From assembly GCF_020514115.1 (NCBI RefSeq), contig NZ_VTKZ01000002.1, forward strand, positions 124,001 to 188,000: DNA of 64,000 nt, in the 5' to 3' direction. This document shows, piece after piece, positions 1-64,000 of the stretch. Position numbers and translations under genes: made by a program. The first letter of the stretch is position 1. Each line of letters begins with the position of its first letter. A model generated the notes under the pieces. The model saw nothing but the letters and a program-made list of their open reading frames with translations. It did no database searches and was not told where the DNA came from. Origin of the DNA: Synechococcus sp. MU1642. Its GTDB lineage: Bacteria; Cyanobacteriota; Cyanobacteriia; PCC-6307; Cyanobiaceae.

Positions 1-1155
1 GGCCTGTTTCAGCAACAGACCACCAGCGCCTAGAAACAACATCACAGGAAGCCAAGCCGCCAGGATCGGTGGCATGGTTCCCTTGACTCCCAGGGAACTG
101 AAGCTGAAACCAATCACGTAGTAGACAGCGATGATCCCGAGGGTGAGCACAAACGAGAAGCTTCTGCTGCTTCTGTAACTGGGCTGAGCGCCGAGGGTAG
201 CTCCAAACAAGCCAAACACCAGACAGGCCATCGGAACCGTGAACTTCTCCTGGATCCGCACACGGATTTTGCGGGCTTCCTTGATGCTGCCAGCCTCTTC
301 ATACAGGCTCTGAGCATGCAAGGCTTCAGCAACAGTCATGTTGACGGCATCGCTCTCAATCCCCGCCAAGCGCAGCGGCCCAGAGCCAAGTGGATAGACG
401 TAACGATCGAAATCGGCTTTGGTTGAGCTGCCGTTGGTGGCCAAGGTCAGAATATGGCCATCTAGAAAATTCCAGCTGGCTTGACCCTCATTCCAAATGG
501 CTCGATCTGCACGCAACATCTGGGTTAGACCGGGTCGGCTGAAATCCAGAACCGTCACATCCAGCATTTGGCCGTTCTGGAATTTGCGGGAATAAAACAG
601 TTGAAGGAGGCCTTTGTCGCCCTTTTCACCATCTGAACCAATACGTCTTCCAAAGCGGGGATAAATGACATCGCGCCCTGTCTCACTGGCCAGTGAACGC
701 CCCAATGACCGCTTGAGGGTGACCTCTGCATAGCGTTGGCTGCGGGGCACCACAACATCGTTGAGGACAAAGGTGAACAGGGTCATCGCCATTGAAAGGG
801 CGAGGGCCGCACTGATCATCCGCTTCGTGGTGATTCCGAGACTTCGTAGGGCTGTTATTTCGTTGTTTGCTGAAAGACGGGTGAACACAAACAGCGAGGC
901 CATAAGTGTTCCAATCGGCATAGAGAAGGCCAGCCAACGCGGAATGCTGAACAACAGCACCTGAACCGCGATCGTGATCGGCAGGTTCTTGTCAACCATC
1001 TGCCGCACCAGTTCAAACATCACGCCGCCCGTAAGCAGCAGCAGCGTGAAGAGGGCAATGAAGAACAGCAGTGGACCCAGTAGCTCCTTCAGCAACCAGC
1101 GATCAAGCAGATCCAGCCTCATCCAGGTGGTGCGTTTGAGACGATCCAAAATCAC
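1..1155 (-). CDS. LptF/LptG-family LPS export permease, 3' end outside window
   Basis: Inner-membrane permease that, with LptB, drives lipopolysaccharide from the inner membrane toward the LptA bridge. The reading frame is open from a GTG at 1155 to the window edge, about 385 codons. It shows an N-terminal hydrophobic block (LLFFIALFTLLLL), an amphipathic 'SIPRWLAFSMPIGTLMA' stretch typical of YjgP/YjgQ proteins, a periplasmic middle, and C-terminal membrane segments near 1-200. The GTG overlaps the lptB stop as GTGA, which supports this start and translational coupling. Only one permease is visible here, so whether it forms a homodimer or pairs with another protein cannot be told. It is truncated by the window, not broken. 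Confidence 0.9.
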   Translation of the reverse strand, partial: MILDRLKRTTWMRLDLLDRWLLKELLGPLLFFIALFTLLLLTGGVMFELVRQMVDKNLPITIAVQVLLFSIPRWLAFSMPIGTLMASLFVFTRLSANNEITALRSLGITTKRMISAALALSMAMTLFTFVLNDVVVPRSQRYAEVTLKRSLGRSLASETGRDVIYPRFGRRIGSDGEKGDKGLLQLFYSRKFQNGQMLDVTVLDFSRPGLTQMLRADRAIWNEGQASWNFLDGHILTLATNGSSTKADFDRYVYPLGSGPLRLAGIESDAVNMTVAEALHAQSLYEEAGSIKEARKIRVRIQEKFTVPMACLVFGLFGATLGAQPSYRSSRSFSFVLTLGIIAVYYVIGFSFSSLGVKGTMPPILAAWLPVMLFLGAGGLLLKQA

Positions 1156-1880
1156 AGTTGGAATCCCTCCCCGAGGTAGTAACGACGCACCTGTGGATCA
1201 GCCGCTACCTCATCAGAGCGTCCTGATGCCAACACAGCTCCAGCATTGAGGATGTAAGCGCGATCGGTTATGGCCAGGGTTTCGCGGACGTTGTGATCGG
1301 TGATCAGGATCCCCATGCCCCGGGAGCGCAACTCCTCGATCAACAGCTGAAGATCTGCCACCGCAAGAGGATCGATGCCGGCGAAGGGTTCATCCAAAAG
1401 CAAATAGGTGGGTCCTTTTGCACCTGAAGCCATCGCCCGGGCCACCTCACAACGGCGACGTTCGCCCCCGGAGAGTTGAAAGCCACGGCGGTTGATGAAC
1501 TCGGTGAGGTGAAAGTCCTCAATCAGCTGCTGGCGCCGATCCCGGTGCTGCTCGGGACTGAGATCGGTCTGTTCAAGAGCGATATCCAGGTTTTCTCGCA
1601 CCGTGAGATTGCGAAAAACACTTGCTTCCTGGGGCAAATAACCCACCCCACGCCGTGCGCGTTCAGGCATTGGCAGATAAGTGACCCGCTCGCCGTTCAT
1701 GGTCACCTCGCCGTGATCAGGGGACAGCAAACCAATCACCAGGTTGAAGGTGGTGGTTTTACCGGCTCCATTGGGACCCAACAGTCCGACCACCTCGCCG
1801 GGGGAAAGCCTCAGATTCAAGCCCTTCACCAAACGACGGCCGCCAAGGGTGATGGAAACGTTAGAAAGCTCCAGAGTCAT
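1152..1880 (-). CDS. lptB: LPS export ABC transporter ATP-binding protein LptB
   Basis: Cytoplasmic ATPase powering LPS extraction by the Lpt machine. It has Walker A GPNGAGKT, the ABC signature LSGGERRR, Walker B YLLLDEP and the switch histidine in ITDHNV, with the length (242 aa) usual for LptB. A longer frame opens at 1943, but its first 21 residues look non-native. The ATG at 1880 overlaps the lptA stop as ATGA, so I chose it. Its own stop overlaps the permease GTG. The three genes form a coupled lptA-lptB-lptF operon read leftward. Confidence 0.95.
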   Translation of the reverse strand: MTLELSNVSITLGGRRLVKGLNLRLSPGEVVGLLGPNGAGKTTTFNLVIGLLSPDHGEVTMNGERVTYLPMPERARRGVGYLPQEASVFRNLTVRENLDIALEQTDLSPEQHRDRRQQLIEDFHLTEFINRRGFQLSGGERRRCEVARAMASGAKGPTYLLLDEPFAGIDPLAVADLQLLIEELRSRGMGILITDHNVRETLAITDRAYILNAGAVLASGRSDEVAADPQVRRYYLGEGFQL

Positions 1881-2314
1881 GGGGCCTCCAGGTTGATGGC
1901 AGGAGCACCCTCCACCACAGCCTGGCTGGGCTGGAGCGTCCATTGACTAAACACCTGCTGCCCAGGGAGGGGGATGGCGACGGCCCGCTCTTCCTCAAGC
2001 AAGTAGATGAAGCGATCCGCACGGAGCAGGTTGCCATCGGCCTGGATCACATCCACATCACCACTCAGCACAATCCGGTCTTCCTCCGTGAAGTACTGGG
2101 CCTGTCGGCTGGTAGCAACCAAACCACGGCCGGCATGCACCACGCGAACATTGCCGCTGGCGGTGATCACACCAGTGCTGTTGTCGGCCGCTTGCAGATC
2201 GGACTCAATCGTGATGACACCTGCATCAGCAGTTTGCTGAGCCTGGACCGCATCCAGAGGGCAAATGGCGGCCAGAAGTGGCAGAGCTAAAAGAAGGCCC
2301 CCGGAGCGGAGCAT
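1877..2314 (-). CDS. lptA: LptA/OstA-like periplasmic LPS-binding protein
   Basis: Predicted periplasmic bridge protein of LPS export. The ~145 aa product starts with a signal peptide (hydrophobic GGLLLALPLLAAI, then an Ala-rich cleavage zone ending AVQAQ). It continues with OstA-type repeats such as 'GVITASGNVRV' and 'RIVLSGDVDVI', in which short strands alternate with Gly turns as in the LptA beta-jellyroll. A GTG at 2329 is an alternative start five codons upstream; the ATG was preferred because it directly precedes the signal peptide. First gene of the lptA-lptB-lptF operon. Confidence 0.88.
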   Translation of the reverse strand: MLRSGGLLLALPLLAAICPLDAVQAQQTADAGVITIESDLQAADNSTGVITASGNVRVVHAGRGLVATSRQAQYFTEEDRIVLSGDVDVIQADGNLLRADRFIYLLEEERAVAIPLPGQQVFSQWTLQPSQAVVEGAPAINLEAP

Positions 2315-2364
2315 CGCTTTACCTGCCACGCAATTTGCTCGAGTTCGTTGAGATTACCGGCGCT

Positions 2365-2720
2365 TCAGCACATGCACTCAAGAACAGGGACAGTGCATGA
2401 CTCGGGATCCCCATCCTGCTGAAGGGCTTCAAGCCGTTGTTGCGTCGCTTGGCAGAGAGCATCAAGGTCGAGACCCAGATCAGGAGTTCCTGGACGTTTC
2501 AGACGTCCAAGGGCTTCGCCAAAAAGAATCGTGGCACCACGATGGTTGCCCCGTTGCAGATGCAGCTGGGCAACCGCCACTTGAAGGATTCCCTGCAGGC
2601 TTCGCCGCTCCGGATCAGCCGTTTCATGCCAGAGCTCTTCAAACAGATCGTGGGCGGCGTACCACTCACCGGCATTGAAAAGCTCCACGCCCTCCTGAAA
2701 GCGGGGATCAGCCTGGGGCA

Positions 2721-2721
<1 letters not shown>
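2365..2721 (-). CDS. DUF309 family protein
   Basis: Small (118 aa) soluble helical protein of unknown function. The family hallmark is visible: 'FNAGEWYAAHDLFEELWHE' near the N-terminus, followed by 'LQGILQVAVAQLHLQRGN'. These His/Glu-rich helices define DUF309. Its ATG shares one base with the typA stop (TGATG), so it is probably translated by re-initiation after typA. No catalytic role is assigned to this family with confidence, and nothing here adds one. Confidence 0.85.
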
Positions 2722-4529
<1,808 letters not shown>

Positions 4530-4586
4530 GCGGGTTGACCGTAAGTATTTGTGAAGAACGCCAAAGGCGCAGTGCGACAGGTTATC

Positions 4587-7118
4587 TCAACGTGAGAATC
4601 GACTGGTGCGCTCCGGACCAGTTCTGCGCAGGCTGCCGCGGGTGACGCCGAGCTGGTGGTGAATCTGCTCCTGGGACCAAACGTCCTGGGTGGCCATCCG
4701 ACCCGCCAGAGCTTCGGAATAAAGGCTGACGCGCCGACGCGTCGCAGCGGCATCTTCATCGAGAAGTTCAAGCCGAATCCTGCGTACGCCCGCCCGCAGC
4801 AGCGACGGAAGCGCCTCAACGCCCGATTGCGCCGTCCCATTGAAGAGGGTGTTGCGACAACCCAGATCAGCGCGCAGGGGATGTTCAACCCCGCTGCGAT
4901 CCCGAAGGGTGACGTGGTGCTTCTCACAGGGACGACCGCAATCGGTGTGGTCCTTGCCGTCCGAGAGGAACGCACAGAACAGGCAATGCTCCATGTGGAA
5001 CAACGGCATGTGCTGATGCAGGGTGACTTCCAGCAGCGCTGGATCAACGGCGGCGACCAAATCCAGAAGTTGCTGAAGGTTCAGGTCGTAACTGGCCGTA
5101 AGTCGCTGCAGATTCCAGTGGTCGCGATACCAGTGGAAACTCAGAGGGTTGGCGGTATTGAGGGAAAAGTCGCCAATGCAGGGGGCCAGCGACGTCAGCA
5201 CCTCCAGCTGATCGGGATTTCGAACCAGGAAGCCATCGGGGCGGGCGCGAATCAGAGGCTCAAGAGTCCAGCGTTCATCGGGCCGTGTGATCCGTGCCCC
5301 GGCCAACCAAACACCTTCCGGCCAGCAGCCTCGACCGATAGACACCGCTTCACGCAGCTCCCGGGGCTGCTCGAGATCCGCCACCACCGAGCGAATCGGC
5401 AGGCCCGTGCTTGAGAGATCCACCAAGGCCTGCAACTGATCCAGGCTGCGGACCAGCACCACCAAGCCTGGCTTGGTCTCACTGAGGTGAGCATCCGCTG
5501 GGGGGCACATCTGGGCCAATAGCTCTATTGGGTCTGCCGTTTTGGGAAGTACAGGGCCAGGGACTGAATCGGTGCTGTCATCCAGCGAGGCCTCCAATTG
5601 CTCCAGCAGGGCCCTGCGCATGCGGTTGAGTTCCGCCACGGGCAGAAAAAGATCGCCCTCCAGCTGGACCTCCAGATGCTGAAGCGACCAGCCGGTTCCC
5701 CCCAGGCGTCCCAATTGCTCCTCAAGCCGTTCCCGATCCAGCGAGCGCTGCGTAGCGTTCTGCAGCGGCATGGTGCTGTTGACCTGAAGATCCACCCCCT
5801 GGGGTGCCAGCAAGTGCAGCTCAAGCGGTGCATCCAACCGACCGGACACCCGCAGTACTAGATCCCGAGAGCGCGCCTCCACTCTGCGGCGGGCAGCACG
5901 CTGCCAACGTGACTGCCATTCAGGGTCACTGGTGAGCCAGACCGAAGCGCCAGGTCTCAAACCAGAGCAATCGACTCGCTCGGGCCCAAGACGCAGCTTC
6001 CAGCGTTCGTCGCCCATCCGCTCACACACCATGATCCGACCACCAATCTCCCGAGGCGGGTGCAGGGGGTCAGACGAAATCTGTTCCAGGACAAGACCCT
6101 GACCGGGTTGCAGCTGTTCCCGGCTGCGCAGATGCAACCAACCACCCCGTTCCACCCGTAGCAACTGCCCCAGCAGCGGGCCCCGCTTCTTGCTCCAGCG
6201 GCCATGCACCAGACGGCGATGGTTCACCCCTTCCAGCCAACCGGTGGACAGACCTCGGGAAAATGCCAACTCAAGCTGGCGTTGCACCTGCGGCGCCGAG
6301 ACAGTGATCTGATCCAGTCGATGCCGATAGGCGTCGGTAACAGCGGCCACGTAAGCAGCGTCCTTCAGGCGCCCTTCGATCTTGAGGCTGGCCACGCCGA
6401 TGCGCTGCAATTCCGGCAGCAGCTCCCAGGCCGCCAGATCCTGGGGCGAGAGGAGGTAGCGCTGGTCTTCAAGGGAGTGGGGTTGACCATCCACCACCAT
6501 TTCGTAGGGCAGGCGACAGGCCTGGGCACATTCACCTCGATTGGCACTGCGCTGTCCGAGGGATTCACTGGTCAGGCATTGACCGGAATAGGCAACGCAT
6601 AGGGCGCCGTGCACGAACACCTCCAATGGCATCGCAAGGTGCCGCTGGACCAGTTGTGTCTGCAGGCGCTCAAGATCACGCAGGGCCAGCTCTCGGGCCA
6701 GCACCACCCGCTGACAACCGAGCGCAGCTGCCTGGGCAATACCCGCTGCACTGGTAATCGACATCTGGGTTGAGCCGTGCAAACAGAGGCTGGGCACCAG
6801 CCGCTGGGCCAAGCGACAGAGCCCCACGTCCTGGACAATCACCGCATCCACCCCCGCCTGGTCTGCAGCGATCAGCAATTGAGCCGCTGCCTGTAATTCA
6901 TCGCTAAACACCAACACGTTGACGGTGAGGAAGCCTTTGACCCCCCGCTGATGCAGCCACTGCATCACCTCAGGCAGGTCATCCAGTCGGAAATTCTCAG
7001 CCCGCTGACGAGCGTTGAAGGCATCAACACCGAAATACACCGCATCGGCACCCGAGGCGGCGGCAGCCTTCATCGCAGCCCAGTCGCCGGCTGGAGATAA
7101 CAGTTCGGGGACATTCAA
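4587..7118 (-). CDS. Peptidase U32 family protein with DUF3656-like C-terminal region (RlhA-like)
   Basis: 843 aa. The N-terminal half has the U32 fold start 'PELLSPAGDWAAMKAA' and the signature EVFVHGALCVAYSGQC followed by further cysteines (GECAQAC), possible ligands for an Fe-S cluster. The large C-terminal part fits DUF3656-containing members such as E. coli RlhA, which hydroxylates 23S rRNA C2501. A role in rRNA hydroxylation is inference; the old collagenase label is not supported. The start is TTG at 7118, which overlaps the preceding stop as TTGA, so it looks translationally coupled to the VanY-type gene. Confidence 0.85.
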   Translation of the reverse strand: MNVPELLSPAGDWAAMKAAAASGADAVYFGVDAFNARQRAENFRLDDLPEVMQWLHQRGVKGFLTVNVLVFSDELQAAAQLLIAADQAGVDAVIVQDVGLCRLAQRLVPSLCLHGSTQMSITSAAGIAQAAALGCQRVVLARELALRDLERLQTQLVQRHLAMPLEVFVHGALCVAYSGQCLTSESLGQRSANRGECAQACRLPYEMVVDGQPHSLEDQRYLLSPQDLAAWELLPELQRIGVASLKIEGRLKDAAYVAAVTDAYRHRLDQITVSAPQVQRQLELAFSRGLSTGWLEGVNHRRLVHGRWSKKRGPLLGQLLRVERGGWLHLRSREQLQPGQGLVLEQISSDPLHPPREIGGRIMVCERMGDERWKLRLGPERVDCSGLRPGASVWLTSDPEWQSRWQRAARRRVEARSRDLVLRVSGRLDAPLELHLLAPQGVDLQVNSTMPLQNATQRSLDRERLEEQLGRLGGTGWSLQHLEVQLEGDLFLPVAELNRMRRALLEQLEASLDDSTDSVPGPVLPKTADPIELLAQMCPPADAHLSETKPGLVVLVRSLDQLQALVDLSSTGLPIRSVVADLEQPRELREAVSIGRGCWPEGVWLAGARITRPDERWTLEPLIRARPDGFLVRNPDQLEVLTSLAPCIGDFSLNTANPLSFHWYRDHWNLQRLTASYDLNLQQLLDLVAAVDPALLEVTLHQHMPLFHMEHCLFCAFLSDGKDHTDCGRPCEKHHVTLRDRSGVEHPLRADLGCRNTLFNGTAQSGVEALPSLLRAGVRRIRLELLDEDAAATRRRVSLYSEALAGRMATQDVWSQEQIHHQLGVTRGSLRRTGPERTSRFSR

Positions 7119-7867
7119 GGGTCGCGCCTAGAGAACCGACTGGCCGGCTCAAACAAACGCAGTGCATCCGCATTGCCCTGGTAGCGCCAATGCCAGGGTT
7201 CGTACATCACGCCCTGTTTGTTGCCCTCAGGGAAAGACAACACGAAGTGATATCGGGCCGCGTGATCTTGCAGCCAGCGAAATGCTTCGGTGTCTTGAAA
7301 GCTCTGGGAGAGGTTGGTCTCAGGGAAACGGCCATCGCCGAGATCAACGGCATAACCAGTGCTGTGCTCGGAGTACCCCGGTGGAGCCGACACCTGGGCA
7401 CGCTCTTCAGCTGTCTGGTTCCGTTCAGAGGCCACGTCAAAAAAGATGGATTCCTGAAGGGCTAGAGAGCGGAACCCACTGAGCAGACGGAGATCGACCC
7501 CGTAAGCCGAAGCGGACCTCATCATCGTGTCGAGGGCGTCTGCTGCCTCCACATTCAGCTCAATCCCCGGTTCAAACACAATGAGTTGATCGGCCTCTGC
7601 TTCGCTGTAAGGAAAGTGGCCAAGAAGACGGCCATCAGCGTCGGGACGTTCCCGAAAACCTGAAATCTCGAGGCTTTGCATGGGCTGACGACGGGAGAGC
7701 AAAGTGGGAAGCACCATCACCGCAGCCAGGCTTCCTGCGCAGACGAGAACCAGCCCGAACAACAAACCAGCAGCGGAATTTCCCTTGCGTTGACGAGGCT
7801 GTCGTGTTCGACGGGCGACCGGAATATCCTCCCGCTCAGTGCGTCGCGCAGAGGAGGCCCGAACCAA
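7115..7867 (-). CDS. D-alanyl-D-alanine carboxypeptidase, VanY family (M15B)
   Basis: Membrane-anchored periplasmic zinc peptidase expected to trim the terminal D-Ala of peptidoglycan stem peptides. It has an N-terminal basic stretch, one membrane anchor (GLLFGLVLVCAGSLAAVMVL), then the M15 zinc motifs SEHSTGYAVDLGDG (His and Asp ligands) and EPWHWRY (third ligand). The frame stays open far upstream into the divergent chlP gene, so that extension is spurious. There is no ATG or GTG before the anchor; TTG at 7867 (or 7921) is the best guess, so the 5' end is uncertain. No vanR/S/H/A genes are nearby, so ordinary wall remodelling is more likely than glycopeptide resistance. Confidence 0.82.
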   Translation of the reverse strand: MVRASSARRTEREDIPVARRTRQPRQRKGNSAAGLLFGLVLVCAGSLAAVMVLPTLLSRRQPMQSLEISGFRERPDADGRLLGHFPYSEAEADQLIVFEPGIELNVEAADALDTMMRSASAYGVDLRLLSGFRSLALQESIFFDVASERNQTAEERAQVSAPPGYSEHSTGYAVDLGDGRFPETNLSQSFQDTEAFRWLQDHAARYHFVLSFPEGNKQGVMYEPWHWRYQGNADALRLFEPASRFSRRDP

Positions 7868-7975
7868 AGCGCTAATGCGTGTTGTTTCGATCGTAAAGGC
7901 AGTGGCCAGTTCGACCCACAATGGTTGTTGTGACAGTGATAGCTTCAAAAAACAATCCAGCGGAGACGGGCTGAG

Positions 7976-9358
7976 ATGTTGCGAGTTGCGGTGATCGGTG
8001 GCGGCCCTAGTGGCTCCTGTGCTGCCGAAATTCTGGCCAAGGCAGGAATTGAGACTTGGCTGTTCGAGCGCAAACTCGACAACGCCAAACCGTGTGGTGG
8101 GGCCATCCCGCTTTGCATGGTTGAAGAGTTCGACCTTCCTGACGAAATCATCGACCGCAAGGTCCGCAACATGAAGATGATTTCCCCCTCCAACAGGGAG
8201 GTGGACATCAAGCTCGACCCCCTCGGCTACGACGAAAACGCCTACATCGGCATGTGCCGTCGTGAGGTGTTCGATGCATTCCTGCGCAACAGGGCAGCAG
8301 ATCTGGGCACAACCCTGATCAATGGCCTGGTGCAGAAAATCGACACCGGCACCGACCGTCAGGGCCCTTACACCATCCATTACGCCGACTACAGCGGCGG
8401 TGGCCCCACCGGTGAGCCGAAGACCCTGGCCGTTGACCTGATCATCGGTGCCGATGGCGCAAACTCACGGGTGGCGAAAGCGATGGACGCCGGGGATTAC
8501 AACGTTGCCATCGCCTTCCAGGAACGGATCAAGCTTCCTGCTGAAGAGATGACCTATTACGAAGATCTGGCAGAGATGTACGTCGGAACGGACGTCTCAC
8601 CTGACTTCTATGCATGGGTGTTCCCCAAATATGACCACGTAGCGGTGGGAACGGGAACCATGCAGCAGAACCAGAGCCTGATCAAGGGTCTGCAGAAGGG
8701 CATCCGCGAGCGGGCCAACAAGCGTCTGTTCCAGGGTGAAGTGATTAAGGTGGAGGCGCATCCGATTCCTGAGCACCCCCGTCCGCGCAGGGTCGTGGGT
8801 CGTATGGCGCTTGTGGGTGATGCAGCGGGCTATGTAACCAAGAGCTCCGGTGAAGGCATTTATTTCGCTGCCAAAAGCGGACGGATGTGTGCCGAAGCGC
8901 TCGTTGAAATCTCCAACAACGGTGCTTCCATTCCCACCGAAAAACAGATCAAGTCGACTTACCTCAAGCGCTGGGATCGTAAGTACGGTGCCACCTATGT
9001 GGTGCTCGACATTCTCCAGCGAATCTTCTACCGCAACGACGCTGCCCGGGAAGCCTTCGTAGAGATGTGCGACGACAAGGACGTGCAGAAGCTGACCTTC
9101 GACAGCTACCTGTACAAGCGGGTGGTGATGATGAACCCCTGGCAGCAGATCAAGCTCACCCTCCGCACCCTGGGCAGCCTGATCAGAGGAGAGGCCCTGG
9201 CTCCATCCGATTACAACCCTGTTCCTTCGGCTGTTGGTCGTTCAGACGGCGATTTCCTTGCGGAGGAAGCAGCCCAGCAGATCAAGGCCCAGGCCGGAGA
9301 GTCCAAGGGGCCCAACTCCAAGGGTTCCGAGTCGAAGGAAAAGGCCGGCGTCTCCTGA
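7976..9358 (+). CDS. chlP: Geranylgeranyl diphosphate/chlorophyllide reductase ChlP
   Basis: NADPH-dependent flavoenzyme that reduces the geranylgeranyl group to phytyl for chlorophyll a and tocopherol. The FAD-binding Rossmann motif VIGGGPSGSCAAEIL lies right at the N-terminus, followed by 'ERKLDNAKPCGGAIP', strongly conserved in ChlP. A second FAD motif 'RMALVGDAAGYV' sits near residue 280. Length (460 aa) is usual. The C-terminal tail rich in Ser, Lys and Gly is lineage-variable. Divergent from the VanY-type gene. Confidence 0.97.
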   Translation: MLRVAVIGGGPSGSCAAEILAKAGIETWLFERKLDNAKPCGGAIPLCMVEEFDLPDEIIDRKVRNMKMISPSNREVDIKLDPLGYDENAYIGMCRREVFDAFLRNRAADLGTTLINGLVQKIDTGTDRQGPYTIHYADYSGGGPTGEPKTLAVDLIIGADGANSRVAKAMDAGDYNVAIAFQERIKLPAEEMTYYEDLAEMYVGTDVSPDFYAWVFPKYDHVAVGTGTMQQNQSLIKGLQKGIRERANKRLFQGEVIKVEAHPIPEHPRPRRVVGRMALVGDAAGYVTKSSGEGIYFAAKSGRMCAEALVEISNNGASIPTEKQIKSTYLKRWDRKYGATYVVLDILQRIFYRNDAAREAFVEMCDDKDVQKLTFDSYLYKRVVMMNPWQQIKLTLRTLGSLIRGEALAPSDYNPVPSAVGRSDGDFLAEEAAQQIKAQAGESKGPNSKGSESKEKAGVS

Positions 9359-9370
9359 CGGAGGCCGGCC
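9343..9370 (-). terminator. GC-rich hairpin at the chlP 3' end
   Basis: GGCCGGC, a 2-nt bulge, CTCC, a TGAC loop, then GGAG and GCCGGCC form an 11-bp interrupted stem spanning the chlP stop. Read on the minus strand it is followed by TTTTCC, so it could end transcription of the leftward small gene at 9394-9582. On the plus strand there is no T-run. Inference from sequence only. Confidence 0.5.
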
Positions 9371-9393
9371 CACAACATCGCTGAAGCTGCTGG

Positions 9394-9582
9394 TTAGTTG
9401 CGAGGCTCCATCGCTTTGCCAGAGGCATCCTTGATTTGCTCAATCCCTCGCTCAAGGTTCTTGGCGGAGGATCTTTCTTTCTTGACCGTCGACCATATGT
9501 TGATGGCGTAAACAGCGGCAGCAGCAAAGATCACCGCCGCAATGTCGGTTCCCAGACCATTGCCACCTTGGCGGATCAGCAC
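9394..9582 (-). CDS. Small single-pass membrane protein, unknown function
   Basis: 62 aa from a GTG start. One transmembrane helix (TDIAAVIFAAAAVYAINIW) is followed by a charged, helical cytoplasmic-looking tail (KKERSSAKNLERGIEQIKDA). This organisation, and the hairpin downstream in its direction, make it a plausible real gene convergent with chlP. I do not recognise the family. The GTG start is not backed by a clear Shine-Dalgarno sequence. Confidence 0.6.
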   Translation of the reverse strand: MLIRQGGNGLGTDIAAVIFAAAAVYAINIWSTVKKERSSAKNLERGIEQIKDASGKAMEPRN

Positions 9583-9678
9583 AGGCTGCTGGATGTTTTT
9601 GTCTCTTGATCAGGCAGTCCGGCTGAATGGACTGGCCACTGCTTAACCGCAAAGGTCAGCGGTGACATTTATTTGGAT

Positions 9679-9692
9679 TGAATCGATTCAAA
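9679..9692. repeat. Left copy of a 14-bp direct repeat (TGAATCGATTCAAA)
   Basis: Identical to 10711-10724, which lies inside the 3' end of glyS. Its first 12 bases are a perfect palindrome. The two copies bracket about 1 kb of AT-richer DNA carrying orphan small ORFs, as duplicated attachment or target sites would. A chance match of a palindrome cannot be excluded. Confidence 0.5.
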
Positions 9693-9741
9693 CAATTTTT
9701 GGGCCTGAGACCCTTGTTTTTGCAATGATTCTCAGAGAACG

Positions 9742-9767
9742 TGTATGCCCACGATGTATGCCCACAT
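9742..9767. repeat. Tandem 13-bp repeat built on TGTATGCCCAC
   Basis: TGTATGCCCAC occurs at 9742-9752 and again at 9755-9765. A degenerate version of the same paired motif (TATGCCCA then ATGTATGCC) occurs at 10633-10651, near the other end of the islet. It may be a recombination or protein-binding site. Confidence 0.55.
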
Positions 9768-9818
9768 TGTCTAGTAGGTATTCCGCCTCTAGAAACTGTG
9801 GAGTCATGCGCACCATGG

Positions 9819-10070
9819 ATGCAGCTCAACGTTGAGAAGGGTCTGATCGGAGCAGCTGTCCTTGGAGCTCTTGTCCTGATTGCACCGATAGCGAAGCAGT
9901 CCAAGGAGTTCGTGAACTGCGTGAAGAATGCTGAGACCGGGATCGTCAACCTGTCTGGCGTTGAGTTCACCGACGTGGATGGTGAAGGTGGCTTCATCGA
10001 GCGCCCAGTTGCCGTTCACTACTGCAACGGCGGTGACATCACCAAGTACCTGAAGCTGGTGGGTCAGTGA
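9819..10070 (+). CDS. Small membrane-anchored protein of unknown function
   Basis: 83 aa from ATG 9819; a start at 9741 is possible but would translate the tandem repeat. An N-terminal hydrophobic helix (GLIGAAVLGALVLIAP) precedes a soluble part with two cysteines (FVNCVKNAE and HYCNGG). I do not recognise the family. It shares one base with the next gene, so the two are probably co-translated. Lies in the islet between chlP and glyS. Confidence 0.6.
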   Translation: MQLNVEKGLIGAAVLGALVLIAPIAKQSKEFVNCVKNAETGIVNLSGVEFTDVDGEGGFIERPVAVHYCNGGDITKYLKLVGQ

Positions 10071-10321
10071 TGAAAGCTTTGCTGGCTGCTGCTCTGCTTT
10101 TTGCCTCGACTGCACCTGCTGCGTTGGCTCAGAAGGAGATCCCTAAGTCTGAAGGTCATGACCAGTGCCCACTGGGTTACGTCAACACGCTCGGGACTAC
10201 CTGTGTCTCCCCCATCTATTACGAGGTGGCGCCTACCAACGGCAAAGCCTGCAAGGAGGGGTGGATGAACATCAGTGCCGGCTATTGCAAGAAGAAGAAA
10301 GGTCCCTTGGGAATCCTCTGA
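10070..10321 (+). CDS. Small secreted Cys-containing protein of unknown function
   Basis: 83 aa from ATG 10070, overlapping the previous stop as TGATG. A clear Sec signal peptide (MKALLAAALLFASTAPAALA, cleavage after ALA) is followed by about 63 residues with four cysteines (HDQCPLGY, TTCVSP, KACKEG, GYCKKK), which could form two disulfides, and a basic C-terminus. Function unknown; the product should be periplasmic or extracellular. No homologue was recognised by eye. Confidence 0.65.
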   Translation: MKALLAAALLFASTAPAALAQKEIPKSEGHDQCPLGYVNTLGTTCVSPIYYEVAPTNGKACKEGWMNISAGYCKKKKGPLGIL

Positions 10322-10338
10322 TCAACCTTGGGCCTGCC

Positions 10339-10518
10339 TTGAAACCTTTACTAAACGCTGGCCAGGTGCTTGCTTCGGTTGTTGCATAGCCAGCTTTGGC
10401 TGAGGAGTCGAGGATGCTTGAGGAGAAGCTTCTCTACTGCGAAGAAGTGGTGGAGCAAGTCGATGACTTCAACGACTGGAGTCAGAACTTCGAGGCCTGC
10501 ATGGCTTCCTCGTATTGA
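10339..10518 (+). pseudogene. Remnant of a third small secreted protein, interrupted by TAG
   Basis: From TTG 10339 the frame reads a hydrophobic stretch (PLLNAGQVLASVVA), hits TAG at 10387-10389, then continues PALAEESR, a typical signal-peptidase site. It goes on through an acidic 36-residue tail with two cysteines (LLYCEEV, FEACMAS) to TGA at 10516-10518. A signal peptide split by one stop is most simply a nonsense mutation. Alternatively, translation from ATG 10414 would give a 34-residue cytosolic peptide. Seen in sequence; decay is inference. Confidence 0.45.
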
Positions 10519-10694
10519 CGAGAGAGGTCCCCCAACAGATAAGCAGAAATATGAAGATAAGTGCAGGCGGCACCCAGCGCTGGAAGTAGTAACTCTCTCC
10601 GCCCTTCCTTCGGGTCAGACAATTCGCAAATTTATGCCCAATATGTATGCCTTATGTCGGCAAGAATCCCTTGATCTCAATGTGATTATGGGGA
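10519..10694. other. AT-richer intergenic stretch ending the islet
   Basis: No coding signal was recognised between the broken peptide and the glyS stop. The only structure seen is the degenerate TATGCCCA/ATGTATGCC pair at 10633-10651, echoing the tandem repeat at 9742-9767. Confidence 0.4.
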
Positions 10695-12866
10695 TTAGCC
10701 CTCTGCCTTCTGAATCGATTCAAATTCAGCCAACACCGAGGCCTGATTGCGCAGAACGGCCAAAAGGTTGAGGCGATTGAGTCTCAGCGCGGAATCGTCG
10801 ACCATCACCATGACGCTGGTGTCACCGTCAAAGAAGGCCTGAAGAGCCGGAGTTGCCGCGACAAGCGCATCGGCGAGGGATTGATAAGACCGCTGCTGAG
10901 CCAGTGGATGCAGCTGCTCCAGAGCTGCGAACAGATCCTTCTCACTGGCTGACTCGAATCGATCGGGCTGAACCACATTGCGGGCCACAAGCTGATCCCG
11001 TGGCAGATCACCTTTTTCAGCAAGTTTGGCTGCCCGTTGCACCACCGCCTGGACGGCATCCAGCTGACCGCTGTCTCGAAGGTCACGCAACAGCTGAATC
11101 CGTTGTTTCACATCCAGTGGATCACTGAGCAGACGCTGGCTAGAGACGGCATCACCAGCAACAGCCTGCACCAGATCAGGAGCAAAGCCGTCGTCTTCCA
11201 GTTGGGACACGATCCGCTGCCGCAGCAGCTGACAGAGGTCGTTGTGAAGTTGGCTTGAATCCACCCCAAAGGCAGGGAAAAGAGAAGCCCACTCCGCCAC
11301 GGAGTTGTTGAGAAAAGCCATGAGGTCAAGGCGCCAAGCCATGCCCCAGAGAATCTGCACAACACCATTGCCGGCCCGCCGCAAGGCATAGGGGTCGGAG
11401 GATCCTGTCGGCCGCTCTCCCTTAGCAAAGATGCTGAGGAGCAGCTCAAGCCGTTCCGCCAAGGCCACAACTGCTCCTGCAAGGGTTGCGGGCAGGGCAT
11501 CACCGGCGCCCCGGGGCAGATAGTGCTCCACCACAGCGAGAGCGACATCGCGGGGTTCTCCCTCCTCCAGGAGGTATTTGCCCCCCATCAAGCCCTGAAG
11601 TTCAGGGAACTCGCCCACCATTTGGCTAACAAGATCGTTCTTGCAGAAATGAGCGGCACGCTGGGCCGCATCCACCACGCTCTGATCAAGATCGAGTTGC
11701 TTCAACAGCAGCCCCGTGAGCCGCTCGATCCGCTCGGAGCGGTCAAGAAGACTGCCCAGCCCTTCAGCGAAGGTGACGCGATCAAGGGCTTCACGCCGAG
11801 ATGCGCTGGACTGACGTCGGTCAACATCCAGGAAAAATTCAGCATCCGCCAGGCGCGCTCCAAGCACGCGTTCATTGCCACGAACGATTAAGGAAGACGC
11901 CGGGGCCAGGCCATTGCTCACCAACAAAAACTCGGGCCGAAGCACAGCCTCAGCAGTGAGTCGAAGCGGGTCAGCCTCCAGGCCAGGCACCTGCAGTGGC
12001 ACATAACGCTGGTGAGCCTGCATCACCGTGCTGATCACCTCCGGAGGAAGCTGCAGGAACCGTTCAGCAATGGTCCCCTCGAGAATCCTGGGATCTTCAA
12101 CCAGGTCCACCAGTTCTTCGAACAGAGACTCCGGACAGTCGGGTGTTCCATTGGCCGCCTGAGCCGACTGATCAAGGCTGGTGCGAATCCGTTTGGCCCG
12201 CTCCGCACGATCAACAACAACGCCAGCGGCGGCGAGGGTTTCACCAAACACCTCCGCTGATGCGATGGACAGTGATTCGTCACCATGGAGACGGTGGGCA
12301 CGGCTCAAACGATCGCTGCGGACCTCGGGGTCAGCGCTGTCGAGCACCACAGGGATTACCTCTGACCCCTTGAGCGCTAACAGCCAGCGGATGGGGCGGC
12401 TGAAGCGCTGGGCTCCGGTGCCCCAGCGCATGAACCGCCGACCCTGGAGAGCATCAATCCATTGGGGAATCAGCCCCTGAAGCAGTTCAACACTGGCTTC
12501 ACCGGGGGTGAGCACGGTTGCGAAAACGCAAGGACCCTTCGGAGTTTCACGCTGCTCTAGGGCTGAAGGATCAACATCGCAGCGCTTGGCAAAACCGATC
12601 GCCGCAGGCCCTGGGATGCCGTCCTTGAAGGCCTGAGCCACAGGAGGGCCCTTGCGGTCTTCCTGAAGATCGGGCTGGCGCTCCTCCAGCTCAGCTACGG
12701 AGACCACCAGACGCCGGGGGGTGCCGAACACCGACACCGATCCATGGCCCAGCCTTGCCTCACGCAGATCACGACTGACCCGCTGCTGCAGCTGGTCAAG
12801 CGCTTGATTGACAAAATCGGCAGGAAGCTCCTCGGTGCCGATTTCCAGAAGAAAGGTTGCCGTCAC
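10695..12866 (-). CDS. glyS: Glycyl-tRNA synthetase beta subunit
   Basis: Beta chain of the bacterial alpha2-beta2 glycyl-tRNA synthetase, needed for tRNA-Gly recognition. 723 aa, full length. It opens with 'TFLLEIGTEELPADFV', the hallmark N-terminus of GlyS, and carries the HD-like region 'FCKNDLVSQMVGEFPELQG'. GTG start at 12866. The alpha subunit gene is not in the window. Divergent from the sulfite reductase gene. Confidence 0.96.
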   Translation of the reverse strand: MTATFLLEIGTEELPADFVNQALDQLQQRVSRDLREARLGHGSVSVFGTPRRLVVSVAELEERQPDLQEDRKGPPVAQAFKDGIPGPAAIGFAKRCDVDPSALEQRETPKGPCVFATVLTPGEASVELLQGLIPQWIDALQGRRFMRWGTGAQRFSRPIRWLLALKGSEVIPVVLDSADPEVRSDRLSRAHRLHGDESLSIASAEVFGETLAAAGVVVDRAERAKRIRTSLDQSAQAANGTPDCPESLFEELVDLVEDPRILEGTIAERFLQLPPEVISTVMQAHQRYVPLQVPGLEADPLRLTAEAVLRPEFLLVSNGLAPASSLIVRGNERVLGARLADAEFFLDVDRRQSSASRREALDRVTFAEGLGSLLDRSERIERLTGLLLKQLDLDQSVVDAAQRAAHFCKNDLVSQMVGEFPELQGLMGGKYLLEEGEPRDVALAVVEHYLPRGAGDALPATLAGAVVALAERLELLLSIFAKGERPTGSSDPYALRRAGNGVVQILWGMAWRLDLMAFLNNSVAEWASLFPAFGVDSSQLHNDLCQLLRQRIVSQLEDDGFAPDLVQAVAGDAVSSQRLLSDPLDVKQRIQLLRDLRDSGQLDAVQAVVQRAAKLAEKGDLPRDQLVARNVVQPDRFESASEKDLFAALEQLHPLAQQRSYQSLADALVAATPALQAFFDGDTSVMVMVDDSALRLNRLNLLAVLRNQASVLAEFESIQKAEG
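10711..10724. repeat. Right copy of the 14-bp direct repeat, within glyS
   Basis: Identical to 9679-9692. It encodes part of the last residues of the glyS product (FESIQ), so the gene end is intact while a copy of this sequence lies 1,032 bp away. This is the arrangement expected when an element integrates at a gene 3' end, though no integrase is present. Confidence 0.5.
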
Positions 12867-12960
12867 GCCAAGGTCAGAGCCGAAAGCGACTGTATTGGAA
12901 GCCGTTTCGCTACGTTCAAATCAAGAAAACCTTTTCGGGGTGGGGGAAGGCTCCTTGGCA

Positions 12961-14697
12961 GTGGCGGAATCAGAAACTCAATTGCTGTCCAAGGCGGAAC
13001 AGCGCAAGCTGGACAGCGACCATCTGCGCGACCCGTTGTTGAGCGAACTCAGCAACGACGACGTTCGCTTCACGGAAGATGCCGTTCAACTGCTGAAGTT
13101 TCACGGCAGCTACCAACAGCACCACCGCGAACTGCGCAAAACAGACAAGGTCCGCAGCTGGCAAATGATGCTGCGGCTGCGCAGTCCGGGAGGACGCATC
13201 CCGGCCAGGCTGTTCCTCGCCCTCGATGACCTGTCCAACCGCCTTGGGGATGGAACTCTGCGAGCCACCACCCGTCAGGCCTTCCAGATGCACGGCATCG
13301 CCAAGGCCGATCTGAAAGAGGTGATCGGCACCATCGTTCGCAACATGGGCTCGACCCTGGCGGCCTGCGGGGATATCAACCGCAACGTGATGGCACCCCC
13401 AGCTCCTTTTGAGAAAGGCGGCTATCCCGTGGCACGGCGCCTCGCCGATGAAATTGCCGATCTGCTAAGCCCCGAGGCGGCCGAGGGGGCCTATCTCGAC
13501 CTCTGGGTGGATGGTGACCTGAGTTATCGCTTCAAGCCCAGCCGAGCCGTTCAGAAGACCAGAAAGCGCCAGAGCGAAGGCGGCATTTTTTCCGGCAGCA
13601 CTGAGGAACCTCTCTACGGGGACACCTACCTGCCCCGGAAGTTCAAGGTGGCCGTCACCGTGCCAGGGGACAACTCCGTTGATCTGCTCACCCAGGACAT
13701 CGGCCTGGTTGCCTTCACCGACCCCTCCGGCGAACTGCGTGGCTGCAACGTCTACGTGGGCGGTGGAATGGGTCGCACCCACAACAAGGAGGATACCTTC
13801 GCTCGAACAGCGGATCCGTTGGGTTACGTAGATGCCGCCGACGTTCTGGATGTGGTTCAGGCAATCCTGGCGCTGCAACGGGATCACGGGGATCGGGAGG
13901 TGCGCAAGCACGCCCGCATGAAGTACCTGCTGCACGACAAGGGCATCCAATGGTTCCGCGAAACCCTATGTACGACCTACTTCAAGGGACCCCTCAAGGG
14001 GCTTCGCAATGAGCCGAAGGCCAAGCTGCTGGACTACCTCGGCTGGCATCGGCAAAAGGCTGGGATGTGGTTTGTGGGACTGCCCCTGCTCTGCGGTCGC
14101 CTAAACGGAGAGCTCAAGGCAGGGCTCAGGCAGCTGGTGGAGACTTACCAGCTAGAGATTCGTCTCACCGCCAATCAAGACCTGCTGCTGTGCAACATCG
14201 GCACCTCCCAACGAGCCAGCATTCGAACCCAGCTGGAGGCCCTTGGGTTTGAGGTACCTGAGGCCCCAGCCCCTCTTGCCAGACATGCCATAGCCTGCCC
14301 GGCTCTGCCCACTTGCGGGCTCGCCATCACCGAATCGGAGCGCATCCTTCCGGATGTACTGGATCGCCTCGATGCCCAGCTGCGGAGGCTCGACATTGAG
14401 AAGTCTCTTCTGGTGCGCATGACCGGTTGCCCCAACGGCTGCGCTCGCCCATACATGGCGGAGCTGGGATTGGTGGGCAACGGAGTCAACCAGTACCAGC
14501 TGTGGCTCGGCGGCACTCCTAACCTCCAGCGTCTTGCGCGCCCCTACATAGAGAAACTACCCCTGGACGATCTGGAAAAAACCCTTGAGCCGCTCCTCCT
14601 CAGCTGGAAAGCTGCCGGTGGACGACGCAGCTTCGGGGACCACATCGAGAAGCTGGGCGATCAGGAAGTGAGCTCGCTGTTGATGGCCTCGGCGTAG
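12961..14697 (+). CDS. sir: Ferredoxin-sulfite reductase
   Basis: Six-electron reduction of sulfite to sulfide in assimilatory sulfur metabolism, with siroheme and a 4Fe-4S cluster. Sir signatures: 'LRATTRQAFQMHGI' (siroheme pocket), 'AACGDINRNVMAPPAPF', and the cluster cysteines in 'ACPALPTCGLAITESER' and 'MTGCPNGCARPYMAELG'. Using GTG 12961 gives 578 aa and avoids overlap with glyS. A Shine-Dalgarno-like GGGGGAAGG lies shortly upstream, and TTG 12955 is an alternative. Ferredoxin as donor is inferred from cyanobacterial relatives. Its 3' end overlaps the convergent dipeptidase gene by 37 bp. Confidence 0.93.
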   Translation: MAESETQLLSKAEQRKLDSDHLRDPLLSELSNDDVRFTEDAVQLLKFHGSYQQHHRELRKTDKVRSWQMMLRLRSPGGRIPARLFLALDDLSNRLGDGTLRATTRQAFQMHGIAKADLKEVIGTIVRNMGSTLAACGDINRNVMAPPAPFEKGGYPVARRLADEIADLLSPEAAEGAYLDLWVDGDLSYRFKPSRAVQKTRKRQSEGGIFSGSTEEPLYGDTYLPRKFKVAVTVPGDNSVDLLTQDIGLVAFTDPSGELRGCNVYVGGGMGRTHNKEDTFARTADPLGYVDAADVLDVVQAILALQRDHGDREVRKHARMKYLLHDKGIQWFRETLCTTYFKGPLKGLRNEPKAKLLDYLGWHRQKAGMWFVGLPLLCGRLNGELKAGLRQLVETYQLEIRLTANQDLLLCNIGTSQRASIRTQLEALGFEVPEAPAPLARHAIACPALPTCGLAITESERILPDVLDRLDAQLRRLDIEKSLLVRMTGCPNGCARPYMAELGLVGNGVNQYQLWLGGTPNLQRLARPYIEKLPLDDLEKTLEPLLLSWKAAGGRRSFGDHIEKLGDQEVSSLLMASA

Positions 14698-15362
14698 ACA
14701 GCCACAGCTGCAGCCTTTCGCCAGGCCCAGAGCTGATCGCCGAACGAGAAGTGCCACCACTCGTTCGGATGCTGAACAAAGCCGGCTGATCCCATCACTT
14801 CAGCAAGCAACTGCCGGCGTTGATGCCAGCGCCTAGCTTCGGAATCCTCCCGACCGGCGTAGTGCTGCGGTTCAGACACTGCACCGATGGCATCAATCTC
14901 TCCACCCATGGCCAACGGCGTTCCATCGCTGCTACTGAGGGTGAGGTCAACAGCAGCACCGGTGCTGTGGGGTGGAGGCGTGGCGGGATCCCGACTGGGA
15001 GCGGCCCAGAAACGTCCCACATCGGCCACCACCTCATCGAAGGCGTCCCCCGAGCGCACCTCCACACCGCGTTCATGGCAGAGTTCCGAAATGTTGTAGT
15101 CCACCATGTAGGCCTGCACGGCGATTGGCCGCCACGCATCAAAAATGCTGAGTCGCAGGCTGGGGTCGTGCTCGATCAACCGCTGCTGAGCCTCAAGCAG
15201 GCGCTGAACGACCCCCAAGCGCAATTGGAAAGGATTCCCAGACGCCCCATAGGGTGCTCCGAGCGTGACGTACGGATGGGGTTCCATCCGCAGCAAATTG
15301 GGAGGCAGCAGTTGCAAGGGCTCACCGCAATCTTCGATCGGAATCGGGCTCCAGGGGCGCAT
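14661..15362 (-). CDS. D-alanyl-D-alanine dipeptidase, VanX-like (M15D)
   Basis: 233 aa zinc dipeptidase expected to hydrolyse D-Ala-D-Ala, probably in cell-wall turnover. Zinc ligands are visible in HSTGAAVDL (His and Asp) and EWWHFSF (His, with the catalytic Glu), and an upstream 'SIFDAWRP' matches the conserved substrate-binding Arg region. No signal peptide, so likely cytoplasmic. No resistance operon surrounds it. It is the second M15-family peptidase in the window. Confidence 0.88.
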   Translation of the reverse strand: MRPWSPIPIEDCGEPLQLLPPNLLRMEPHPYVTLGAPYGASGNPFQLRLGVVQRLLEAQQRLIEHDPSLRLSIFDAWRPIAVQAYMVDYNISELCHERGVEVRSGDAFDEVVADVGRFWAAPSRDPATPPPHSTGAAVDLTLSSSDGTPLAMGGEIDAIGAVSEPQHYAGREDSEARRWHQRRQLLAEVMGSAGFVQHPNEWWHFSFGDQLWAWRKAAAVAVYAEAINSELTS

Positions 15363-15382
15363 CGAAACTGCAACGGGACAGG

Positions 15383-17899
15383 TCAGTTCAAAGGGGTGCC
15401 GCCGCTGAGGCGACGCTGCTGTGCATCGAGGGTCTCACGCAGCAACGGGTGCTGCGCGAGCTCGGGATCATGCTTCAACAGCTCCTGGGCGGCTGTTCGT
15501 GCGTCCTCCAGAATGGAACCATCATCAGCAAGGCTGGCCAGGGCCAGATCAGGCAGGCCCGACTGACGGGTGCCCAGAACCTGGCCAGGACCGCGAAAGC
15601 GCAGATCCATCTCGGCGATCTCGAAGCCATCGGTGGAGCGCACCAGCACATCCAGACGCTGGCGGGCCAGGGGGTTGGAGCTGCCATTGATCAACAGGCA
15701 ATGGGAGGCAGCAGCACCACGGCCGACGCGCCCCCGCAACTGATGCAGCTGCGCCAGCCCAAAGCGTTCGGCATGGTCGATCACCATCACGCTGGCTTCA
15801 GGCACATCCACCCCCACTTCCACCACCGTGGTTGACACCAGCACCTGGGTCTTGCCCGCAGCGAAATCGGTGAGCACCGCCTGCTTGTCGGCACTGGAGA
15901 GACGTCCATGCAGCAGACCAACTGCCAGATCAGGAAAAACCTCCGAGGCCAATTCAGCGTGAACCTCAACGGCTGAGCGAAGCTCGAGCTTTTCCGACTC
16001 TTCCACCAAAGGCAGAACGACATAGGCCCGCTGGCCCAGCTGCACCTCCTCACGGATCAACTCATAGGCCTTGTCCCGCTTTCCGGTAGTGAGCATGCGA
16101 GTACGAATCGGTGTTCGCCCTGGAGGCAATTCATCGATCTGGCTGACATCCAGATCCCCATGCATCGAGAGCGCCAGGGTCCTTGGGATCGGTGTTGCCG
16201 TCATGGTGAGCAGATGAGGCTGCAAGCCCTTGTTGAGCAGGCGATCTCGTTGATGCACCCCGAAACGGTGCTGTTCATCCACCACCACCAGCCCCAGGCG
16301 GTTGAAGACAACCGGATCCTCGAGCAAAGCATGGGTGCCCACCAGCACCTTCAGGGAACCGTTGGCCAGGTCATCCAGCAACTCTCGGCGGCGGGGCCGT
16401 GGCGTGGATCCCGTCAACAAGGTGACGCTGACGTGGAGCTGCGGCAGCCACTGGCAGAGGTTGCGGTAATGCTGCTCGGCCAAGACCTCCGTGGGGGCCA
16501 TCAGAGCCCCCTGCCAGCCCGAAGCAATGGTGCTGAGCAACGCAGCAATGGCAACCACTGTCTTTCCAGAGCCGACATCCCCCTGCACCAGTCGGGCCAT
16601 GGGTTCGGTGCGCGCCAGATCGGCTTCGATCTCCTGAAACACACGTTTCTGGGCTGCGGTGAAGCGGAAGGGCAGCAGATCCATGAACTCCCCAACAAGC
16701 CCACTGGAACTGGACTGAAGATCAAGGTCAGGTCCCGTCCGAGAGCGCAACGCCTGGCGTCGGCGCAACAGGCCGAGCTGCAGTAGCAGAAACTCATCGA
16801 ACACCAACCGGCGGCGTCCTTGATCGAGGCTCTCGCGATCCTTGGGCGCATGCAGGGCCTGCAGGGCATCCGCCAGCATCGGTAGATGGAATTGCCGCTG
16901 CAGCGCGGCGGGGAGAGGATCAGGGCAGGATGCCGCGAGGGGCAAGACCTGATCGATCAGGCTGCGGAAACGATCAGCTCCGACCCCTTCGGTGAGGGGA
17001 TACACCGGGAGAAGTCGCCCGATGCTGGGGGATTTGACTGGAGACGAGGGGCTGTCCAGCACCTCGATCAATGGATCCTGAAAGGTGATGCCGTAGGGGC
17101 CGTCTTTCACGAGACCACTAACGGCCACGGTGGCACCAACGGGGTAGAGGCGCTGCTGTCCTTTGAGGTAGGCAGGAGAACTGAAGCGTTTGCCCGCCAG
17201 GAAACGGCTCACCTTCAGGCGACCCGTCGGATCCTCCAGCTGGAGCTCGATGATGGCGAGGTTGGTGTTCCTCGGGCTGACAAATCCGTTGCAACGGCGA
17301 ATCGTGGCAACGATCGTGGCTGTTTCCCCCGACACCAGCGCCTCAATGCGGCGCATCGCGGAGTAATCGACATGATCGCGGGGGTAATAGCGGAGTAGGT
17401 CGCGCACCAGAAGTAGACCGATAGAGGCCAGCCGAGCAGCGAATTTCGGCCCTACACCACGGATCTGAGTGATGGGACTGTCGAGCTGCAGAGGGGAGGT
17501 GGTCCGCTTCTGGGGAGATGCCTCCACCTTGAGGCGTGGCGGTGCCATGGGAGCCGAGGGCTCCAAGCGATGGCGCAGCTCATGCAGCCACTGACGGGCA
17601 TCGGTGACCAAGCGACGGCGGACAGGGTCAGCGAGGTCCGGATAATCGGCAAAGCCTGCGCTGAACTTGGACATACGCTCACTGACACCCTGAGGGAAGG
17701 GCACGGCCGGTGGGGCGGCAAGCTGCTGCTGCAGAAAGTCGTGAAACCGCTGCTGGCGACCCTGCAGATTCTGAAAACCTCGATCAGCCTCCAACCCCAG
17801 CGAGCGCTGAATGGGAAGCATCCACGCCAGGAGCAGCGATAGCTGCTCGCTGGTCAGTCCCCGCTCAGCTGCTGCGTTGAATCGGATGGGGTCTGCCAA
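15383..17899 (-). CDS. recG: ATP-dependent DNA helicase RecG
   Basis: Branched-DNA helicase that regresses stalled forks. Wedge/OB region near residues 150-330, Walker A in VQGDVGSGKTVVAIAAL, DEQH-box in VVDEQHRFGVHQR, motif III TMTATPIPRTLA, and the C-terminal 'QLRGRVGRG' motif. 838 aa, with the long N-terminal extension seen in cyanobacteria. The listed start is TTG at 17899, overlapping the upstream gene by 46 bp; ATG 17821 would leave a short gap and is equally possible. Confidence 0.95.
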   Translation of the reverse strand: MADPIRFNAAAERGLTSEQLSLLLAWMLPIQRSLGLEADRGFQNLQGRQQRFHDFLQQQLAAPPAVPFPQGVSERMSKFSAGFADYPDLADPVRRRLVTDARQWLHELRHRLEPSAPMAPPRLKVEASPQKRTTSPLQLDSPITQIRGVGPKFAARLASIGLLLVRDLLRYYPRDHVDYSAMRRIEALVSGETATIVATIRRCNGFVSPRNTNLAIIELQLEDPTGRLKVSRFLAGKRFSSPAYLKGQQRLYPVGATVAVSGLVKDGPYGITFQDPLIEVLDSPSSPVKSPSIGRLLPVYPLTEGVGADRFRSLIDQVLPLAASCPDPLPAALQRQFHLPMLADALQALHAPKDRESLDQGRRRLVFDEFLLLQLGLLRRRQALRSRTGPDLDLQSSSSGLVGEFMDLLPFRFTAAQKRVFQEIEADLARTEPMARLVQGDVGSGKTVVAIAALLSTIASGWQGALMAPTEVLAEQHYRNLCQWLPQLHVSVTLLTGSTPRPRRRELLDDLANGSLKVLVGTHALLEDPVVFNRLGLVVVDEQHRFGVHQRDRLLNKGLQPHLLTMTATPIPRTLALSMHGDLDVSQIDELPPGRTPIRTRMLTTGKRDKAYELIREEVQLGQRAYVVLPLVEESEKLELRSAVEVHAELASEVFPDLAVGLLHGRLSSADKQAVLTDFAAGKTQVLVSTTVVEVGVDVPEASVMVIDHAERFGLAQLHQLRGRVGRGAAASHCLLINGSSNPLARQRLDVLVRSTDGFEIAEMDLRFRGPGQVLGTRQSGLPDLALASLADDGSILEDARTAAQELLKHDPELAQHPLLRETLDAQQRRLSGGTPLN

Positions 17900-18975
17900 T
17901 GGGTCCGGGCCTCACGATCCAGAGAGCGACGCTGCCAATGACGCTGCTGCCGCACCATTGTGAGCAGAGCATCGTGGTGAGTGCGCAATCGTTTGCGGCA
18001 CTGACGCAAACGTGGGCTGTCGAACTCCAAATCGTTACTGCGCAGGAGCACACAGAGCACATCCATGCCCTGGTCGAGCTCACCGACGGCCAGAGGAAGG
18101 CGCAGGCGAAGCACGTTCGTAGCGGTTGGCTGCGTTTCGACTTGTCCCTTCAAGACAGCATCAAGAAGGCTGATGGGGAGGAGGGTCTGGGCCAGCCCTG
18201 TCCGCAGCATCTGCACATTCAAAGCGTGGGACAAATTGCGAAGCCGTCGCTCAATCGCCTGATCCATGGCGTTGATCCAGTGCAACAGCGCATCCGGCTC
18301 ACTTGGGAGAAAGTGGTCGTTGCCTTCAACCGATTGATCCAGATCAACACCGGGCTGAAGGGGGTGTTGGGCCTGCTGCATGGCATCACCGGCCAGCTCG
18401 AACAGTGATCGGAGCACATCAAGATCGCCAGACAATCTGGCTTCTTCTGGTTCAGGGACCGATTCAGTAACGGGATCCTGAGCAGCGGTGCCCTGGGGGG
18501 ACTCAAGCGGTGAAGCCAGGCTCAAACGGATGGAACCACTGGGCTCCTCCCGTGGCAGACCATTCGCAGGGGGTTCGAGCTCAGGTGCACTGTCCTGGGT
18601 CTGGCGGCTGAGCTTCTGAAGCATGCTTCGGCTGGCATGCGCCTGCTGGCGCCTTTGCTCCTCCTGCATCTGCTGCACAAGCTGCATCAGCTGCTCCACC
18701 GTGAGCAAGACGCTGCAGCGGTCAATCAGGTCGGTAACCGACGCATGGAAATTCTGACGGGTCGACTCCGGAAGACGACTGAAACGGGAGGGATCAACCT
18801 CACCAAGAAGATCGAACAGTGCCTGACGAGTGGCTCCTTCCAGCAGCTCCCTCAGCACTTGTAGATAGAGAGCCTGCTCCCTATAGAAGGCAATGGCCCG
18901 CAGCCGGCACAACCGTTGTAGGCGTGCCAGCTGTTCTGACGGGTCGTAAGCAGGCCTGACGTCCGGTTCGGACAA
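17854..18975 (-). CDS. Conserved-looking protein of unknown function upstream of recG
   Basis: 373 aa, TTG start only 5 bp after the tsf stop. Predicted soluble and mostly helical. The N-terminal third (FYREQALYLQVLRELLEGATRQALFDL) is followed by a Gln-rich helix (LVQQMQEEQRRQQA), a low-complexity Pro/Ser/Glu linker (about residues 130-200), and a second helical domain rich in Leu and Arg. I do not recognise a family. Placement between tsf and recG suggests co-transcription but gives no function. Confidence 0.75.
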   Translation of the reverse strand: MSEPDVRPAYDPSEQLARLQRLCRLRAIAFYREQALYLQVLRELLEGATRQALFDLLGEVDPSRFSRLPESTRQNFHASVTDLIDRCSVLLTVEQLMQLVQQMQEEQRRQQAHASRSMLQKLSRQTQDSAPELEPPANGLPREEPSGSIRLSLASPLESPQGTAAQDPVTESVPEPEEARLSGDLDVLRSLFELAGDAMQQAQHPLQPGVDLDQSVEGNDHFLPSEPDALLHWINAMDQAIERRLRNLSHALNVQMLRTGLAQTLLPISLLDAVLKGQVETQPTATNVLRLRLPLAVGELDQGMDVLCVLLRSNDLEFDSPRLRQCRKRLRTHHDALLTMVRQQRHWQRRSLDREARTHWQTPSDSTQQLSGD

Positions 18976-18980
18976 GGGAA

Positions 18981-19643
18981 TCAGCCGGCGTTCTGCATGG
19001 ACGCCACTTCAGCAGCGAAATCGTTGTCTTCCACCTCGATGCCCTCACCCAGGGTGTAACGGGTGAAACGACGAACTTTCACGTTCTCGCCGATCTTGCC
19101 GGCGGTTTGCTTCACCAGATCAGCAACGGTAATGGAGCTGTCCTTGATGAAGGGCTGCTCCATCAGGGCGAGTTCTTTGAGGCGCTTGCCAATGCGACCT
19201 TCAACGATCTTTTCCTTCATCTGCTCAGGCTTACCCTCGAGATCGTCACGACCCATCTCGATTGCCTTTTCCCGCTCACGGATCTCGTCGGGAATCTCGT
19301 CGGTGGTGACGTACTCGACGTTGGGGCATGCCGCCACCTGCATGGAGACATCACGAAGAAGCGACTGGAACATGTCGCCCCGTGCCACGAAGTCGGTTTC
19401 ACAGTTCACCTCAACCAGCACACCCACTCGGGCACCTGTGTGGATGTAGCTGCCGATGGCGCCCTCGGCGGCGGTGCGACCGGATTTCTTTTCAGCGCTG
19501 GCGATACCTTTCTGGCGGAGCCACTCAACGGCCTTGTCGGCATCGCCTTCCGTGGCGGCCAGGGCCTTTTTGCAATCCATCATCCCTGCGCCGGTCTTGT
19601 CGCGCAGTTCTTTGACAAGCTTGGCGGATACGGCAGCAGCCAT
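18981..19643 (-). CDS. tsf: Translation elongation factor Ts
   Basis: Nucleotide exchange factor for EF-Tu. 220 aa, the shorter cyanobacterial form. The EF-Ts signatures [16 protein letters not shown] and [15 protein letters not shown] are both present, followed by a core ending in '[16 protein letters not shown]'. Lies downstream of rpsB in the usual rpsB-tsf order, separated by a strong hairpin at 19674-19705. Confidence 0.97.
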
Positions 19644-19673
19644 TGGTCGGAGCAGTGAGAAGTGGAATTAAAT

Positions 19674-19705
19674 CGCCGCCGATTCCCTGTTTGGAATCAG
19701 CGGCG
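19674..19705 (-). promoter_or_regulatory. Hairpin in the rpsB-tsf spacer
   Basis: A 13-bp stem (CGCCGCTGATTCC against GGAATCGGCGGCG on the minus strand, with one G-U pair) and a 6-nt loop, followed by ATTTAATT. It could be a partial terminator, an RNA-stability element, or a processing site between the two cistrons. The weak U-tract argues against full termination. Confidence 0.6.
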
Positions 19706-19727
19706 TGAACTTAGCGGTCAGAGGAGA

Positions 19728-20444
19728 TCAGCCTTCGCTGTCACCACCACGCTGATCGTTAGAGCCATGGCGACCCTCATTGATCGCGTCAGCCAAACGA
19801 CCCAGGATCAGCTGCACAGAACGAACGGCGTCGTCGTTGCAGGGAATTGGTACCTCACAGAGGTCCGGATCGCAGTTGGTGTCCAGCATGGAGACCAAAG
19901 GGATGTCGAGCTTGCGGGCTTCCAGCACGGCATTCGACTCACGACGCTGGTCCACCAGGACCACCACATCAGGCAAGCGACGCATGTTCTTGAGGCCACC
20001 CAAATACTTCTGGAGACGCTCGAGTTCACGACGCAGGACCGCACCCTCTTTCTTGGGGCGCATAGCGATAGCGCCACTGGACTCCATCCGCTCAAGATCC
20101 TTGAGACGGTCGATCCGGGCCTTCATGGTGGTCCAGTTGGTGAGCATGCCGCCCAACCAGCGCTGGTTGACATAGGAGGCTCCGCAGCGGGCTGCTTCAA
20201 GCGCCACCACTTCAGAGGCTTGCTTCTTGGTACCGACGAAGAGAAAACGCTTGCCGCTGCGGGCAGCAGAACGAGTCCACTTGTAGGCATTGTTCATGCA
20301 GACGGCGGTCTGCACGAGGTCGATGATGTGAACGCCGTTGCGCGCGCAATAGATGTAGCGCGACATCTTGGGGTTCCAACGACGGGTCTGGTGCCCAAAG
20401 TGGGCACCAGCCTCCATCATCTCGGCAAGGGTTACGACAGCCAT
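19728..20444 (-). CDS. rpsB: 30S ribosomal protein S2
   Basis: Structural protein of the small ribosomal subunit. 238 aa from ATG 20444, the start that gives the universal N-terminus '[20 protein letters not shown]'; a longer frame from 20498 adds a non-conserved leader. Other family stretches are [15 protein letters not shown] and '[14 protein letters not shown]'. The C-terminal acidic/Gly tail is lineage-specific. First gene of rpsB-tsf. Confidence 0.97.
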
Positions 20445-20574
20445 GGATTGAGGGTTTCGGGTTCGCCTCCACCTGCCAGGGACCTGAACAACCAGCATGA
20501 GCTGGTCTCACGGTGCACCCGAAACGGGCAGGTGTGCGGAGTGAAAGGACCTATAGAAGCTATCAAAACGTTGA

Positions 20575-21507
20575 TCAGCGAAGTCCCGCCGCTCTGGCTT
20601 CACGGAACAGAGCACGCACACCAATGAGATTGAGGGGCAAACGAAGCAGCTCCATCGCCGTTCCCGGATAGCCATGCCTGATCAGCCAGCGGAGCAGCGG
20701 GCTAAGGCTGGAGGGATTGATCAGCCCGCCGAGGTTGAGCACTTCCCAGAGGATGCGATGGAACCAGGTGAACTGGATGATCAGCCGCACCCGTTTGGTT
20801 GGATGTTTGCGGTAGAAGACAAGCCCCATACGGGCCCGTTCTCCCTCCACTTCCACAAGGCGGGAGATTTGGTCGAGGGTCAGGGCGGGGTGCCAGTGGT
20901 AACCGACCGCGTCTGGACACTTCACCAACTCAACCCCCATCCGCCGCAGGCGCTCGCCCAGTTCCAGGTCCTCCCAGCCGTATAAGCGAAAACCGGTATC
21001 GAACAGGCCTGAACGTTCCAGGACCTCCCGATCAATGGCCACATTCCCGGTGGCGAAATAAGCCCAGGACAAGTCACGTAATTTGTGGCGTTCCGAGCAA
21101 GGTGCTTCGAAGTTGGCGGTGTTGATGACAGCGCCATAGGTGAAGCAGAGCCGATCACCACGCCGGTGCCAACACTGCTTCAACGCCCGTGCATGGGTGG
21201 CCAGAAAGGTCTCTGTGACCACCAGGTCGCTGTCGATGAAGACGATCACATCACCACGGGCGTGATCCACGCCGCGGTTCCGACCCTCCGCAGGGCCACC
21301 GTGCTCCTGCTCAATCAGGCGCACATGAGAAAAACGAATGGCTTGTTCCCTCAGCCACGACGGCGTTCCATCGCTGGAACCGTCGTCGACCACAACAACT
21401 TCGTAGTCCTGAAGAGCTCCAGCAAGCTGCTGATCTTCTAGTGCCGAGAGGCATTTCTCGAGGATCGGGCGTCGGTTGTATGTCGGAATAACGACGCTGA
21501 CGAACAT
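20575..21507 (-). CDS. Family 2 glycosyltransferase
   Basis: 310 aa cytoplasmic, peripheral enzyme predicted to transfer a sugar from a nucleotide-sugar donor to a glycan. GT-A fold motifs: VVIPTYNRRPILEKCL at the N-terminus, VVDDGSSDGTP, the metal-binding 'IDSDLV' (DXD-like), and 'RLYGWEDLELGERLRRMG' with the catalytic-base ED pair. Substrate cannot be told. It stands alone between rpsB and a strong terminator, so no pathway is implied by neighbours. Confidence 0.85.
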   Translation of the reverse strand: MFVSVVIPTYNRRPILEKCLSALEDQQLAGALQDYEVVVVDDGSSDGTPSWLREQAIRFSHVRLIEQEHGGPAEGRNRGVDHARGDVIVFIDSDLVVTETFLATHARALKQCWHRRGDRLCFTYGAVINTANFEAPCSERHKLRDLSWAYFATGNVAIDREVLERSGLFDTGFRLYGWEDLELGERLRRMGVELVKCPDAVGYHWHPALTLDQISRLVEVEGERARMGLVFYRKHPTKRVRLIIQFTWFHRILWEVLNLGGLINPSSLSPLLRWLIRHGYPGTAMELLRLPLNLIGVRALFREARAAGLR

Positions 21508-21548
21508 CGCGACAGCCGATGCAGAAGGGAGCCCACCCTACGAACAAT

Positions 21549-21577
21549 AAAAAAGGGGGCCCTAAGGCCCCCTTTTT
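21549..21577. terminator. Strong bidirectional Rho-independent terminator
   Basis: AAAAAGGGGGCC, loop CTAA, then GGCCCCCTTTTT: a GC stem flanked by A and T tracts, so it can work on both strands. It lies just past the end of the leftward small basic protein gene and just upstream of the glycosyltransferase, and so separates the two. Confidence 0.9.
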
Positions 21578-21598
21578 GTGGATGATTTGATCCGCTGC

Positions 21599-21754
21599 TC
21601 AGTCGGCGGCACCACCATTGTTGGCTGTTCCGGTCACACCGTTACCAGCTCCTTCACCGCGGCCATCGTTCCGCATCTTGCGTTTCTTGAACTTGCGCGC
21701 GTAAGCGCGGTTCCGCTCCTGCTTTTCTTTCTTCAGGTTTCTGCGCTTGGCCAT
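21599..21754 (-). CDS. Small highly basic protein, unknown function
   Basis: 51 aa from ATG 21754, below usual ORF cut-offs. The first half is extremely basic and helical (MAKRRNLKKEKQERNRAYAR, then KFKKRKMR); the second half is Gly/Asn-rich and ends in AAD. Composition resembles small ribosome- or nucleic-acid-binding proteins; that is inference. The strong terminator at 21549-21577 follows 22 bp downstream, which supports a transcribed gene. Confidence 0.75.
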   Translation of the reverse strand: MAKRRNLKKEKQERNRAYARKFKKRKMRNDGRGEGAGNGVTGTANNGGAAD

Positions 21755-21790
21755 GCGGAACTGCGGGCTCTGATATCAACTTTCATCTTA

Positions 21791-22468
21791 CTAAACAGCA
21801 TTCATTAGTCGTCCATCCTCCATTTGGAGCAGGCGATCGGCGACATCAACGATGCGCGGGTCATGGGTCACCATCAGCACCGCGCAGGATTGTTCACGGG
21901 CCAGTCGGCGAAGCAGCTCCACCACCTCCCTGCCCGTGCGGCTGTCCAATGCAGCGGTGGGTTCATCAGCAAGGAGCAGCCGAGGGGTTGCGGCAAGGGC
22001 ACGGGCAATGGCAACCCGTTGCTTCTGTCCTCCGGACAAGTCGTGAGGAACTTTGGCCATGTGGTCCTCCAGACCTACGGCGCGGAGCCACTGACGGGCT
22101 TCATCCCGACGAGCCCTGTAGCTGAGACCAGGCAGAAGATCGGCTCCCATCTGCACGTTCTGTTCTGCAGTGAGGCAGCGCAGGAGGTTGTGGCCCTGAA
22201 AAATCATCCCAATGCACCGGCGCACCTGCTGGCGGCGCCGACGGCCGGCCCCATGAAGCGCTTGACCAAGCACCGACACCTGGCCCTGCTGAACAGTCCG
22301 CAAGGCGCCGATCAAGGTGAGCAGCGTTGTCTTGCCACAGCCGGAGGGACCGGTCAGCAAAACCACTTCGCCTGGCTCAATACTGAAGCTGATGTTCTGA
22401 AGAACCTCGCGGCGCATCTCCCCTTGGCCGAAGGCATGGGAGAGGTTGTCGACAACAACAGTTGCCAT
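21791..22468 (-). CDS. devA: DevA-type ABC exporter ATP-binding protein
   Basis: ATPase of a MacB/DevBCA-like tripartite exporter. Walker A GPSGCGKTTLLTL, signature LSGGQKQRVAIARAL, Walker B LLLADEPTAALD, switch His in MVTHDPRI. The start at ATG 22468 shares one base with the devC stop (TGATG); a longer frame to 22534 lies within devC and is spurious. Last gene of pcyA-devB-devC-devA. The substrate is unknown; in heterocyst formers DevBCA exports envelope glycolipids, which a unicellular strain would not need. Confidence 0.9.
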   Translation of the reverse strand: MATVVVDNLSHAFGQGEMRREVLQNISFSIEPGEVVLLTGPSGCGKTTLLTLIGALRTVQQGQVSVLGQALHGAGRRRRQQVRRCIGMIFQGHNLLRCLTAEQNVQMGADLLPGLSYRARRDEARQWLRAVGLEDHMAKVPHDLSGGQKQRVAIARALAATPRLLLADEPTAALDSRTGREVVELLRRLAREQSCAVLMVTHDPRIVDVADRLLQMEDGRLMNAV

Positions 22469-23637
22469 CAGAAGATCTCCGCGGGGTCTGCATCGATGAG
22501 ACGACGCATGGCAAGAAGCGACGACAACATGCACATCACCAGGATCATCACCAGCACGGTCAACGCTCGGGAAAAATCCATACCGACGGGCAGCTTGGTG
22601 GCGTCACGAACGAACGAGTACAGACCCTGACCAGCCAGGTAGGCGGGGACGTATCCCATCACCGCCAGGTAGAAGCCCTCACGGACCACCACCCCCAATA
22701 GATGACTGAGGCGATAGCCCATCGCCATCAAGGTGGCGTACTCCGGCAGGTGATCACTCACATCGGTGTAGAGCACTTGGTACACGATCACGCAGCCCAC
22801 CACGAAGCCCATGGCTGCGCCGAGGGTGAAGATGAAACCGATGGAGGTGCTGCTCTTCCAGTAGTTCTGCTCGAAATCGATGAAGCCTTGCTTGGTCAGC
22901 ACCAAAACATCTTTGGGCAGTCGCTGGCTTAATCGGGACACCACCTGCTGAGGATCCGCTCCTGGCTTCAACCGCACCAGACCCACTTCGATGGCCCCAG
23001 GCGGCTTCTGAGGCATCAGATCGAGGAACGTCTCGGTGCTCGTGAGCAGGTTGCCATCGGCACCAAAACTGGTGCCGAGGCTCACCAGACCCGCGACCCG
23101 GACGCGGTTGCCAGCGATCTCGGTTTCCACCACCCGGCCATCGCGGTACCAATCAGCAATGGGTCCAAATTCAGGGCGTGACAGCTGATCAAACAGGATC
23201 CGCCCTTTCTGCTTGAGAGCGTCGGTTTTCTCAGCCAGGGAGGGGTCAACAAAGAAGGGGTCGTCGGGATTGAAGCCCAATGCCAGGATCGACCGGTTGC
23301 GCCGCGTTTCAGGGTTGCGCCAGAGCATCAGCCCCCAGTGCACCTGAGTCACCCCATCGACATCGGGATCAGCCAGGGTCTGAACCAGCCGCCGCCTTGG
23401 AAAGGCTTCCATGCTCACGGAGCTGGCGGAGCGGGGACTGATCAGAACGACATCGGCATCGAACAGCCGGTGCGCCGTGACGCTGGCATCAAAGAGGCCA
23501 TCACGGAATCCGAGCTGCATGAACATCAGAATTCCCGCAAAGCTGATGCCGGCAAGTGCCACCAGCAAGCGAAAGGGCTGGCGCGTCAGCAACAGCCAGG
23601 AGAGAGGAATCCGACGGCCCCGCCAGAACCGGTTCAT
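22468..23637 (-). CDS. devC: DevC-type ABC exporter permease
   Basis: 389 aa FtsX/MacB-like permease. One N-terminal membrane helix (LLVALAGISFAGILMFMQLG), a large periplasmic domain (about residues 45-260), then three C-terminal helices including 'IGFIFTLGAAMGFVVGCVIV', the usual DevC topology. Overlaps devB by four bases (ATGA) and devA by one, so it is translationally coupled on both sides. Partner of the DevB adaptor. Confidence 0.92.
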   Translation of the reverse strand: MNRFWRGRRIPLSWLLLTRQPFRLLVALAGISFAGILMFMQLGFRDGLFDASVTAHRLFDADVVLISPRSASSVSMEAFPRRRLVQTLADPDVDGVTQVHWGLMLWRNPETRRNRSILALGFNPDDPFFVDPSLAEKTDALKQKGRILFDQLSRPEFGPIADWYRDGRVVETEIAGNRVRVAGLVSLGTSFGADGNLLTSTETFLDLMPQKPPGAIEVGLVRLKPGADPQQVVSRLSQRLPKDVLVLTKQGFIDFEQNYWKSSTSIGFIFTLGAAMGFVVGCVIVYQVLYTDVSDHLPEYATLMAMGYRLSHLLGVVVREGFYLAVMGYVPAYLAGQGLYSFVRDATKLPVGMDFSRALTVLVMILVMCMLSSLLAMRRLIDADPAEIF

Positions 23638-24530
23638 GGATCGAAGCGGGCGATTACCTTCAAACCAGCCAGACGGCTGACCTTGGCGGCATCTTTAGGG
23701 TTGAGCACCACATCAACCACAACAACGCGGGCGTCGGCATCGCCGGTGGGATCGGTGGAGAGAACAGACCGTTGTTCCACCTGCGGGCTGATGCGCAAAA
23801 CGCTACCGAGGAGTTCACCGCGGAAACCACCGTTCTCGCTGGTGAGGCGTACAGACTGGTCGGTGCGGATTCGGGAGATGTCCGATTCGTAAACCTCGAT
23901 GCTGGCCTGCATCGCCTGGTTGGCACCCACATCCATCACCCCCTCCGCACCAGGGCGCTCGCCTGCACGGGCGTGCAGCTTGAGCACAACACCATCAAGG
24001 GGCGAGATCAGCTGGCTCAGCCTGAGGTCGGCTAGAAGCCCTTTGCGCTCTGCCAAGGCCTGATCCCGCCTTCCCTGAAGGCGCACCAACTCTTCACGCT
24101 TGTTGTCCACCAGAGTCAACTCGGCAGCACCCCAATCCGCGGCTTTGCTGAAGCGCTCCACCTCAATGGCCTGAAGACGAATCTCCTGGTGGAGGCTGCG
24201 CAATTCCGCGTCGACACGCTCTAGATCAGCGAGGAGGCCATCACGGTGATCGAACGACGCCAACACCTGGCCCCGCTTGATCAGGTCACCCTCATTCACC
24301 TTGAGGACTGCCACCCGGGGTGTCCCCGCCATCCCCGCATTGGGTGCCGCCAGATTGCGGATGTCCCCAGCCGGCTGCAGCTGCCCCAGGGCAGCAACCG
24401 CTTCCGGACTAACCGTGCGTGCAGGCAGCGGTTCAACCGGCTTGGGTTCGGGCGTCGGCCGAAGCAACCAGCCCCCGATGACAGCAATTAGCAAACTCCC
24501 AGCCAGAACAGACCAGCGCTTGGGGGTCAT
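23634..24530 (-). CDS. devB: DevB-type membrane fusion (HlyD-like) protein
   Basis: 298 aa adaptor linking the DevC/DevA pump to an outer-membrane channel. N-terminal signal anchor (VLAGSLLIAVIGGWLL), lipoyl-type half motifs (VNEGDLIKRGQVLASFD and 'LISPLDGVVLKLHARAGE'), and a central coiled coil (about residues 90-170). ATG 24530 shares one base with the pcyA stop, which fixes the start. No TolC-like partner is in the window. Confidence 0.9.
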   Translation of the reverse strand: MTPKRWSVLAGSLLIAVIGGWLLRPTPEPKPVEPLPARTVSPEAVAALGQLQPAGDIRNLAAPNAGMAGTPRVAVLKVNEGDLIKRGQVLASFDHRDGLLADLERVDAELRSLHQEIRLQAIEVERFSKAADWGAAELTLVDNKREELVRLQGRRDQALAERKGLLADLRLSQLISPLDGVVLKLHARAGERPGAEGVMDVGANQAMQASIEVYESDISRIRTDQSVRLTSENGGFRGELLGSVLRISPQVEQRSVLSTDPTGDADARVVVVDVVLNPKDAAKVSRLAGLKVIARFDP

Positions 24531-25273
24531 CAGAGTTCCGGTGGGTTGTCGAAAAGAAGTATGTCGATGTAGCGATCGGCCCAGGCGGAATCGAAGGCCT
24601 TCTCGAGCACGCGGCGGGTCTTGTCGTTGCGTTTTTGCTGAAGGCAATAGTTCAACTGACCCTGGTATCGGCGGACTGTAGTGAGAGCCTTTGACGATTC
24701 GGGAGTCGCTTCCATCACGCTGGTAGCCATCACCTGCAGGTAGTGGCTCACCAACTCCAAGAAAGCCGCTTCCTCGTCAGCACCATCGGGGCGGATGAAG
24801 CACACCTTTTTCGAAAAGATGACTGATCCCCATGCCGGCAGGTCCCGAACCTGACGGAACGCCGGCCAGGGCTTGGCCTCAAGCCGCTGAATCAACTGCT
24901 CCGGCAGGGCATCGGAGGTGGGGGAAAGATCGACAATCGCGGCGGAAACGCCAGCGGGGCCCGTCACGATGTCGGCACCGAAAATCGGCAGGTCGTAATG
25001 GGGATCGGGGAACCAGACGCTGTGGAGGATCTGAAGTCCGTTGCCGAGTCGCGCAACCTCTAAATGAAGCTTGCGAAGGCCGATGCAGCGAAAAAGCTCG
25101 TTGCCGATCGATAGGCCTTCACCATCGAGTTGGCCCTGGATGAAGCGCAAATCCTCATCGCAGGAAAGGATCTCCAATCCGGGCAATCCCGCCCAGGCAC
25201 TACGGATCGACGCCGCCAAGGCATGCACAAGGGGGTGCTGTCCTGGCGGTGGCGCCAGCGGCTTGGGCTGCAT
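24530..25273 (-). CDS. pcyA: Phycocyanobilin:ferredoxin oxidoreductase
   Basis: Reduces biliverdin IXalpha in four electron steps to phycocyanobilin, the chromophore of phycocyanin and allophycocyanin. 247 aa. PcyA features: '[18 protein letters not shown]' with the Glu of the active site, '[20 protein letters not shown]' with the catalytic His/Asp region, and '[19 protein letters not shown]' near the C-terminus. The start is ATG 25273; an upstream extension has no family similarity. The M16 peptidase gene begins 18 bp away on the other strand. The one-base overlap with devB makes pcyA first in a four-gene cluster. Confidence 0.95.
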
Positions 25274-25291
25274 CGAAGGGGCAGGCACAGA

Positions 25292-26575
25292 ATGGAACTT
25301 TGCCACGCAGTTCTGAACCTTCCGTTCTCCGGTCCCCCACTGGACCATTGGACCCTCCCCAACGGAGTGCGCTGCGTGTCGGCCAACATGCCGGATGCAC
25401 CCCTGACCTGTCTCGATCTCTGGTGCCGTGCCGGCAGTGCCAGTGAACAGCCAGGGGAAGAGGGCATGGCCCATTTCCTGGAGCACATGGTGTTCAAGGG
25501 AAGTGAACGGCTGGCCGCAGGGGCGTTCGACGAGGCCATCGAAGCTCTTGGGGGCAGCAGCAATGCCGCAACAGGCTTTGATGACGTCCACTTCCACGTG
25601 CTGACACCGCCGGAACGTGCCCGCGAGGCGTTGGATCTGCTGCTCGAACTGGTGTTACTGCCAAGCCTCGAACGAGACGGGTTCAACACGGAACGGGGGG
25701 TGGTGCTTGAGGAGATCGCTCAATACGCCGATCAACCCAATGAACAAGTGCTGCAACTGCTTTTGAGCAAGGGCTGTGACCAGCATCCCTACGGGCGACC
25801 CATCCTGGGTACACCCCGCAGCCTGGAGGGCATGACTTCCGAGGCCATGCGTGCGTTTCATCAGCGGCAGTACCGCGGTTCCAACTGCTGCCTGGCGATG
25901 GCCGGGCCTGCATCAGCGGAGCTGCGCAGTGCCCTGGGGGCCTCGGCTCTGTCGGGCCTCCTGGATGCCTCTGATCCGTCATCACCGTCATCCCCCCTGA
26001 GCGTGCGTCCTGGACGCGAGAGCGTTGTTGTGGACCGGCTCGAATCCGCTCGACTTCTGATGCTCTGGGGAGCACCCCAGGCCAAGGATCAGCCAGGCGT
26101 GATGGCAGCTGATCTCGCTACAACCCTGCTCGGGGAAGGACGACGCAGCCGTCTCGTGAACCGCTTGAGGGAGGAACTGCAGATCGTTGAAAGTGTGTCG
26201 ATGGACCTCTCCGTTCTGGAGCAGGGAAGCCTGATCACCCTTGAGGTGATCTGTCCGGACGAGCATCTGGAAGCTGTGGAAGCCGAAGTGAACCGGCAGC
26301 TGCGCGCCATGGGAGATGAGCTCGTCAGCGATCAGGAGCTGAAACGGGGCCAGCAGCTGGTGAGCAACGGACTGCGCTATGCGTTGGAATCGACGGGTCA
26401 GGTGTCTGGAATCAGCGCCAGCCAGACCCTGTGGGACCGGCAGCAGGATCTGCTTCACCCCCTGGCCTTCCTGCTGCCATGGACGCCCGAGCGGCTTCGC
26501 TCAGACTTTTTTCCCAGGCTTCAACCCGAACAGGCGTTTGTGCTGACCGCCAAGGCCAAGACGAAGAACGGATGA
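25292..26575 (+). CDS. M16 zinc metallopeptidase, catalytic subunit
   Basis: Processing-peptidase family protein. The inverted zinc motif HFLEH lies about 70 residues in, and the downstream glutamate region '[17 protein letters not shown]' supplies the third zinc ligand, so this subunit should be active. 427 aa from ATG 25292. It overlaps the next M16 gene as ATGA, and the two probably form a heterodimer like mitochondrial processing peptidase. Substrate unknown. Only 18 bp separates its start from divergent pcyA. Confidence 0.92.
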
Positions 26576-27828
26576 GCAACCCCGAACTGCTGATCGAACC
26601 GGTCTCTAGCCCGGGGATTCTGGCCGCAAAACTGCTGCTTCCTTTCGGCAGCGCAGACGACCCTGCCGGAACACGGGGCGCCCATGACCTGCTGGCATCC
26701 CTGCTCAGCCGAGGCTGTGGACAACACAACCACGTGGAGCTGGCGGACCTTGTTGAGGGATGCGGAGCTGGTCTGCGCTGCGATGCCCAGGAGGACGCAC
26801 TTGTGCTGAGCCTGCGCTGCACGGTGGAAGACGCAGGGCAGCTCCTGCCCCTGTTGGCACAGATGGTTCGTTCCCCCCAGCTTGAGCCCGGCCAGGTGGC
26901 CCTTGAGCGTTCACTCACGATTCAGGCCTTGCAACGGCAACGGGAGGACCCCTTCCATTGCGCCACGACCGGATGGAGACAGCTGGTCTATGGCAACGGG
27001 GGCTACGGCCACGACCCCATGGGCATCGCAGAGGAGCTGGTTGACCTGGATCGGGAGGCACTTCTTCCCCTGGCCGAACGGCTACCGCGGACGTCGAGCG
27101 TTCTCGCCCTGGCGGGCAGCGTCCCGGCAAAAATCATCGACACGATCGGCACGCTTGAGGACTTTTACGACTGGCCTCAGGGGAGCAGCAACGATCCCTC
27201 AGGCCGCCGGCCCTACGCCGAAGCGGTTGGGACCGAAACGATCCAGCTCGAACCAATGGACACCGAACAGGTGGTTCTGATGCTTGGGCAAGCGACGGTG
27301 GGGCATGGCCACCCGGATGAACTGGCGCTGCGTCTGCTGCAGTGCCATCTAGGGGTGGGCATGTCGAGTCTGCTGTTCCAGCGTCTTCGGGAAGACCATG
27401 GCGTGGCCTACGACGTGGCAGCTCACTTCCCTGCCCTGACGGGGCCTGCACCGTTTGTGCTGATGGCCTCCAGCGTGGAGGAGCGCTCAGAGCTAGCTCT
27501 AGACTTGCTCGTGAACATCTGGGATGAGCTGAGTGAGCAACCACTCAGTGAGGCCGCACTCGAGCTCGCACGGGCCAAGTACATCGGTCAGCTCGCCCAG
27601 GGCCTGCAGACCTGCTCCCAACGGGCGGAGCGACGCGTTCAGCTGAAGGCACAGGGGTTGCCCGACGATCATGACCAGCGCTGTGTTGAAGCTCTCGCGG
27701 GGCTGACACCGACGGATGTGCGCCGGGCAGCCAAAAGTTGGCTGAGCGAGCCACGACTCAGCCTGTGCGGAACCTCCAGTGCGCTAGAGCAGCTCGCCCG
27801 GCGCTGGCGGCGCCGAGCCGCTGCCTAG
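26572..27828 (+). CDS. M16 peptidase-like protein, non-catalytic subunit
   Basis: 418 aa. Aligned by eye with its upstream partner, the place of HxxEH is taken by GAHDLLASLL, so the zinc-binding Glu-His pair is missing and the protein is predicted inactive. The C-terminal family motif 'FQRLREDHGVAYDVAAHF' (Arg/Tyr pair that binds substrate) is kept, which fits a substrate-binding partner like the alpha subunit of processing peptidase. ATG 26572 overlaps the partner stop. The 3' end overlaps convergent sipA by four bases. Confidence 0.9.
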   Translation: MSNPELLIEPVSSPGILAAKLLLPFGSADDPAGTRGAHDLLASLLSRGCGQHNHVELADLVEGCGAGLRCDAQEDALVLSLRCTVEDAGQLLPLLAQMVRSPQLEPGQVALERSLTIQALQRQREDPFHCATTGWRQLVYGNGGYGHDPMGIAEELVDLDREALLPLAERLPRTSSVLALAGSVPAKIIDTIGTLEDFYDWPQGSSNDPSGRRPYAEAVGTETIQLEPMDTEQVVLMLGQATVGHGHPDELALRLLQCHLGVGMSSLLFQRLREDHGVAYDVAAHFPALTGPAPFVLMASSVEERSELALDLLVNIWDELSEQPLSEAALELARAKYIGQLAQGLQTCSQRAERRVQLKAQGLPDDHDQRCVEALAGLTPTDVRRAAKSWLSEPRLSLCGTSSALEQLARRWRRRAAA

Positions 27829-28052
27829 TCCGCCTCAGCGGCATCCACCGCATCCAGCCGGTCGAGAGGAATCAGAAACGTGCCCCGGCGAAAACGCACG
27901 GCAACCGTGTCCATCGGATGAAGCGCAACCACCTCGCCCACCTCACCGACCGCCACCAGATCAGGCGGTCTCAGCATCGGCATCGGATCCGCCGACTTGA
28001 GGTACGGAAGCTGCTGCGACAGGCGCAGGCGATCACCAATCGATACCGTCAT
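27825..28052 (-). CDS. sipA: SipA-like regulatory protein (DUF3148)
   Basis: 75 aa SH3-like small protein. It matches the SipA pattern: 'SIGDRLRLSQQLPYLKSADP', PMPMLRPPDLVAVGE, then VRFRRGTFLIPLDRL. In Synechococcus, SipA binds and activates the histidine kinase NblS, which controls photosynthesis and stress genes; applying that here is inference. ATG 28052 chosen because upstream codons lack similarity. Confidence 0.82.
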   Translation of the reverse strand: MTVSIGDRLRLSQQLPYLKSADPMPMLRPPDLVAVGEVGEVVALHPMDTVAVRFRRGTFLIPLDRLDAVDAAEAD

Positions 28053-28108
28053 CTGGACTGTGCAGGATCTGCATTGTCGAGCAGGATGGGCCGAGTTGTG
28101 CGAATGGT

Positions 28109-28678
28109 GTGAGGGCTCTCGCCTGCTGGTGCGGTGCCCTGGCGGGTCTGCTGGCAATCCTTATCGGTGGTCTTGTGCCGGCCGCGTTGTTCCTGCCTGC
28201 CCCCGATCCAATCATTCTCCCCCTGCCCGTCACATGGCAGGTGCCAGCTCTGCTTCTCTGCGCCATGGTCAGTGGACCGCGTGCCGCCGTGATGGCCGCT
28301 GTCGGCTATCTGTCCCTGGGATTGTTAAATCTGCCGGTGTTTCATGGCGGTGGAGGGTTGAGCTACGTGCTTGAACCGGGTTTCGGCTATCTGGCGGGCT
28401 TCGTTCCCGCGGCCTGGCTGACCGGTCGACTGGCGCAGCAGGAAGGGATGAATGACCTGCCCAGACAGTCGCTCTGCGCCCTTGCGGGACTGCTTGTTCT
28501 CCAGATCTGCGGGGTACTGAATCTCGCCCTCGGGGCTCTGCTGGGGCGATGGGCCCTTGGCTTCCCCGAGCTGCTGATGCAGTTTTCGATCGGTCCGCTA
28601 CTGGGTCAAATGCTGCTCTGCATCGGTGCAGGATTCCTCTCGGTTGTACTGCGCCGGTTGTTAGTTATCGAGCCATGA
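28109..28678 (+). CDS. bioY: Biotin transporter BioY (ECF S component)
   Basis: 189 aa membrane protein with five or six hydrophobic helices. It carries the BioY signature region around 'LNLPVFHGGGGLSYVLEPGF' and 'GYLAGFVPAAWL'. S component for biotin uptake; the energising ECF module is not nearby, and some BioY proteins work alone. GTG start at 28109. The stop overlaps lspA as ATGA. Confidence 0.92.
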   Translation: MRALACWCGALAGLLAILIGGLVPAALFLPAPDPIILPLPVTWQVPALLLCAMVSGPRAAVMAAVGYLSLGLLNLPVFHGGGGLSYVLEPGFGYLAGFVPAAWLTGRLAQQEGMNDLPRQSLCALAGLLVLQICGVLNLALGALLGRWALGFPELLMQFSIGPLLGQMLLCIGAGFLSVVLRRLLVIEP

Positions 28679-29151
28679 AGAGAGCACTTCCGCGTCGCTC
28701 AACCCTGTTGATCGCCCTGGTCATCGTGGTGGTGGATCAGCTGAGCAAGGCGGCTGCCTCCAGCGCTTTGCAAGGGAGTCAATCCCTACCCCTGCTGCCG
28801 CACCTGCTCTCCCTGCAATTGGTGCACAACACAGGCGCAGCCTTCAGTGTTTTAGAGAACTCCACTGCTCTGCTTGGGCTGCTCAGCTTTGGGGTTGGCA
28901 TTGGGCTGATCCTGTGGATCTGGCGTGAACAGGTGCTGCCGTTCTGGCAGGCCCTTGCCGCTGCGGCGCTTCTGGGCGGGACCCTGGGCAATGGTCTTGA
29001 TCGTTGGCGTCTCGGCCACGTGGTGGATTTTCTGGCGCTCCAACCGATCGATTTCCCGATCTTCAATGGGGCGGATGTCGCCATCAATCTCTCGGTGCTC
29101 TGCTTTGCCATCGACCTCATGACACGCCGGGGTGACAGCAGCCGTGGCTGA
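28675..29151 (+). CDS. lspA: Lipoprotein signal peptidase (signal peptidase II)
   Basis: Inner-membrane aspartyl protease that removes signal peptides from prolipoproteins. 158 aa, four transmembrane helices. Catalytic motifs: 'LGNGLDRWRLGHVVDFL' (first Asp) and 'FNGADVAINLSV' (second Asp). ATG 28675 overlaps the bioY stop (ATGA), so the pair is coupled. A predicted substrate, the lipoprotein gene at 57993-58454, is in the same window. Confidence 0.95.
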   Translation: MKRALPRRSTLLIALVIVVVDQLSKAAASSALQGSQSLPLLPHLLSLQLVHNTGAAFSVLENSTALLGLLSFGVGIGLILWIWREQVLPFWQALAAAALLGGTLGNGLDRWRLGHVVDFLALQPIDFPIFNGADVAINLSVLCFAIDLMTRRGDSSRG

Positions 29152-29185
29152 CCCAAACTTGCCCTGAGGCTGGTGTGACGCAGGC

Positions 29186-30775
29186 ATGAAACGTCAAACC
29201 CGGTTGCTGATCGGTCTCGCCGTTGCCTTTGCGGCTCTCGTGCTGATCGGCATCGCCGTTCAGACCATCCGCAGCCTGCTGTGGGATCTGAGTTACTTCC
29301 TACCTCCCTGGTTACTGACGCCGGTGCTGCTGCTGGGGTTCGTGCTGCTAGTCACCGTGGCGGTGCAGGTGGGTTGGCCGATGTGGAGACGCCTGAAAAC
29401 ACGCCCGGCCCAACGCCAAAGTCAACCCACCGCCGCTCCACAGAACCGCCGGGATGCAGCTAACACCAGCCTCGGCCACGTCGATCGTCTGATCGAACGG
29501 ATCCAGGACGACATCAGCCGCCGCAGCCTTCAGAACGAACGCGATCGGGTCGCTGAGGAGCTGAAACGAGGCGATCTGGTGGTTGTGATCTTCGGCACCG
29601 GATCCAGCGGCAAGACATCGCTGATCCGTTCCCTGCTCAATGAAATGGTCGGAGATGTGGGAGCGCCCATGGGCGTGACCAAAACCAGCCGTACCTACCG
29701 CCTGCGTTTGAAAGGTTTGCAGCGTGGTCTTCAGCTAGTGGATACCCCAGGAATCCTGGAAGCTGGGGAAGACGGCCTCAGCCGAGAGGAAACAGCCCGT
29801 CGTCGGGCGGTTCGCGCCGACCTTTTGATTGTGGTGGTGGACGGAGACCTCAGGGCCTCGGAATACGAGGTCGTGAGCTCCCTCGCCGGTCTCGGCAAGC
29901 GCCTGCTCTTGGTGCTGAACAAGCGAGATTTACGCGGTATTGACGAGGAAAAGAGACTCCTGCAAGTGCTTCGTTCCCGTTGCCAGGGATTGCTCAACGC
30001 TGCTGATGTAGTGGCCTGCAGTGCATCTCCTCAATCGATTCCTCAACCCGGACGTCGCCCGCTGCAGCCGCTACCTGACGTCAGCGATCTGCTGCAGCGC
30101 CTCGCCGTTGTGCTGCATGCCGAGGGGGAGGAATTGATTGCCGACAACATCCTTCTGCAATGCCGATCCCTCGACAACCGTGGGCGCGACCTGTTGAACG
30201 ACCAGCGGTCACGGGAAGCCAAACGCTGCATCGACCGCTACAGCTGGATGGGAGCGGGGATCGTCGCTGCAAACCCGCTGCCTGGGGTGGATCTATTGAG
30301 TACAGCAGCGGTGAATGCCCAGATGATCCTGGAAATGGCCAAGATTTACGGGGTCGAGATGTCCCGTGATCGCGCCAAGGATCTGGCCCTGTCCCTCGGA
30401 CAGACTCTGGGCAAGCTGGGCATCGTCAAAGGTGCCATGAGCTTGCTGGGCACCAGCCTTAGTCTGAGCTTGCCCACCTTGGTTCTGGGTCAGGTGCTCC
30501 AGGGGGTTGTAACCGCATGGCTCACCCGAATCGCCGGAAGCAGTTTCATGCGCTATTTCGAGCAGGATCAAGACTGGGGTGACGGCGGCATGCAAACCGT
30601 TGTTCAACAGGCCTTTGAGCTCAACCGACGGGAACTCTCACTGCAGCGCTTTCTGGCCAGTGCGATGCGACAAGTTGTTGCACCGCTTCAGACGGCGGCG
30701 GCGGGACGGCTTCCCCCCCGGCCAGGGCTTCAGCAGGAGGGGGAAGCATCGGACCCCGGGCATCCAGAACCGTGA
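29186..30775 (+). CDS. Membrane-associated GTPase with DUF697-like C-terminus
   Basis: 529 aa. Two N-terminal membrane helices (about residues 8-28 and 42-66) are followed by an Era-like G domain (G1 GTGSSGKTSLIRSL, G3 VDTPG, G4 LNKRD). A C-terminal hydrophobic region (LGIVKGAMSLLGTSLSLSLP and on) matches the DUF697 type. Function is not known; such proteins are conserved in cyanobacteria and may act at membranes. The 3' end overlaps a small convergent gene by 155 bp. Confidence 0.85.
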   Translation: MKRQTRLLIGLAVAFAALVLIGIAVQTIRSLLWDLSYFLPPWLLTPVLLLGFVLLVTVAVQVGWPMWRRLKTRPAQRQSQPTAAPQNRRDAANTSLGHVDRLIERIQDDISRRSLQNERDRVAEELKRGDLVVVIFGTGSSGKTSLIRSLLNEMVGDVGAPMGVTKTSRTYRLRLKGLQRGLQLVDTPGILEAGEDGLSREETARRRAVRADLLIVVVDGDLRASEYEVVSSLAGLGKRLLLVLNKRDLRGIDEEKRLLQVLRSRCQGLLNAADVVACSASPQSIPQPGRRPLQPLPDVSDLLQRLAVVLHAEGEELIADNILLQCRSLDNRGRDLLNDQRSREAKRCIDRYSWMGAGIVAANPLPGVDLLSTAAVNAQMILEMAKIYGVEMSRDRAKDLALSLGQTLGKLGIVKGAMSLLGTSLSLSLPTLVLGQVLQGVVTAWLTRIAGSSFMRYFEQDQDWGDGGMQTVVQQAFELNRRELSLQRFLASAMRQVVAPLQTAAAGRLPPRPGLQQEGEASDPGHPEP

Positions 30776-30863
30776 TCAGGAGCAGATAGAGCACACCAAT
30801 CGCCACGGAGATCGCCCCGGTGACGATGGCAACCCAGCGTGAACCCTGCTGCTGTTCCGACAT
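30621..30863 (-). CDS. Small single-pass membrane protein
   Basis: 80 aa from ATG 30863. One transmembrane helix (VAIVTGAISVAIGVLYLLLI) is followed by a Pro/Ala-rich tail. The membrane segment and start look genuine, but the last ~50 residues are encoded antisense to the GTPase 3' end, so the C-terminus may be an extension by stop-codon loss. Function unknown. Confidence 0.6.
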   Translation of the reverse strand: MSEQQQGSRWVAIVTGAISVAIGVLYLLLITVLDARGPMLPPPAEALAGGEAVPPPPSEAVQQLVASHWPESAAVRVPVG

Positions 30864-30896
30864 GGGAGCCTTTCAAACGATGGCGATTTTGAACGA

Positions 30897-32357
30897 TCAG
30901 GCTGGAGCCAGGGATCCATTAATTCGTCCCGACAAGTCGCTGAGGTGCTGAGCCGTGGTGTGGGGGTTTCCAAAAACCGCCTTGAGACAGAAACGATCGC
31001 CGTAGAAAGGTCGCGACAGCATGTAGCCGTGTGACAGCAGCATTTGCCGGGTGTCTTGACTCCAACGGCCGGCTTCATCAACGTCCCCCTGCTTGGCATG
31101 AAATGCGAGCAGGTGAAGATCACCACTCAACAACGTGAACTTCTTTGGATCCAACTGGGCTGCAAAGGCGGTTCGCCGTTGCAAAGCTCCGCTGAGCGTC
31201 GCTTCGATACCCGCCTCGCCCAACTGACGCATGCCCAGCCAAAGCTTGAGGATCTCCGCAGGTCGGGTGCCCTGCAAGCCGATCTCCCCGCCGTGATCCA
31301 TCCCCTTGGGCGCCTCCATGTAGGGCAAACCCGTAGCAAAGGCCTGACGGAGATGGGTTCGGTCCCGCAGCAACAGCAGGGATGACGCCTTGGTGATGCC
31401 CAGCAATTTCTGGGGGTTCAGCGTGATCGAATCCGCCAGGTTCATGCCGTCCATAAGAGATGCATGGCTGGAACTCAGCGCGAACACACCGCCGATGGCG
31501 GCATCAACATGCAACCAGACCTCAGCATCACGGCAGAGGGTTGCCACATCCAACAGAGGATCAATGGCTCCGCGCACTGTGGTGCCGGCCGTGGCCACCA
31601 CCGCCAAGCAAGGACGTCCCTCAAATTGCAGGGATCTCAAACGCTCGGCCAAAGCCTCGAGACAAAGGCCACCATCCGCAGCCACGGGAAGCGTCTCAAG
31701 CGCATCATCCGCCAGCCCCATCACCCTTGCGGCCTTGTTGATCGAGACGTGGGCATCTTGGCTGCACAGCAGCACAGGATCCCGATGACTAGCCCCCAAC
31801 GCCGCCCGTGCCGCCACCAGCGCCATGAGATTGCTAAGGGTTCCGCCGCTGGCCAGAACGCCTCCAGACCCCGTGGGCAAGCCAATCCGGTGGCAGAACC
31901 AGCGGCAGAGGTCATGTTCAAGGCCTGTCAGACCAGGCGAAAGCTCCTCGGCCAGAAGGTTGTTGTTGAGACCTGCACAGACCAATTCCGCCGCAATGGA
32001 TGCGGTTAGCGGGGGCGGATCGAGATGGGCCAGAGCACCGGGATGGGACGGCTGATACGCCCCATCCATCACCTGCTGAAGGTCACTGAGCAGCGATTCA
32101 ACGCTGGCCCCCTCAACCCCTGGGGCCACGTCAGGCAATGGGCGCATGACGGGGACCGGGCCTGATCGATCAGCGGAGCCGATCCAACTGCAAAGCAAAT
32201 TTGAACTGCGATGCAGGAAGTCCCTCAGCACCGGATCTGTGGCCGACGGGATGGCGAACGGAGCAAGCCGATCCGGTGGATGCTGAGACTCGGAACAGGC
32301 TTGCAACGGAGACCCGTGAACTGCAGTGATCTTCGCGTCTCGTGGGAAGGTGCTCAA
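30897..32357 (-). CDS. PLP-dependent decarboxylase (group II, glutamate/diaminobutyrate type)
   Basis: 486 aa fold-type I PLP enzyme. Family marks: 'SGGVLASGGTLSNLMAL' (phosphate-binding), 'LHVDAAIGGVFAL' (cofactor Asp), and NPQKLLG with the putative Schiff-base Lys. It resembles glutamate or L-2,4-diaminobutyrate decarboxylases; the true substrate cannot be told. The 5' end is uncertain: the listed TTG at 32357 gives a poorly conserved leader of about 35 residues. Confidence 0.8.
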   Translation of the reverse strand: MSTFPRDAKITAVHGSPLQACSESQHPPDRLAPFAIPSATDPVLRDFLHRSSNLLCSWIGSADRSGPVPVMRPLPDVAPGVEGASVESLLSDLQQVMDGAYQPSHPGALAHLDPPPLTASIAAELVCAGLNNNLLAEELSPGLTGLEHDLCRWFCHRIGLPTGSGGVLASGGTLSNLMALVAARAALGASHRDPVLLCSQDAHVSINKAARVMGLADDALETLPVAADGGLCLEALAERLRSLQFEGRPCLAVVATAGTTVRGAIDPLLDVATLCRDAEVWLHVDAAIGGVFALSSSHASLMDGMNLADSITLNPQKLLGITKASSLLLLRDRTHLRQAFATGLPYMEAPKGMDHGGEIGLQGTRPAEILKLWLGMRQLGEAGIEATLSGALQRRTAFAAQLDPKKFTLLSGDLHLLAFHAKQGDVDEAGRWSQDTRQMLLSHGYMLSRPFYGDRFCLKAVFGNPHTTAQHLSDLSGRINGSLAPA

Positions 32358-32376
32358 AGGACAACGTGGGACAGCG

Positions 32377-32850
32377 GTGGATCAGCGGGATGAGTTCACT
32401 CGCTGGATGGACGTTCTGCTCCAGCGCGCCGAGGCGGCTGGAGTGGAGGGAGAAGTGCCGGTGGCCGCAGTGATCCTCGATGGACAGGGAAGAGCCATCG
32501 GCCATGGACGCAACCGGCGCCAGAACCACAGGGATCCCCTAGGGCATGCCGAACTGGTGGCCTTGCAACAGGCAGCGATCGTTCAGGACGACTGGAGATT
32601 CAACAACTGCACCCTGATCGTCACCCTCGAGCCCTGCCCCATGTGTGCAGGGGCCTTGGTGCAAGCCCGGATGGGAACTGTGGTTTTTGCGGCAACAGAC
32701 CCGAAACGAGGAGGCCTGGGCGGATGCCTTGACCTCTCCACCCATGACAGTGCTCATCACCACATGAGGGTGATTAAGGGCGTGCGCGAACCTGAGGCGA
32801 GGGGGCAGCTGGAACGCTGGTTCAGGCAGCGGCGGCGACAGAACCGCTGA
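32377..32850 (+). CDS. tadA: tRNA-specific adenosine deaminase
   Basis: Zinc deaminase making inosine at the wobble base of tRNA-Arg(ACG). Catalytic HAELVAL (His ligand and Glu proton shuttle) and the PCPMCAGAL cysteine pair are present, with 'HAEL' preceded by the conserved 'NRRQNHRDPLG'. GTG 32377 gives 157 aa and clears the divergent decarboxylase start. The last ~29 bp overlap the convergent aminotransferase. Confidence 0.93.
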   Translation: MDQRDEFTRWMDVLLQRAEAAGVEGEVPVAAVILDGQGRAIGHGRNRRQNHRDPLGHAELVALQQAAIVQDDWRFNNCTLIVTLEPCPMCAGALVQARMGTVVFAATDPKRGGLGGCLDLSTHDSAHHHMRVIKGVREPEARGQLERWFRQRRRQNR

Positions 32851-34018
32851 AACGAGGCAGCTCTGTCTCAAACAGGTTGAGCAGACGGTTCACGTTTTCA
32901 GAGTTGGAGTTGTAGCCCATCAGACCGATGCGCCAAATTTTTCCGGCCAGGCTGCCGAGTCCACCACCAACCTCGATGCCGTGATTGTTGAGCAGGTGTT
33001 GGCTGAAGGCCTTGCCATCCACACCCTCAGGAATGCGAACCGTGGTGAGGGTGGGCAATCGGCGGTCGGCTGGGACATGCATTGAAAGACCGAGGCTTTC
33101 AAGACCACTCCAGAGCATCTCCGCATTGCTGCGATGGCGCGCCCACGCCTGATCGAGACCTTCTTCTGCCAAGAGACGCAGAGCCTCGCGCATGCCGAAG
33201 TTCATGTTGACCGGCGCAGTGTGGTGATAGACGCGGTCGCTTCCCCAGTATTGATTCAGCAGAGAAACATCCAGGTACCAGTTGGGGACCTTTCCCTGAC
33301 GGGCGGTCATCTTGGCCTCAGCACGGGGACCCATAGTGAAGGGGCCGAGTCCGGGAGGGCAGCTCAGGCCTTTCTGGCTGCAGCTGTAGGCAAGATCAAC
33401 TTTCCACTCATCGATGTAAAGCGGTACACCCCCCAGGGAGGTGACTGTGTCGAGCAACAGCAGGCAATCATGCTTCCGGCAGAGGTCGCCAATGCCCTCC
33501 ATGGGTTGGCAGACACCCGTTGAGGTTTCGGCATGAACCATCGCAAGGATGGCGGGCTTGTGCTCAATGAGGGCAGCTTCTAGCTCATCGAGGGAAAACC
33601 ACTCACCCCAAGGCTTCTCAATGGTTTTCACCTCAGCGCGATAGCGGCCGGCCATGTCAGCCAGTCGCAGGCCGAAGTATCCCTTGACCGCCACGAGAAC
33701 GGTGTCTCCAGGTTCGACAGTGTTGGCCAGGGTTGCCTCCATGGCAGCACTGCCAGTGCCGCTCATCGGAAGTGTGAGGCGGTTGTCGGTCTGCCAGGCG
33801 TAACGCAGCAACTCCTGGACCTCACCCATCAGCTCCACGTAGAGAGGATCAAGGTGACCAATCGGCGTTCTCGATAGAGCCTTCAGAACCGTTGGATGAG
33901 CATTTGAGGGGCCGGGTCCAAGCAGGAGGCGGTCGGGTGTGCCGATCGGTGCAAAGGCTTTGCGGTGACGATCGTCAACAGGAAGGAGTGAGTTCGTCGT
34001 CGCCAAAGCCCTGATCAT
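32822..34018 (-). CDS. Class V aminotransferase (serine/alanine-glyoxylate type)
   Basis: 398 aa PLP enzyme, likely photorespiratory glyoxylate transamination. Motifs: 'LLLGPGPSNAHPTVLKAL' at the N-terminus, 'LLLDTVTSLGGVPLYIDEW' (cofactor Asp), and the Schiff-base Lys in CSQKGLSCPPG. Cyanobacterial members were once annotated as a soluble hydrogenase subunit, a label not supported by these motifs. Amino donor cannot be told from sequence. Confidence 0.9.
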   Translation of the reverse strand: MIRALATTNSLLPVDDRHRKAFAPIGTPDRLLLGPGPSNAHPTVLKALSRTPIGHLDPLYVELMGEVQELLRYAWQTDNRLTLPMSGTGSAAMEATLANTVEPGDTVLVAVKGYFGLRLADMAGRYRAEVKTIEKPWGEWFSLDELEAALIEHKPAILAMVHAETSTGVCQPMEGIGDLCRKHDCLLLLDTVTSLGGVPLYIDEWKVDLAYSCSQKGLSCPPGLGPFTMGPRAEAKMTARQGKVPNWYLDVSLLNQYWGSDRVYHHTAPVNMNFGMREALRLLAEEGLDQAWARHRSNAEMLWSGLESLGLSMHVPADRRLPTLTTVRIPEGVDGKAFSQHLLNNHGIEVGGGLGSLAGKIWRIGLMGYNSNSENVNRLLNLFETELPRFSGSVAAAA

Positions 34019-34114
34019 TGGTTCGTAATGGTGAGCCTACGCAGTCACGCCCCTTGGAAGGGATGAGGAAAGCGCAATTGCAATCTGATCGAATCTTGCC
34101 TTGAACGTGTGGGC

Positions 34115-34639
34115 TCAGCGCTGGCGCACGTTGGTTTCACCAAGGCCCTTTGCTAGGTGATCAAACGGCTGAAGAACGGTGGCGAGCTGATCAGATGCAG
34201 CGCCGTTGGCCAGAAGCATCTCGGAAACAACTTCCCCCAGTAAAACGATGCTACGGACTGTTGGACCGGTGGGTACGCCCAGACTCTTGTAGGTGTCGTC
34301 GAGTCCGTTCAGAACACGCTCATTGAGGATCGTGGAGTCACCAGCCACCAGGGCGTAGCTGACGTAACGCAGGAAATAATCCATGTCTCGCAGGCAGGCG
34401 GCGAGCCGGCGCGTGGTGTAGGCGTTGCCGCCAGGCAACAGCAGGTCGGGCTCATCTCGGAACAAGCGCTGACTAGCTTCACGGACAATCTCAGCAGCAG
34501 ACCCGTTGATCAGCTCAACGGCCTGAATCCGCAGCGTGGATTCATCTAGGTACGCATTGATGCTGTCGATCGCCGAACGATCGAAATAACGACCTAACTG
34601 GTCGTAGCGACCGATCAGACCGCTGATTGCATCGCGCAT
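34115..34639 (-). CDS. apcF: Allophycocyanin beta-18-type core subunit
   Basis: 174 aa phycobiliprotein of the phycobilisome core, which sits with ApcE at the terminal-emitter end. The globin-like fold shows 'NAYTTRRLAACLRDMDYFLR', with the chromophore Cys in AACLRD and family Asp/Arg around it. The N-terminus 'MRDAISGLIGRYDQLGRYFD' fits ApcF rather than ApcB. Divergent from glnA across about 205 bp. The phycocyanobilin it binds would come from PcyA, also in this window. Confidence 0.92.
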   Translation of the reverse strand: MRDAISGLIGRYDQLGRYFDRSAIDSINAYLDESTLRIQAVELINGSAAEIVREASQRLFRDEPDLLLPGGNAYTTRRLAACLRDMDYFLRYVSYALVAGDSTILNERVLNGLDDTYKSLGVPTGPTVRSIVLLGEVVSEMLLANGAASDQLATVLQPFDHLAKGLGETNVRQR

Positions 34640-34766
34640 GTCCCTGAATCTCCAGAGGATCCCCAGCGGAAGCTAACACTGTCGAAGCGGTCAGATCCTT
34701 TGGTAGGCCTGGATTTCAGCCAAGTTGACAGAAACGGTTACGCAGTCGCCCCCTAGCGGTTGAAAC

Positions 34767-34808
34767 GTACCTCTTGATACAAAATGGTGACTTGTGGCTC
34801 TTTACGGT
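34767..34808 (+). promoter_or_regulatory. NtcA-activated glnA promoter (GTA-N8-TAC, 22 nt, TAN3T)
   Basis: GTACCTCTTGATAC at 34767-34780 matches the NtcA consensus GTA-N8-TAC exactly. A -10 box TACGGT (TAN3T) begins 22 nt later at 34803, the classical spacing of class II NtcA promoters. The glnA ATG is 37 nt further on. Spacing and sequence are seen directly; NtcA control of glnA is well known in cyanobacteria. Confidence 0.9.
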
Positions 34809-34845
34809 CACATCACTGCACAATTCAGTCGAGCAGTCCTTTCTT

Positions 34846-36267
34846 ATGTCGAAATCCCCCCAGGACGTCCTGCGCCAGATCAAGGACGAAGGCATCGAAC
34901 TGATCGACCTCAAATTCACCGATCTGCACGGCAAATGGCAGCACCTCACGGTCTGCACCGATCTGCTGGAGGAAGAGTCCTTCACTGAGGGCCTCGCTTT
35001 TGACGGCTCATCCATTCGCGGATGGAAAGGCATCCAGGCCTCCGACATGGCCATGGTGCCGGACCCCAATTCCGCCTGGGTGGACCCCTTCTACCGGCAC
35101 AAGACCCTGAGCATGATCTGCTCGATTCAGGAGCCACGCACCGGCCAGCCCTATGAGCGCTGCCCCCGTGCCCTGGCCCAGCGAGCTCTGAACCACCTAG
35201 CCAGCACCGGGCTGGCCGACATGGCTTTCTTCGGTCCTGAGCCGGAGTTCTTCCTCTTCGACGACGTTCGCTACAACTCGGCCGAAGGTGGCTCCTTCTA
35301 CAGCGTTGACACCATTGAGGCTGGCTGGAACACCGGACGCATCGAGGAAGGCGGCAACCTCGCCTACAAGATCCAGGAGAAAGAGGGCTACTTCCCTGTC
35401 GCTCCAAACGACACCGCGCAGGACATCCGCTCCGAGATGCTCCTGCTGATGAGTCAGCTGGGCATCCCTACCGAGAAGCACCACCACGAGGTTGCCGGCG
35501 CGGGCCAGCACGAACTCGGCATGAAATTCGCTGAGCTGATCGAGGCTGCCGACAACGTCATGACCTACAAATACGTTGTTCGCAACGTGGCCAAGAAGTA
35601 CGGCAAAACGGCCACCTTCATGCCCAAGCCGGTCTTCAACGACAACGGCTCCGGCATGCACGTGCACCAGAGCCTTTGGAAGGGCGGTCAGCCCCTGTTC
35701 TTCGGTGAAGGCACCTACGCGAATCTCTCACAGACGGCCCGCTGGTACATCGGAGGCATCCTCAAGCATGCTCCCGCCTTCCTGGCCTTCACCAACCCAA
35801 CCACCAATAGCTACAAGCGTCTGGTGCCCGGTTTCGAAGCCCCTGTCAACCTCGTCTACTCCGAAGGCAACCGCTCTGCAGCCGTGCGGATCCCGCTCAC
35901 CGGCCCGAGCCCGAAAGCCAAGCGCCTCGAATTCCGCTCTGGTGATGCCCTTGCCAACCCCTATCTCGCCTTCAGCGCCATGCTGATGGCTGGCCTGGAC
36001 GGCATCAAGAACCAGATTGATCCCGGAGATGGCGAAGACCGCGACTTGTTCGAACTGGCAGCTGAAGAGCTGTCCAAGATCGCCACGGTTCCTGCGTCCC
36101 TCAACGGTGCGCTGGAAGCGTTGAATGCCGATCGCGCCTTCCTCACCGCTGGCGGCGTGTTCAGTGACGACTTCATCGACAACTGGATCGACCTGAAGTA
36201 CGAGGAGGTTCAGCAGCTGCGCCAGCGGCCGCACCCCCACGAATTCTCCATGTACTACGACGCCTGA
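34846..36267 (+). CDS. glnA: Glutamine synthetase type I
   Basis: Condenses ammonium with glutamate, the entry point of nitrogen assimilation. 473 aa from ATG 34846; an in-frame extension to 34774 would include promoter sequence. Signatures: '[17 protein letters not shown]', '[14 protein letters not shown]' (metal-binding Glu) and '[18 protein letters not shown]' (ATP-binding). The region near the C-terminus lacks an adenylylation site that I could confirm. A strong terminator follows. Confidence 0.98.
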
Positions 36268-36288
36268 TCAGCGCCCATAGATTCCACG

Positions 36289-36317
36289 ACCCGCCTCCAG
36301 AGAGGCGGGTTTTTTTG
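36289..36317 (+). terminator. Rho-independent terminator after glnA
   Basis: CCCGCCTC, short loop, GAGGCGGG, then a run of seven or more T. It lies about 20 bp past the glnA stop, so glnA is probably transcribed alone. Confidence 0.92.
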
Positions 36318-36381
36318 TGGACTGCAAAACACGCGATTGCGCGCCACATTCGCTGGAATAGCTCTGTTGTCTTGATCCGCG

Positions 36382-37455
36382 ATGGCATCAACGCCCCTGA
36401 GCAAGCTTGCGTACCAAACGCTCCAGCAAGGCAAAAGCATCGCGGGCCTAGCCCACAAAGAGCTGAGCACCAAGCTGATGGAGCTACTGGCTCCAGATGC
36501 TGTTCCGAAAACGGAACCCGTGTCCGCCGAAGTTCTTGGTGAGCTCCGCCTAGACATGGGCAAGCTCCAGGAACAGGATTGGCAAGATGCCGAACAGGGG
36601 ATCTACCCCGAGCAATTGTTGTTCGATGCTCCCTGGTTCGACTGGGTCAGCCGGTACCCGCAGGTTTGGCTGGATCTTCCCTCGACCTGGGATCGACGTC
36701 GAGAGCGCAACGTGCACGATCTGCCTAAGGAGACCGATAAAGAGCTTTATCCCGAGTACTACCTCCAGAATTTTCACCATCAAACTGACGGGTATCTGAG
36801 TGACCACTCGGCCGGTCTTTACGACCTGCAAGTGGAAATCCTCTTCAATGGCACAGCCGATGCCATGCGACGGCGGGTCTTGGCTCCGCTGAAACGGGGC
36901 TTAAAGCACTTCGCAGGCCGTGCTCCTGGCTCTCTGAAGGTTCTCGATGTGGCCACCGGCACGGGCCGGACATTGCAGCAAATTCGGGCTGCCGTGCCCC
37001 ACGCGCAGCTCATAGGCACCGATCTTTCCGAGTCGTACCTGCGTCAAGCCAATCGCTGGCTGAATGACGGCGATGCATCGCTGGTTCAGCTGATCCGTGC
37101 CAACGGAGAATCCCTGCCATTGGCCGATGGATCGGTTCAAGCCGTTACCAGTGTGTTTCTGCTGCACGAACTGCCGGCGGAAGCCCGCCAGAACGTTCTG
37201 AATGAGGCCTGGCGTGTACTCGAGCCTGGTGGTGTGTTGGTGCTGGCCGACTCTGTTCAGATGGCTGACTCACCCAAGTTCGCCGCAGTAATGGAGAACT
37301 TCCGGCGTGTCTTCCATGAGCCCTTCTACCGCGATTACATCGGCGATGACATCGACGCCCGCCTCTCAGCTGCAGGGTTCGAAGGCATCACTGCGGAAAC
37401 CCACTTCATGACGCGGGTCTGGTCTGCACGCAAACCCATCGCAGAGGCCAGCTGA
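36382..37455 (+). CDS. SAM-dependent methyltransferase (class I, UbiE-like core)
   Basis: 357 aa. The Rossmann methyltransferase core starts near residue 185: VLDVATGTGRTLQQI (motif I), IGTDLSESYLRQA, then 'AVTSVFLLHELP' and 'LEPGGVLVLADSVQ'. An N-terminal ~180 residue helical domain is specific to cyanobacterial relatives. Substrate not known. Starts after the glnA terminator and so has its own promoter. Confidence 0.88.
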   Translation: MASTPLSKLAYQTLQQGKSIAGLAHKELSTKLMELLAPDAVPKTEPVSAEVLGELRLDMGKLQEQDWQDAEQGIYPEQLLFDAPWFDWVSRYPQVWLDLPSTWDRRRERNVHDLPKETDKELYPEYYLQNFHHQTDGYLSDHSAGLYDLQVEILFNGTADAMRRRVLAPLKRGLKHFAGRAPGSLKVLDVATGTGRTLQQIRAAVPHAQLIGTDLSESYLRQANRWLNDGDASLVQLIRANGESLPLADGSVQAVTSVFLLHELPAEARQNVLNEAWRVLEPGGVLVLADSVQMADSPKFAAVMENFRRVFHEPFYRDYIGDDIDARLSAAGFEGITAETHFMTRVWSARKPIAEAS

Positions 37456-37529
37456 GGGGATTCCCTGACACCGTCCCTTGCACGAACGGCTGCGAGCCAT
37501 AGGGTGTGCTCGAAACCGAAGGGAACTTC

Positions 37530-37820
37530 ATGACCAATCCCTTCCGGCTGCGTTGGCTTCAAGGCTGGACGTTTCAGCTGGTGCTGATGGAAGGTCACGT
37601 ACAGGTGGAAGCCCATGGTTTTGGCATCTGTCTGCGCACGGCAGTGATGCCGGGGGAAAGTCCTCAGGCAGCGGCAGATCGTTTGGTGCTATCTGAAGAT
37701 CGACGCAGACGGGCTCTGCACAATGCCTGGATTCGCGGTAAGGACGTGGCACAGCCCACTGAAGTTTCAAGCACAAAAGAGGTTGCCCCCTCCTCCAATT
37801 CGCTGGTGGTGGTTGGCTAG
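37530..37820 (+). CDS. Small protein of unknown function
   Basis: 96 aa from ATG 37530. Predicted soluble, with alternating strands near the N-terminus (FQLVLMEGHVQVEAHGFGI) and a charged helical middle (AAADRLVLSEDRRRRALHNA), then a disordered Ser/Thr/Pro tail. I recognise no family. It follows the methyltransferase by 74 bp on the same strand. Confidence 0.65.
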   Translation: MTNPFRLRWLQGWTFQLVLMEGHVQVEAHGFGICLRTAVMPGESPQAAADRLVLSEDRRRRALHNAWIRGKDVAQPTEVSSTKEVAPSSNSLVVVG

Positions 37821-38173
37821 ACCCATCACCAATCAGGTGACCTGTTCTCCTGATCTATTCAGAGCTGAGCAAGAACCAAGCCAAAGCAAACCCTGCTCCC
37901 CCTAAGCGCAGTTCCCTCCAGACGCGCTCCCGAAGACGTTGAGAGGGTCCACTCCGCAGGCGGTTGGCTGATCAGGTTGGCGGCAAGTTTTCATTGCTGC
38001 ACACATCGCCGTCCCGCAACACCCGACAGGGCATGGGCCGGACATTGGTCTTGCAACAGAAAACGGGGGCAAGGTGAAGCCAACGCAATGCACTGCTACG
38101 ACGCTTGCCTTTTCGCTATTCCACGCCTTTGCACCCACATCATCTCAAACTAGATCGATCTTCTGATCCAGGG
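37821..38173. other. 353-bp intergenic region, possible short ORF on the minus strand
   Basis: No known RNA gene was recognised. A 38-codon frame on the minus strand (37972-38088, TTG start) reads as a Cys-rich peptide containing FCCKTNVRPMPCRVLRDG; whether it is expressed is unclear. ATCAGG and CCTGAT, 11 nt apart just after 37820, could form a weak hairpin. Confidence 0.35.
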
Positions 38174-38428
38174 ATGACTTCACCCGATGCCCCATGGCCC
38201 GACTCCGCCAAAGCCAAGGCAGAAGAGCTGCATCAGTTGCTCCGCATTGGCGATCGCGACTGGCATCAGCTAAAGAGCAACAGACAGCGGCGAGGAGCCG
38301 AGTTGCTGGCTGCAGCGATGGTGCAACTGCTTCGCCAAGGGAACAGCTCCGACGTGGAGGACCTGACCCAACAGGCGCTCGGATGGTTCAAAGGAGAGTT
38401 AAAGGATCCGGGCTGTCCGCGTCACTGA
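38174..38428 (+). CDS. Small conserved-looking protein, unknown function
   Basis: 84 aa from ATG 38174. Helical, charged: 'AEELHQLLRIGDRDWHQLK', 'GAELLAAAMVQLLRQGN', and a short C-terminus ending GCPRH. It resembles a cyanobacterial family of unknown function; I will not name it firmly. A longer frame starts at 38105 without similarity. Its 3' end overlaps the convergent ATPase gene by 41 bp. Confidence 0.7.
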   Translation: MTSPDAPWPDSAKAKAEELHQLLRIGDRDWHQLKSNRQRRGAELLAAAMVQLLRQGNSSDVEDLTQQALGWFKGELKDPGCPRH

Positions 38429-38825
38429 CGGGCCGGCGGCAGGCCAGCTGCAGGCGATTCCCGCGCCGGCTCCAGCGCACATCGTCAAAACATTGGTGGA
38501 TAAGAAACAATCCACGGCCGCTGGCGGCATCGAGCGCCGTCGGCAGAGTTGCTGTACGGGACTGCTGTGGAAGGCCGCAACCCTCATCTTGAACCTGCCA
38601 CACCATCCAATTGGGCGTGAGGATGCGGCGAACGCGGAGCTTCTTGGCGGGGTTCTCAGCGTTGCCATGGCGAACGGCATTGACCAGGGCTTCATGCAAC
38701 CCCAGCTCAATCCGCTGACTGGTAACGACACAACCGACTGGCTCAGTGAGCAGCTCCAGCAAAGGGGCCAGCTGCAAGGTCGACGGCAAGTTGAACTCAG
38801 CCCAGCGAAACCTCTTGGACGGCAC
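38388..38825 (-). CDS. RsbW/SpoIIAB-like anti-sigma ATPase (HATPase_c_2)
   Basis: 145 aa from GTG 38825. N-box 'ELGLHEALVNAVRHGNAENP' with the Asn that binds Mg-ATP, then a G1-like box 'QVQDEGCGLP' and G2-like 'AASGRGLFLIHQCFDDV', as in serine-kinase anti-sigma factors. Upstream codons to 39050 overlap gun4 and are spurious. No anti-anti-sigma or sigma gene lies beside it, so its partner is unknown. Confidence 0.82.
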   Translation of the reverse strand: MPSKRFRWAEFNLPSTLQLAPLLELLTEPVGCVVTSQRIELGLHEALVNAVRHGNAENPAKKLRVRRILTPNWMVWQVQDEGCGLPQQSRTATLPTALDAASGRGLFLIHQCFDDVRWSRRGNRLQLACRRPVSDADSPDPLTLL

Positions 38826-38878
38826 AGTGGAGCCCGTTGACGTCGGTCTTTCGAACTTACCGTTGATGGGAAGCCCCG

Positions 38879-39598
38879 TCAGAAACTCCGGGCCACAAGT
38901 GCCGGGTGATTCAACAGGGAATCCATCAGGCGAACGCCACGGAGCTGATTGATCAACGGCATATGGCCCTCTGGAGCCTCGATCGACCAGGTGAATGCAC
39001 CGGGGTAACGCGTCCAGACGCCATCGCATTTCCAGCCGATCCGGGGCCAAAGGCGTTCGTAACGCCCATCGAGGGCTGACAACAACTGGGACTGGGCTGT
39101 AAAGCCAAAGCGACCTTGGGAATACACGGTCCAGAGTCGATCGAGACTGACCAGATCAACGCCTGACATCGGCGCTACTTCTGAGAAATAGACGTAGCCC
39201 CGTTTCACGGCGGCATCACCGGCTAATTCGCGCAGGCACTGACTGGTGATGCGATCTGCCTCTTCAAAGTTCTGATGGAGCAGCTCCTGCTGCAGAGGCC
39301 CGTAATCCAGTCCCACCCCGGAATCAGTGTTCAACCAGCCTCGATCGGATGACGGGATCAGAGCGGAAACAGCATCGGGCTGGTGGCGCTGCAACACCTG
39401 CAAGATCCACCCTGCAGCCCAGTCATCCCCGGAGGGGTCGAAACCAGAGAGCAAACCTGGTCCAACCGCAGCCAGCTCCTCAACACGGGTTTCGATCTGC
39501 TTGATCAGGGGACGTCGCTGGCGAGGTGTTCCCTTCGCGAAACGATCCAGCAGCTGGTCAACGCTGAGTTTGGTGGCGGGTGTGGAACCGGAGAGCAT
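38879..39598 (-). CDS. gun4: Gun4-type tetrapyrrole-binding protein
   Basis: Binds protoporphyrin IX and Mg-protoporphyrin and stimulates Mg chelatase in chlorophyll synthesis. 239 aa from ATG 39598. The N-terminal helical domain (about residues 1-85) is followed by the Gun4 core: 'GVDLVSLDRLWTVYSQGRFG' and FTAQSQLL, then the loop and 'RYPGAFTWSIEAPEGHMP'. Divergent from mnmH, about 40 bp away. Confidence 0.93.
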   Translation of the reverse strand: MLSGSTPATKLSVDQLLDRFAKGTPRQRRPLIKQIETRVEELAAVGPGLLSGFDPSGDDWAAGWILQVLQRHQPDAVSALIPSSDRGWLNTDSGVGLDYGPLQQELLHQNFEEADRITSQCLRELAGDAAVKRGYVYFSEVAPMSGVDLVSLDRLWTVYSQGRFGFTAQSQLLSALDGRYERLWPRIGWKCDGVWTRYPGAFTWSIEAPEGHMPLINQLRGVRLMDSLLNHPALVARSF

Positions 39599-39637
39599 GA
39601 GTCGCAACCGGCCCCAACTGGCTCGGTGTTGGCCACT

Positions 39638-40681
39638 ATGTCAGGCATGGGCGAAACAAGTTCAATCGAGATTCAGCAGCTTCGTGAGCTGAAAGGTCCG
39701 CTGGTAGACGTGCGCAGCCCAGGCGAATTTGAAAAGGGACATTGGCCTGGGGCCATCAACGTGCCTCTTTTCAATGATGCAGAACGTGCCGCAGTCGGTA
39801 CCGCCTACAAGCAGCAGGGACGGACTCCAGCGATTCACCTGGGGCTAGAACTCACCGGCCCCAAGCTCAGCAGCTTGGCCCGTCAACTGGAAAGCCTCCG
39901 TCACCAGGGGGATCCACGGATCTACTGCTGGCGGGGCGGAATGCGCTCGGCCAGTGTGGCCTGGCTTGCCCAACAGATCGATCTCAAGCCGAGGCTGCTT
40001 CAGGGGGGATACAAGAGCTACCGGCGCTGGGCTCAGAGCCGATTTGAACAGACCTGGCCCCTTCGCGTGATGGGCGGACGCACGGGAACAGGTAAAACCG
40101 ATCTGCTGTTGGCCATGGCGGCGCGCGGTGCAGCTGTCATTGACTTGGAAGGGCTGGCAAACCACCGCGGCAGCAGTTTCGGCGGCCTGGGCCTACCGGA
40201 TCAACCCAGTACCGAGCACTACGAGAACCAATTAGCGGAGGCTCTGGATCAACACCTACACCGTGGGGCCACGGCGATCTGGTTGGAAGCTGAAAGCATC
40301 CAAGTGGGGCGTTGCCGCATTCCCAAGCCCCTGTTCGATCAGATGCAACAGGCCCCTGTGCTGGAGATTCAGCGCGAGCTAACAGAACGGGTGAACAAAT
40401 TGGTGCAGGTGTACGGCCACCAGGGGGGAGCCGCTCTGGCTGAAGCAACCGACCGGATCAGTCGACGCTTGGGGCCCCAACGCACCAAGGAAGCCCTCGA
40501 AGCGATTGCCAGGGAAGACTGGGCCAGCGCCTGCCTCGCCACGCTCGATTACTACGACCGCTGTTACGACCATGAGTTAGCGCGAACGCCCAGTCACGAA
40601 GCGATCGATCTCTCGGGGCTCAGCGCTGATCAAGCCGCCGAGAACTTGATCGACCGGGGGTTCATTGAAATCCCCGATTAA
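39638..40681 (+). CDS. mnmH: tRNA 2-selenouridine synthase / rhodanese (MnmH)
   Basis: Modifies the wobble 2-thiouridine of tRNAs to 2-selenouridine (via geranylation). 347 aa from ATG 39638. N-terminal rhodanese domain with active-site Cys in YCWRGGMRSASVA; C-terminal P-loop domain with GGRTGTGKTDLL. Both parts are full. ATG 39647 is an alternative. No selD is in the window, so selenium use is unproven. Confidence 0.92.
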   Translation: MSGMGETSSIEIQQLRELKGPLVDVRSPGEFEKGHWPGAINVPLFNDAERAAVGTAYKQQGRTPAIHLGLELTGPKLSSLARQLESLRHQGDPRIYCWRGGMRSASVAWLAQQIDLKPRLLQGGYKSYRRWAQSRFEQTWPLRVMGGRTGTGKTDLLLAMAARGAAVIDLEGLANHRGSSFGGLGLPDQPSTEHYENQLAEALDQHLHRGATAIWLEAESIQVGRCRIPKPLFDQMQQAPVLEIQRELTERVNKLVQVYGHQGGAALAEATDRISRRLGPQRTKEALEAIAREDWASACLATLDYYDRCYDHELARTPSHEAIDLSGLSADQAAENLIDRGFIEIPD

Positions 40682-40711
40682 GATCGCCCCCAGCGATGGT
40701 TCGAGAACGAC

Positions 40712-41095
40712 GTGAGCAAAGCAGCGATTCAGTTCTTTCGGGGAGTCAACGAGCCAGTGGTGCCCGACATCCGTCTGACCCGCAGCCGTGACGGCCGCAC
40801 AGGTCAAGCCACCTTCCGTTTCGAACAGCCCGCTGCGATTGCTCCCGAAACCATGGGTGACATCACCGGAATGTGGATGGTCGATGAGGAAGGCGAAATG
40901 GTCACCCGGGAAGTGAATGGAAAATTCGTAAACGGCACCGCCAGTGCCCTTGAAGCCGTTTACTCATGGAAATCCGAAGAGGACTTCGAACGGTTCATGC
41001 GCTTCGCCCAGCGCTATGCCGATGCCAATGGCTTGGGTTATTCACAAAGCCAGGATTCCGATCAGACTGACGAGGCCGACGATCAACAAGATTGA
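40712..41095 (+). CDS. psb28: Photosystem II assembly factor Psb28
   Basis: Binds CP47 assembly intermediates of photosystem II on the cytoplasmic side. 127 aa from GTG 40712. Family pattern: '[20 protein letters not shown]', [10 protein letters not shown], '[19 protein letters not shown]'. A Gln/Asp-rich tail follows the conserved 110 residues. Its stop overlaps the next gene's TTG as TTGA. Confidence 0.95.
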
Positions 41096-42171
41096 GACTG
41101 CCCCAGTGGCTGTCATTGACAGCCTTCATTGCAGCCATCGTTCTGCTTTGGTCGCTGCGTGACCTGCTCCTGCTGATTTTTGCAGCAGTGGTTCTATCCA
41201 TGGCACTGTGCACGCTGGTGGGCATCCTTCGAGAGCGGCAGCCGATGCCACGGCCCTTGGCCGTACTGCTCTGCATCGTTGGACTGATGTTGGTGGCAGC
41301 AGGTGCGGCAGGCGTTGTTGTCCCGCCTTTTCTCGAGGAATTTGCACTGTTATTGCAGAAGCTGCCCGAAGCGGGGCAGACCCTGGTTCGGCTAGGCCTC
41401 GGTTGGATCGACAGCGTCAGTACTTCCATTTATGGCGTCGATGCATTCCCCGATCTTGAGGAACTTGGACTGAGCGGTCCACGCCAGCTCGTGCCCGACG
41501 GTTCATCACTCGCCGCCGGCGTGGGCAATGGCTTGTTGGGCCTGCTCGGTTTGGCTGGCAACCTCGGCAACGGTGTTCTGCGTCTGTTGTTCGTGGTGGC
41601 TGTGGCACTGATGATCAGCATTCAGCCACAGGCCTATCGGAATGTTGGGCTTCAGCTGATTCCCTCCTTCTACCGACTCCGGGGGCGCCGCATCTTGGAT
41701 CAATGCGGTGCTGCCTTGAGCAGCTGGATGGTGGGCGTACTGATCAGCTCCCTAGCCGTGTTTGTGCTGTGCAGCATTGCGTTGACACTTTTGGGCGTGA
41801 AGCTCGTTCTGGCCAATGCACTCCTAGCAGGCCTGTTGAACGTGGTTCCCAATCTGGGACCAACGATGAGCACAATCTTCCCGATGGCGGTGGCCCTGTT
41901 GGATGCACCCTGGAAAGCAGCTGCGGTGCTGGGTGCCTATGTAGTGATCCAGAACATCGAGAGTTATGTGATCACACCATCGGTGATGCACCACCAGGTG
42001 AAGCTGCTCCCAGGATTGACCTTGGCTGCTCAGTTCCTGTTCACACTTCTCTTTGGCCCCCTCGGCCTGCTTATGGCTCTGCCCTTGGCGGTGGTGCTTC
42101 AGGTAATCATCCGTGAAGTGCTGATCCACGATGTCTTGGATCGCTGGAAACGTCTGGAGCCGGTTCGATGA
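41092..42171 (+). CDS. AI-2E/PerM family permease, copy 1
   Basis: 359 aa, about seven to eight transmembrane helices. The family C-terminal motif '[17 protein letters not shown]' and later '[20 protein letters not shown]' (PerM-type pore) are visible. TTG start overlaps the psb28 stop (TTGA), and its stop overlaps copy 2 (ATGA). Transport substrate unknown; a quorum-signal role is not implied. Confidence 0.9.
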
Positions 42172-43157
42172 CATCCGGCACGTTTCTTGTTGCACTCACC
42201 TTGGTTGTGCTGGTGCTTTTGCTCTGGCACCTGCGTTGGGTGCTGCTGGTGCTATTCGGCGCCGTGGTTTTAGCCGTCGCCCTGGATGTGCTGATTGTTC
42301 AGGCTCAAAAGCGATCCCCACTGGAGCGCCCCCAGGCCCTGGCGGTCGTGCTGGGGATTTTGATCTTGGCCGGAGGACTGATTGGGCAACTGCTGGTTCC
42401 GGAACTGTTCAGCCAGTTCCAGCAACTGGGGCAGGATCTGCCGCAGTTGGTCAGCAAGGTGTCCGACCTGCTGAGCAATGAGCCACGTCTGGCGCAACTG
42501 AATGACGCTTTGGGTGAGGGCCTCAATCTGAAAGGGCTTCAGCCCTTGCTGGGTTTCGCGGGAGGTGCGGCGAACTCGCTGATTCAACTGTTCCTGATGG
42601 TTCTGCTCGCGATCCTGCTGGCCTTGGATCCAAACGCCCATCGGCGCATGGTGGTGGCCATGACGCCCCGACTGGCACGTCAGCAGATGGAGCACCTGCT
42701 TGATGAATGCCGGCAAGCTTTGGGGGGTTGGCTCAGTGGCATGACCCTCTCCGCCACCACCGTATTTCTGCTCACCTGGGGTGGCCTATTGCTGCTGAAA
42801 GCCCCCCTGGCCCTGTTGAGTGCCCTGGTCTGTGGCCTGCTCACATTCGTACCGACCATCGGCCCTACGGCGGCAACGCTGCTGCCCACGGGATTGGCCC
42901 TACTGCAGTCGCCGCAATTGATGGTGTCGGTGCTGGTGTTCCGGCTAGTACTGCAGAACCTGGAGGCCTTTCTGCTAACACCACTGTTGCTGCGCAAAAC
43001 CGTGAATCTGCTGCCCACCGTGGCCTTAACAGCTCAGCTCAGCCTTGGTGCCCTATTGGGGCTTCCTGGCGTATTGCTGGCCCTTCCCCTGGTGGTGGTA
43101 CTTCAGGTGCTGATGCAGCGCGTGGTGGTACAGCAGATCATGGATCGCTGGGCGTGA
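42168..43157 (+). CDS. AI-2E/PerM family permease, copy 2
   Basis: 329 aa, same architecture as the preceding gene: N-terminal helices, a coiled middle (about residues 65-125), then 'LLTFVPTIGPTAATLLPTG' and 'LQNLEAFLLTPLLLRKTVNL'. The two are clearly paralogous but divergent, so the tandem duplication is old. Coupled by ATGA overlap; probably co-expressed with psb28. A terminator lies about 110 bp downstream. Confidence 0.9.
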   Translation: MTSGTFLVALTLVVLVLLLWHLRWVLLVLFGAVVLAVALDVLIVQAQKRSPLERPQALAVVLGILILAGGLIGQLLVPELFSQFQQLGQDLPQLVSKVSDLLSNEPRLAQLNDALGEGLNLKGLQPLLGFAGGAANSLIQLFLMVLLAILLALDPNAHRRMVVAMTPRLARQQMEHLLDECRQALGGWLSGMTLSATTVFLLTWGGLLLLKAPLALLSALVCGLLTFVPTIGPTAATLLPTGLALLQSPQLMVSVLVFRLVLQNLEAFLLTPLLLRKTVNLLPTVALTAQLSLGALLGLPGVLLALPLVVVLQVLMQRVVVQQIMDRWA

Positions 43158-43266
43158 GCCGAGAAGCCAGACATGTATCAAACCGAACACTTTGTAACAA
43201 GGGTCACACCTGAGACCAGCTCTGACTAAGTATTTTCACTGGGTCGTGAGAACGACGCGTCGAGCG

Positions 43267-43298
43267 TTGGGACTCTTGGGAGAGGGTCCCAATTTTTT
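43267..43298 (+). terminator. Rho-independent terminator after the AI-2E permeases
   Basis: TTGGGAC and GTCCCAA arms with an inner CTT/GAG region form a stem, followed by six T. It lies about 110 bp after the second permease and would also sit just past the leftward small ORF ending at 43306. Confidence 0.75.
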
Positions 43299-43305
43299 GT
43301 CTCCT

Positions 43306-43485
43306 TCAGAGCAACTGACGTTTCTTTTTCTCGCTCGAATCGCGCTCTCGCTCAACCGCCTGCCAGTAAGCCGCGGAGACTGCAACCTCTTGCCCCCGCT
43401 CAATTTGGGTCAACCGCGCTTTCAGCGCTTCCACCTCGGCACGCAAGCCAAACACCACCTCACTAAGACCCGGATTCAACTCCAT
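43306..43485 (-). CDS. Small coiled-coil protein of unknown function
   Basis: 59 aa from ATG 43485. Strongly helical with heptad character: 'SEVVFGLRAEVEALKARLTQ' and 'VERERDSSEKKKRQLL'. The composition, ATG start and nearby terminator-like hairpin favour a real gene, but I do not recognise a family. It lies convergent to the permease pair. Confidence 0.6.
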   Translation of the reverse strand: MELNPGLSEVVFGLRAEVEALKARLTQIERGQEVAVSAAYWQAVERERDSSEKKKRQLL

Positions 43486-43599
43486 GGAACCTGAGCAACC
43501 AATCGAGTCGTAGCTCAGGCTTGAAAAACAATGACGTTCACCACGATACCGAAGGAGCCACCTCGACGCCCTTCAATCCAATAGTGTGTCCAATAGGTC

Positions 43600-43836
43600 T
43601 TGAGGCAAACCAGCTTGGACGTCATCTTCAATTTCTCCCGTTATGAGGAACTGAGGCAGGCCGTGATGCAGCTGGTTCGCGAGAATTTGGACCCTGAGTT
43701 GCTGCACGAGGAAGCCCACGATCTGTTCGAATCGTGGTGGGCCTCAACCCACAGCCAGGGGCAGTGGAATGCCGACGTGAAACAACGCACCTGGGATTCG
43801 ATCTGGCGTGAATTTGGCAACAGCCCCAAGCGCTAA
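43600..43836 (+). CDS. Small soluble protein of unknown function
   Basis: 78 aa from TTG 43600 (a second TTG lies at codon 6; no ATG precedes the conserved-looking part). Helical, Trp-rich end: 'LLHEEAHDLFESWWASTHSQ' and 'KQRTWDSIWREFGNSPKR'. Convergent with the secF-coupled gene. Family not recognised. Confidence 0.6.
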   Translation: MRQTSLDVIFNFSRYEELRQAVMQLVRENLDPELLHEEAHDLFESWWASTHSQGQWNADVKQRTWDSIWREFGNSPKR

Positions 43837-44054
43837 CCGAAGCGACGCCATAAAGAGCCGGAACCCAGCAAGACCAGCACAGCAAGCTGATGATGCCGAA
43901 TGGCATAACCAAGCCCCGTCATGGTGAACTGATCACTGAGCAGCAGGACTTCGGTGCGCAGATCACCGAGAGCCAGCAGGATCAACAAAATTGGGAACCA
44001 ACGGGCTGGAACGGCACGGCGTCTGCATTCTGAATTGCAGTTGGAATTAGTCAC
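43833..44054 (-). CDS. Small membrane protein translationally coupled to secF
   Basis: 73 aa from GTG 44054, which lies within the last codons of secF (GTGACTAA). Two hydrophobic stretches (WFPILLILLALGDL and HHQLAVLVLLGSGSLW) suggest two membrane helices or a hairpin. Unknown function; coupling to secF and membrane character make an accessory role at the membrane possible. Its last base positions overlap the convergent small gene. Confidence 0.6.
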   Translation of the reverse strand: MTNSNCNSECRRRAVPARWFPILLILLALGDLRTEVLLLSDQFTMTGLGYAIRHHQLAVLVLLGSGSLWRRFG

Positions 44055-45036
44055 GGGAGCGGTCCCAGAGGGTGAGCAGCGACGGTGCCAAGGCGATACT
44101 CGACCAGGAACCAACAACAACCCCGAGGGCGAGGGCGATCGCAAACCAATACAGCGTTGCCCCCCCAAAAAACACGAGAGCTAAGAGGGGCAGCAAGGTG
44201 GTTCCGCTGGTGTAAAGGGTGCGGGTTAATGTGGCAGAAACCGCTTGATCCACCTGCAGTGAAAGGGGCAAGTCGGCGGCGTCCTTGCTGCGTTCGCGGA
44301 TGCGATCGAAGACCACCACCGTGTCGTTTACCGAGTAACCAGCAATCGTCAGCAGTGAAACCGCAAACAAGCTGTCCACCTCCAGCTGAAGCAAAACCCC
44401 GAGCCAAGCAAAGACACCACAAACGATCGCCACGTCGTGGGCCAGCGCCACAAGGGCAAGGAAGGCGTAGCGGCGGTCATAGCGAAAGCTGATGTAGGCC
44501 GCAATACCGCTGAAGGCCACCAGCAGAGAAATCAGGCTGCTGCGAAGCAGTTGCTTGCCCAGGCTGGGCCCGATGGTGTCGACCGATTGACCACCGGTGA
44601 GGAACGGCCCTGCGACGGGTTCAACGGCCTCAATGACCGCTTGGCCCTGGGCAGCCGACAACGTCGGCAGGCGCAACAACAACGACTGTCCCCCATCCAG
44701 AAGCTGAACCCGGGGTGCGCCCAGATTTGGGAGAGGTTGGCCCTCCTCTTGAGGCAGGTCCAGGTTGCGGATCACATCCGAGACCGCAATCGCCTTGAGC
44801 TCAGCGCATGCGTCATCACAACGGCGCTCCAGTTGAACCTGCGTGCCGCCGGTGAAATCCAAGCCCGGACGTAGGGGAGCACGAATCCCAGGATCCAACC
44901 AGCTGAGCAACAAGCCCAACAGGCTGATCAAAACCACCAGACCAGAAATCAGCCACACCCTGTGGCGCATGCTGCTGAGGGACCAGCGCAGGCTGAGGAC
45001 CGTGCCCGCTTGTGCCGATGACGATTCTTCAGTCAT
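44047..45036 (-). CDS. secF: Protein translocase subunit SecF
   Basis: Membrane partner of SecD; uses proton motive force to pull proteins through SecYEG. 329 aa, six helices. The P1-type start 'RPGLDFTGGTQVQL' and 'AGYSVNDTVVVFDRIRERS' (conserved D5-like region) are typical. Follows secD by 3 bp. Confidence 0.96.
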   Translation of the reverse strand: MTEESSSAQAGTVLSLRWSLSSMRHRVWLISGLVVLISLLGLLLSWLDPGIRAPLRPGLDFTGGTQVQLERRCDDACAELKAIAVSDVIRNLDLPQEEGQPLPNLGAPRVQLLDGGQSLLLRLPTLSAAQGQAVIEAVEPVAGPFLTGGQSVDTIGPSLGKQLLRSSLISLLVAFSGIAAYISFRYDRRYAFLALVALAHDVAIVCGVFAWLGVLLQLEVDSLFAVSLLTIAGYSVNDTVVVFDRIRERSKDAADLPLSLQVDQAVSATLTRTLYTSGTTLLPLLALVFFGGATLYWFAIALALGVVVGSWSSIALAPSLLTLWDRSRD

Positions 45037-45039
45037 GGT

Positions 45040-46521
45040 TCAGGCGGTGGGGGAAGGAAGTTGCCCAGTGGGCAGGAAATTGCTGGCACGACGCAGACCG
45101 GCGTAGCCCATCAGGAAACGAAGCAGGGTGCGGGTGCACGTCAGGGCCGTGAACAAACTCAGCAGAACACCGATGCCCAGGGTCGCTGCAAAGCCCTTGA
45201 CAAGGCCGGTGCCGAGGAAGAAAAGAGCTGCGCAGCTGATCAACGTGGTTAGGTGACCATCAACGATCGATGAAAAGGCCTCGGAGAAGCCTGTATCAAT
45301 CGACCGGATCAAGGTGTTACCCCGCCGCAATTCATCTTTGATGCGCTCAAAAATCAGCACATTGGCATCCACTGCCATGCCGATCGAGAGGATGAAACCA
45401 GCGATTCCCGGCAAGGTGAGGGTGACCGGAATCAAGGCGTACACAGCCAGGTTGAACAGGGCATAGAGGCTGAGGGCCATAACGGCCACCGCCCCAGGCA
45501 GGCGATAGGCCACCACCATGAACAGAGCCACCAAAGCCAGGCCCGAGAGAGCGGCCACCAGGCTGCGGCGGATGTTCTCTGCTCCGAGGGTGGGCCCGAT
45601 GGTGCGGACCTCGATCACCTCAACGGGCAGGGGCAGGGAGCCGCCCCGGAGCTTCACCTCGAGCTCACGGGCCGTTTCCGCGCTGAAATTGCCGCTGATG
45701 GTGGCTGCTCCTCCTGAGATTCCAGCACTTTTGAACTGGGGGCCAACACTGGCAGCACTAATCAGCTGATCATCCAATGTGATGGCCAGCAACCGATCGG
45801 TACCGGCAATCGATTTGGTGAGGTCAGCGAAAGCCTCAGCACCCTCACCATCGAAATTCAGGGTCACCTCCCAGCTGTTGGGGTTGTTCTGGAGCGGTTG
45901 TCGGCCTGCTGTCACCAACTGCTTGCCCGTCAGCGCTGCCGGCTCGAGCATCATGAGCAGATCGGAATCAACCTTTTTCAGAAGCTCGCGGAGCTGCTCC
46001 TCCTCCGAGCTTGCCTGACCATCGAGACCCAGAGTCTCCTGGGTTGACTTCAGCTGATCAAGATCCAGAGGCTCAGGGATTTCACCGCGGCGGATCTGAT
46101 CCTCACGCAACCTGAGGATCGCTTCCACCTGAGAACGGAGCTGCCTCAAACCACGGAACTCAGCTTCGGAATCGGGCTTTTGGGCACGAAATTCCAGCAG
46201 AGCCGTATCACCAAGAACCCGCGCGGCGGCGGTGGGATCCTGTTCGCCGGGTAGCTGCAACACAAGCTGCGACTCACCGACCGTCTGCAGGGTGGACTCG
46301 GCCACGCCAAGGCCATTGACCCGACGATCTAGAACGGCTTTCACGGCTTCCATCTCTTCGGCGCCGACCCGGGTAATGTCCCCAGCTGGCTTCACTTCAA
46401 CCGTGAGCTGACTGCCGCCCCGTAGATCGAGGCCCAGTTCCAGCGGCGTACGAACTAAAAACATCCCGGCGGCGATAGCCAGGGCCAGAACAAGGGCAAA
46501 CCAACCCTGATAACGCGCCAT
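45040..46521 (-). CDS. secD: Protein translocase subunit SecD
   Basis: 493 aa from ATG 46521 (a TTG lies one codon earlier). 'LELGLDLRGGSQLTVEV' opens the periplasmic P1 domain, and membrane motifs 'PGIAGFILSIGMAVDANVLI' and FERIKDELRRG mark the SecD core. The periplasmic domain is large, as in cyanobacteria. First gene of secD-secF-small membrane gene. Confidence 0.96.
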   Translation of the reverse strand: MARYQGWFALVLALAIAAGMFLVRTPLELGLDLRGGSQLTVEVKPAGDITRVGAEEMEAVKAVLDRRVNGLGVAESTLQTVGESQLVLQLPGEQDPTAAARVLGDTALLEFRAQKPDSEAEFRGLRQLRSQVEAILRLREDQIRRGEIPEPLDLDQLKSTQETLGLDGQASSEEEQLRELLKKVDSDLLMMLEPAALTGKQLVTAGRQPLQNNPNSWEVTLNFDGEGAEAFADLTKSIAGTDRLLAITLDDQLISAASVGPQFKSAGISGGAATISGNFSAETARELEVKLRGGSLPLPVEVIEVRTIGPTLGAENIRRSLVAALSGLALVALFMVVAYRLPGAVAVMALSLYALFNLAVYALIPVTLTLPGIAGFILSIGMAVDANVLIFERIKDELRRGNTLIRSIDTGFSEAFSSIVDGHLTTLISCAALFFLGTGLVKGFAATLGIGVLLSLFTALTCTRTLLRFLMGYAGLRRASNFLPTGQLPSPTA

Positions 46522-46526
46522 CAACT

Positions 46527-47510
46527 TCAGATGCCTTTGTTGACCAATGCCTGCGCTGCCTCAACGATCTGATGCGGCTGAATGATCGTGAGGTTCTCCA
46601 GGGAACCGTTGTAGGGGGTGGGGATGTCCTGACTGGAGAGACGCACAGGTCGAGCGTCCAGGTCGTCGAAACACTGCTCGGTGATCAGCGCAATCAACTC
46701 GGCTCCGATGCCGCCGGTCTTCATGCATTCCTCCACAACGATCACCTTGTTGGTCTTGCGGATGGAGCGACTGATCGTCTCCATGTCGAAGGGCTTGAGG
46801 CTGATGAGATCGATTAGTTCAACGCTTACCCCCTCAGCCTCCAGTTGCTCCACGGCCTTGAGGCAGTGATGACGCATCCGGGAGTAAGTGAGGATCGTCA
46901 CATCGGTGCCTTCCTGCACCAGATCAGCCTGATCGAGGGCACAGGTGTAGTCGCCTTCGGGGAGCTCCTCAGTGAGGTTGTAGAGCAAAACGTGCTCGAA
47001 GAAGAGCACAGGATTGTTGTCGCGAATCGCGGCCTTCATCAGGCCTTTGGCATTGGTGGGCGTGCTGCAGGCCACGATCTTGATGCCGGGGACAGCATGG
47101 AAGTAGGCCTCAAGCCGTTGGCTGTGCTCGGCGCCAAGCTGACGACCCACACCACCAGGGCCGCGAACCACGGTGGGAATGGTGAAGTTGCCGCCGCTGG
47201 TGTAGCGGAGCATTCCCATGTTGTTAGAGATCTGGTTGAAGGCCAGGAGCAGGAAGCCCATGTTCATACCCTCAACAATCGGCCGGAGGCCGGTCATCGC
47301 GGCACCAACCGCCATTCCGGTGAAGCCGTTCTCAGCAATTGGAGTGTCGAGCACTCTGAGATCGCCGTACTTCTCGGCCAGATCCTTGGTGACCTTGTAA
47401 CTGCCGCCGTAATGGCCGACGTCTTCCCCCATCACACAGACGTGGGGGTCTCTCCCCATCTCCTCGTCGATGGCTTCCCGGAGGGCGTTGAAGAGAAGTG
47501 TTCCTGCCAC
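46527..47510 (-). CDS. pdhB: Pyruvate dehydrogenase E1 component beta subunit
   Basis: Makes acetyl-CoA from pyruvate as part of the PDH complex, with TPP bound at the alpha/beta interface. 327 aa from GTG 47510. Typical: '[20 protein letters not shown]', '[18 protein letters not shown]', and '[17 protein letters not shown]' near the end. The alpha subunit and E2/E3 are not in the window. Confidence 0.96.
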
Positions 47511-47572
47511 AGCGTCACAGTGATTCCGGCCAATCCGGGTGGTGAAGCCAAGCTATCTCAGTCAGCGCAGGG

Positions 47573-47668
47573 TCAACCGCCCGCCGCGAAGGTGAACAAC
47601 AACAAAACGGAGAGCAGCATGGCCGGAGACAGCAGCAACGCCAGCTGGCCGAGGTCGTGGGGCGTCAT
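47573..47668 (-). CDS. Candidate 31-residue membrane peptide upstream of pdhB
   Basis: ATG 47668 to TGA 47573: a short polar start (MTPHDLGQ) then one membrane helix (LALLLSPAMLLSVLLLFTFA) and a GG end. The size and topology are like small photosystem or cytochrome b6f subunits, but no known one matches by eye. It could also be a chance ORF in a 182-bp spacer. Confidence 0.5.
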   Translation of the reverse strand: MTPHDLGQLALLLSPAMLLSVLLLFTFAAGG

Positions 47669-47692
47669 CCAAACCCTGGCAATGAGCGGACG

Positions 47693-48010
47693 CTAGGCAG
47701 GGTTCTGATCGCGAGCCGTAAAGAGACTGCGAAGAAACACCAGGGTCAGGCCTAGGGCCACAAACCCTGAGCTAAAGGTGGCCAAGAAGGACAAACCCAC
47801 CAGCAGGGTCTTGAGGGTGACGGCGATGTTTTGGGCAATCGGCGAGCTGTAATGCGGGGGGTGAACGGCGAAATACACCACCATCCGCCGACTCATGCCC
47901 AGGGCCAGCCAGGCCAAAAGCCCAGCCGTAAGCGCTCCGGAGAGAAAGCTCAGCGGACCTTTGCGCGGATCCCTTGGTTCGGGGCTCTCTGGTGTGGGGG
48001 CATCAGTCAT
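47693..48010 (-). CDS. DUF3082-like membrane protein
   Basis: 105 aa from ATG 48010, which overlaps the ispE stop (ATGA). A Pro-rich N-terminus is followed by two membrane helices ([19 protein letters not shown] and '[20 protein letters not shown]') with the conserved '[18 protein letters not shown]' between them. The family is cyanobacterial and of unknown function. Confidence 0.8.
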
Positions 48011-48930
48011 TCCTCGATCCTCACGCCATCGCTGCGTAGGGCGCAAGACCAAGCCTTCAAGCCGGCGCGCTCCAGCTGGGGGGTGAGCTGATCCTGCGCC
48101 TGGCGGCATGACACCAGATCGGAGAACAGCGCGAAACAACTGGGCCCAGAACCGCTCATAGCCACTGCCAAGCTGTGCGGAACGCTCTTCAACAAATCGA
48201 GCGCCGAACGCACTGCAGCTGTTTCAGGAGCAACCACCTCCTGCAGGTCATTGCGCAAGGGAGGTGGCAGATCGCTGCGCAAAGGGTGGAGCCAATTAAC
48301 GCTTCGCAAGGCTTGCCGGCGTTTTTCAAAAGCCGCCTCATCAGCGAGGTAGTGGGATTGATTGACCTCACGGCAACGCTTGTAGGCCCAGGGCGTTGAG
48401 ACGCTCACCGTGGGGTCTTTGACCAAAAGCACTGCCAGGGGTTGGGGCGTTGGCGGCACGGCTTCCAGTTGTTCGCCTCGCCCGAAACAGAGCTGACATC
48501 CTCCGGCCACACAGAAGGGCATGTCTGAACCGAGCTCAGCGGCCATTCGCTCCAGCGCCGCCGGGCTATGGCCCAACCCCCACAGGGCATTCAGTCCCAC
48601 CAATGCTGCGGCGCCGTCGCTGGAGCCACCAGCCAGGCCAGCTCCAATGGGGATGCGCTTCTCCAGATAAATCGACGCTCCCAGTTCCCTGAAACCGGAA
48701 CGGTCCCGGAGCAGTTGGGCCGCCTTGATGATCAGGTTGTCGTCGCCGACACCGAGGGTGGCGTCATCGCAAGTGAGGCTGAGTTGAGCATCGGCGGTGT
48801 TCTGAAAGCTCAGGCGATCGGCCAAGTCGATGCTCTGCATCACCATGGCCAGCTCGTGGAAACCGTCCGACCGCAGCCCCAGGACCTCAAGGTGCAGATT
48901 GACTTTGGCCGGGGCCGTCACCGTGATCAT
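48007..48930 (-). CDS. ispE: 4-diphosphocytidyl-2-C-methyl-D-erythritol kinase
   Basis: ATP-dependent kinase of the MEP isoprenoid pathway, which supplies carotenoid, phytol and quinone precursors. 307 aa GHMP kinase: '[20 protein letters not shown]' at the N-terminus, ATP-binding [17 protein letters not shown], and the C-terminal '[14 protein letters not shown]'. Starts 9 bp past the rsmA stop, so the cluster runs rsmA-ispE-DUF3082. Confidence 0.96.
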
Positions 48931-48939
48931 GGTGGTTGT

Positions 48940-49764
48940 TCAGTCGCCCCGATTCAAACCCCTGGCCAGGGCGACCCAGGTGTCGGGAGCGAGTTCCTGA
49001 GGGCGTTGCTGCAGGCTGAAACCTGAAGAGGCAGCCAGATCCTGTAAGCGCTCTGGCTCAGCCACGCCCGCCAGGGTGTTGCGCAACATCTTTCGCCGCG
49101 CCAAAAACGCCTGCTTCAGCAGCGATTCCACTCGGACGGCCAAAGCTGGCTCCACCCGCTCCGAAGCCGGCAAGGGATCCAGGCAGATCACTTCTGATTG
49201 CACCTTTGGTGGAGGCTGGAAACATCGCGGTGGCACCGGACACACCGAACGGCACCGGGCCAGCAACTGCATGCGCACGCTCAGAGCGCTGAAACCGCTT
49301 TGGCCGGGCCGGGCGTGAATCCGCTCCGCCACTTCCTTCTGCACCAGCAACACAAGCCGTTGGTAGGACGGATCCACCGGCCGATCCAGTCGGCCCACCA
49401 ACCGCTCCAGTAGCGGACCTGTGATGTTGTACGGGATGTTGGCCACCACCTTGTCAGCGATATGGCCATCGCTCAATTCAAGTGGAGCTTCGAGAACATC
49501 GCCTTGATGGAGGCTGAACCCAGGCTGAGCCCCAAAACGCTCCTGAAGACCGTCCACCAGATCGCGGTCGAGCTCAATCGCATGAACCGCCTTCACCCCC
49601 TCGGCCAGCAGACGCTCAGTTAACGCACCCCGACCTGGCCCCACCTCAAGCACCCGATCGGAGGACTGCAGATCAGCAGCCTCGATAATTCGTTGCAGTA
49701 TGGAGTCATCCCGCAACCAGTGCTGACCGAAACGCTTGCGGGCGTGATGTCCGGAGAAACCCAT
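48940..49764 (-). CDS. rsmA: 16S rRNA (adenine1518/1519-N6) dimethyltransferase
   Basis: Dimethylates two adenines in the 16S rRNA 3' hairpin during 30S maturation. 274 aa. Motifs: 'HHARKRFGQHWLRDDSILQR' N-terminal, SAM motif VLEVGPGRGALTERLL, and catalytic NIPYNITGPL. Also called KsgA. Upstream of ispE, as in many bacteria. Confidence 0.96.
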   Translation of the reverse strand: MGFSGHHARKRFGQHWLRDDSILQRIIEAADLQSSDRVLEVGPGRGALTERLLAEGVKAVHAIELDRDLVDGLQERFGAQPGFSLHQGDVLEAPLELSDGHIADKVVANIPYNITGPLLERLVGRLDRPVDPSYQRLVLLVQKEVAERIHARPGQSGFSALSVRMQLLARCRSVCPVPPRCFQPPPKVQSEVICLDPLPASERVEPALAVRVESLLKQAFLARRKMLRNTLAGVAEPERLQDLAASSGFSLQQRPQELAPDTWVALARGLNRGD

Positions 49765-49801
49765 GGGTCAACTGTGCATCAGCACAGCCGTTCCACATCA
49801 T

Positions 49802-50145
49802 TCAGCGAATCGTTCGGCGGGATGTCATCAAGGGAACAAGGGCCAGCTTGACCCGGAGCAGCTGCTCAGCTGACGCCGGATACACAGCTCTCCAACAACT
49901 GATTGCGCGAGCCATGTGGCGCTGTTTGACGGGGTGAATGGCATCAAGGCCATGGCGGTCCCGACATCCAGTGCGACGGCCCTTCACCTCCACCACCAAC
50001 AGCTGCTGCTGCCTCTCCAGCACCAAATCGATCTCACCCCAGCGGCAGTGCCAGTGCGGTCCAGCAACCGCCATCCCTGCGCTTCCAGCTGCTGCAAGAC
50101 CTGCTGCTCTGCCCAGCCACCGCTGCCTTGAGACTCCACCTGCAT
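49802..50145 (-). pseudogene. YraN/UPF0102 nuclease-like gene split by a frameshift
   Basis: The C-terminal endonuclease-like core (CRWGEIDLVLERQQQLLVVE then VKGRR) is in one frame. The conserved N-terminal helix (WAEQQVLQQLEAQGWRLLDR) is in another, opening at ATG 50145. The two join if one base is added near 50048-50055 (GACCGCACTGG). This is most simply a 1-nt deletion; a sequencing error is equally possible. Frame B alone, from 50152 or 50167, would encode an unlikely Ala/Gly-rich N-terminus. Confidence 0.7.
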
Positions 50146-50205
50146 GAACCATCACGTCTTGGTTCAAACCATTCCCCCCAGGAACGGTTCTAGGGTTTAG
50201 CGGTG

Positions 50206-50703
50206 ATGGTTCCGATCATGCGAAGACGATTCACGGCCGTATTGATCTCTCTGGTGGTGTTCACATGCCAGTGGCTGTTGGCGGCTCCGGCCCACGCAGC
50301 GATGGATGTGGCCAAACAGGTGTTGATCGGTGCCGACTACTCAAACAAGGACCTGCGCGGGGCCACCTTCAACCTCAGCAACCTGCGCGAAGCCAATCTC
50401 TCCGGATCGGACCTGCGGGGAGCCAGCCTCTACGGCGCCAAGCTTCAGGACGCCGACCTCAGCGGCACCGATCTGCGTGAAGCCACCCTGGACGCCGCTG
50501 TGATGACAGGCACCAACCTTGAGGATGCCGTGCTGGAGGGGGCTTTTGCCTTCAACACCCGCTTTAGCGATGTGTTGATCACGGGAGCCGACTTCACCGA
50601 CGTTCCCATGCGCGGTGACCAACTCAAAAGCCTCTGCGCCGTTGCCGACGGAACAAATTCCGTCACGGGCCGCAGCACCCGCGAGAGTCTCGGTTGCGCT
50701 TGA
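50206..50703 (+). CDS. Secreted pentapeptide-repeat protein
   Basis: 165 aa from ATG 50206 (GTG 50203 and ATG 50218 also possible). Sec signal peptide (VLISLVVFTCQWLLAAPAHA) is followed by a right-handed beta-helix of A(D/N)LXX repeats: LRGATFNLSNLREANLSGSD, LRGASLYGAKLQDADL. Ends in a short Cys-containing tail. Predicted periplasmic or thylakoid-lumen; such lumenal proteins are common in cyanobacteria, function unknown. Confidence 0.85.
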   Translation: MVPIMRRRFTAVLISLVVFTCQWLLAAPAHAAMDVAKQVLIGADYSNKDLRGATFNLSNLREANLSGSDLRGASLYGAKLQDADLSGTDLREATLDAAVMTGTNLEDAVLEGAFAFNTRFSDVLITGADFTDVPMRGDQLKSLCAVADGTNSVTGRSTRESLGCA

Positions 50704-50706
50704 ACC

Positions 50707-51135
50707 ATGAGTTTTGATCCCCGCAGCCTCGAGCGCCTGCGTGAGTTGGGGCGTCAACTCCCCGCACGCCTGCCGGAACCGGAGAGGCCTTCAGCAGCTC
50801 CAAAAGCCAGCCAGGTGCGCCATCGCGTTGAAACCGAGAAGAACCCGGAGGAGCTCTTCCGAGAACTGATGAAGGCCAGCCAGGACGGCACCGTTCCTGA
50901 GCATCTGATGGCCCGCCTCAAACAGTTGGAGGCCCAAAGCAAACCATCGGCTCAACCGTCGCCGTTCAACAGCAACGACGACACACCAGCCCTTGGCCCA
51001 CCAGCGCGCAGCCAGCCCGGACCAGGAAAAAACACCCAGCCGAAACGGCCGAAGGTTGACCCGGGCAGCGAGGAGGAAAGCCTGTATGTGGCTTTCGGGC
51101 AGCTGCTGCTCGAGGGCGAGGGAGACGACGTTTGA
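50707..51135 (+). CDS. Protein of unknown function upstream of rlmH
   Basis: 142 aa from ATG 50707. The N-terminal part is helical ([16 protein letters not shown] and [16 protein letters not shown]), the middle is Pro/Ser/Gln-rich and likely disordered, and the C-terminus is acidic ([20 protein letters not shown]). Follows the pentapeptide gene by 3 bp and overlaps rlmH by four bases (TTGA), so the three are probably one operon. Family not recognised. Confidence 0.75.
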
Positions 51136-51566
51136 ATCCGGCCCGTTGCCGGATTCTTGCGGTGGGCAAAATTCGTCGTGGCTGGATTCAAGACGGCATT
51201 GACCTGTACCTCAAACGACTGCCTGGATTAGCCATCAGCGAACTTCGCGACAGCAACCCAGACAAGGAAGCCGATGCCATCAGAGCGGCCCTACGACCTG
51301 ATGAAACCCTGATTGCGCTGATGGAGCAGGGCGACACCTTGGCGTCGGTGCCTTTCGCGCAACGACTCGAACAATTCGGCAACCAGCGGCTGGCCTTTGT
51401 GATTGGTGGAGCCGACGGTCTCACAGCTGAGCTCAAGGCGCAGGCCCAATGGCGTCTGAGCCTCTCCCCGATGACCTTCCCCCACGAACTGGCACGGCTG
51501 ATGCTTGTGGAACAACTGTTCCGGGCTCAGGCGATTGTCCAAGGCAGCCCTTATCACCGCGCCTAG
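51132..51566 (+). CDS. rlmH: 23S rRNA (pseudouridine1915-N3)-methyltransferase
   Basis: SPOUT methyltransferase acting on helix 69 of the ribosome. 144 aa, TTG start overlapping the previous stop (TTGA). Family motifs: '[20 protein letters not shown]', '[20 protein letters not shown]' (SAM-binding knot) and '[20 protein letters not shown]', then [12 protein letters not shown] at the C-terminus. Confidence 0.94.
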
Positions 51567-51575
51567 GATTCAGCG

Positions 51576-52201
51576 ATGGCCGCTGACCTCTCAGCCTCGA
51601 CCATGCTGCACGTCATCGACAACCTTCTGCCCGACAGCGCCCTCCAGGACCTACGCGACCTCTGTGACATCCATGGGCGGCTTAAGTAGCAACACGACGG
51701 CGATGGCCAGTTCAGCTGGCGACCCGAGACGGGTGCCCCCCGGACCATCCACGCACCCGCTCAGCAAGCCCTCGTCGATCGCTACCTCGATCAGGCCCTC
51801 CTCCTGATAGCAACACCGTTCGCCCCCCAGCGGGCTGGAGTCGAGTGGTGGTTCAACACCAACAACGATTTCGACTGGCACATCGACAAGGACGAGTTCG
51901 AAGGCCAACGCAGCGGCCGTTTTGTGCTGCCGTTGCTGTCCACCGTCTTCTACCCCACGTGAGCTGCGCTGGCGGCGAACTGCTGGTGGCCGACAACCCT
52001 CCGATCGAGAACGGATACCAAGGGCCGTTGCCCACGTTCCGCTCGGTGATCTCGATCCCACCGGTGGTGAACCGCCTGGTGCTCTTCTCCCCCTGCATCC
52101 TGCATCGGATCAACCAGTTCGAAGGCGAGCGCTATTCCGTGGCCGTGAACATCTGGGAGCAAGCACCCCTCACCACAACGGCTGCAGAGCCGCCGGCTTG
52201 A
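51576..52201 (+). pseudogene. Decayed 2-oxoglutarate/Fe(II) oxygenase (prolyl-4-hydroxylase-like)
   Basis: From ATG 51576 the frame meets TAG at 51687 (…HGRLK stop QHDGDGQ), goes on through WWFNTNNDFDWHIDKDEFEG (HxD iron motif), and stops at 51960 after VFYPT. The remainder (SCAGGELLVADNPP and 'SPCILHRINQFEGERYSVAV', with the distal His and the Arg for 2-oxoglutarate) is one frame off. Adding one C to the run at 51953-51956 restores FYPHVSCAGGEL. So there are two lesions: a nonsense codon and a 1-nt deletion. The 3' end overlaps the minus-strand gene. Confidence 0.82.
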
Positions 52202-52607
52202 ATTTTTCGATCGAAACCGTCCAGGCCCGTGGGGAGAAAGCCTGCAATCCCGCTTTGAACGCGGCCGTATCTCCCGTGTTCAACCAGTCCGCCTTGAGCC
52301 TGGGCACGTCCTCCGGCAGCCGTTCCATCGGCAGCTCCACCAGCAGCAGGCTGTCAGCTCCAGCCGCACGCTGCAGAACACCCTGATCACTGCGCTGCCA
52401 CACCCGCAGCAGCAGCTCCAGCACCAGGACATGGCCCAACACCTCCGGAGCCTCACCCTGGGGAGCCACATCTTTCTGAGACCGTCCCCCCAGGGGCAAA
52501 GCGCGCTGGCCCTGCTGATCGATCAGCGCCATGGCCACGAGGTAAGGGGAGTCAGCCAACACCAGATTTCGAAGGACACCATCCTCACCGAATCCCCCCC
52601 ACAGCAA
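52170..52607 (-). CDS. Protein of unknown function, divergent from umuD
   Basis: 145 aa if read from TTG 52607; in-frame GTG 52562 and ATG 52532 are alternatives. Leucine-rich and likely soluble (VLGHVLVLELLLRVWQ, SLLLVELPMERLPEDVPRLK). Its start abuts the LexA-like palindrome at 52610-52623, so it could be SOS-controlled with umuDC. Coding potential is plausible but unproven, and its end overlaps the oxygenase pseudogene. Confidence 0.5.
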   Translation of the reverse strand: MLWGGFGEDGVLRNLVLADSPYLVAMALIDQQGQRALPLGGRSQKDVAPQGEAPEVLGHVLVLELLLRVWQRSDQGVLQRAAGADSLLLVELPMERLPEDVPRLKADWLNTGDTAAFKAGLQAFSPRAWTVSIEKFKPAALQPLW

Positions 52608-52609
52608 TC

Positions 52610-52623
52610 AGTACATGCGTACT
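52610..52623. promoter_or_regulatory. Candidate LexA (SOS) operator, AGTAC-N4-GTACT
   Basis: AGTACATGCGTACT is a perfect 14-bp palindrome with the AGTAC/GTACT half-sites of cyanobacterial LexA boxes. It lies 25 nt upstream of the umuD GTG and 3 nt from the divergent gene's TTG. Its inner four bases differ from the usual A/T-rich centre, so affinity may be altered. Confidence 0.75.
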
Positions 52624-52647
52624 ATTTAGCCAGCTGTTGCTGCTGCC

Positions 52648-53079
52648 GTGGAGTTCCAACACAGACCGCTGCCCCTACAGCCCAAGCGCAGTCGGCTCAC
52701 CCTGCCCCTGGCTGGGGAACACATCGCCGCTGGTTTCCCATCCCCCGCTGATGACTACGTCGACGTGGGGATCGACCTCAATGAACAGCTGATCCGGCAT
52801 CCCACCAGCACCTTTTTTCTGCATGTGAGCGGCGAATCGATGACCGACGCCGGCATCCACGATGGCGATCTTCTAGTGGTCGATCGCAGCCTCGACCCGC
52901 GCCCGGGCCAGGTGGTTGTGGCCGTGCTTGACGGTGCCTTCACCCTCAAACGCCTGATGCGCCATCGCGGCCGGTTGCGCCTGGAAGCCGCCCATACGGA
53001 CTATCCGCCGCTGGAGCTTCACCGCTGCGGCGAGGTGCAGATCTGGGGCGTCGCCATCCACGTCATCCATCCGCTCTGA
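52648..53079 (+). CDS. umuD: UmuD-like S24 peptidase, DNA polymerase V accessory subunit
   Basis: LexA-fold self-cleaving protein that, once processed, joins UmuC in translesion synthesis. 143 aa from GTG 52648. Cleavage-site AGFPSP near residue 28, catalytic Ser in VSGESMTDAGI, catalytic Lys in FTLKRLMRH. No DNA-binding domain, which separates it from LexA. 12 bp upstream of umuC. Confidence 0.93.
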   Translation: MEFQHRPLPLQPKRSRLTLPLAGEHIAAGFPSPADDYVDVGIDLNEQLIRHPTSTFFLHVSGESMTDAGIHDGDLLVVDRSLDPRPGQVVVAVLDGAFTLKRLMRHRGRLRLEAAHTDYPPLELHRCGEVQIWGVAIHVIHPL

Positions 53080-53091
53080 AGCGACATCGCC

Positions 53092-54366
53092 ATGCCTCAG
53101 GCCACGGCCCTGATCGATGGAAACAATTTCTATGCCTCCTGCGAACAGAGCCTGGACCCGGCTCTGATCGGCCACCCCGTAGTGGTGCTGTCCAACAACG
53201 ACGGCTGCATCGTGGCGCGCAGTGCCGAAGCGCGTGCCCTGGGCATCCGCATGGGGACGCCGTACTTCAAGGCGCGCCGGGAGCTAGAGCAGCACAACGT
53301 TGTGGTGCGCAGTTCGAACTACGCCCTCTATGCCGATATGAGCCAGCGCATGATGAGCCTGCTGGAGGCCCACTGTGAAGAGCTGGAGGTGTATTCAATT
53401 GACGAGGCCTTCGGAAGGGTTTGTCGTCCCCGCAATGGCGACCTGCAGGGTTGGGCCCGTCAGCTGCGGGCACGGGCACGGCAGAACCTCGGCCTTCCGA
53501 TCGCCATCGGCTTAGGGGCCAGCAAGGCACAGGCCAAGCTGGCCAATCGCCTGGCCAAACAGACCCCAGACCATGCCGGGATGTTCGACCTCGGCCAGTG
53601 CGACAACCCCGATCGCTGGCTGGAAACCATTGCGATCGAAGATGTGTGGGGAATCGGTCGCCAATTGGCCCATTGGTGTCGCCTGCGGGGCATCAGCAAC
53701 GCACGACACCTCCGGGACATGCCGAGCGGTGAACTACGCGCCAAATGCGGCGTGGTGGGTCTGCGGCTGCAATGGGAGCTGCGAGGCCATGCCTGCCTGC
53801 CGCTGGAGCTTGCACCGGCACCGAAGCAAGAAACCTGCGTGAGCCGCAGTTTCAGCCGACCCATCACCAGCCAGGAGGAGCTGCACCAGGCCATCGCCAC
53901 CTATGTGGTGCGCGCCGCCGAGAAATTGCGCAAGCAACGGCAACGGGCAGCAGCGCTCACCATTTACACCCGCACCAGCCCGTTCGCTCCTGGGTTTTAC
54001 AGCCAAGCCGCCAGCACGCAGCTGGACCTACCAAGCAATGACACAGCCGTGCTGCTGAAGGCGGCACGACCCTTGGTGGCACGGATCTTTCGCCCGCACC
54101 GTCCACTGGCCAAGGCCGGCGTGCTGATGCAGCACCTGCAGAGCCACGACATCCTGCAAACCCATCTGATGGTGCCGATGAGTGAGGAGCAGCAGCAGAA
54201 ACGGGAGTGCCTGATGCAGACCATCGACCGGATCAATCGGCGTTACGGGAGTGGAACCCTGCAATGGGCCGGTTGCGGACTGCAGCCCAGCTGGTTGATG
54301 CGGCGTGAGCAACTCAGCCGCGCCGCCACCACTCGTCTGCAGGATCTGCCGGTGGTGAGGGCCTGA
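53092..54366 (+). CDS. umuC: Y-family DNA polymerase V catalytic subunit
   Basis: Error-prone translesion polymerase. 424 aa. 'ALIDGNNFYASCEQSLDPAL' (first catalytic Asp), 'YSIDEAFGRV' (the SIDE-type Asp-Glu pair), finger helices, and a C-terminal little-finger domain. 'GLGASKAQAKLANRLAK' is the expected Y-family motif. Co-transcribed with umuD under the candidate LexA box. Confidence 0.95.
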   Translation: MPQATALIDGNNFYASCEQSLDPALIGHPVVVLSNNDGCIVARSAEARALGIRMGTPYFKARRELEQHNVVVRSSNYALYADMSQRMMSLLEAHCEELEVYSIDEAFGRVCRPRNGDLQGWARQLRARARQNLGLPIAIGLGASKAQAKLANRLAKQTPDHAGMFDLGQCDNPDRWLETIAIEDVWGIGRQLAHWCRLRGISNARHLRDMPSGELRAKCGVVGLRLQWELRGHACLPLELAPAPKQETCVSRSFSRPITSQEELHQAIATYVVRAAEKLRKQRQRAAALTIYTRTSPFAPGFYSQAASTQLDLPSNDTAVLLKAARPLVARIFRPHRPLAKAGVLMQHLQSHDILQTHLMVPMSEEQQQKRECLMQTIDRINRRYGSGTLQWAGCGLQPSWLMRREQLSRAATTRLQDLPVVRA

Positions 54367-54387
54367 TCAACGCAATCCAGGAACGCC

Positions 54388-54684
54388 TCAGACCTCCTGC
54401 AGCAACTGAATGACCTGTTCACGGGTGCTGAGCAGCAACACCATCCGCTCACCGTGGGCGTTGAGGCCCGTCTGCTCCCGCACCAGATCGGTGCTGGCCA
54501 AAGCCAATCCTCCGGTTTCGGTGAACAGCACCGGCAGGGTGCCCTGGTGCCCGCGCATGCCCTGCAGATCCAGCGCCTGACGAACAGCCCGCTGGGCTTT
54601 GTCGGACCCCAGACGCTCCACGAAGGCCGGCCAGAGGTGGTTGACCGGATCGAGCGCGGCGAAATCAAGCTGCGAATCAGTCAT
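54388..54684 (-). CDS. Small protein of unknown function, second of a pair after dnaG
   Basis: 98 aa from ATG 54684, sharing one base with its neighbour's stop (TGATG). Predicted mixed alpha/beta: 'LWPAFVERLGSDKAQRAVRQ', 'GTLPVLFTETGGLALASTDL', and a final helix EQVIQLLQEV. No toxin or antitoxin motif was recognised, despite the paired arrangement. Convergent with umuC. Confidence 0.7.
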   Translation of the reverse strand: MTDSQLDFAALDPVNHLWPAFVERLGSDKAQRAVRQALDLQGMRGHQGTLPVLFTETGGLALASTDLVREQTGLNAHGERMVLLLSTREQVIQLLQEV

Positions 54685-54941
54685 CAGGACGGCAACAACG
54701 CAAGGGCTTCGCTGATCATCTGCGGGGTGACGGCAATCCGCTCAAGCGGATCGGCATTGTCGAGATAGGCCTCAAACGACGCGAAGCGCTCGATCACAGG
54801 GTCGGCCCCCTGGGCGGCGCAAGCCTCGACCCAATCCCCCTCCTCCGGCTTTACCGCGACGTAGGCCTGCAGAGCTTCCTCCAGATCGCCGCCGTCGCCG
54901 ACGCCCTCGCCGTGCCAGATCGCTTCGAAGAATTCAGACAT
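54684..54941 (-). CDS. Small acidic protein of unknown function, first of a pair after dnaG
   Basis: 85 aa from ATG 54941. Acidic and helical: 'FFEAIWHGEGVGDGGDLEEA', WVEACAAQGADPVIERFASF, 'VTPQMISEALALLPS'. It follows dnaG by 55 bp on the same strand, so it may be in the dnaG transcript. Family not recognised. Confidence 0.7.
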   Translation of the reverse strand: MSEFFEAIWHGEGVGDGGDLEEALQAYVAVKPEEGDWVEACAAQGADPVIERFASFEAYLDNADPLERIAVTPQMISEALALLPS

Positions 54942-54996
54942 CTTCAGCTCGAGGAACAGATCCTGATGCAGTTTGCCCAGACCACCTGCTCATGAA

Positions 54997-57045
54997 TCAG
55001 GCGGCAGGAGGAACGGTGTAACTGGCGCAACGTTGCTGATCCAGATGGCCGATGTGTTTTCTCTCGGTGTAATAAAGCTCCTGGTAGCGCAGCGCATCAC
55101 GGTTGAGGTCATCGAAAAGGGCCTGAATCCGCACCTCCATATCCACAGAGGCCTGATCTGACGAAGCCTCCTGATCAATCAATACAGCGATGCAGGATTC
55201 CAGGGTTTGCAGACGCTGGCCGCCCCAGGCCTCCAACAGGTGCCGGCAACGCTTCAAGCTTTTCTGCCGCTCCAGCAGGGCAGCAATACCCCGCAGCTGC
55301 TCCAGCGGCTCCGCCAGGGCGACACGCTGCAATTCACCAGGCTCCAGCAGAGGCGTCAAGCGGGACACCAGCGCACTGCTCTCTAAGAGGAGTTGATCGG
55401 TGAGCAATCGGGGCAGATCGATGAGATCCAGACCCTCGCCGTCGTCATCGCATCGGCTGATCGACTCCAAGCGCCCCTCACCCAGGTTGGTCTCCTCCAA
55501 ATCCGTAATGGCCGCCCAAAGATGGCGGTGATGGGGGATGGCGAAATCCTCCAACTCGCGTTCGCGCAGCTCCTGGCGAATCGTGGCCCGATGCCGAGGG
55601 CAGTGCAGATACAGCCGCAGCAGATCGGCCTCACAGCGCTCCCGCTGACCAGATTCACCAGGCTGCTCGTGACGGCTGGAGCGCCCATGCCAACGCTGGC
55701 CCTTCACCTGTTGGCGCAGGTCGTCCTCGAGCTGAAGCGCTAGACGACCTTGGCCACCACTGAGGCGCTCTGCCACCCGTTGGAGGTAGTGAGTGCGCAC
55801 GGCGGACTGGGGCAGTTTGCCCAGCAGCCCCACCAGGGCGGTCACCGCCTGTTGGAACTGGTCGGCCCTGCTGAGATCGCGCTCCTCCAGCACCTGCTCG
55901 ATCTGCCAATCCAGCCAGAGGGGGGCCTGATCCAGCAGAGCGCGGTAATCGCCGGCTCCGTTCTGTTTGAGGAACTCATCGGGGTCCTTCCCGGACGGCA
56001 GGTGCAGAACCCGCAGCTCCAGCTGGCCCTGCATCGCTAGCTGTTCCACCTCGCCGATGGCCCGATTGGCCGCACGAACACCGGCGCCGTCGGCGTCAAA
56101 ATTGAGAACGATCCGCTTGCTGTCGCTGACGCGGCACAACTGGGTGATCTGCTGACTGCTCAGGGCCGTGCCGAGGGAGGCCACAGCGTTGGTGATGCCA
56201 GCGGCATGCAGGGCAATCACATCGAAATAACCCTCCACCACCACGGCCCTATCGTCCTTGCGGATGGCATTGGAGGCCTTATCGAGGCCAAACAGATGCT
56301 TCCCCTTCTCGAACACTTCGGTCTCGGGAGAGTTGAGGTATTTCGGTTCGCTGCCATCAAGGCTGCGTCCCCCGAAACCGATCACCCGACCCTGACGGTC
56401 ATGGATCGGCACTATGACCCGATGGCGGAAGCGGTCATAAAACCCGTTGCCGCCCTTGCGGGGAACCACCAGCCCAGCAGCCTCGAGAAGCTCCGGGGCC
56501 AGCCCTTCTACCTGTTGAAGATGCTTCAGCAGACCATCCCACTGGTCCGGCGCATAGCCAAGCTGGAAGATCTCCTGTGTGGCGGGGCTCAGCCCTCTGG
56601 CCTCACTGAGGTACTCGAGGGCCTGTGCGCCCGTGGGTGCCATCAACTGGCTGCGAAACCAACCGGCAGCCAGGGCCAGGGCCCGTTGCAGCTTTTCCCT
56701 GCGGGACAACTGTTGCCGCAGCCGTTCCTGCTGCGGACCATCGACCGTCTCGATCGGCAACTGATATCGCCGCGCAAGATCCAGCACCACATCGCTGAAA
56801 CTCTGGCGCTGGAACTCCATTAGGAACTTGATGGAGTTGCCGCCGGCACCACAGGAGAAGCAGTAGTAGAACTGCTTGGCGGGCGACACCGTCATCGACG
56901 GTTTGCTGTCGTCATGGAAAGGACAGATCCCGACGAATTCCCGCCCCTTCTTCTTGAGCACCACGTGCTCGCCCACCACATCAACGATGTCGGCCCGTTC
57001 CTTCACGGCCTCGATCGTTCTTGGGTGCAGGCGGGCGTTCACCAT
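54997..57045 (-). CDS. dnaG: DNA primase
   Basis: Synthesises RNA primers for replication. 682 aa from ATG 57045. CHC2 zinc finger near residue 40 (CPFHDDSKPSMTVSP and YYCFSCGAGG), catalytic core with 'VVVEGYFDVIALHAAGITNA' and the TOPRIM 'VLNFDADGAGVRAANRAI', then a long C-terminal helicase-binding domain that diverges from E. coli. Divergent from the DMT permease. Confidence 0.97.
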   Translation of the reverse strand: MVNARLHPRTIEAVKERADIVDVVGEHVVLKKKGREFVGICPFHDDSKPSMTVSPAKQFYYCFSCGAGGNSIKFLMEFQRQSFSDVVLDLARRYQLPIETVDGPQQERLRQQLSRREKLQRALALAAGWFRSQLMAPTGAQALEYLSEARGLSPATQEIFQLGYAPDQWDGLLKHLQQVEGLAPELLEAAGLVVPRKGGNGFYDRFRHRVIVPIHDRQGRVIGFGGRSLDGSEPKYLNSPETEVFEKGKHLFGLDKASNAIRKDDRAVVVEGYFDVIALHAAGITNAVASLGTALSSQQITQLCRVSDSKRIVLNFDADGAGVRAANRAIGEVEQLAMQGQLELRVLHLPSGKDPDEFLKQNGAGDYRALLDQAPLWLDWQIEQVLEERDLSRADQFQQAVTALVGLLGKLPQSAVRTHYLQRVAERLSGGQGRLALQLEDDLRQQVKGQRWHGRSSRHEQPGESGQRERCEADLLRLYLHCPRHRATIRQELRERELEDFAIPHHRHLWAAITDLEETNLGEGRLESISRCDDDGEGLDLIDLPRLLTDQLLLESSALVSRLTPLLEPGELQRVALAEPLEQLRGIAALLERQKSLKRCRHLLEAWGGQRLQTLESCIAVLIDQEASSDQASVDMEVRIQALFDDLNRDALRYQELYYTERKHIGHLDQQRCASYTVPPAA

Positions 57046-57098
57046 CGGTCCATTCTGCGAAGTCGCAGGGTTCCGTGCACCCCGTCATCAGAACAGCC

Positions 57099-57989
57099 AT
57101 GGCCGAACCGCAGAACCCACAACTCTGGTGGAACCAGGAATCGGTGCGGGGCAGCCGAGCCCTGATTCTCAGCTCCCTGGCCTTCAGCCTGATGACGGTC
57201 TGCGTCAAGCAACTGAACAGTCGGCTTCCAGTAGCGGAAATCGTGCTCTGCCGGGCCCTAATCAGCATCGTTCTGACGGCTGTGGGCCTGCGCCTGGCTG
57301 GGGTCTCCCCCTGGGGCCATCGACGGGGGCTGCTGGTGGCACGGGGGGTGCTGGGCAGCTTGGCCCTGATGTGCTTCTTCGAAGCAATTGACCAGCTGCC
57401 GCTCGCTTCAGCGACGGTGCTCCAGTACACCTACCCCACCTTTACGGCGGTGGCAGCGCTATTGCTTCTAGGGGAGCCCCTGCGCCGACGCATTAGTGCA
57501 GCGGTTCTGCTGGGCTGGATCGGCGTCACACTGGTGGTGCAACCGCAGTGGCTCACGGGCACAGCGCAACCTGCACAACTGATCCCTGCCCTGATCGGCA
57601 TTGGTGGCGCTCTGATGACTGCCCTGGCCTACGTCAGTGTGCGGAGGCTGTCTCAAACCGAGCACCCGTTGGTGATCATCCTCTATTTCCCGATGATCTC
57701 TGTTCCCCTGACCCTGCCCTGGGTACTGCACCAAGGGGTCTGGCCCCAGGGGATCGAATGGTTTTGGCTCCTGGGGGTCGGGGTGATGACCCAGCTGGGC
57801 CAGATCTGGGTGACCGAGGGCCTGCGCTGTCTGCCCGCCGCCCGAGCAACATCGATTAATTACGTGCAGGTGGTCTTTGCCGCTGGCTGGGGCTGGCTTT
57901 GGTTTGCAGAATCGATCAATTCCTGGCAAGTGGGTGGCGGGATGCTGGTGCTGGCCGCCACCCTGATCAGCCTGTCGGCGCGACGTTAG
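57099..57989 (+). CDS. EamA/DMT-superfamily permease
   Basis: 296 aa from ATG 57099, ten predicted helices in two EamA halves. First half 'FFEAIDQLPLASATVLQYTYP' with the family Pro/Gly pattern; second half 'AARATSINYVQVVFAAGWGW'. Metabolite exporter or importer of unknown substrate. An upstream frame extension to 57021 lacks similarity. Confidence 0.88.
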   Translation: MAEPQNPQLWWNQESVRGSRALILSSLAFSLMTVCVKQLNSRLPVAEIVLCRALISIVLTAVGLRLAGVSPWGHRRGLLVARGVLGSLALMCFFEAIDQLPLASATVLQYTYPTFTAVAALLLLGEPLRRRISAAVLLGWIGVTLVVQPQWLTGTAQPAQLIPALIGIGGALMTALAYVSVRRLSQTEHPLVIILYFPMISVPLTLPWVLHQGVWPQGIEWFWLLGVGVMTQLGQIWVTEGLRCLPAARATSINYVQVVFAAGWGWLWFAESINSWQVGGGMLVLAATLISLSARR

Positions 57990-57992
57990 AGC

Positions 57993-58454
57993 TCAGGCTT
58001 TCTCCAACCCCAAGGGGTAGGTGAGCCAAGCCTGTCGGTCGTCGGATCCGCCCTTGGGCCTGGCCAGGCGCCAACTCTGACCACGGGAGCCCCGCTGCAG
58101 AAACAGCTCAAACGGGCTATCCACCTGCACACGGTCTCCGGGCAGTTGCCAATCAAAGCGGCCTGAAATCCTCAGGCCCTGCTCGTCACCCAAGGCAAAG
58201 CTTTCCTGGTCCTCCACCCGCACACGGCTCACGCTGGGGGCGACGGGCATCGTAGTGAGATCCAGGGAGCTGGCAATGGCCGACTGGGTGAGCTGAATCT
58301 GCAGTGCCAGCGCTTCATTCAAAAGAGCGCGTGGCGGCTGAGATCCATTGCATGCCGTCAACGGAACCACGATCGATAGAACGCAAAGCGCCTGAAGCAA
58401 GCGGCGCAAAACGCGCTTGAAAGCAGAGACAGGCAATGACAGCTGCGGCAACAT
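57993..58454 (-). CDS. Predicted lipoprotein of unknown function
   Basis: 153 aa from ATG 58454. Signal peptide with lipobox ([13 protein letters not shown], Cys about residue 35), so it should be lipidated after LspA cleavage. The mature part is beta-rich ([37 protein letters not shown]). Family not recognised. Divergent from ruvA and convergent with the DMT gene; a longer frame to 58526 overlaps ruvA. Confidence 0.8.
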
Positions 58455-58476
58455 GACCTGGTTGAAACCTCTCCCC

Positions 58477-59121
58477 ATGATCGGCTGGCTGCAGGGACGA
58501 CCGATGGAGTGCTGGACCCAAGGCAACCGTAGCGGCGTCCTGCTGCTCTGCGGTGGAGTCGGTTATGAGGTGCACCTCACTGAGCGTCATCAGCACGACC
58601 TTCCGGCTGATGACGATTTGAACCTATGGATTCATCAAGTGCAGCGGGAGGACGGCAGCAGCCTCTATGGCTTTCCCTTACGCCAGGAGCGGGATTTGTT
58701 CCGGCTGTTGATCAGCGTCAGCGGTGTAGGTCCCCAGGCGGGTCTGGCGCTAATGCAGGAATGCAAGCCCCAGGACCTGGTGGAAGCGATCAGCAGTGGT
58801 GATCTACGCCGACTCTGCAAGGCGCAGGGCATCGGCAAACGCACCGCTGAGCGCCTGGCGGTGGAACTCAGGGCCTCGATTGCGGCTTTCGCGGGCGTGG
58901 ATCCCGCCCCATCGCTAGCGGAAGGCGTCAGCTCGGAGCAGATGCCGGCAAGCGGTGCCGACGTCGAAGCCACCCTCTCGATGCTGGGTTACGACGATCT
59001 GGAAATCCGTCGCGCCATCCGTGCCATCGCCGAGGGGGCAGATGGCCAACCACCTGCTGGAGACGACCAGAACGCCTGGCTGCGGGGCTGCCTGCAATGG
59101 CTGAGCCGTGAATCGGCCTGA
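58477..59121 (+). CDS. ruvA: Holliday junction branch migration protein RuvA
   Basis: Tetramer that binds four-way junctions and loads RuvB. 214 aa from ATG 58477. OB-fold start '[20 protein letters not shown]', the helix-hairpin-helix '[17 protein letters not shown]' and '[19 protein letters not shown]', then an acidic linker and the RuvB-binding domain ([16 protein letters not shown]). RuvB and RuvC are not in the window. Confidence 0.95.
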
Positions 59122-59177
59122 GCCGTCCCACGCGAAGGTAAGGTGGTTGTTTGCACTGACAGGGCCGCCCCCCGCGC

Positions 59178-59447
59178 ATGTCGCTTGATACCACCGAAAA
59201 GCAGCAGCTGATCAACACCCACCAGACACACGGCACCGACACCGGTTCGGCCGAGGTCCAGGTGGCCATGCTGAGTGAGCGGATCAACCGTCTCAGCAGC
59301 CACCTGCAGAACAACATCCACGACTTCTCCTCACGCCAGGGGCTGCTCAAGATGATTGGCCGCCGCAAGCGCTTGCTGAGCTACATGCGGAGCAAGAGCG
59401 AGCAACGCTACGCCGACACGATCGCCAAACTGGGCATCCGCGGCTGA
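59178..59447 (+). CDS. rpsO: 30S ribosomal protein S15
   Basis: 89 aa. '[20 protein letters not shown]' and '[20 protein letters not shown]' are the S15 signature regions, ending in '[20 protein letters not shown]'. Binds 16S rRNA in the central domain and nucleates assembly. Lies 56 bp after ruvA and 12 bp before the PAM68-like gene. Confidence 0.98.
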
Positions 59448-59459
59448 TCGACCTGCCCC

Positions 59460-59873
59460 ATGCCTGAGCAACGCAATGCCCTCCCCTTTGAGCCGAAAGG
59501 GTCTGGGAAGGTGAACAAGCCTGCTTCAGGTACGCCTCGGCAGGAAGCCATCCCTCGCTACGTGGCCGATCGGATGGCCCGTCGCGTTGCTGTTTATGCA
59601 GGGCTCCCGTCCCTAGCTGGGATGGGAGTTTTTGTTGGCAGCTATTTCTTGGTCACACGGGGCATTGCTGATATCGCTCCTGGACTAACGCTGACGGGCT
59701 CCGGTTTGTTTTTCCTCTTGGGCCTGGTGGGCCTCAGCGTTGGCGTGTTGACCTCCAGCTGGGACCCCGAACCGGGTTCTCTCCTCGGCTTCGAGAATTT
59801 CAAGCCGAACGTTCAGCGGATGAAAGAGTCGATTCGGGCCCAGAAGCAACAGCAAAAGCAAGAAAAGTCCTGA
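59460..59873 (+). CDS. PAM68-like photosystem II assembly protein
   Basis: 137 aa from ATG 59460. Basic N-terminus, then 'RYVADRMARRVAVYAGLPS' and two membrane helices (LAGMGVFVGSYFLVTRG and GLFFLLGLVGLSVGVLTSSW), then the conserved 'WDPEPGSLLGFENFKPNVQR' that marks PAM68/Sll0933. It assists PSII early assembly in the thylakoid membrane. Ends in a Gln/Lys-rich tail that runs into a hairpin. Confidence 0.9.
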   Translation: MPEQRNALPFEPKGSGKVNKPASGTPRQEAIPRYVADRMARRVAVYAGLPSLAGMGVFVGSYFLVTRGIADIAPGLTLTGSGLFFLLGLVGLSVGVLTSSWDPEPGSLLGFENFKPNVQRMKESIRAQKQQQKQEKS

Positions 59874-59908
59874 CCGACTGATCAGAACCTCCTGATCAGA
59901 CGGTCAGG
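59869..59908. terminator. Long interrupted hairpin between PAM68-like gene and dnaE
   Basis: CCTGACCG, A, CTGATCAG, a 6-nt loop, CTGATCAG, A, CGGTCAGG: two 8-bp stems with an A-A mismatch. It overlaps both stop codons of these convergent genes. No T-run, so termination would be Rho-like or by stem alone; it may act on both strands. Confidence 0.7.
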
Positions 59909-62900
59909 AGAGCACCAGACGGTCGCTGCTACGGGCCTCAAACGATTGGGTGCGAAGCGATGCGATTGCTGCATCAACATCTTTCACGCAGAACTGCGAG
60001 CCAAGTCGCACATAGCGAACGCTGTCGCCATGGCACACCTCGGCGACAACAGGCACCTTCACGCCCAGCTCATCCCGCTCGGGGCGATGTTGGTTCAGGC
60101 ATTCCCTCAACTTGTGCTGAATGGCGATGTCACTGGCCTGATCGGAGGGGAGGTGAACCAGCAACAGATTGAGCTCATCAACGGCGCGACAGTCATCAAT
60201 GATCAGCTGCACTCGCTCGTCACGGCGATCAACTCCAGCCCACACCAAGAGGCGTGCTTCAGCCACTAGATGGTCCGCGAGGCGGGCGTAGCTCTTGGGG
60301 AACACCACGGCTTCGCAACTTCCCGTGAGATCCTCGAGTTGCAGGATCGCCATGCGATCACCCTTACGGGTGGTGACCTGGCGCATTTCAGCCACCATCG
60401 CAATGGCACTCACTTTGGCTTTATCCGGCTGCTCTTCCAGGGAGCCCAGACCGATGGGCGCCAACAACTTCGACGAGGGAGTGAGTTGTTTAAGCGGGTG
60501 ATCTGAAAGGTAGAAGCCCACCAGATCTTTTTCGAGACGAAGCTTTTCAGTTGGGGGATAGTCCGGCACCGGTGAAGCCTTAGGTGCATGACTGAGATCC
60601 GCCGGCCCATCGGTATCGGCGACAGGAGCCATCAGATCAAAGAGGTTCCCCTGGCCGCTGTCTCGGTCTTTGGCCCGTGAGGAGGCCCAATCGAGCAGAA
60701 GATCAAGATCAGCCATCAACTGAGCACGGTTGGCCTCCGGATGCATTGCATCCAGGGCACCGCAGTGAATCAACGACTCCAGACCACGGCGGTTAAGCAC
60801 CGAAGACGGGATTCTGTCGCACAGATCAGCCAGGGAACGGAAGGGTCCGTCGCTATCGCGGGCGGCGATCAATCGACGGATCGCACCATCACCAAGGTTG
60901 CGAACGGCGGAGAGTCCAAACAGGATCCGATCGCCGTTGGGGGTGAAATCAATGAGCGAGGCATTCACATCCGGAGGCATCACCTCAATCCCCATTGCAT
61001 TGCAATTGGAGATGTAGCGCTGCACCTTGTCAGCGGCTCCGGCATTCACCGTGAGCAAGGCCGCCATGTAGGCGACCGGGTAGTGCGCTTTCAAGTAAGC
61101 CGTCTGATATGTGACGGCGCCATAGGCCGTGGAATGGCTCTTGTTGAAACAGTATTCAGCGAAGAGAACCATCTGATCGAACAATTCATCAGCGACCTTT
61201 TCATCAACGCCACGCTCTTCAGCACCCTGGACAAAGATGCCGCGGTGCTTCTGCATCTCGGACACTTTTTTCTTGCCCATCGCCCGCCTGAGCAGATCTG
61301 CCTGACCCAGGGAGTAACCAGCCAGATCCTGCGCGATGCGCATGATCTGTTCCTGATACACCATGATCCCGTAGGTCTCTGAAAGGATCGGCTCCAAAAT
61401 CGCGTGAGCGAAATCGATCGCCTCCCGGCCGTGCTTGCGGTTGATGAATTTGGGAATCAACCCGGCGTCGAGGGGCCCCGGCCTGTAAAGGGCAAGGATT
61501 GAGGAGATGTCTTCCAGCGATGACGGCTTGAGATCACGCACGATCTGCCGCATTCCGCTGGATTCCAACTGGAAGATCCCCTCCAGATCACCTCTCGCCA
61601 GAAGGGCAAAAGTCTCTTCATCCTGAGGCGGCAGTTTGTCGGGGTCGACACGGGTGCCACTGCTCACCTCCACCAACTCGAGGGTCTTTTCGATCATCGT
61701 GAGGTTCTTCAACCCCAGGAAATCCATCTTCAACAGACCCATGGATTCCACGTCTTCCATGAAGTACTGCGTGATCACCTGACCGTCGTTGTTGCGCTGC
61801 AACGGCACCAGTTCATCGAGGGGGTCAGCGGCGATGACCACACCTGCTGCGTGAACACCGAAGGTTTTGTTGGTGCCTTCAATCCGCATCGCCATGTCCA
61901 CCCAACGCTTCACCGTTGGATCCGCCTCGTACTTCTCGCGGAACTCGGGGTTGGGGGATTCCTCGCCGATCATTGCCTTGAGCTTGGCGGGCTTGCCGCG
62001 AACCACTGGGATCAACTTGGCCAGACGGTCGGCATCGCCGTAGGGAATGTCAAGCACACGGGCCACATCCTTTAAAACCGCCTTGGAAGTCATCCGGTTG
62101 AAGGTGATGATCTGCGCCACCTTGTCCTCGCCGTAGCGCTCGGTGACGTAGTCGATCACCTCACCACGACGCTCGATGCAGAAGTCGGTGTCGATATCAG
62201 GCATCGACTTGCGTTCCGGATTGAGGAAGCGCTCGAACAGGAGGCAGTTGGTGATTGGATCAATGTTGGTGATCCCGAGGCAGTACGCGACGAGCGATCC
62301 TGCGGCGGAGCCACGACCCGGACCGACAGGAATATGCTGTTCCCGGGCAAAACGGATGTAATCCCAGACCACCAGGAAGTAGGTGGGAAATCCCATCTGC
62401 TCCATGATCTTGAGCTCATGGACCATGCGCTCGGCGTAGTCAACGGGCAAGGCAGCATCCGGGCTGAGCTCGAGCCGATCCCGCAATCCCTGCTCCGTCA
62501 CCTCCCTCAGGTAGCTGACGGGGGTATGGCCCTCAGGAATCGGGAAGCGGGGCATTTGATAGCGCCCGAGGATGTCGTAGGGCTCCACCTTCTCGGCCAC
62601 CTTGACGGTATTGGTGATCGCTTCGGCAACCACCTCAGGCTCGAGGTGATCCCCAAAGAGAAGTCCCATCTCCTCTTCGGTTTTGATGTACTCAGTACCG
62701 GTGTAACGCAGCCGCTTCTCATCTGTGATCAGCTTGCCGGTGAGCACGCAGAGCAAGGCGTCGTGGGCTTCAACGTCCTGCTTGCTCAAGTAGTGGGCAT
62801 CGTTGGTCGCAACGATCTGGATGCCGAGTTCCTTGGCAATTTTTACGATCTCAACGTTGACGATCCGATCCTCAGGGGATCCGTGGTCCTGGATCTCGAG

Positions 62901-63422
62901 GTAGTAGTCGTTGCCGAAGACCTCCTGGTACCAAGCTGCCACCTTGCGAGCCACATCGGGGCGACCACGCAAAATCGCCTGGGCGATCTCGCCACCGAGG
63001 CAGGCCGTCGCGATGATCAGGCCTTCGCTGTGTCGCTTCAGCAGCTCCTTGTCGATGCAGGCACGGGAAAAGATCCCGCGTCCACGCATCCCCCGCAAGT
63101 GACTAATGCTGGTGAGCTTCACCAGATTGCGGTAGCCGGTGGCGTTTTTTGCCAACACCACCAGGTGGTATCGCTTTTCCTTCTTGGGTTGCGGGTCGTC
63201 GATGGACCCGTTGATCACGTACATCTCATTGCCGATGATCGGCTTGAGATCTGAACCCTGACAGAGCTTCAGCAGCTCAATCGCGCCGTACATCACGCCG
63301 TGATCGGTCAAGGCGATGGCTGGCATGCCCAGCTGCTTCGCCCGCTCCACCATGGCCGGCAACTGCGACGCACCATCAAGAAGGCTGTAGTCGCTGTGGT
63401 TATGGAGAGGAACGAAAGCCAT
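59904..63422 (-). CDS. dnaE: DNA polymerase III alpha subunit
   Basis: Replicative polymerase catalytic subunit, 1172 aa, in one uninterrupted gene. PHP domain start '[20 protein letters not shown]', catalytic '[20 protein letters not shown]' and [17 protein letters not shown], then helix-hairpin-helix and OB-fold at the C-terminus. At the place where many cyanobacteria split DnaE with an intein (FAEY|CFN) the sequence runs straight through ([16 protein letters not shown]). Convergent with the PAM68-like gene. Confidence 0.98.
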
Positions 63423-63492
63423 GAGGTCAGCCTAGGACCCTACGCAAGATCCAGCGTTTAGGGGGCAGAGCCTCCCCCACATGTGGCGCAAC

Positions 63493-64000
63493 TCAGGGGA
63501 CCAGCGCGGCTTCCGGACGTGACGCAAACACCTGCGCAGCCTGCTCGTACTGGTGAGCCACCTGGAGAAGACGCGGTTCATCCAACACATTGCCGATTAG
63601 TTGCATCCCGATCGGCAGACCCGCAGCGCTGAATCCACATGGAACACTGATGGCTGGAAGTCCAGCCAAGTTGACAGGAATCGTCAGCAGGTCTGCCAAA
63701 TACATCGCTAGAGGGTCATCAGCGTGAGCGCCAGCCTTGAAGGCCGTTGACGGCGCTGTTGGCGTGAGCAAGACATCCACGCTCTGGAAGGCCGCATCAA
63801 AGTCTCGCCGGATCAGGGTGCGCACCTGCTGCGCTTTTTTGTAGTAAGCGTCGACATACCCAGCAGAAAGTGCATAGGTGCCGATCAGGATTCTCCGTTG
63901 CACCTCAGCGCCAAAACCTTCAGCACGGCTTCGCGCCGTCATCGCAGCAAGACTCTCGGCGTCTTCTGCACGGAAGCCGTATTTGACCCCGTCATATCGC
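63493..64000 (-). CDS. gatA: Glutamyl-tRNA(Gln) amidotransferase subunit A, 5' end outside window
   Basis: C-terminal ~169 residues of the amidase that converts Glu-tRNA(Gln) to Gln-tRNA(Gln). '[20 protein letters not shown]', '[17 protein letters not shown]' and '[20 protein letters not shown]' are GatA-typical. The frame is open to the window edge (position 64000), so the gene is cut by the window, not truncated. 70 bp separate it from dnaE. Confidence 0.96.

Follow-up and report, generated by a model that had tools for sequence, protein, structure and literature searches.

A small islet at the 3' end of glyS in a marine Synechococcus genome as the probable integrase-less remnant of an integrative element

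The window analyzed in this study, i.e., the whole stretch of 64,000 nucleotides from Synechococcus sp. MU1642 (genome G000 in our numbering), contains an islet of approximately 1 kb between chlP and the 3' end of glyS. The initial annotation had described a 14-bp direct repeat at both edges of this islet, one copy being in the last glyS codons, a tandem repeat near the left edge with a degenerate copy near the right edge, and DNA richer in AT, and the results agreed with it on these points: exact copies of TGAATCGATTCAAA were located at both edges, the second within the last codons of glyS (stop at 10695), a tandem pair of TGTATGCCCAC at the left has a degenerate counterpart pair, TATGCCCAATATGTATGCC, at the right, and the GC content is 0.50 to 0.55 in comparison to approximately 0.58 to 0.61 in the surroundings. 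The left tandem repeat is unusual, its score being reached by 0.2% of background segments. No match to an RNA gene was found in the islet with Rfam. The features of the locus are as follows.

7976 to 9358, plus strand: chlP, the neighbor across the site.
9669 to 9692, minus strand: displaced native glyS 3' end (TTT GAA TCG ATT CAA TCC AAA TAA, F E S I Q S K stop), with the same tail as the intact glyS of empty-site relatives.
9679 to 9692, plus strand: left core repeat TGAATCGATTCAAA, the far junction, attL.
9742 to 9765, plus strand: TGTATGCCCAC tandem pair (9742 to 9752 and 9755 to 9765, period 13), likely arm-type sites of the integrase, common to the end of the G002 element.
9819 to 10070, plus strand: ORF A, 83 aa, predicted membrane-anchored small protein with a 92% identical relative in G013.
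10070 to 10321, plus strand: ORF B, 83 aa, small secreted protein with four cysteines, from a family that is widespread among picocyanobacteria.
10339 to 10518, plus strand: ORF C, with an in-frame TAG at 10387 to 10389 in comparison to the intact G013 copy.
10511 to 10627, minus strand: integrase N-terminus fragment, corresponding to residues 2 to 40 of the G002 integrase (51% identity, E 1.3e-5).
10631 to 10651, minus strand: degenerate arm-type repeat pair at the glyS-side end (TATGCCCAATATGTATGCC at 10633 to 10651).
10695 to 10710, minus strand: element-supplied last glyS codons (KAEG stop), confined to occupied genomes.
10711 to 10724, plus strand: right core repeat TGAATCGATTCAAA inside glyS, attR.
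10695 to 12866, minus strand: glyS, the target gene.

Just downstream of glyS, at 9394 to 9660 of the window on the minus strand, there is also a conserved gene for a membrane protein of 75 to 90 aa, which is disrupted in both the window and G015 as well as in several empty-site genomes; a link between the insertion and the decay of this small host gene was considered and dropped, as the gene is also broken where no insertion is present.

The two copies of TGAATCGATTCAAA are the only exact ones across the 2.1-Mb genome of the window strain, and both also match the opposite strand because the first 12 bases are palindromic. The rarity of the repeat was nevertheless dropped as a proof of insertion, since the number of exact 14-mer pairs lying 100 to 1500 bp apart in the window was 2 in comparison to 1.1 expected by chance under an order-1 Markov model, i.e., about one comparable pair is expected per window. 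The repeat alone thus proves nothing, and the case therefore rests on the comparison with relatives.

To this end, glyS was found in 32 of the 34 genus genomes, and loci were obtained for 30 of these. The distance from the end of the chlP match to the end of glyS was 310 to 434 bp, with no insert, for 27 of the 30 loci, in comparison to 1343 bp for the window genome and 1417 bp for G015, while for G002 it was so long that chlP fell outside the locus; occupied sites were thus seen solely in these three genomes. The comparison of this interval across marine Synechococcus had been proposed in the initial annotation, with an empty site carrying one repeat copy as the supporting outcome, and such sites were indeed found: in the closest relatives, the core is present once, within the 3' end of glyS, and the native tail reads FESIQSK or QSN. 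When positions 9693 to 10724 were taken out of the window, the remainder aligned over 635 bp to the two closest empty sites with 91% to 92% identity and no gap at the join, so that the insertion is precise. All three occupied genomes carry a glyS tail of FESIQKAEG or FESIQKAEA, while the native glyS end is kept in the window beside the left core. A replaced glyS tail together with a displaced native tail is the trace that would be expected of a site-specific recombinase entering a gene end, and the locus combines direct repeats at both ends, one of them restoring the end of glyS, with a single-copy empty site in relatives, as is expected of an integrative element at the 3' end of a protein gene. 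The alternative that the islet is ancestral host DNA, which the relatives lost by deletion between the repeats, is hardly credible: even though such a deletion would likewise leave one core copy, the distribution contradicts it, as the islet is absent from the 27 empty loci, including divergent species that lack the exact core, the interiors of the occupied genomes are unrelated to one another, and the native glyS tail sits at the far edge.

An intact element was found at the same site in G002, where 9.2 kb of DNA lie between two core copies (a 16-bp repeat) at the same base as the window insertion. This element encodes a tyrosine recombinase of 406 aa (L033:294-1514), the start of which is approximately 80 bp from the glyS-side core; it matches PHROG integrases with an E value of 3e-28 and carries Pfam DUF6538 at its N-terminus, while its match to Pfam Phage_integrase is under the curated cut-off. 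Of the canonical catalytic residues R-K-H-R-Y, the Lys, the second Arg, the GH and the Tyr are present by alignment, and His occupies the position of the first catalytic Arg, given which the activity of the enzyme is not certain from its sequence. Homology between the islet and the G002 element covers approximately 86 bp on the left and 165 bp on the right, and the right-hand part spans some 39 codons of the integrase, so that where G002 has a whole tyrosine recombinase next to one end of its element, the window retains just the N-terminal fragment. With both ends and the integrase N-terminus matching those of G002, the islet is an element that has retained its termini but lost almost the entire integrase. 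G002 holds the sole intact glyS-type element in the genus sample; no cargo common to its interior and the islet was detected, and its tandem repeat on the integrase side was not significant by itself. In two short ORFs of the G002 element, both on the minus strand (L033:2634-2936 and L033:7005-7235), a common WGFVDDRDL pattern precedes several cysteines, and the one ORF that was scanned had no family match. A second short remnant lies at glyS in G015; its left core differs by a single mismatch and its interior is unrelated. G015 was also where the attR pattern recurred among the named genomes, apart from one Oceanobacillus copy, which was taken as a chance match.

The islet is therefore very probably what is left, minus the integrase, of an integrative element that uses a tyrosine recombinase to enter the 3' end of glyS. 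The initial annotation had likewise noted, from the window alone, a resemblance to the cargo of an element that integrated at a gene end and lost its integrase. An origin by illegitimate or homologous recombination that ended at a short repeat by chance and needed no site-specific recombinase could draw on the fact that 14-bp repeat pairs alone are not uncommon, and on the G013 cassette described below, whose 178-bp flanking repeat looks like another kind of event. However, the insertions of three genomes coincide to the base, and in one of them an integrase adjoins the core; in the window, a piece of that integrase persists along with the replaced glyS tail; the G002 element largely refutes this explanation, which we regard as very unlikely.

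For the remnant of an integrative element, we infer the recombination chemistry, the role of the arm sites and the order of losses as follows. The recombinase would have crossed over within TGAATCGATTCAAA, and the element's own last codons would have replaced the glyS tail (QSK to QKAEG), leaving the native tail at the far edge, with the tandem TGTATGCCCAC repeats at both ends likely serving as arm-binding sites. Later internal deletion or change would have removed nearly all of the integrase gene together with the element body, and the end state would be a relic that keeps both ends and a small-protein cassette consisting of A, B and a broken C. On excision, TTTGGATTGAATCGATTCAAATTC would be the expected junction, either of a circular form or of the restored empty site.

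Regarding the cargo, the interior of the islet (islet positions 141 to 847) was found to be 83% to 89% identical to a four-gene cassette, A-M-B-C, in G013. The cassette A-M-B or parts of it also occur in G003, G024 and G018, relatives of A alone occur in G022, G028 and G033, and the secreted four-cysteine family of ORF B is present in 97 of 201 family genomes. The initial annotation had listed only orphan small secreted or membrane ORFs here; the predicted localization holds, with A membrane-anchored and B secreted, but the proteins are not orphans, since other members of the genus and family encode relatives. The window copy lacks M, a GATGAA repeat marking the junction, and its C is interrupted, while A and B are intact; in comparison to G013, the dN/dS ratio is 0.13 for A and 0.05 for B, a ratio that covers the whole divergence and not the time since insertion. 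The G013 cassette itself (L091:7495-9092) is flanked by a direct repeat of 178 bp, 94% identical; the duplicated segment comprises a small gene's 3' end and the DNA that follows. For the cargo tested, Pfam, NCBIfam and PADLOC gave no assignment that could be accepted, and an attempt to derive a function from structure was dropped, as the AlphaFold model of ORF B was of moderate quality (pLDDT 75, pTM 0.55) and matched nothing in the PDB better than E 0.6.

The distribution of the cassette bears on another possibility, that the islet is a live minimal non-autonomous cassette, with two att cores, arm sites and a cargo of small proteins, which is moved in trans by related glyS-type integrases; if true, it would be the site-specific-recombinase counterpart of a MITE. 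Both cores are identical, the left arm pair is perfect, and A-M-B is also found at other loci in relatives, as such a cassette would suggest, but those copies lie outside these cores, the islet has a degenerate right arm, no M and a broken C, and a search of the window genome found no other integrase of this family. We thus consider this possibility unlikely.

Related integrases were found at the ends of other protein genes: in eleven genomes at the 5' end of a csd-like aminotransferase gene, and also at the 5' end of dapF and the 3' end of yajQ; for those at marC and purC adjacency alone was seen. The csd core occurs twice on one contig, 6 to 14 kb apart, in G005, G013, G021 and G025, which are genomes with an integrase there, in comparison to once in 15 other genus genomes, and G027 has two copies on separate contigs. 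At yajQ, a repeat of 19 bp is found at a distance of 14 kb. A search for an exact distal core at dapF gave nothing for the G008 element, and dapF is therefore assigned as a target from adjacency (G008, G033 and G002) and an imperfect repeat seen in G131. Elements of approximately 6 to 15 kb were observed at the 5' end of the csd-like aminotransferase gene in L096, L097, L099, L102, L103 and L104, several of which carry the core in duplicate and have tandem repeats resembling arm sites at either end. A tandem repeat with a period of 12 to 13 precedes the integrase at better than the 5% level in 13 of 19 clan members, and in several csd elements the words of this repeat recur at the far end; these repeats and TGTATGCCCAC in the window are likely to be arm-type binding sites. 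The replacement of the first catalytic Arg by His (GxHxSE) was seen in all seven integrases checked from the glyS/dapF/yajQ/marC branch (L033:294-1514, L036, L037, L120, L121, L123 and L128), with His at the second Arg too in the G008 integrase, in comparison to the csd branch, whose integrases retain the first Arg. No tRNA gene was found in the scanned clan loci.

Integrative elements with tyrosine recombinases are known at the 3' or 5' ends of housekeeping protein genes, e.g., the IMEs at guaA, rpsI, rplL and trmE, and their decay to remnants that keep attL and attR gives what are called CIMEs (PMC5704250). Like a CIME (PMC5704250), the islet lies at a gene end with attL and attR preserved and only a fragment of its integrase left, and by analogy it may well work as one; the difference is that in the nearest intact element, that of G002, no conjugation or mobilization gene was recognized (Pfam, PHROGs and PADLOC on the tested proteins, most of which had no family match), so that the islet is only a candidate for descent from an ICE or IME. 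The G002 element resembles the IMEs at gene ends (PMC5704250) in having its integrase at one end, and differs from those at guaA, rpsI, rplL and trmE in that its target is glyS and its host a marine picocyanobacterium. The full-length G002 integrase gave no tblastn hit in the 50,697 phage records searched; plasmids yielded a single weak and partial match, and viral contigs gave no attR-pattern match and no confirmed relative of the integrase. A viral origin, either as a prophage or as a known phage satellite, was thus rejected, the integrase having no relative confirmed in these phage and viral collections and just profile-level similarity to PHROG integrases.

The tycheposons of Prochlorococcus, as PMC10872708 describes them, are bordered by tRNA genes. 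They too are chromosomal elements that carry cargo and a tyrosine recombinase in marine picocyanobacteria, but no tRNA gene was found in the window, L033 or L034, i.e., none beside the G002 and G015 insertions, and the islet was accordingly not assigned to them under that description. No report of an element at glyS, or of this integrase clan, was found in the open literature searched, the coverage of which was incomplete. Insertion at gene ends and decay of the CIME type are kinds already described. Here, a small integrase-less islet of marine Synechococcus has been traced to a precise insertion and to an element of the parent type that is still extant, and the glyS 3' end is added to the integration sites seen in picocyanobacteria. 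In contrast to tycheposons with their bordering tRNA genes, the clan sits at the ends of protein-coding genes (glyS, csd, dapF and yajQ), and therefore island surveys that look beside tRNA genes or for intact integrases alone would miss such loci.
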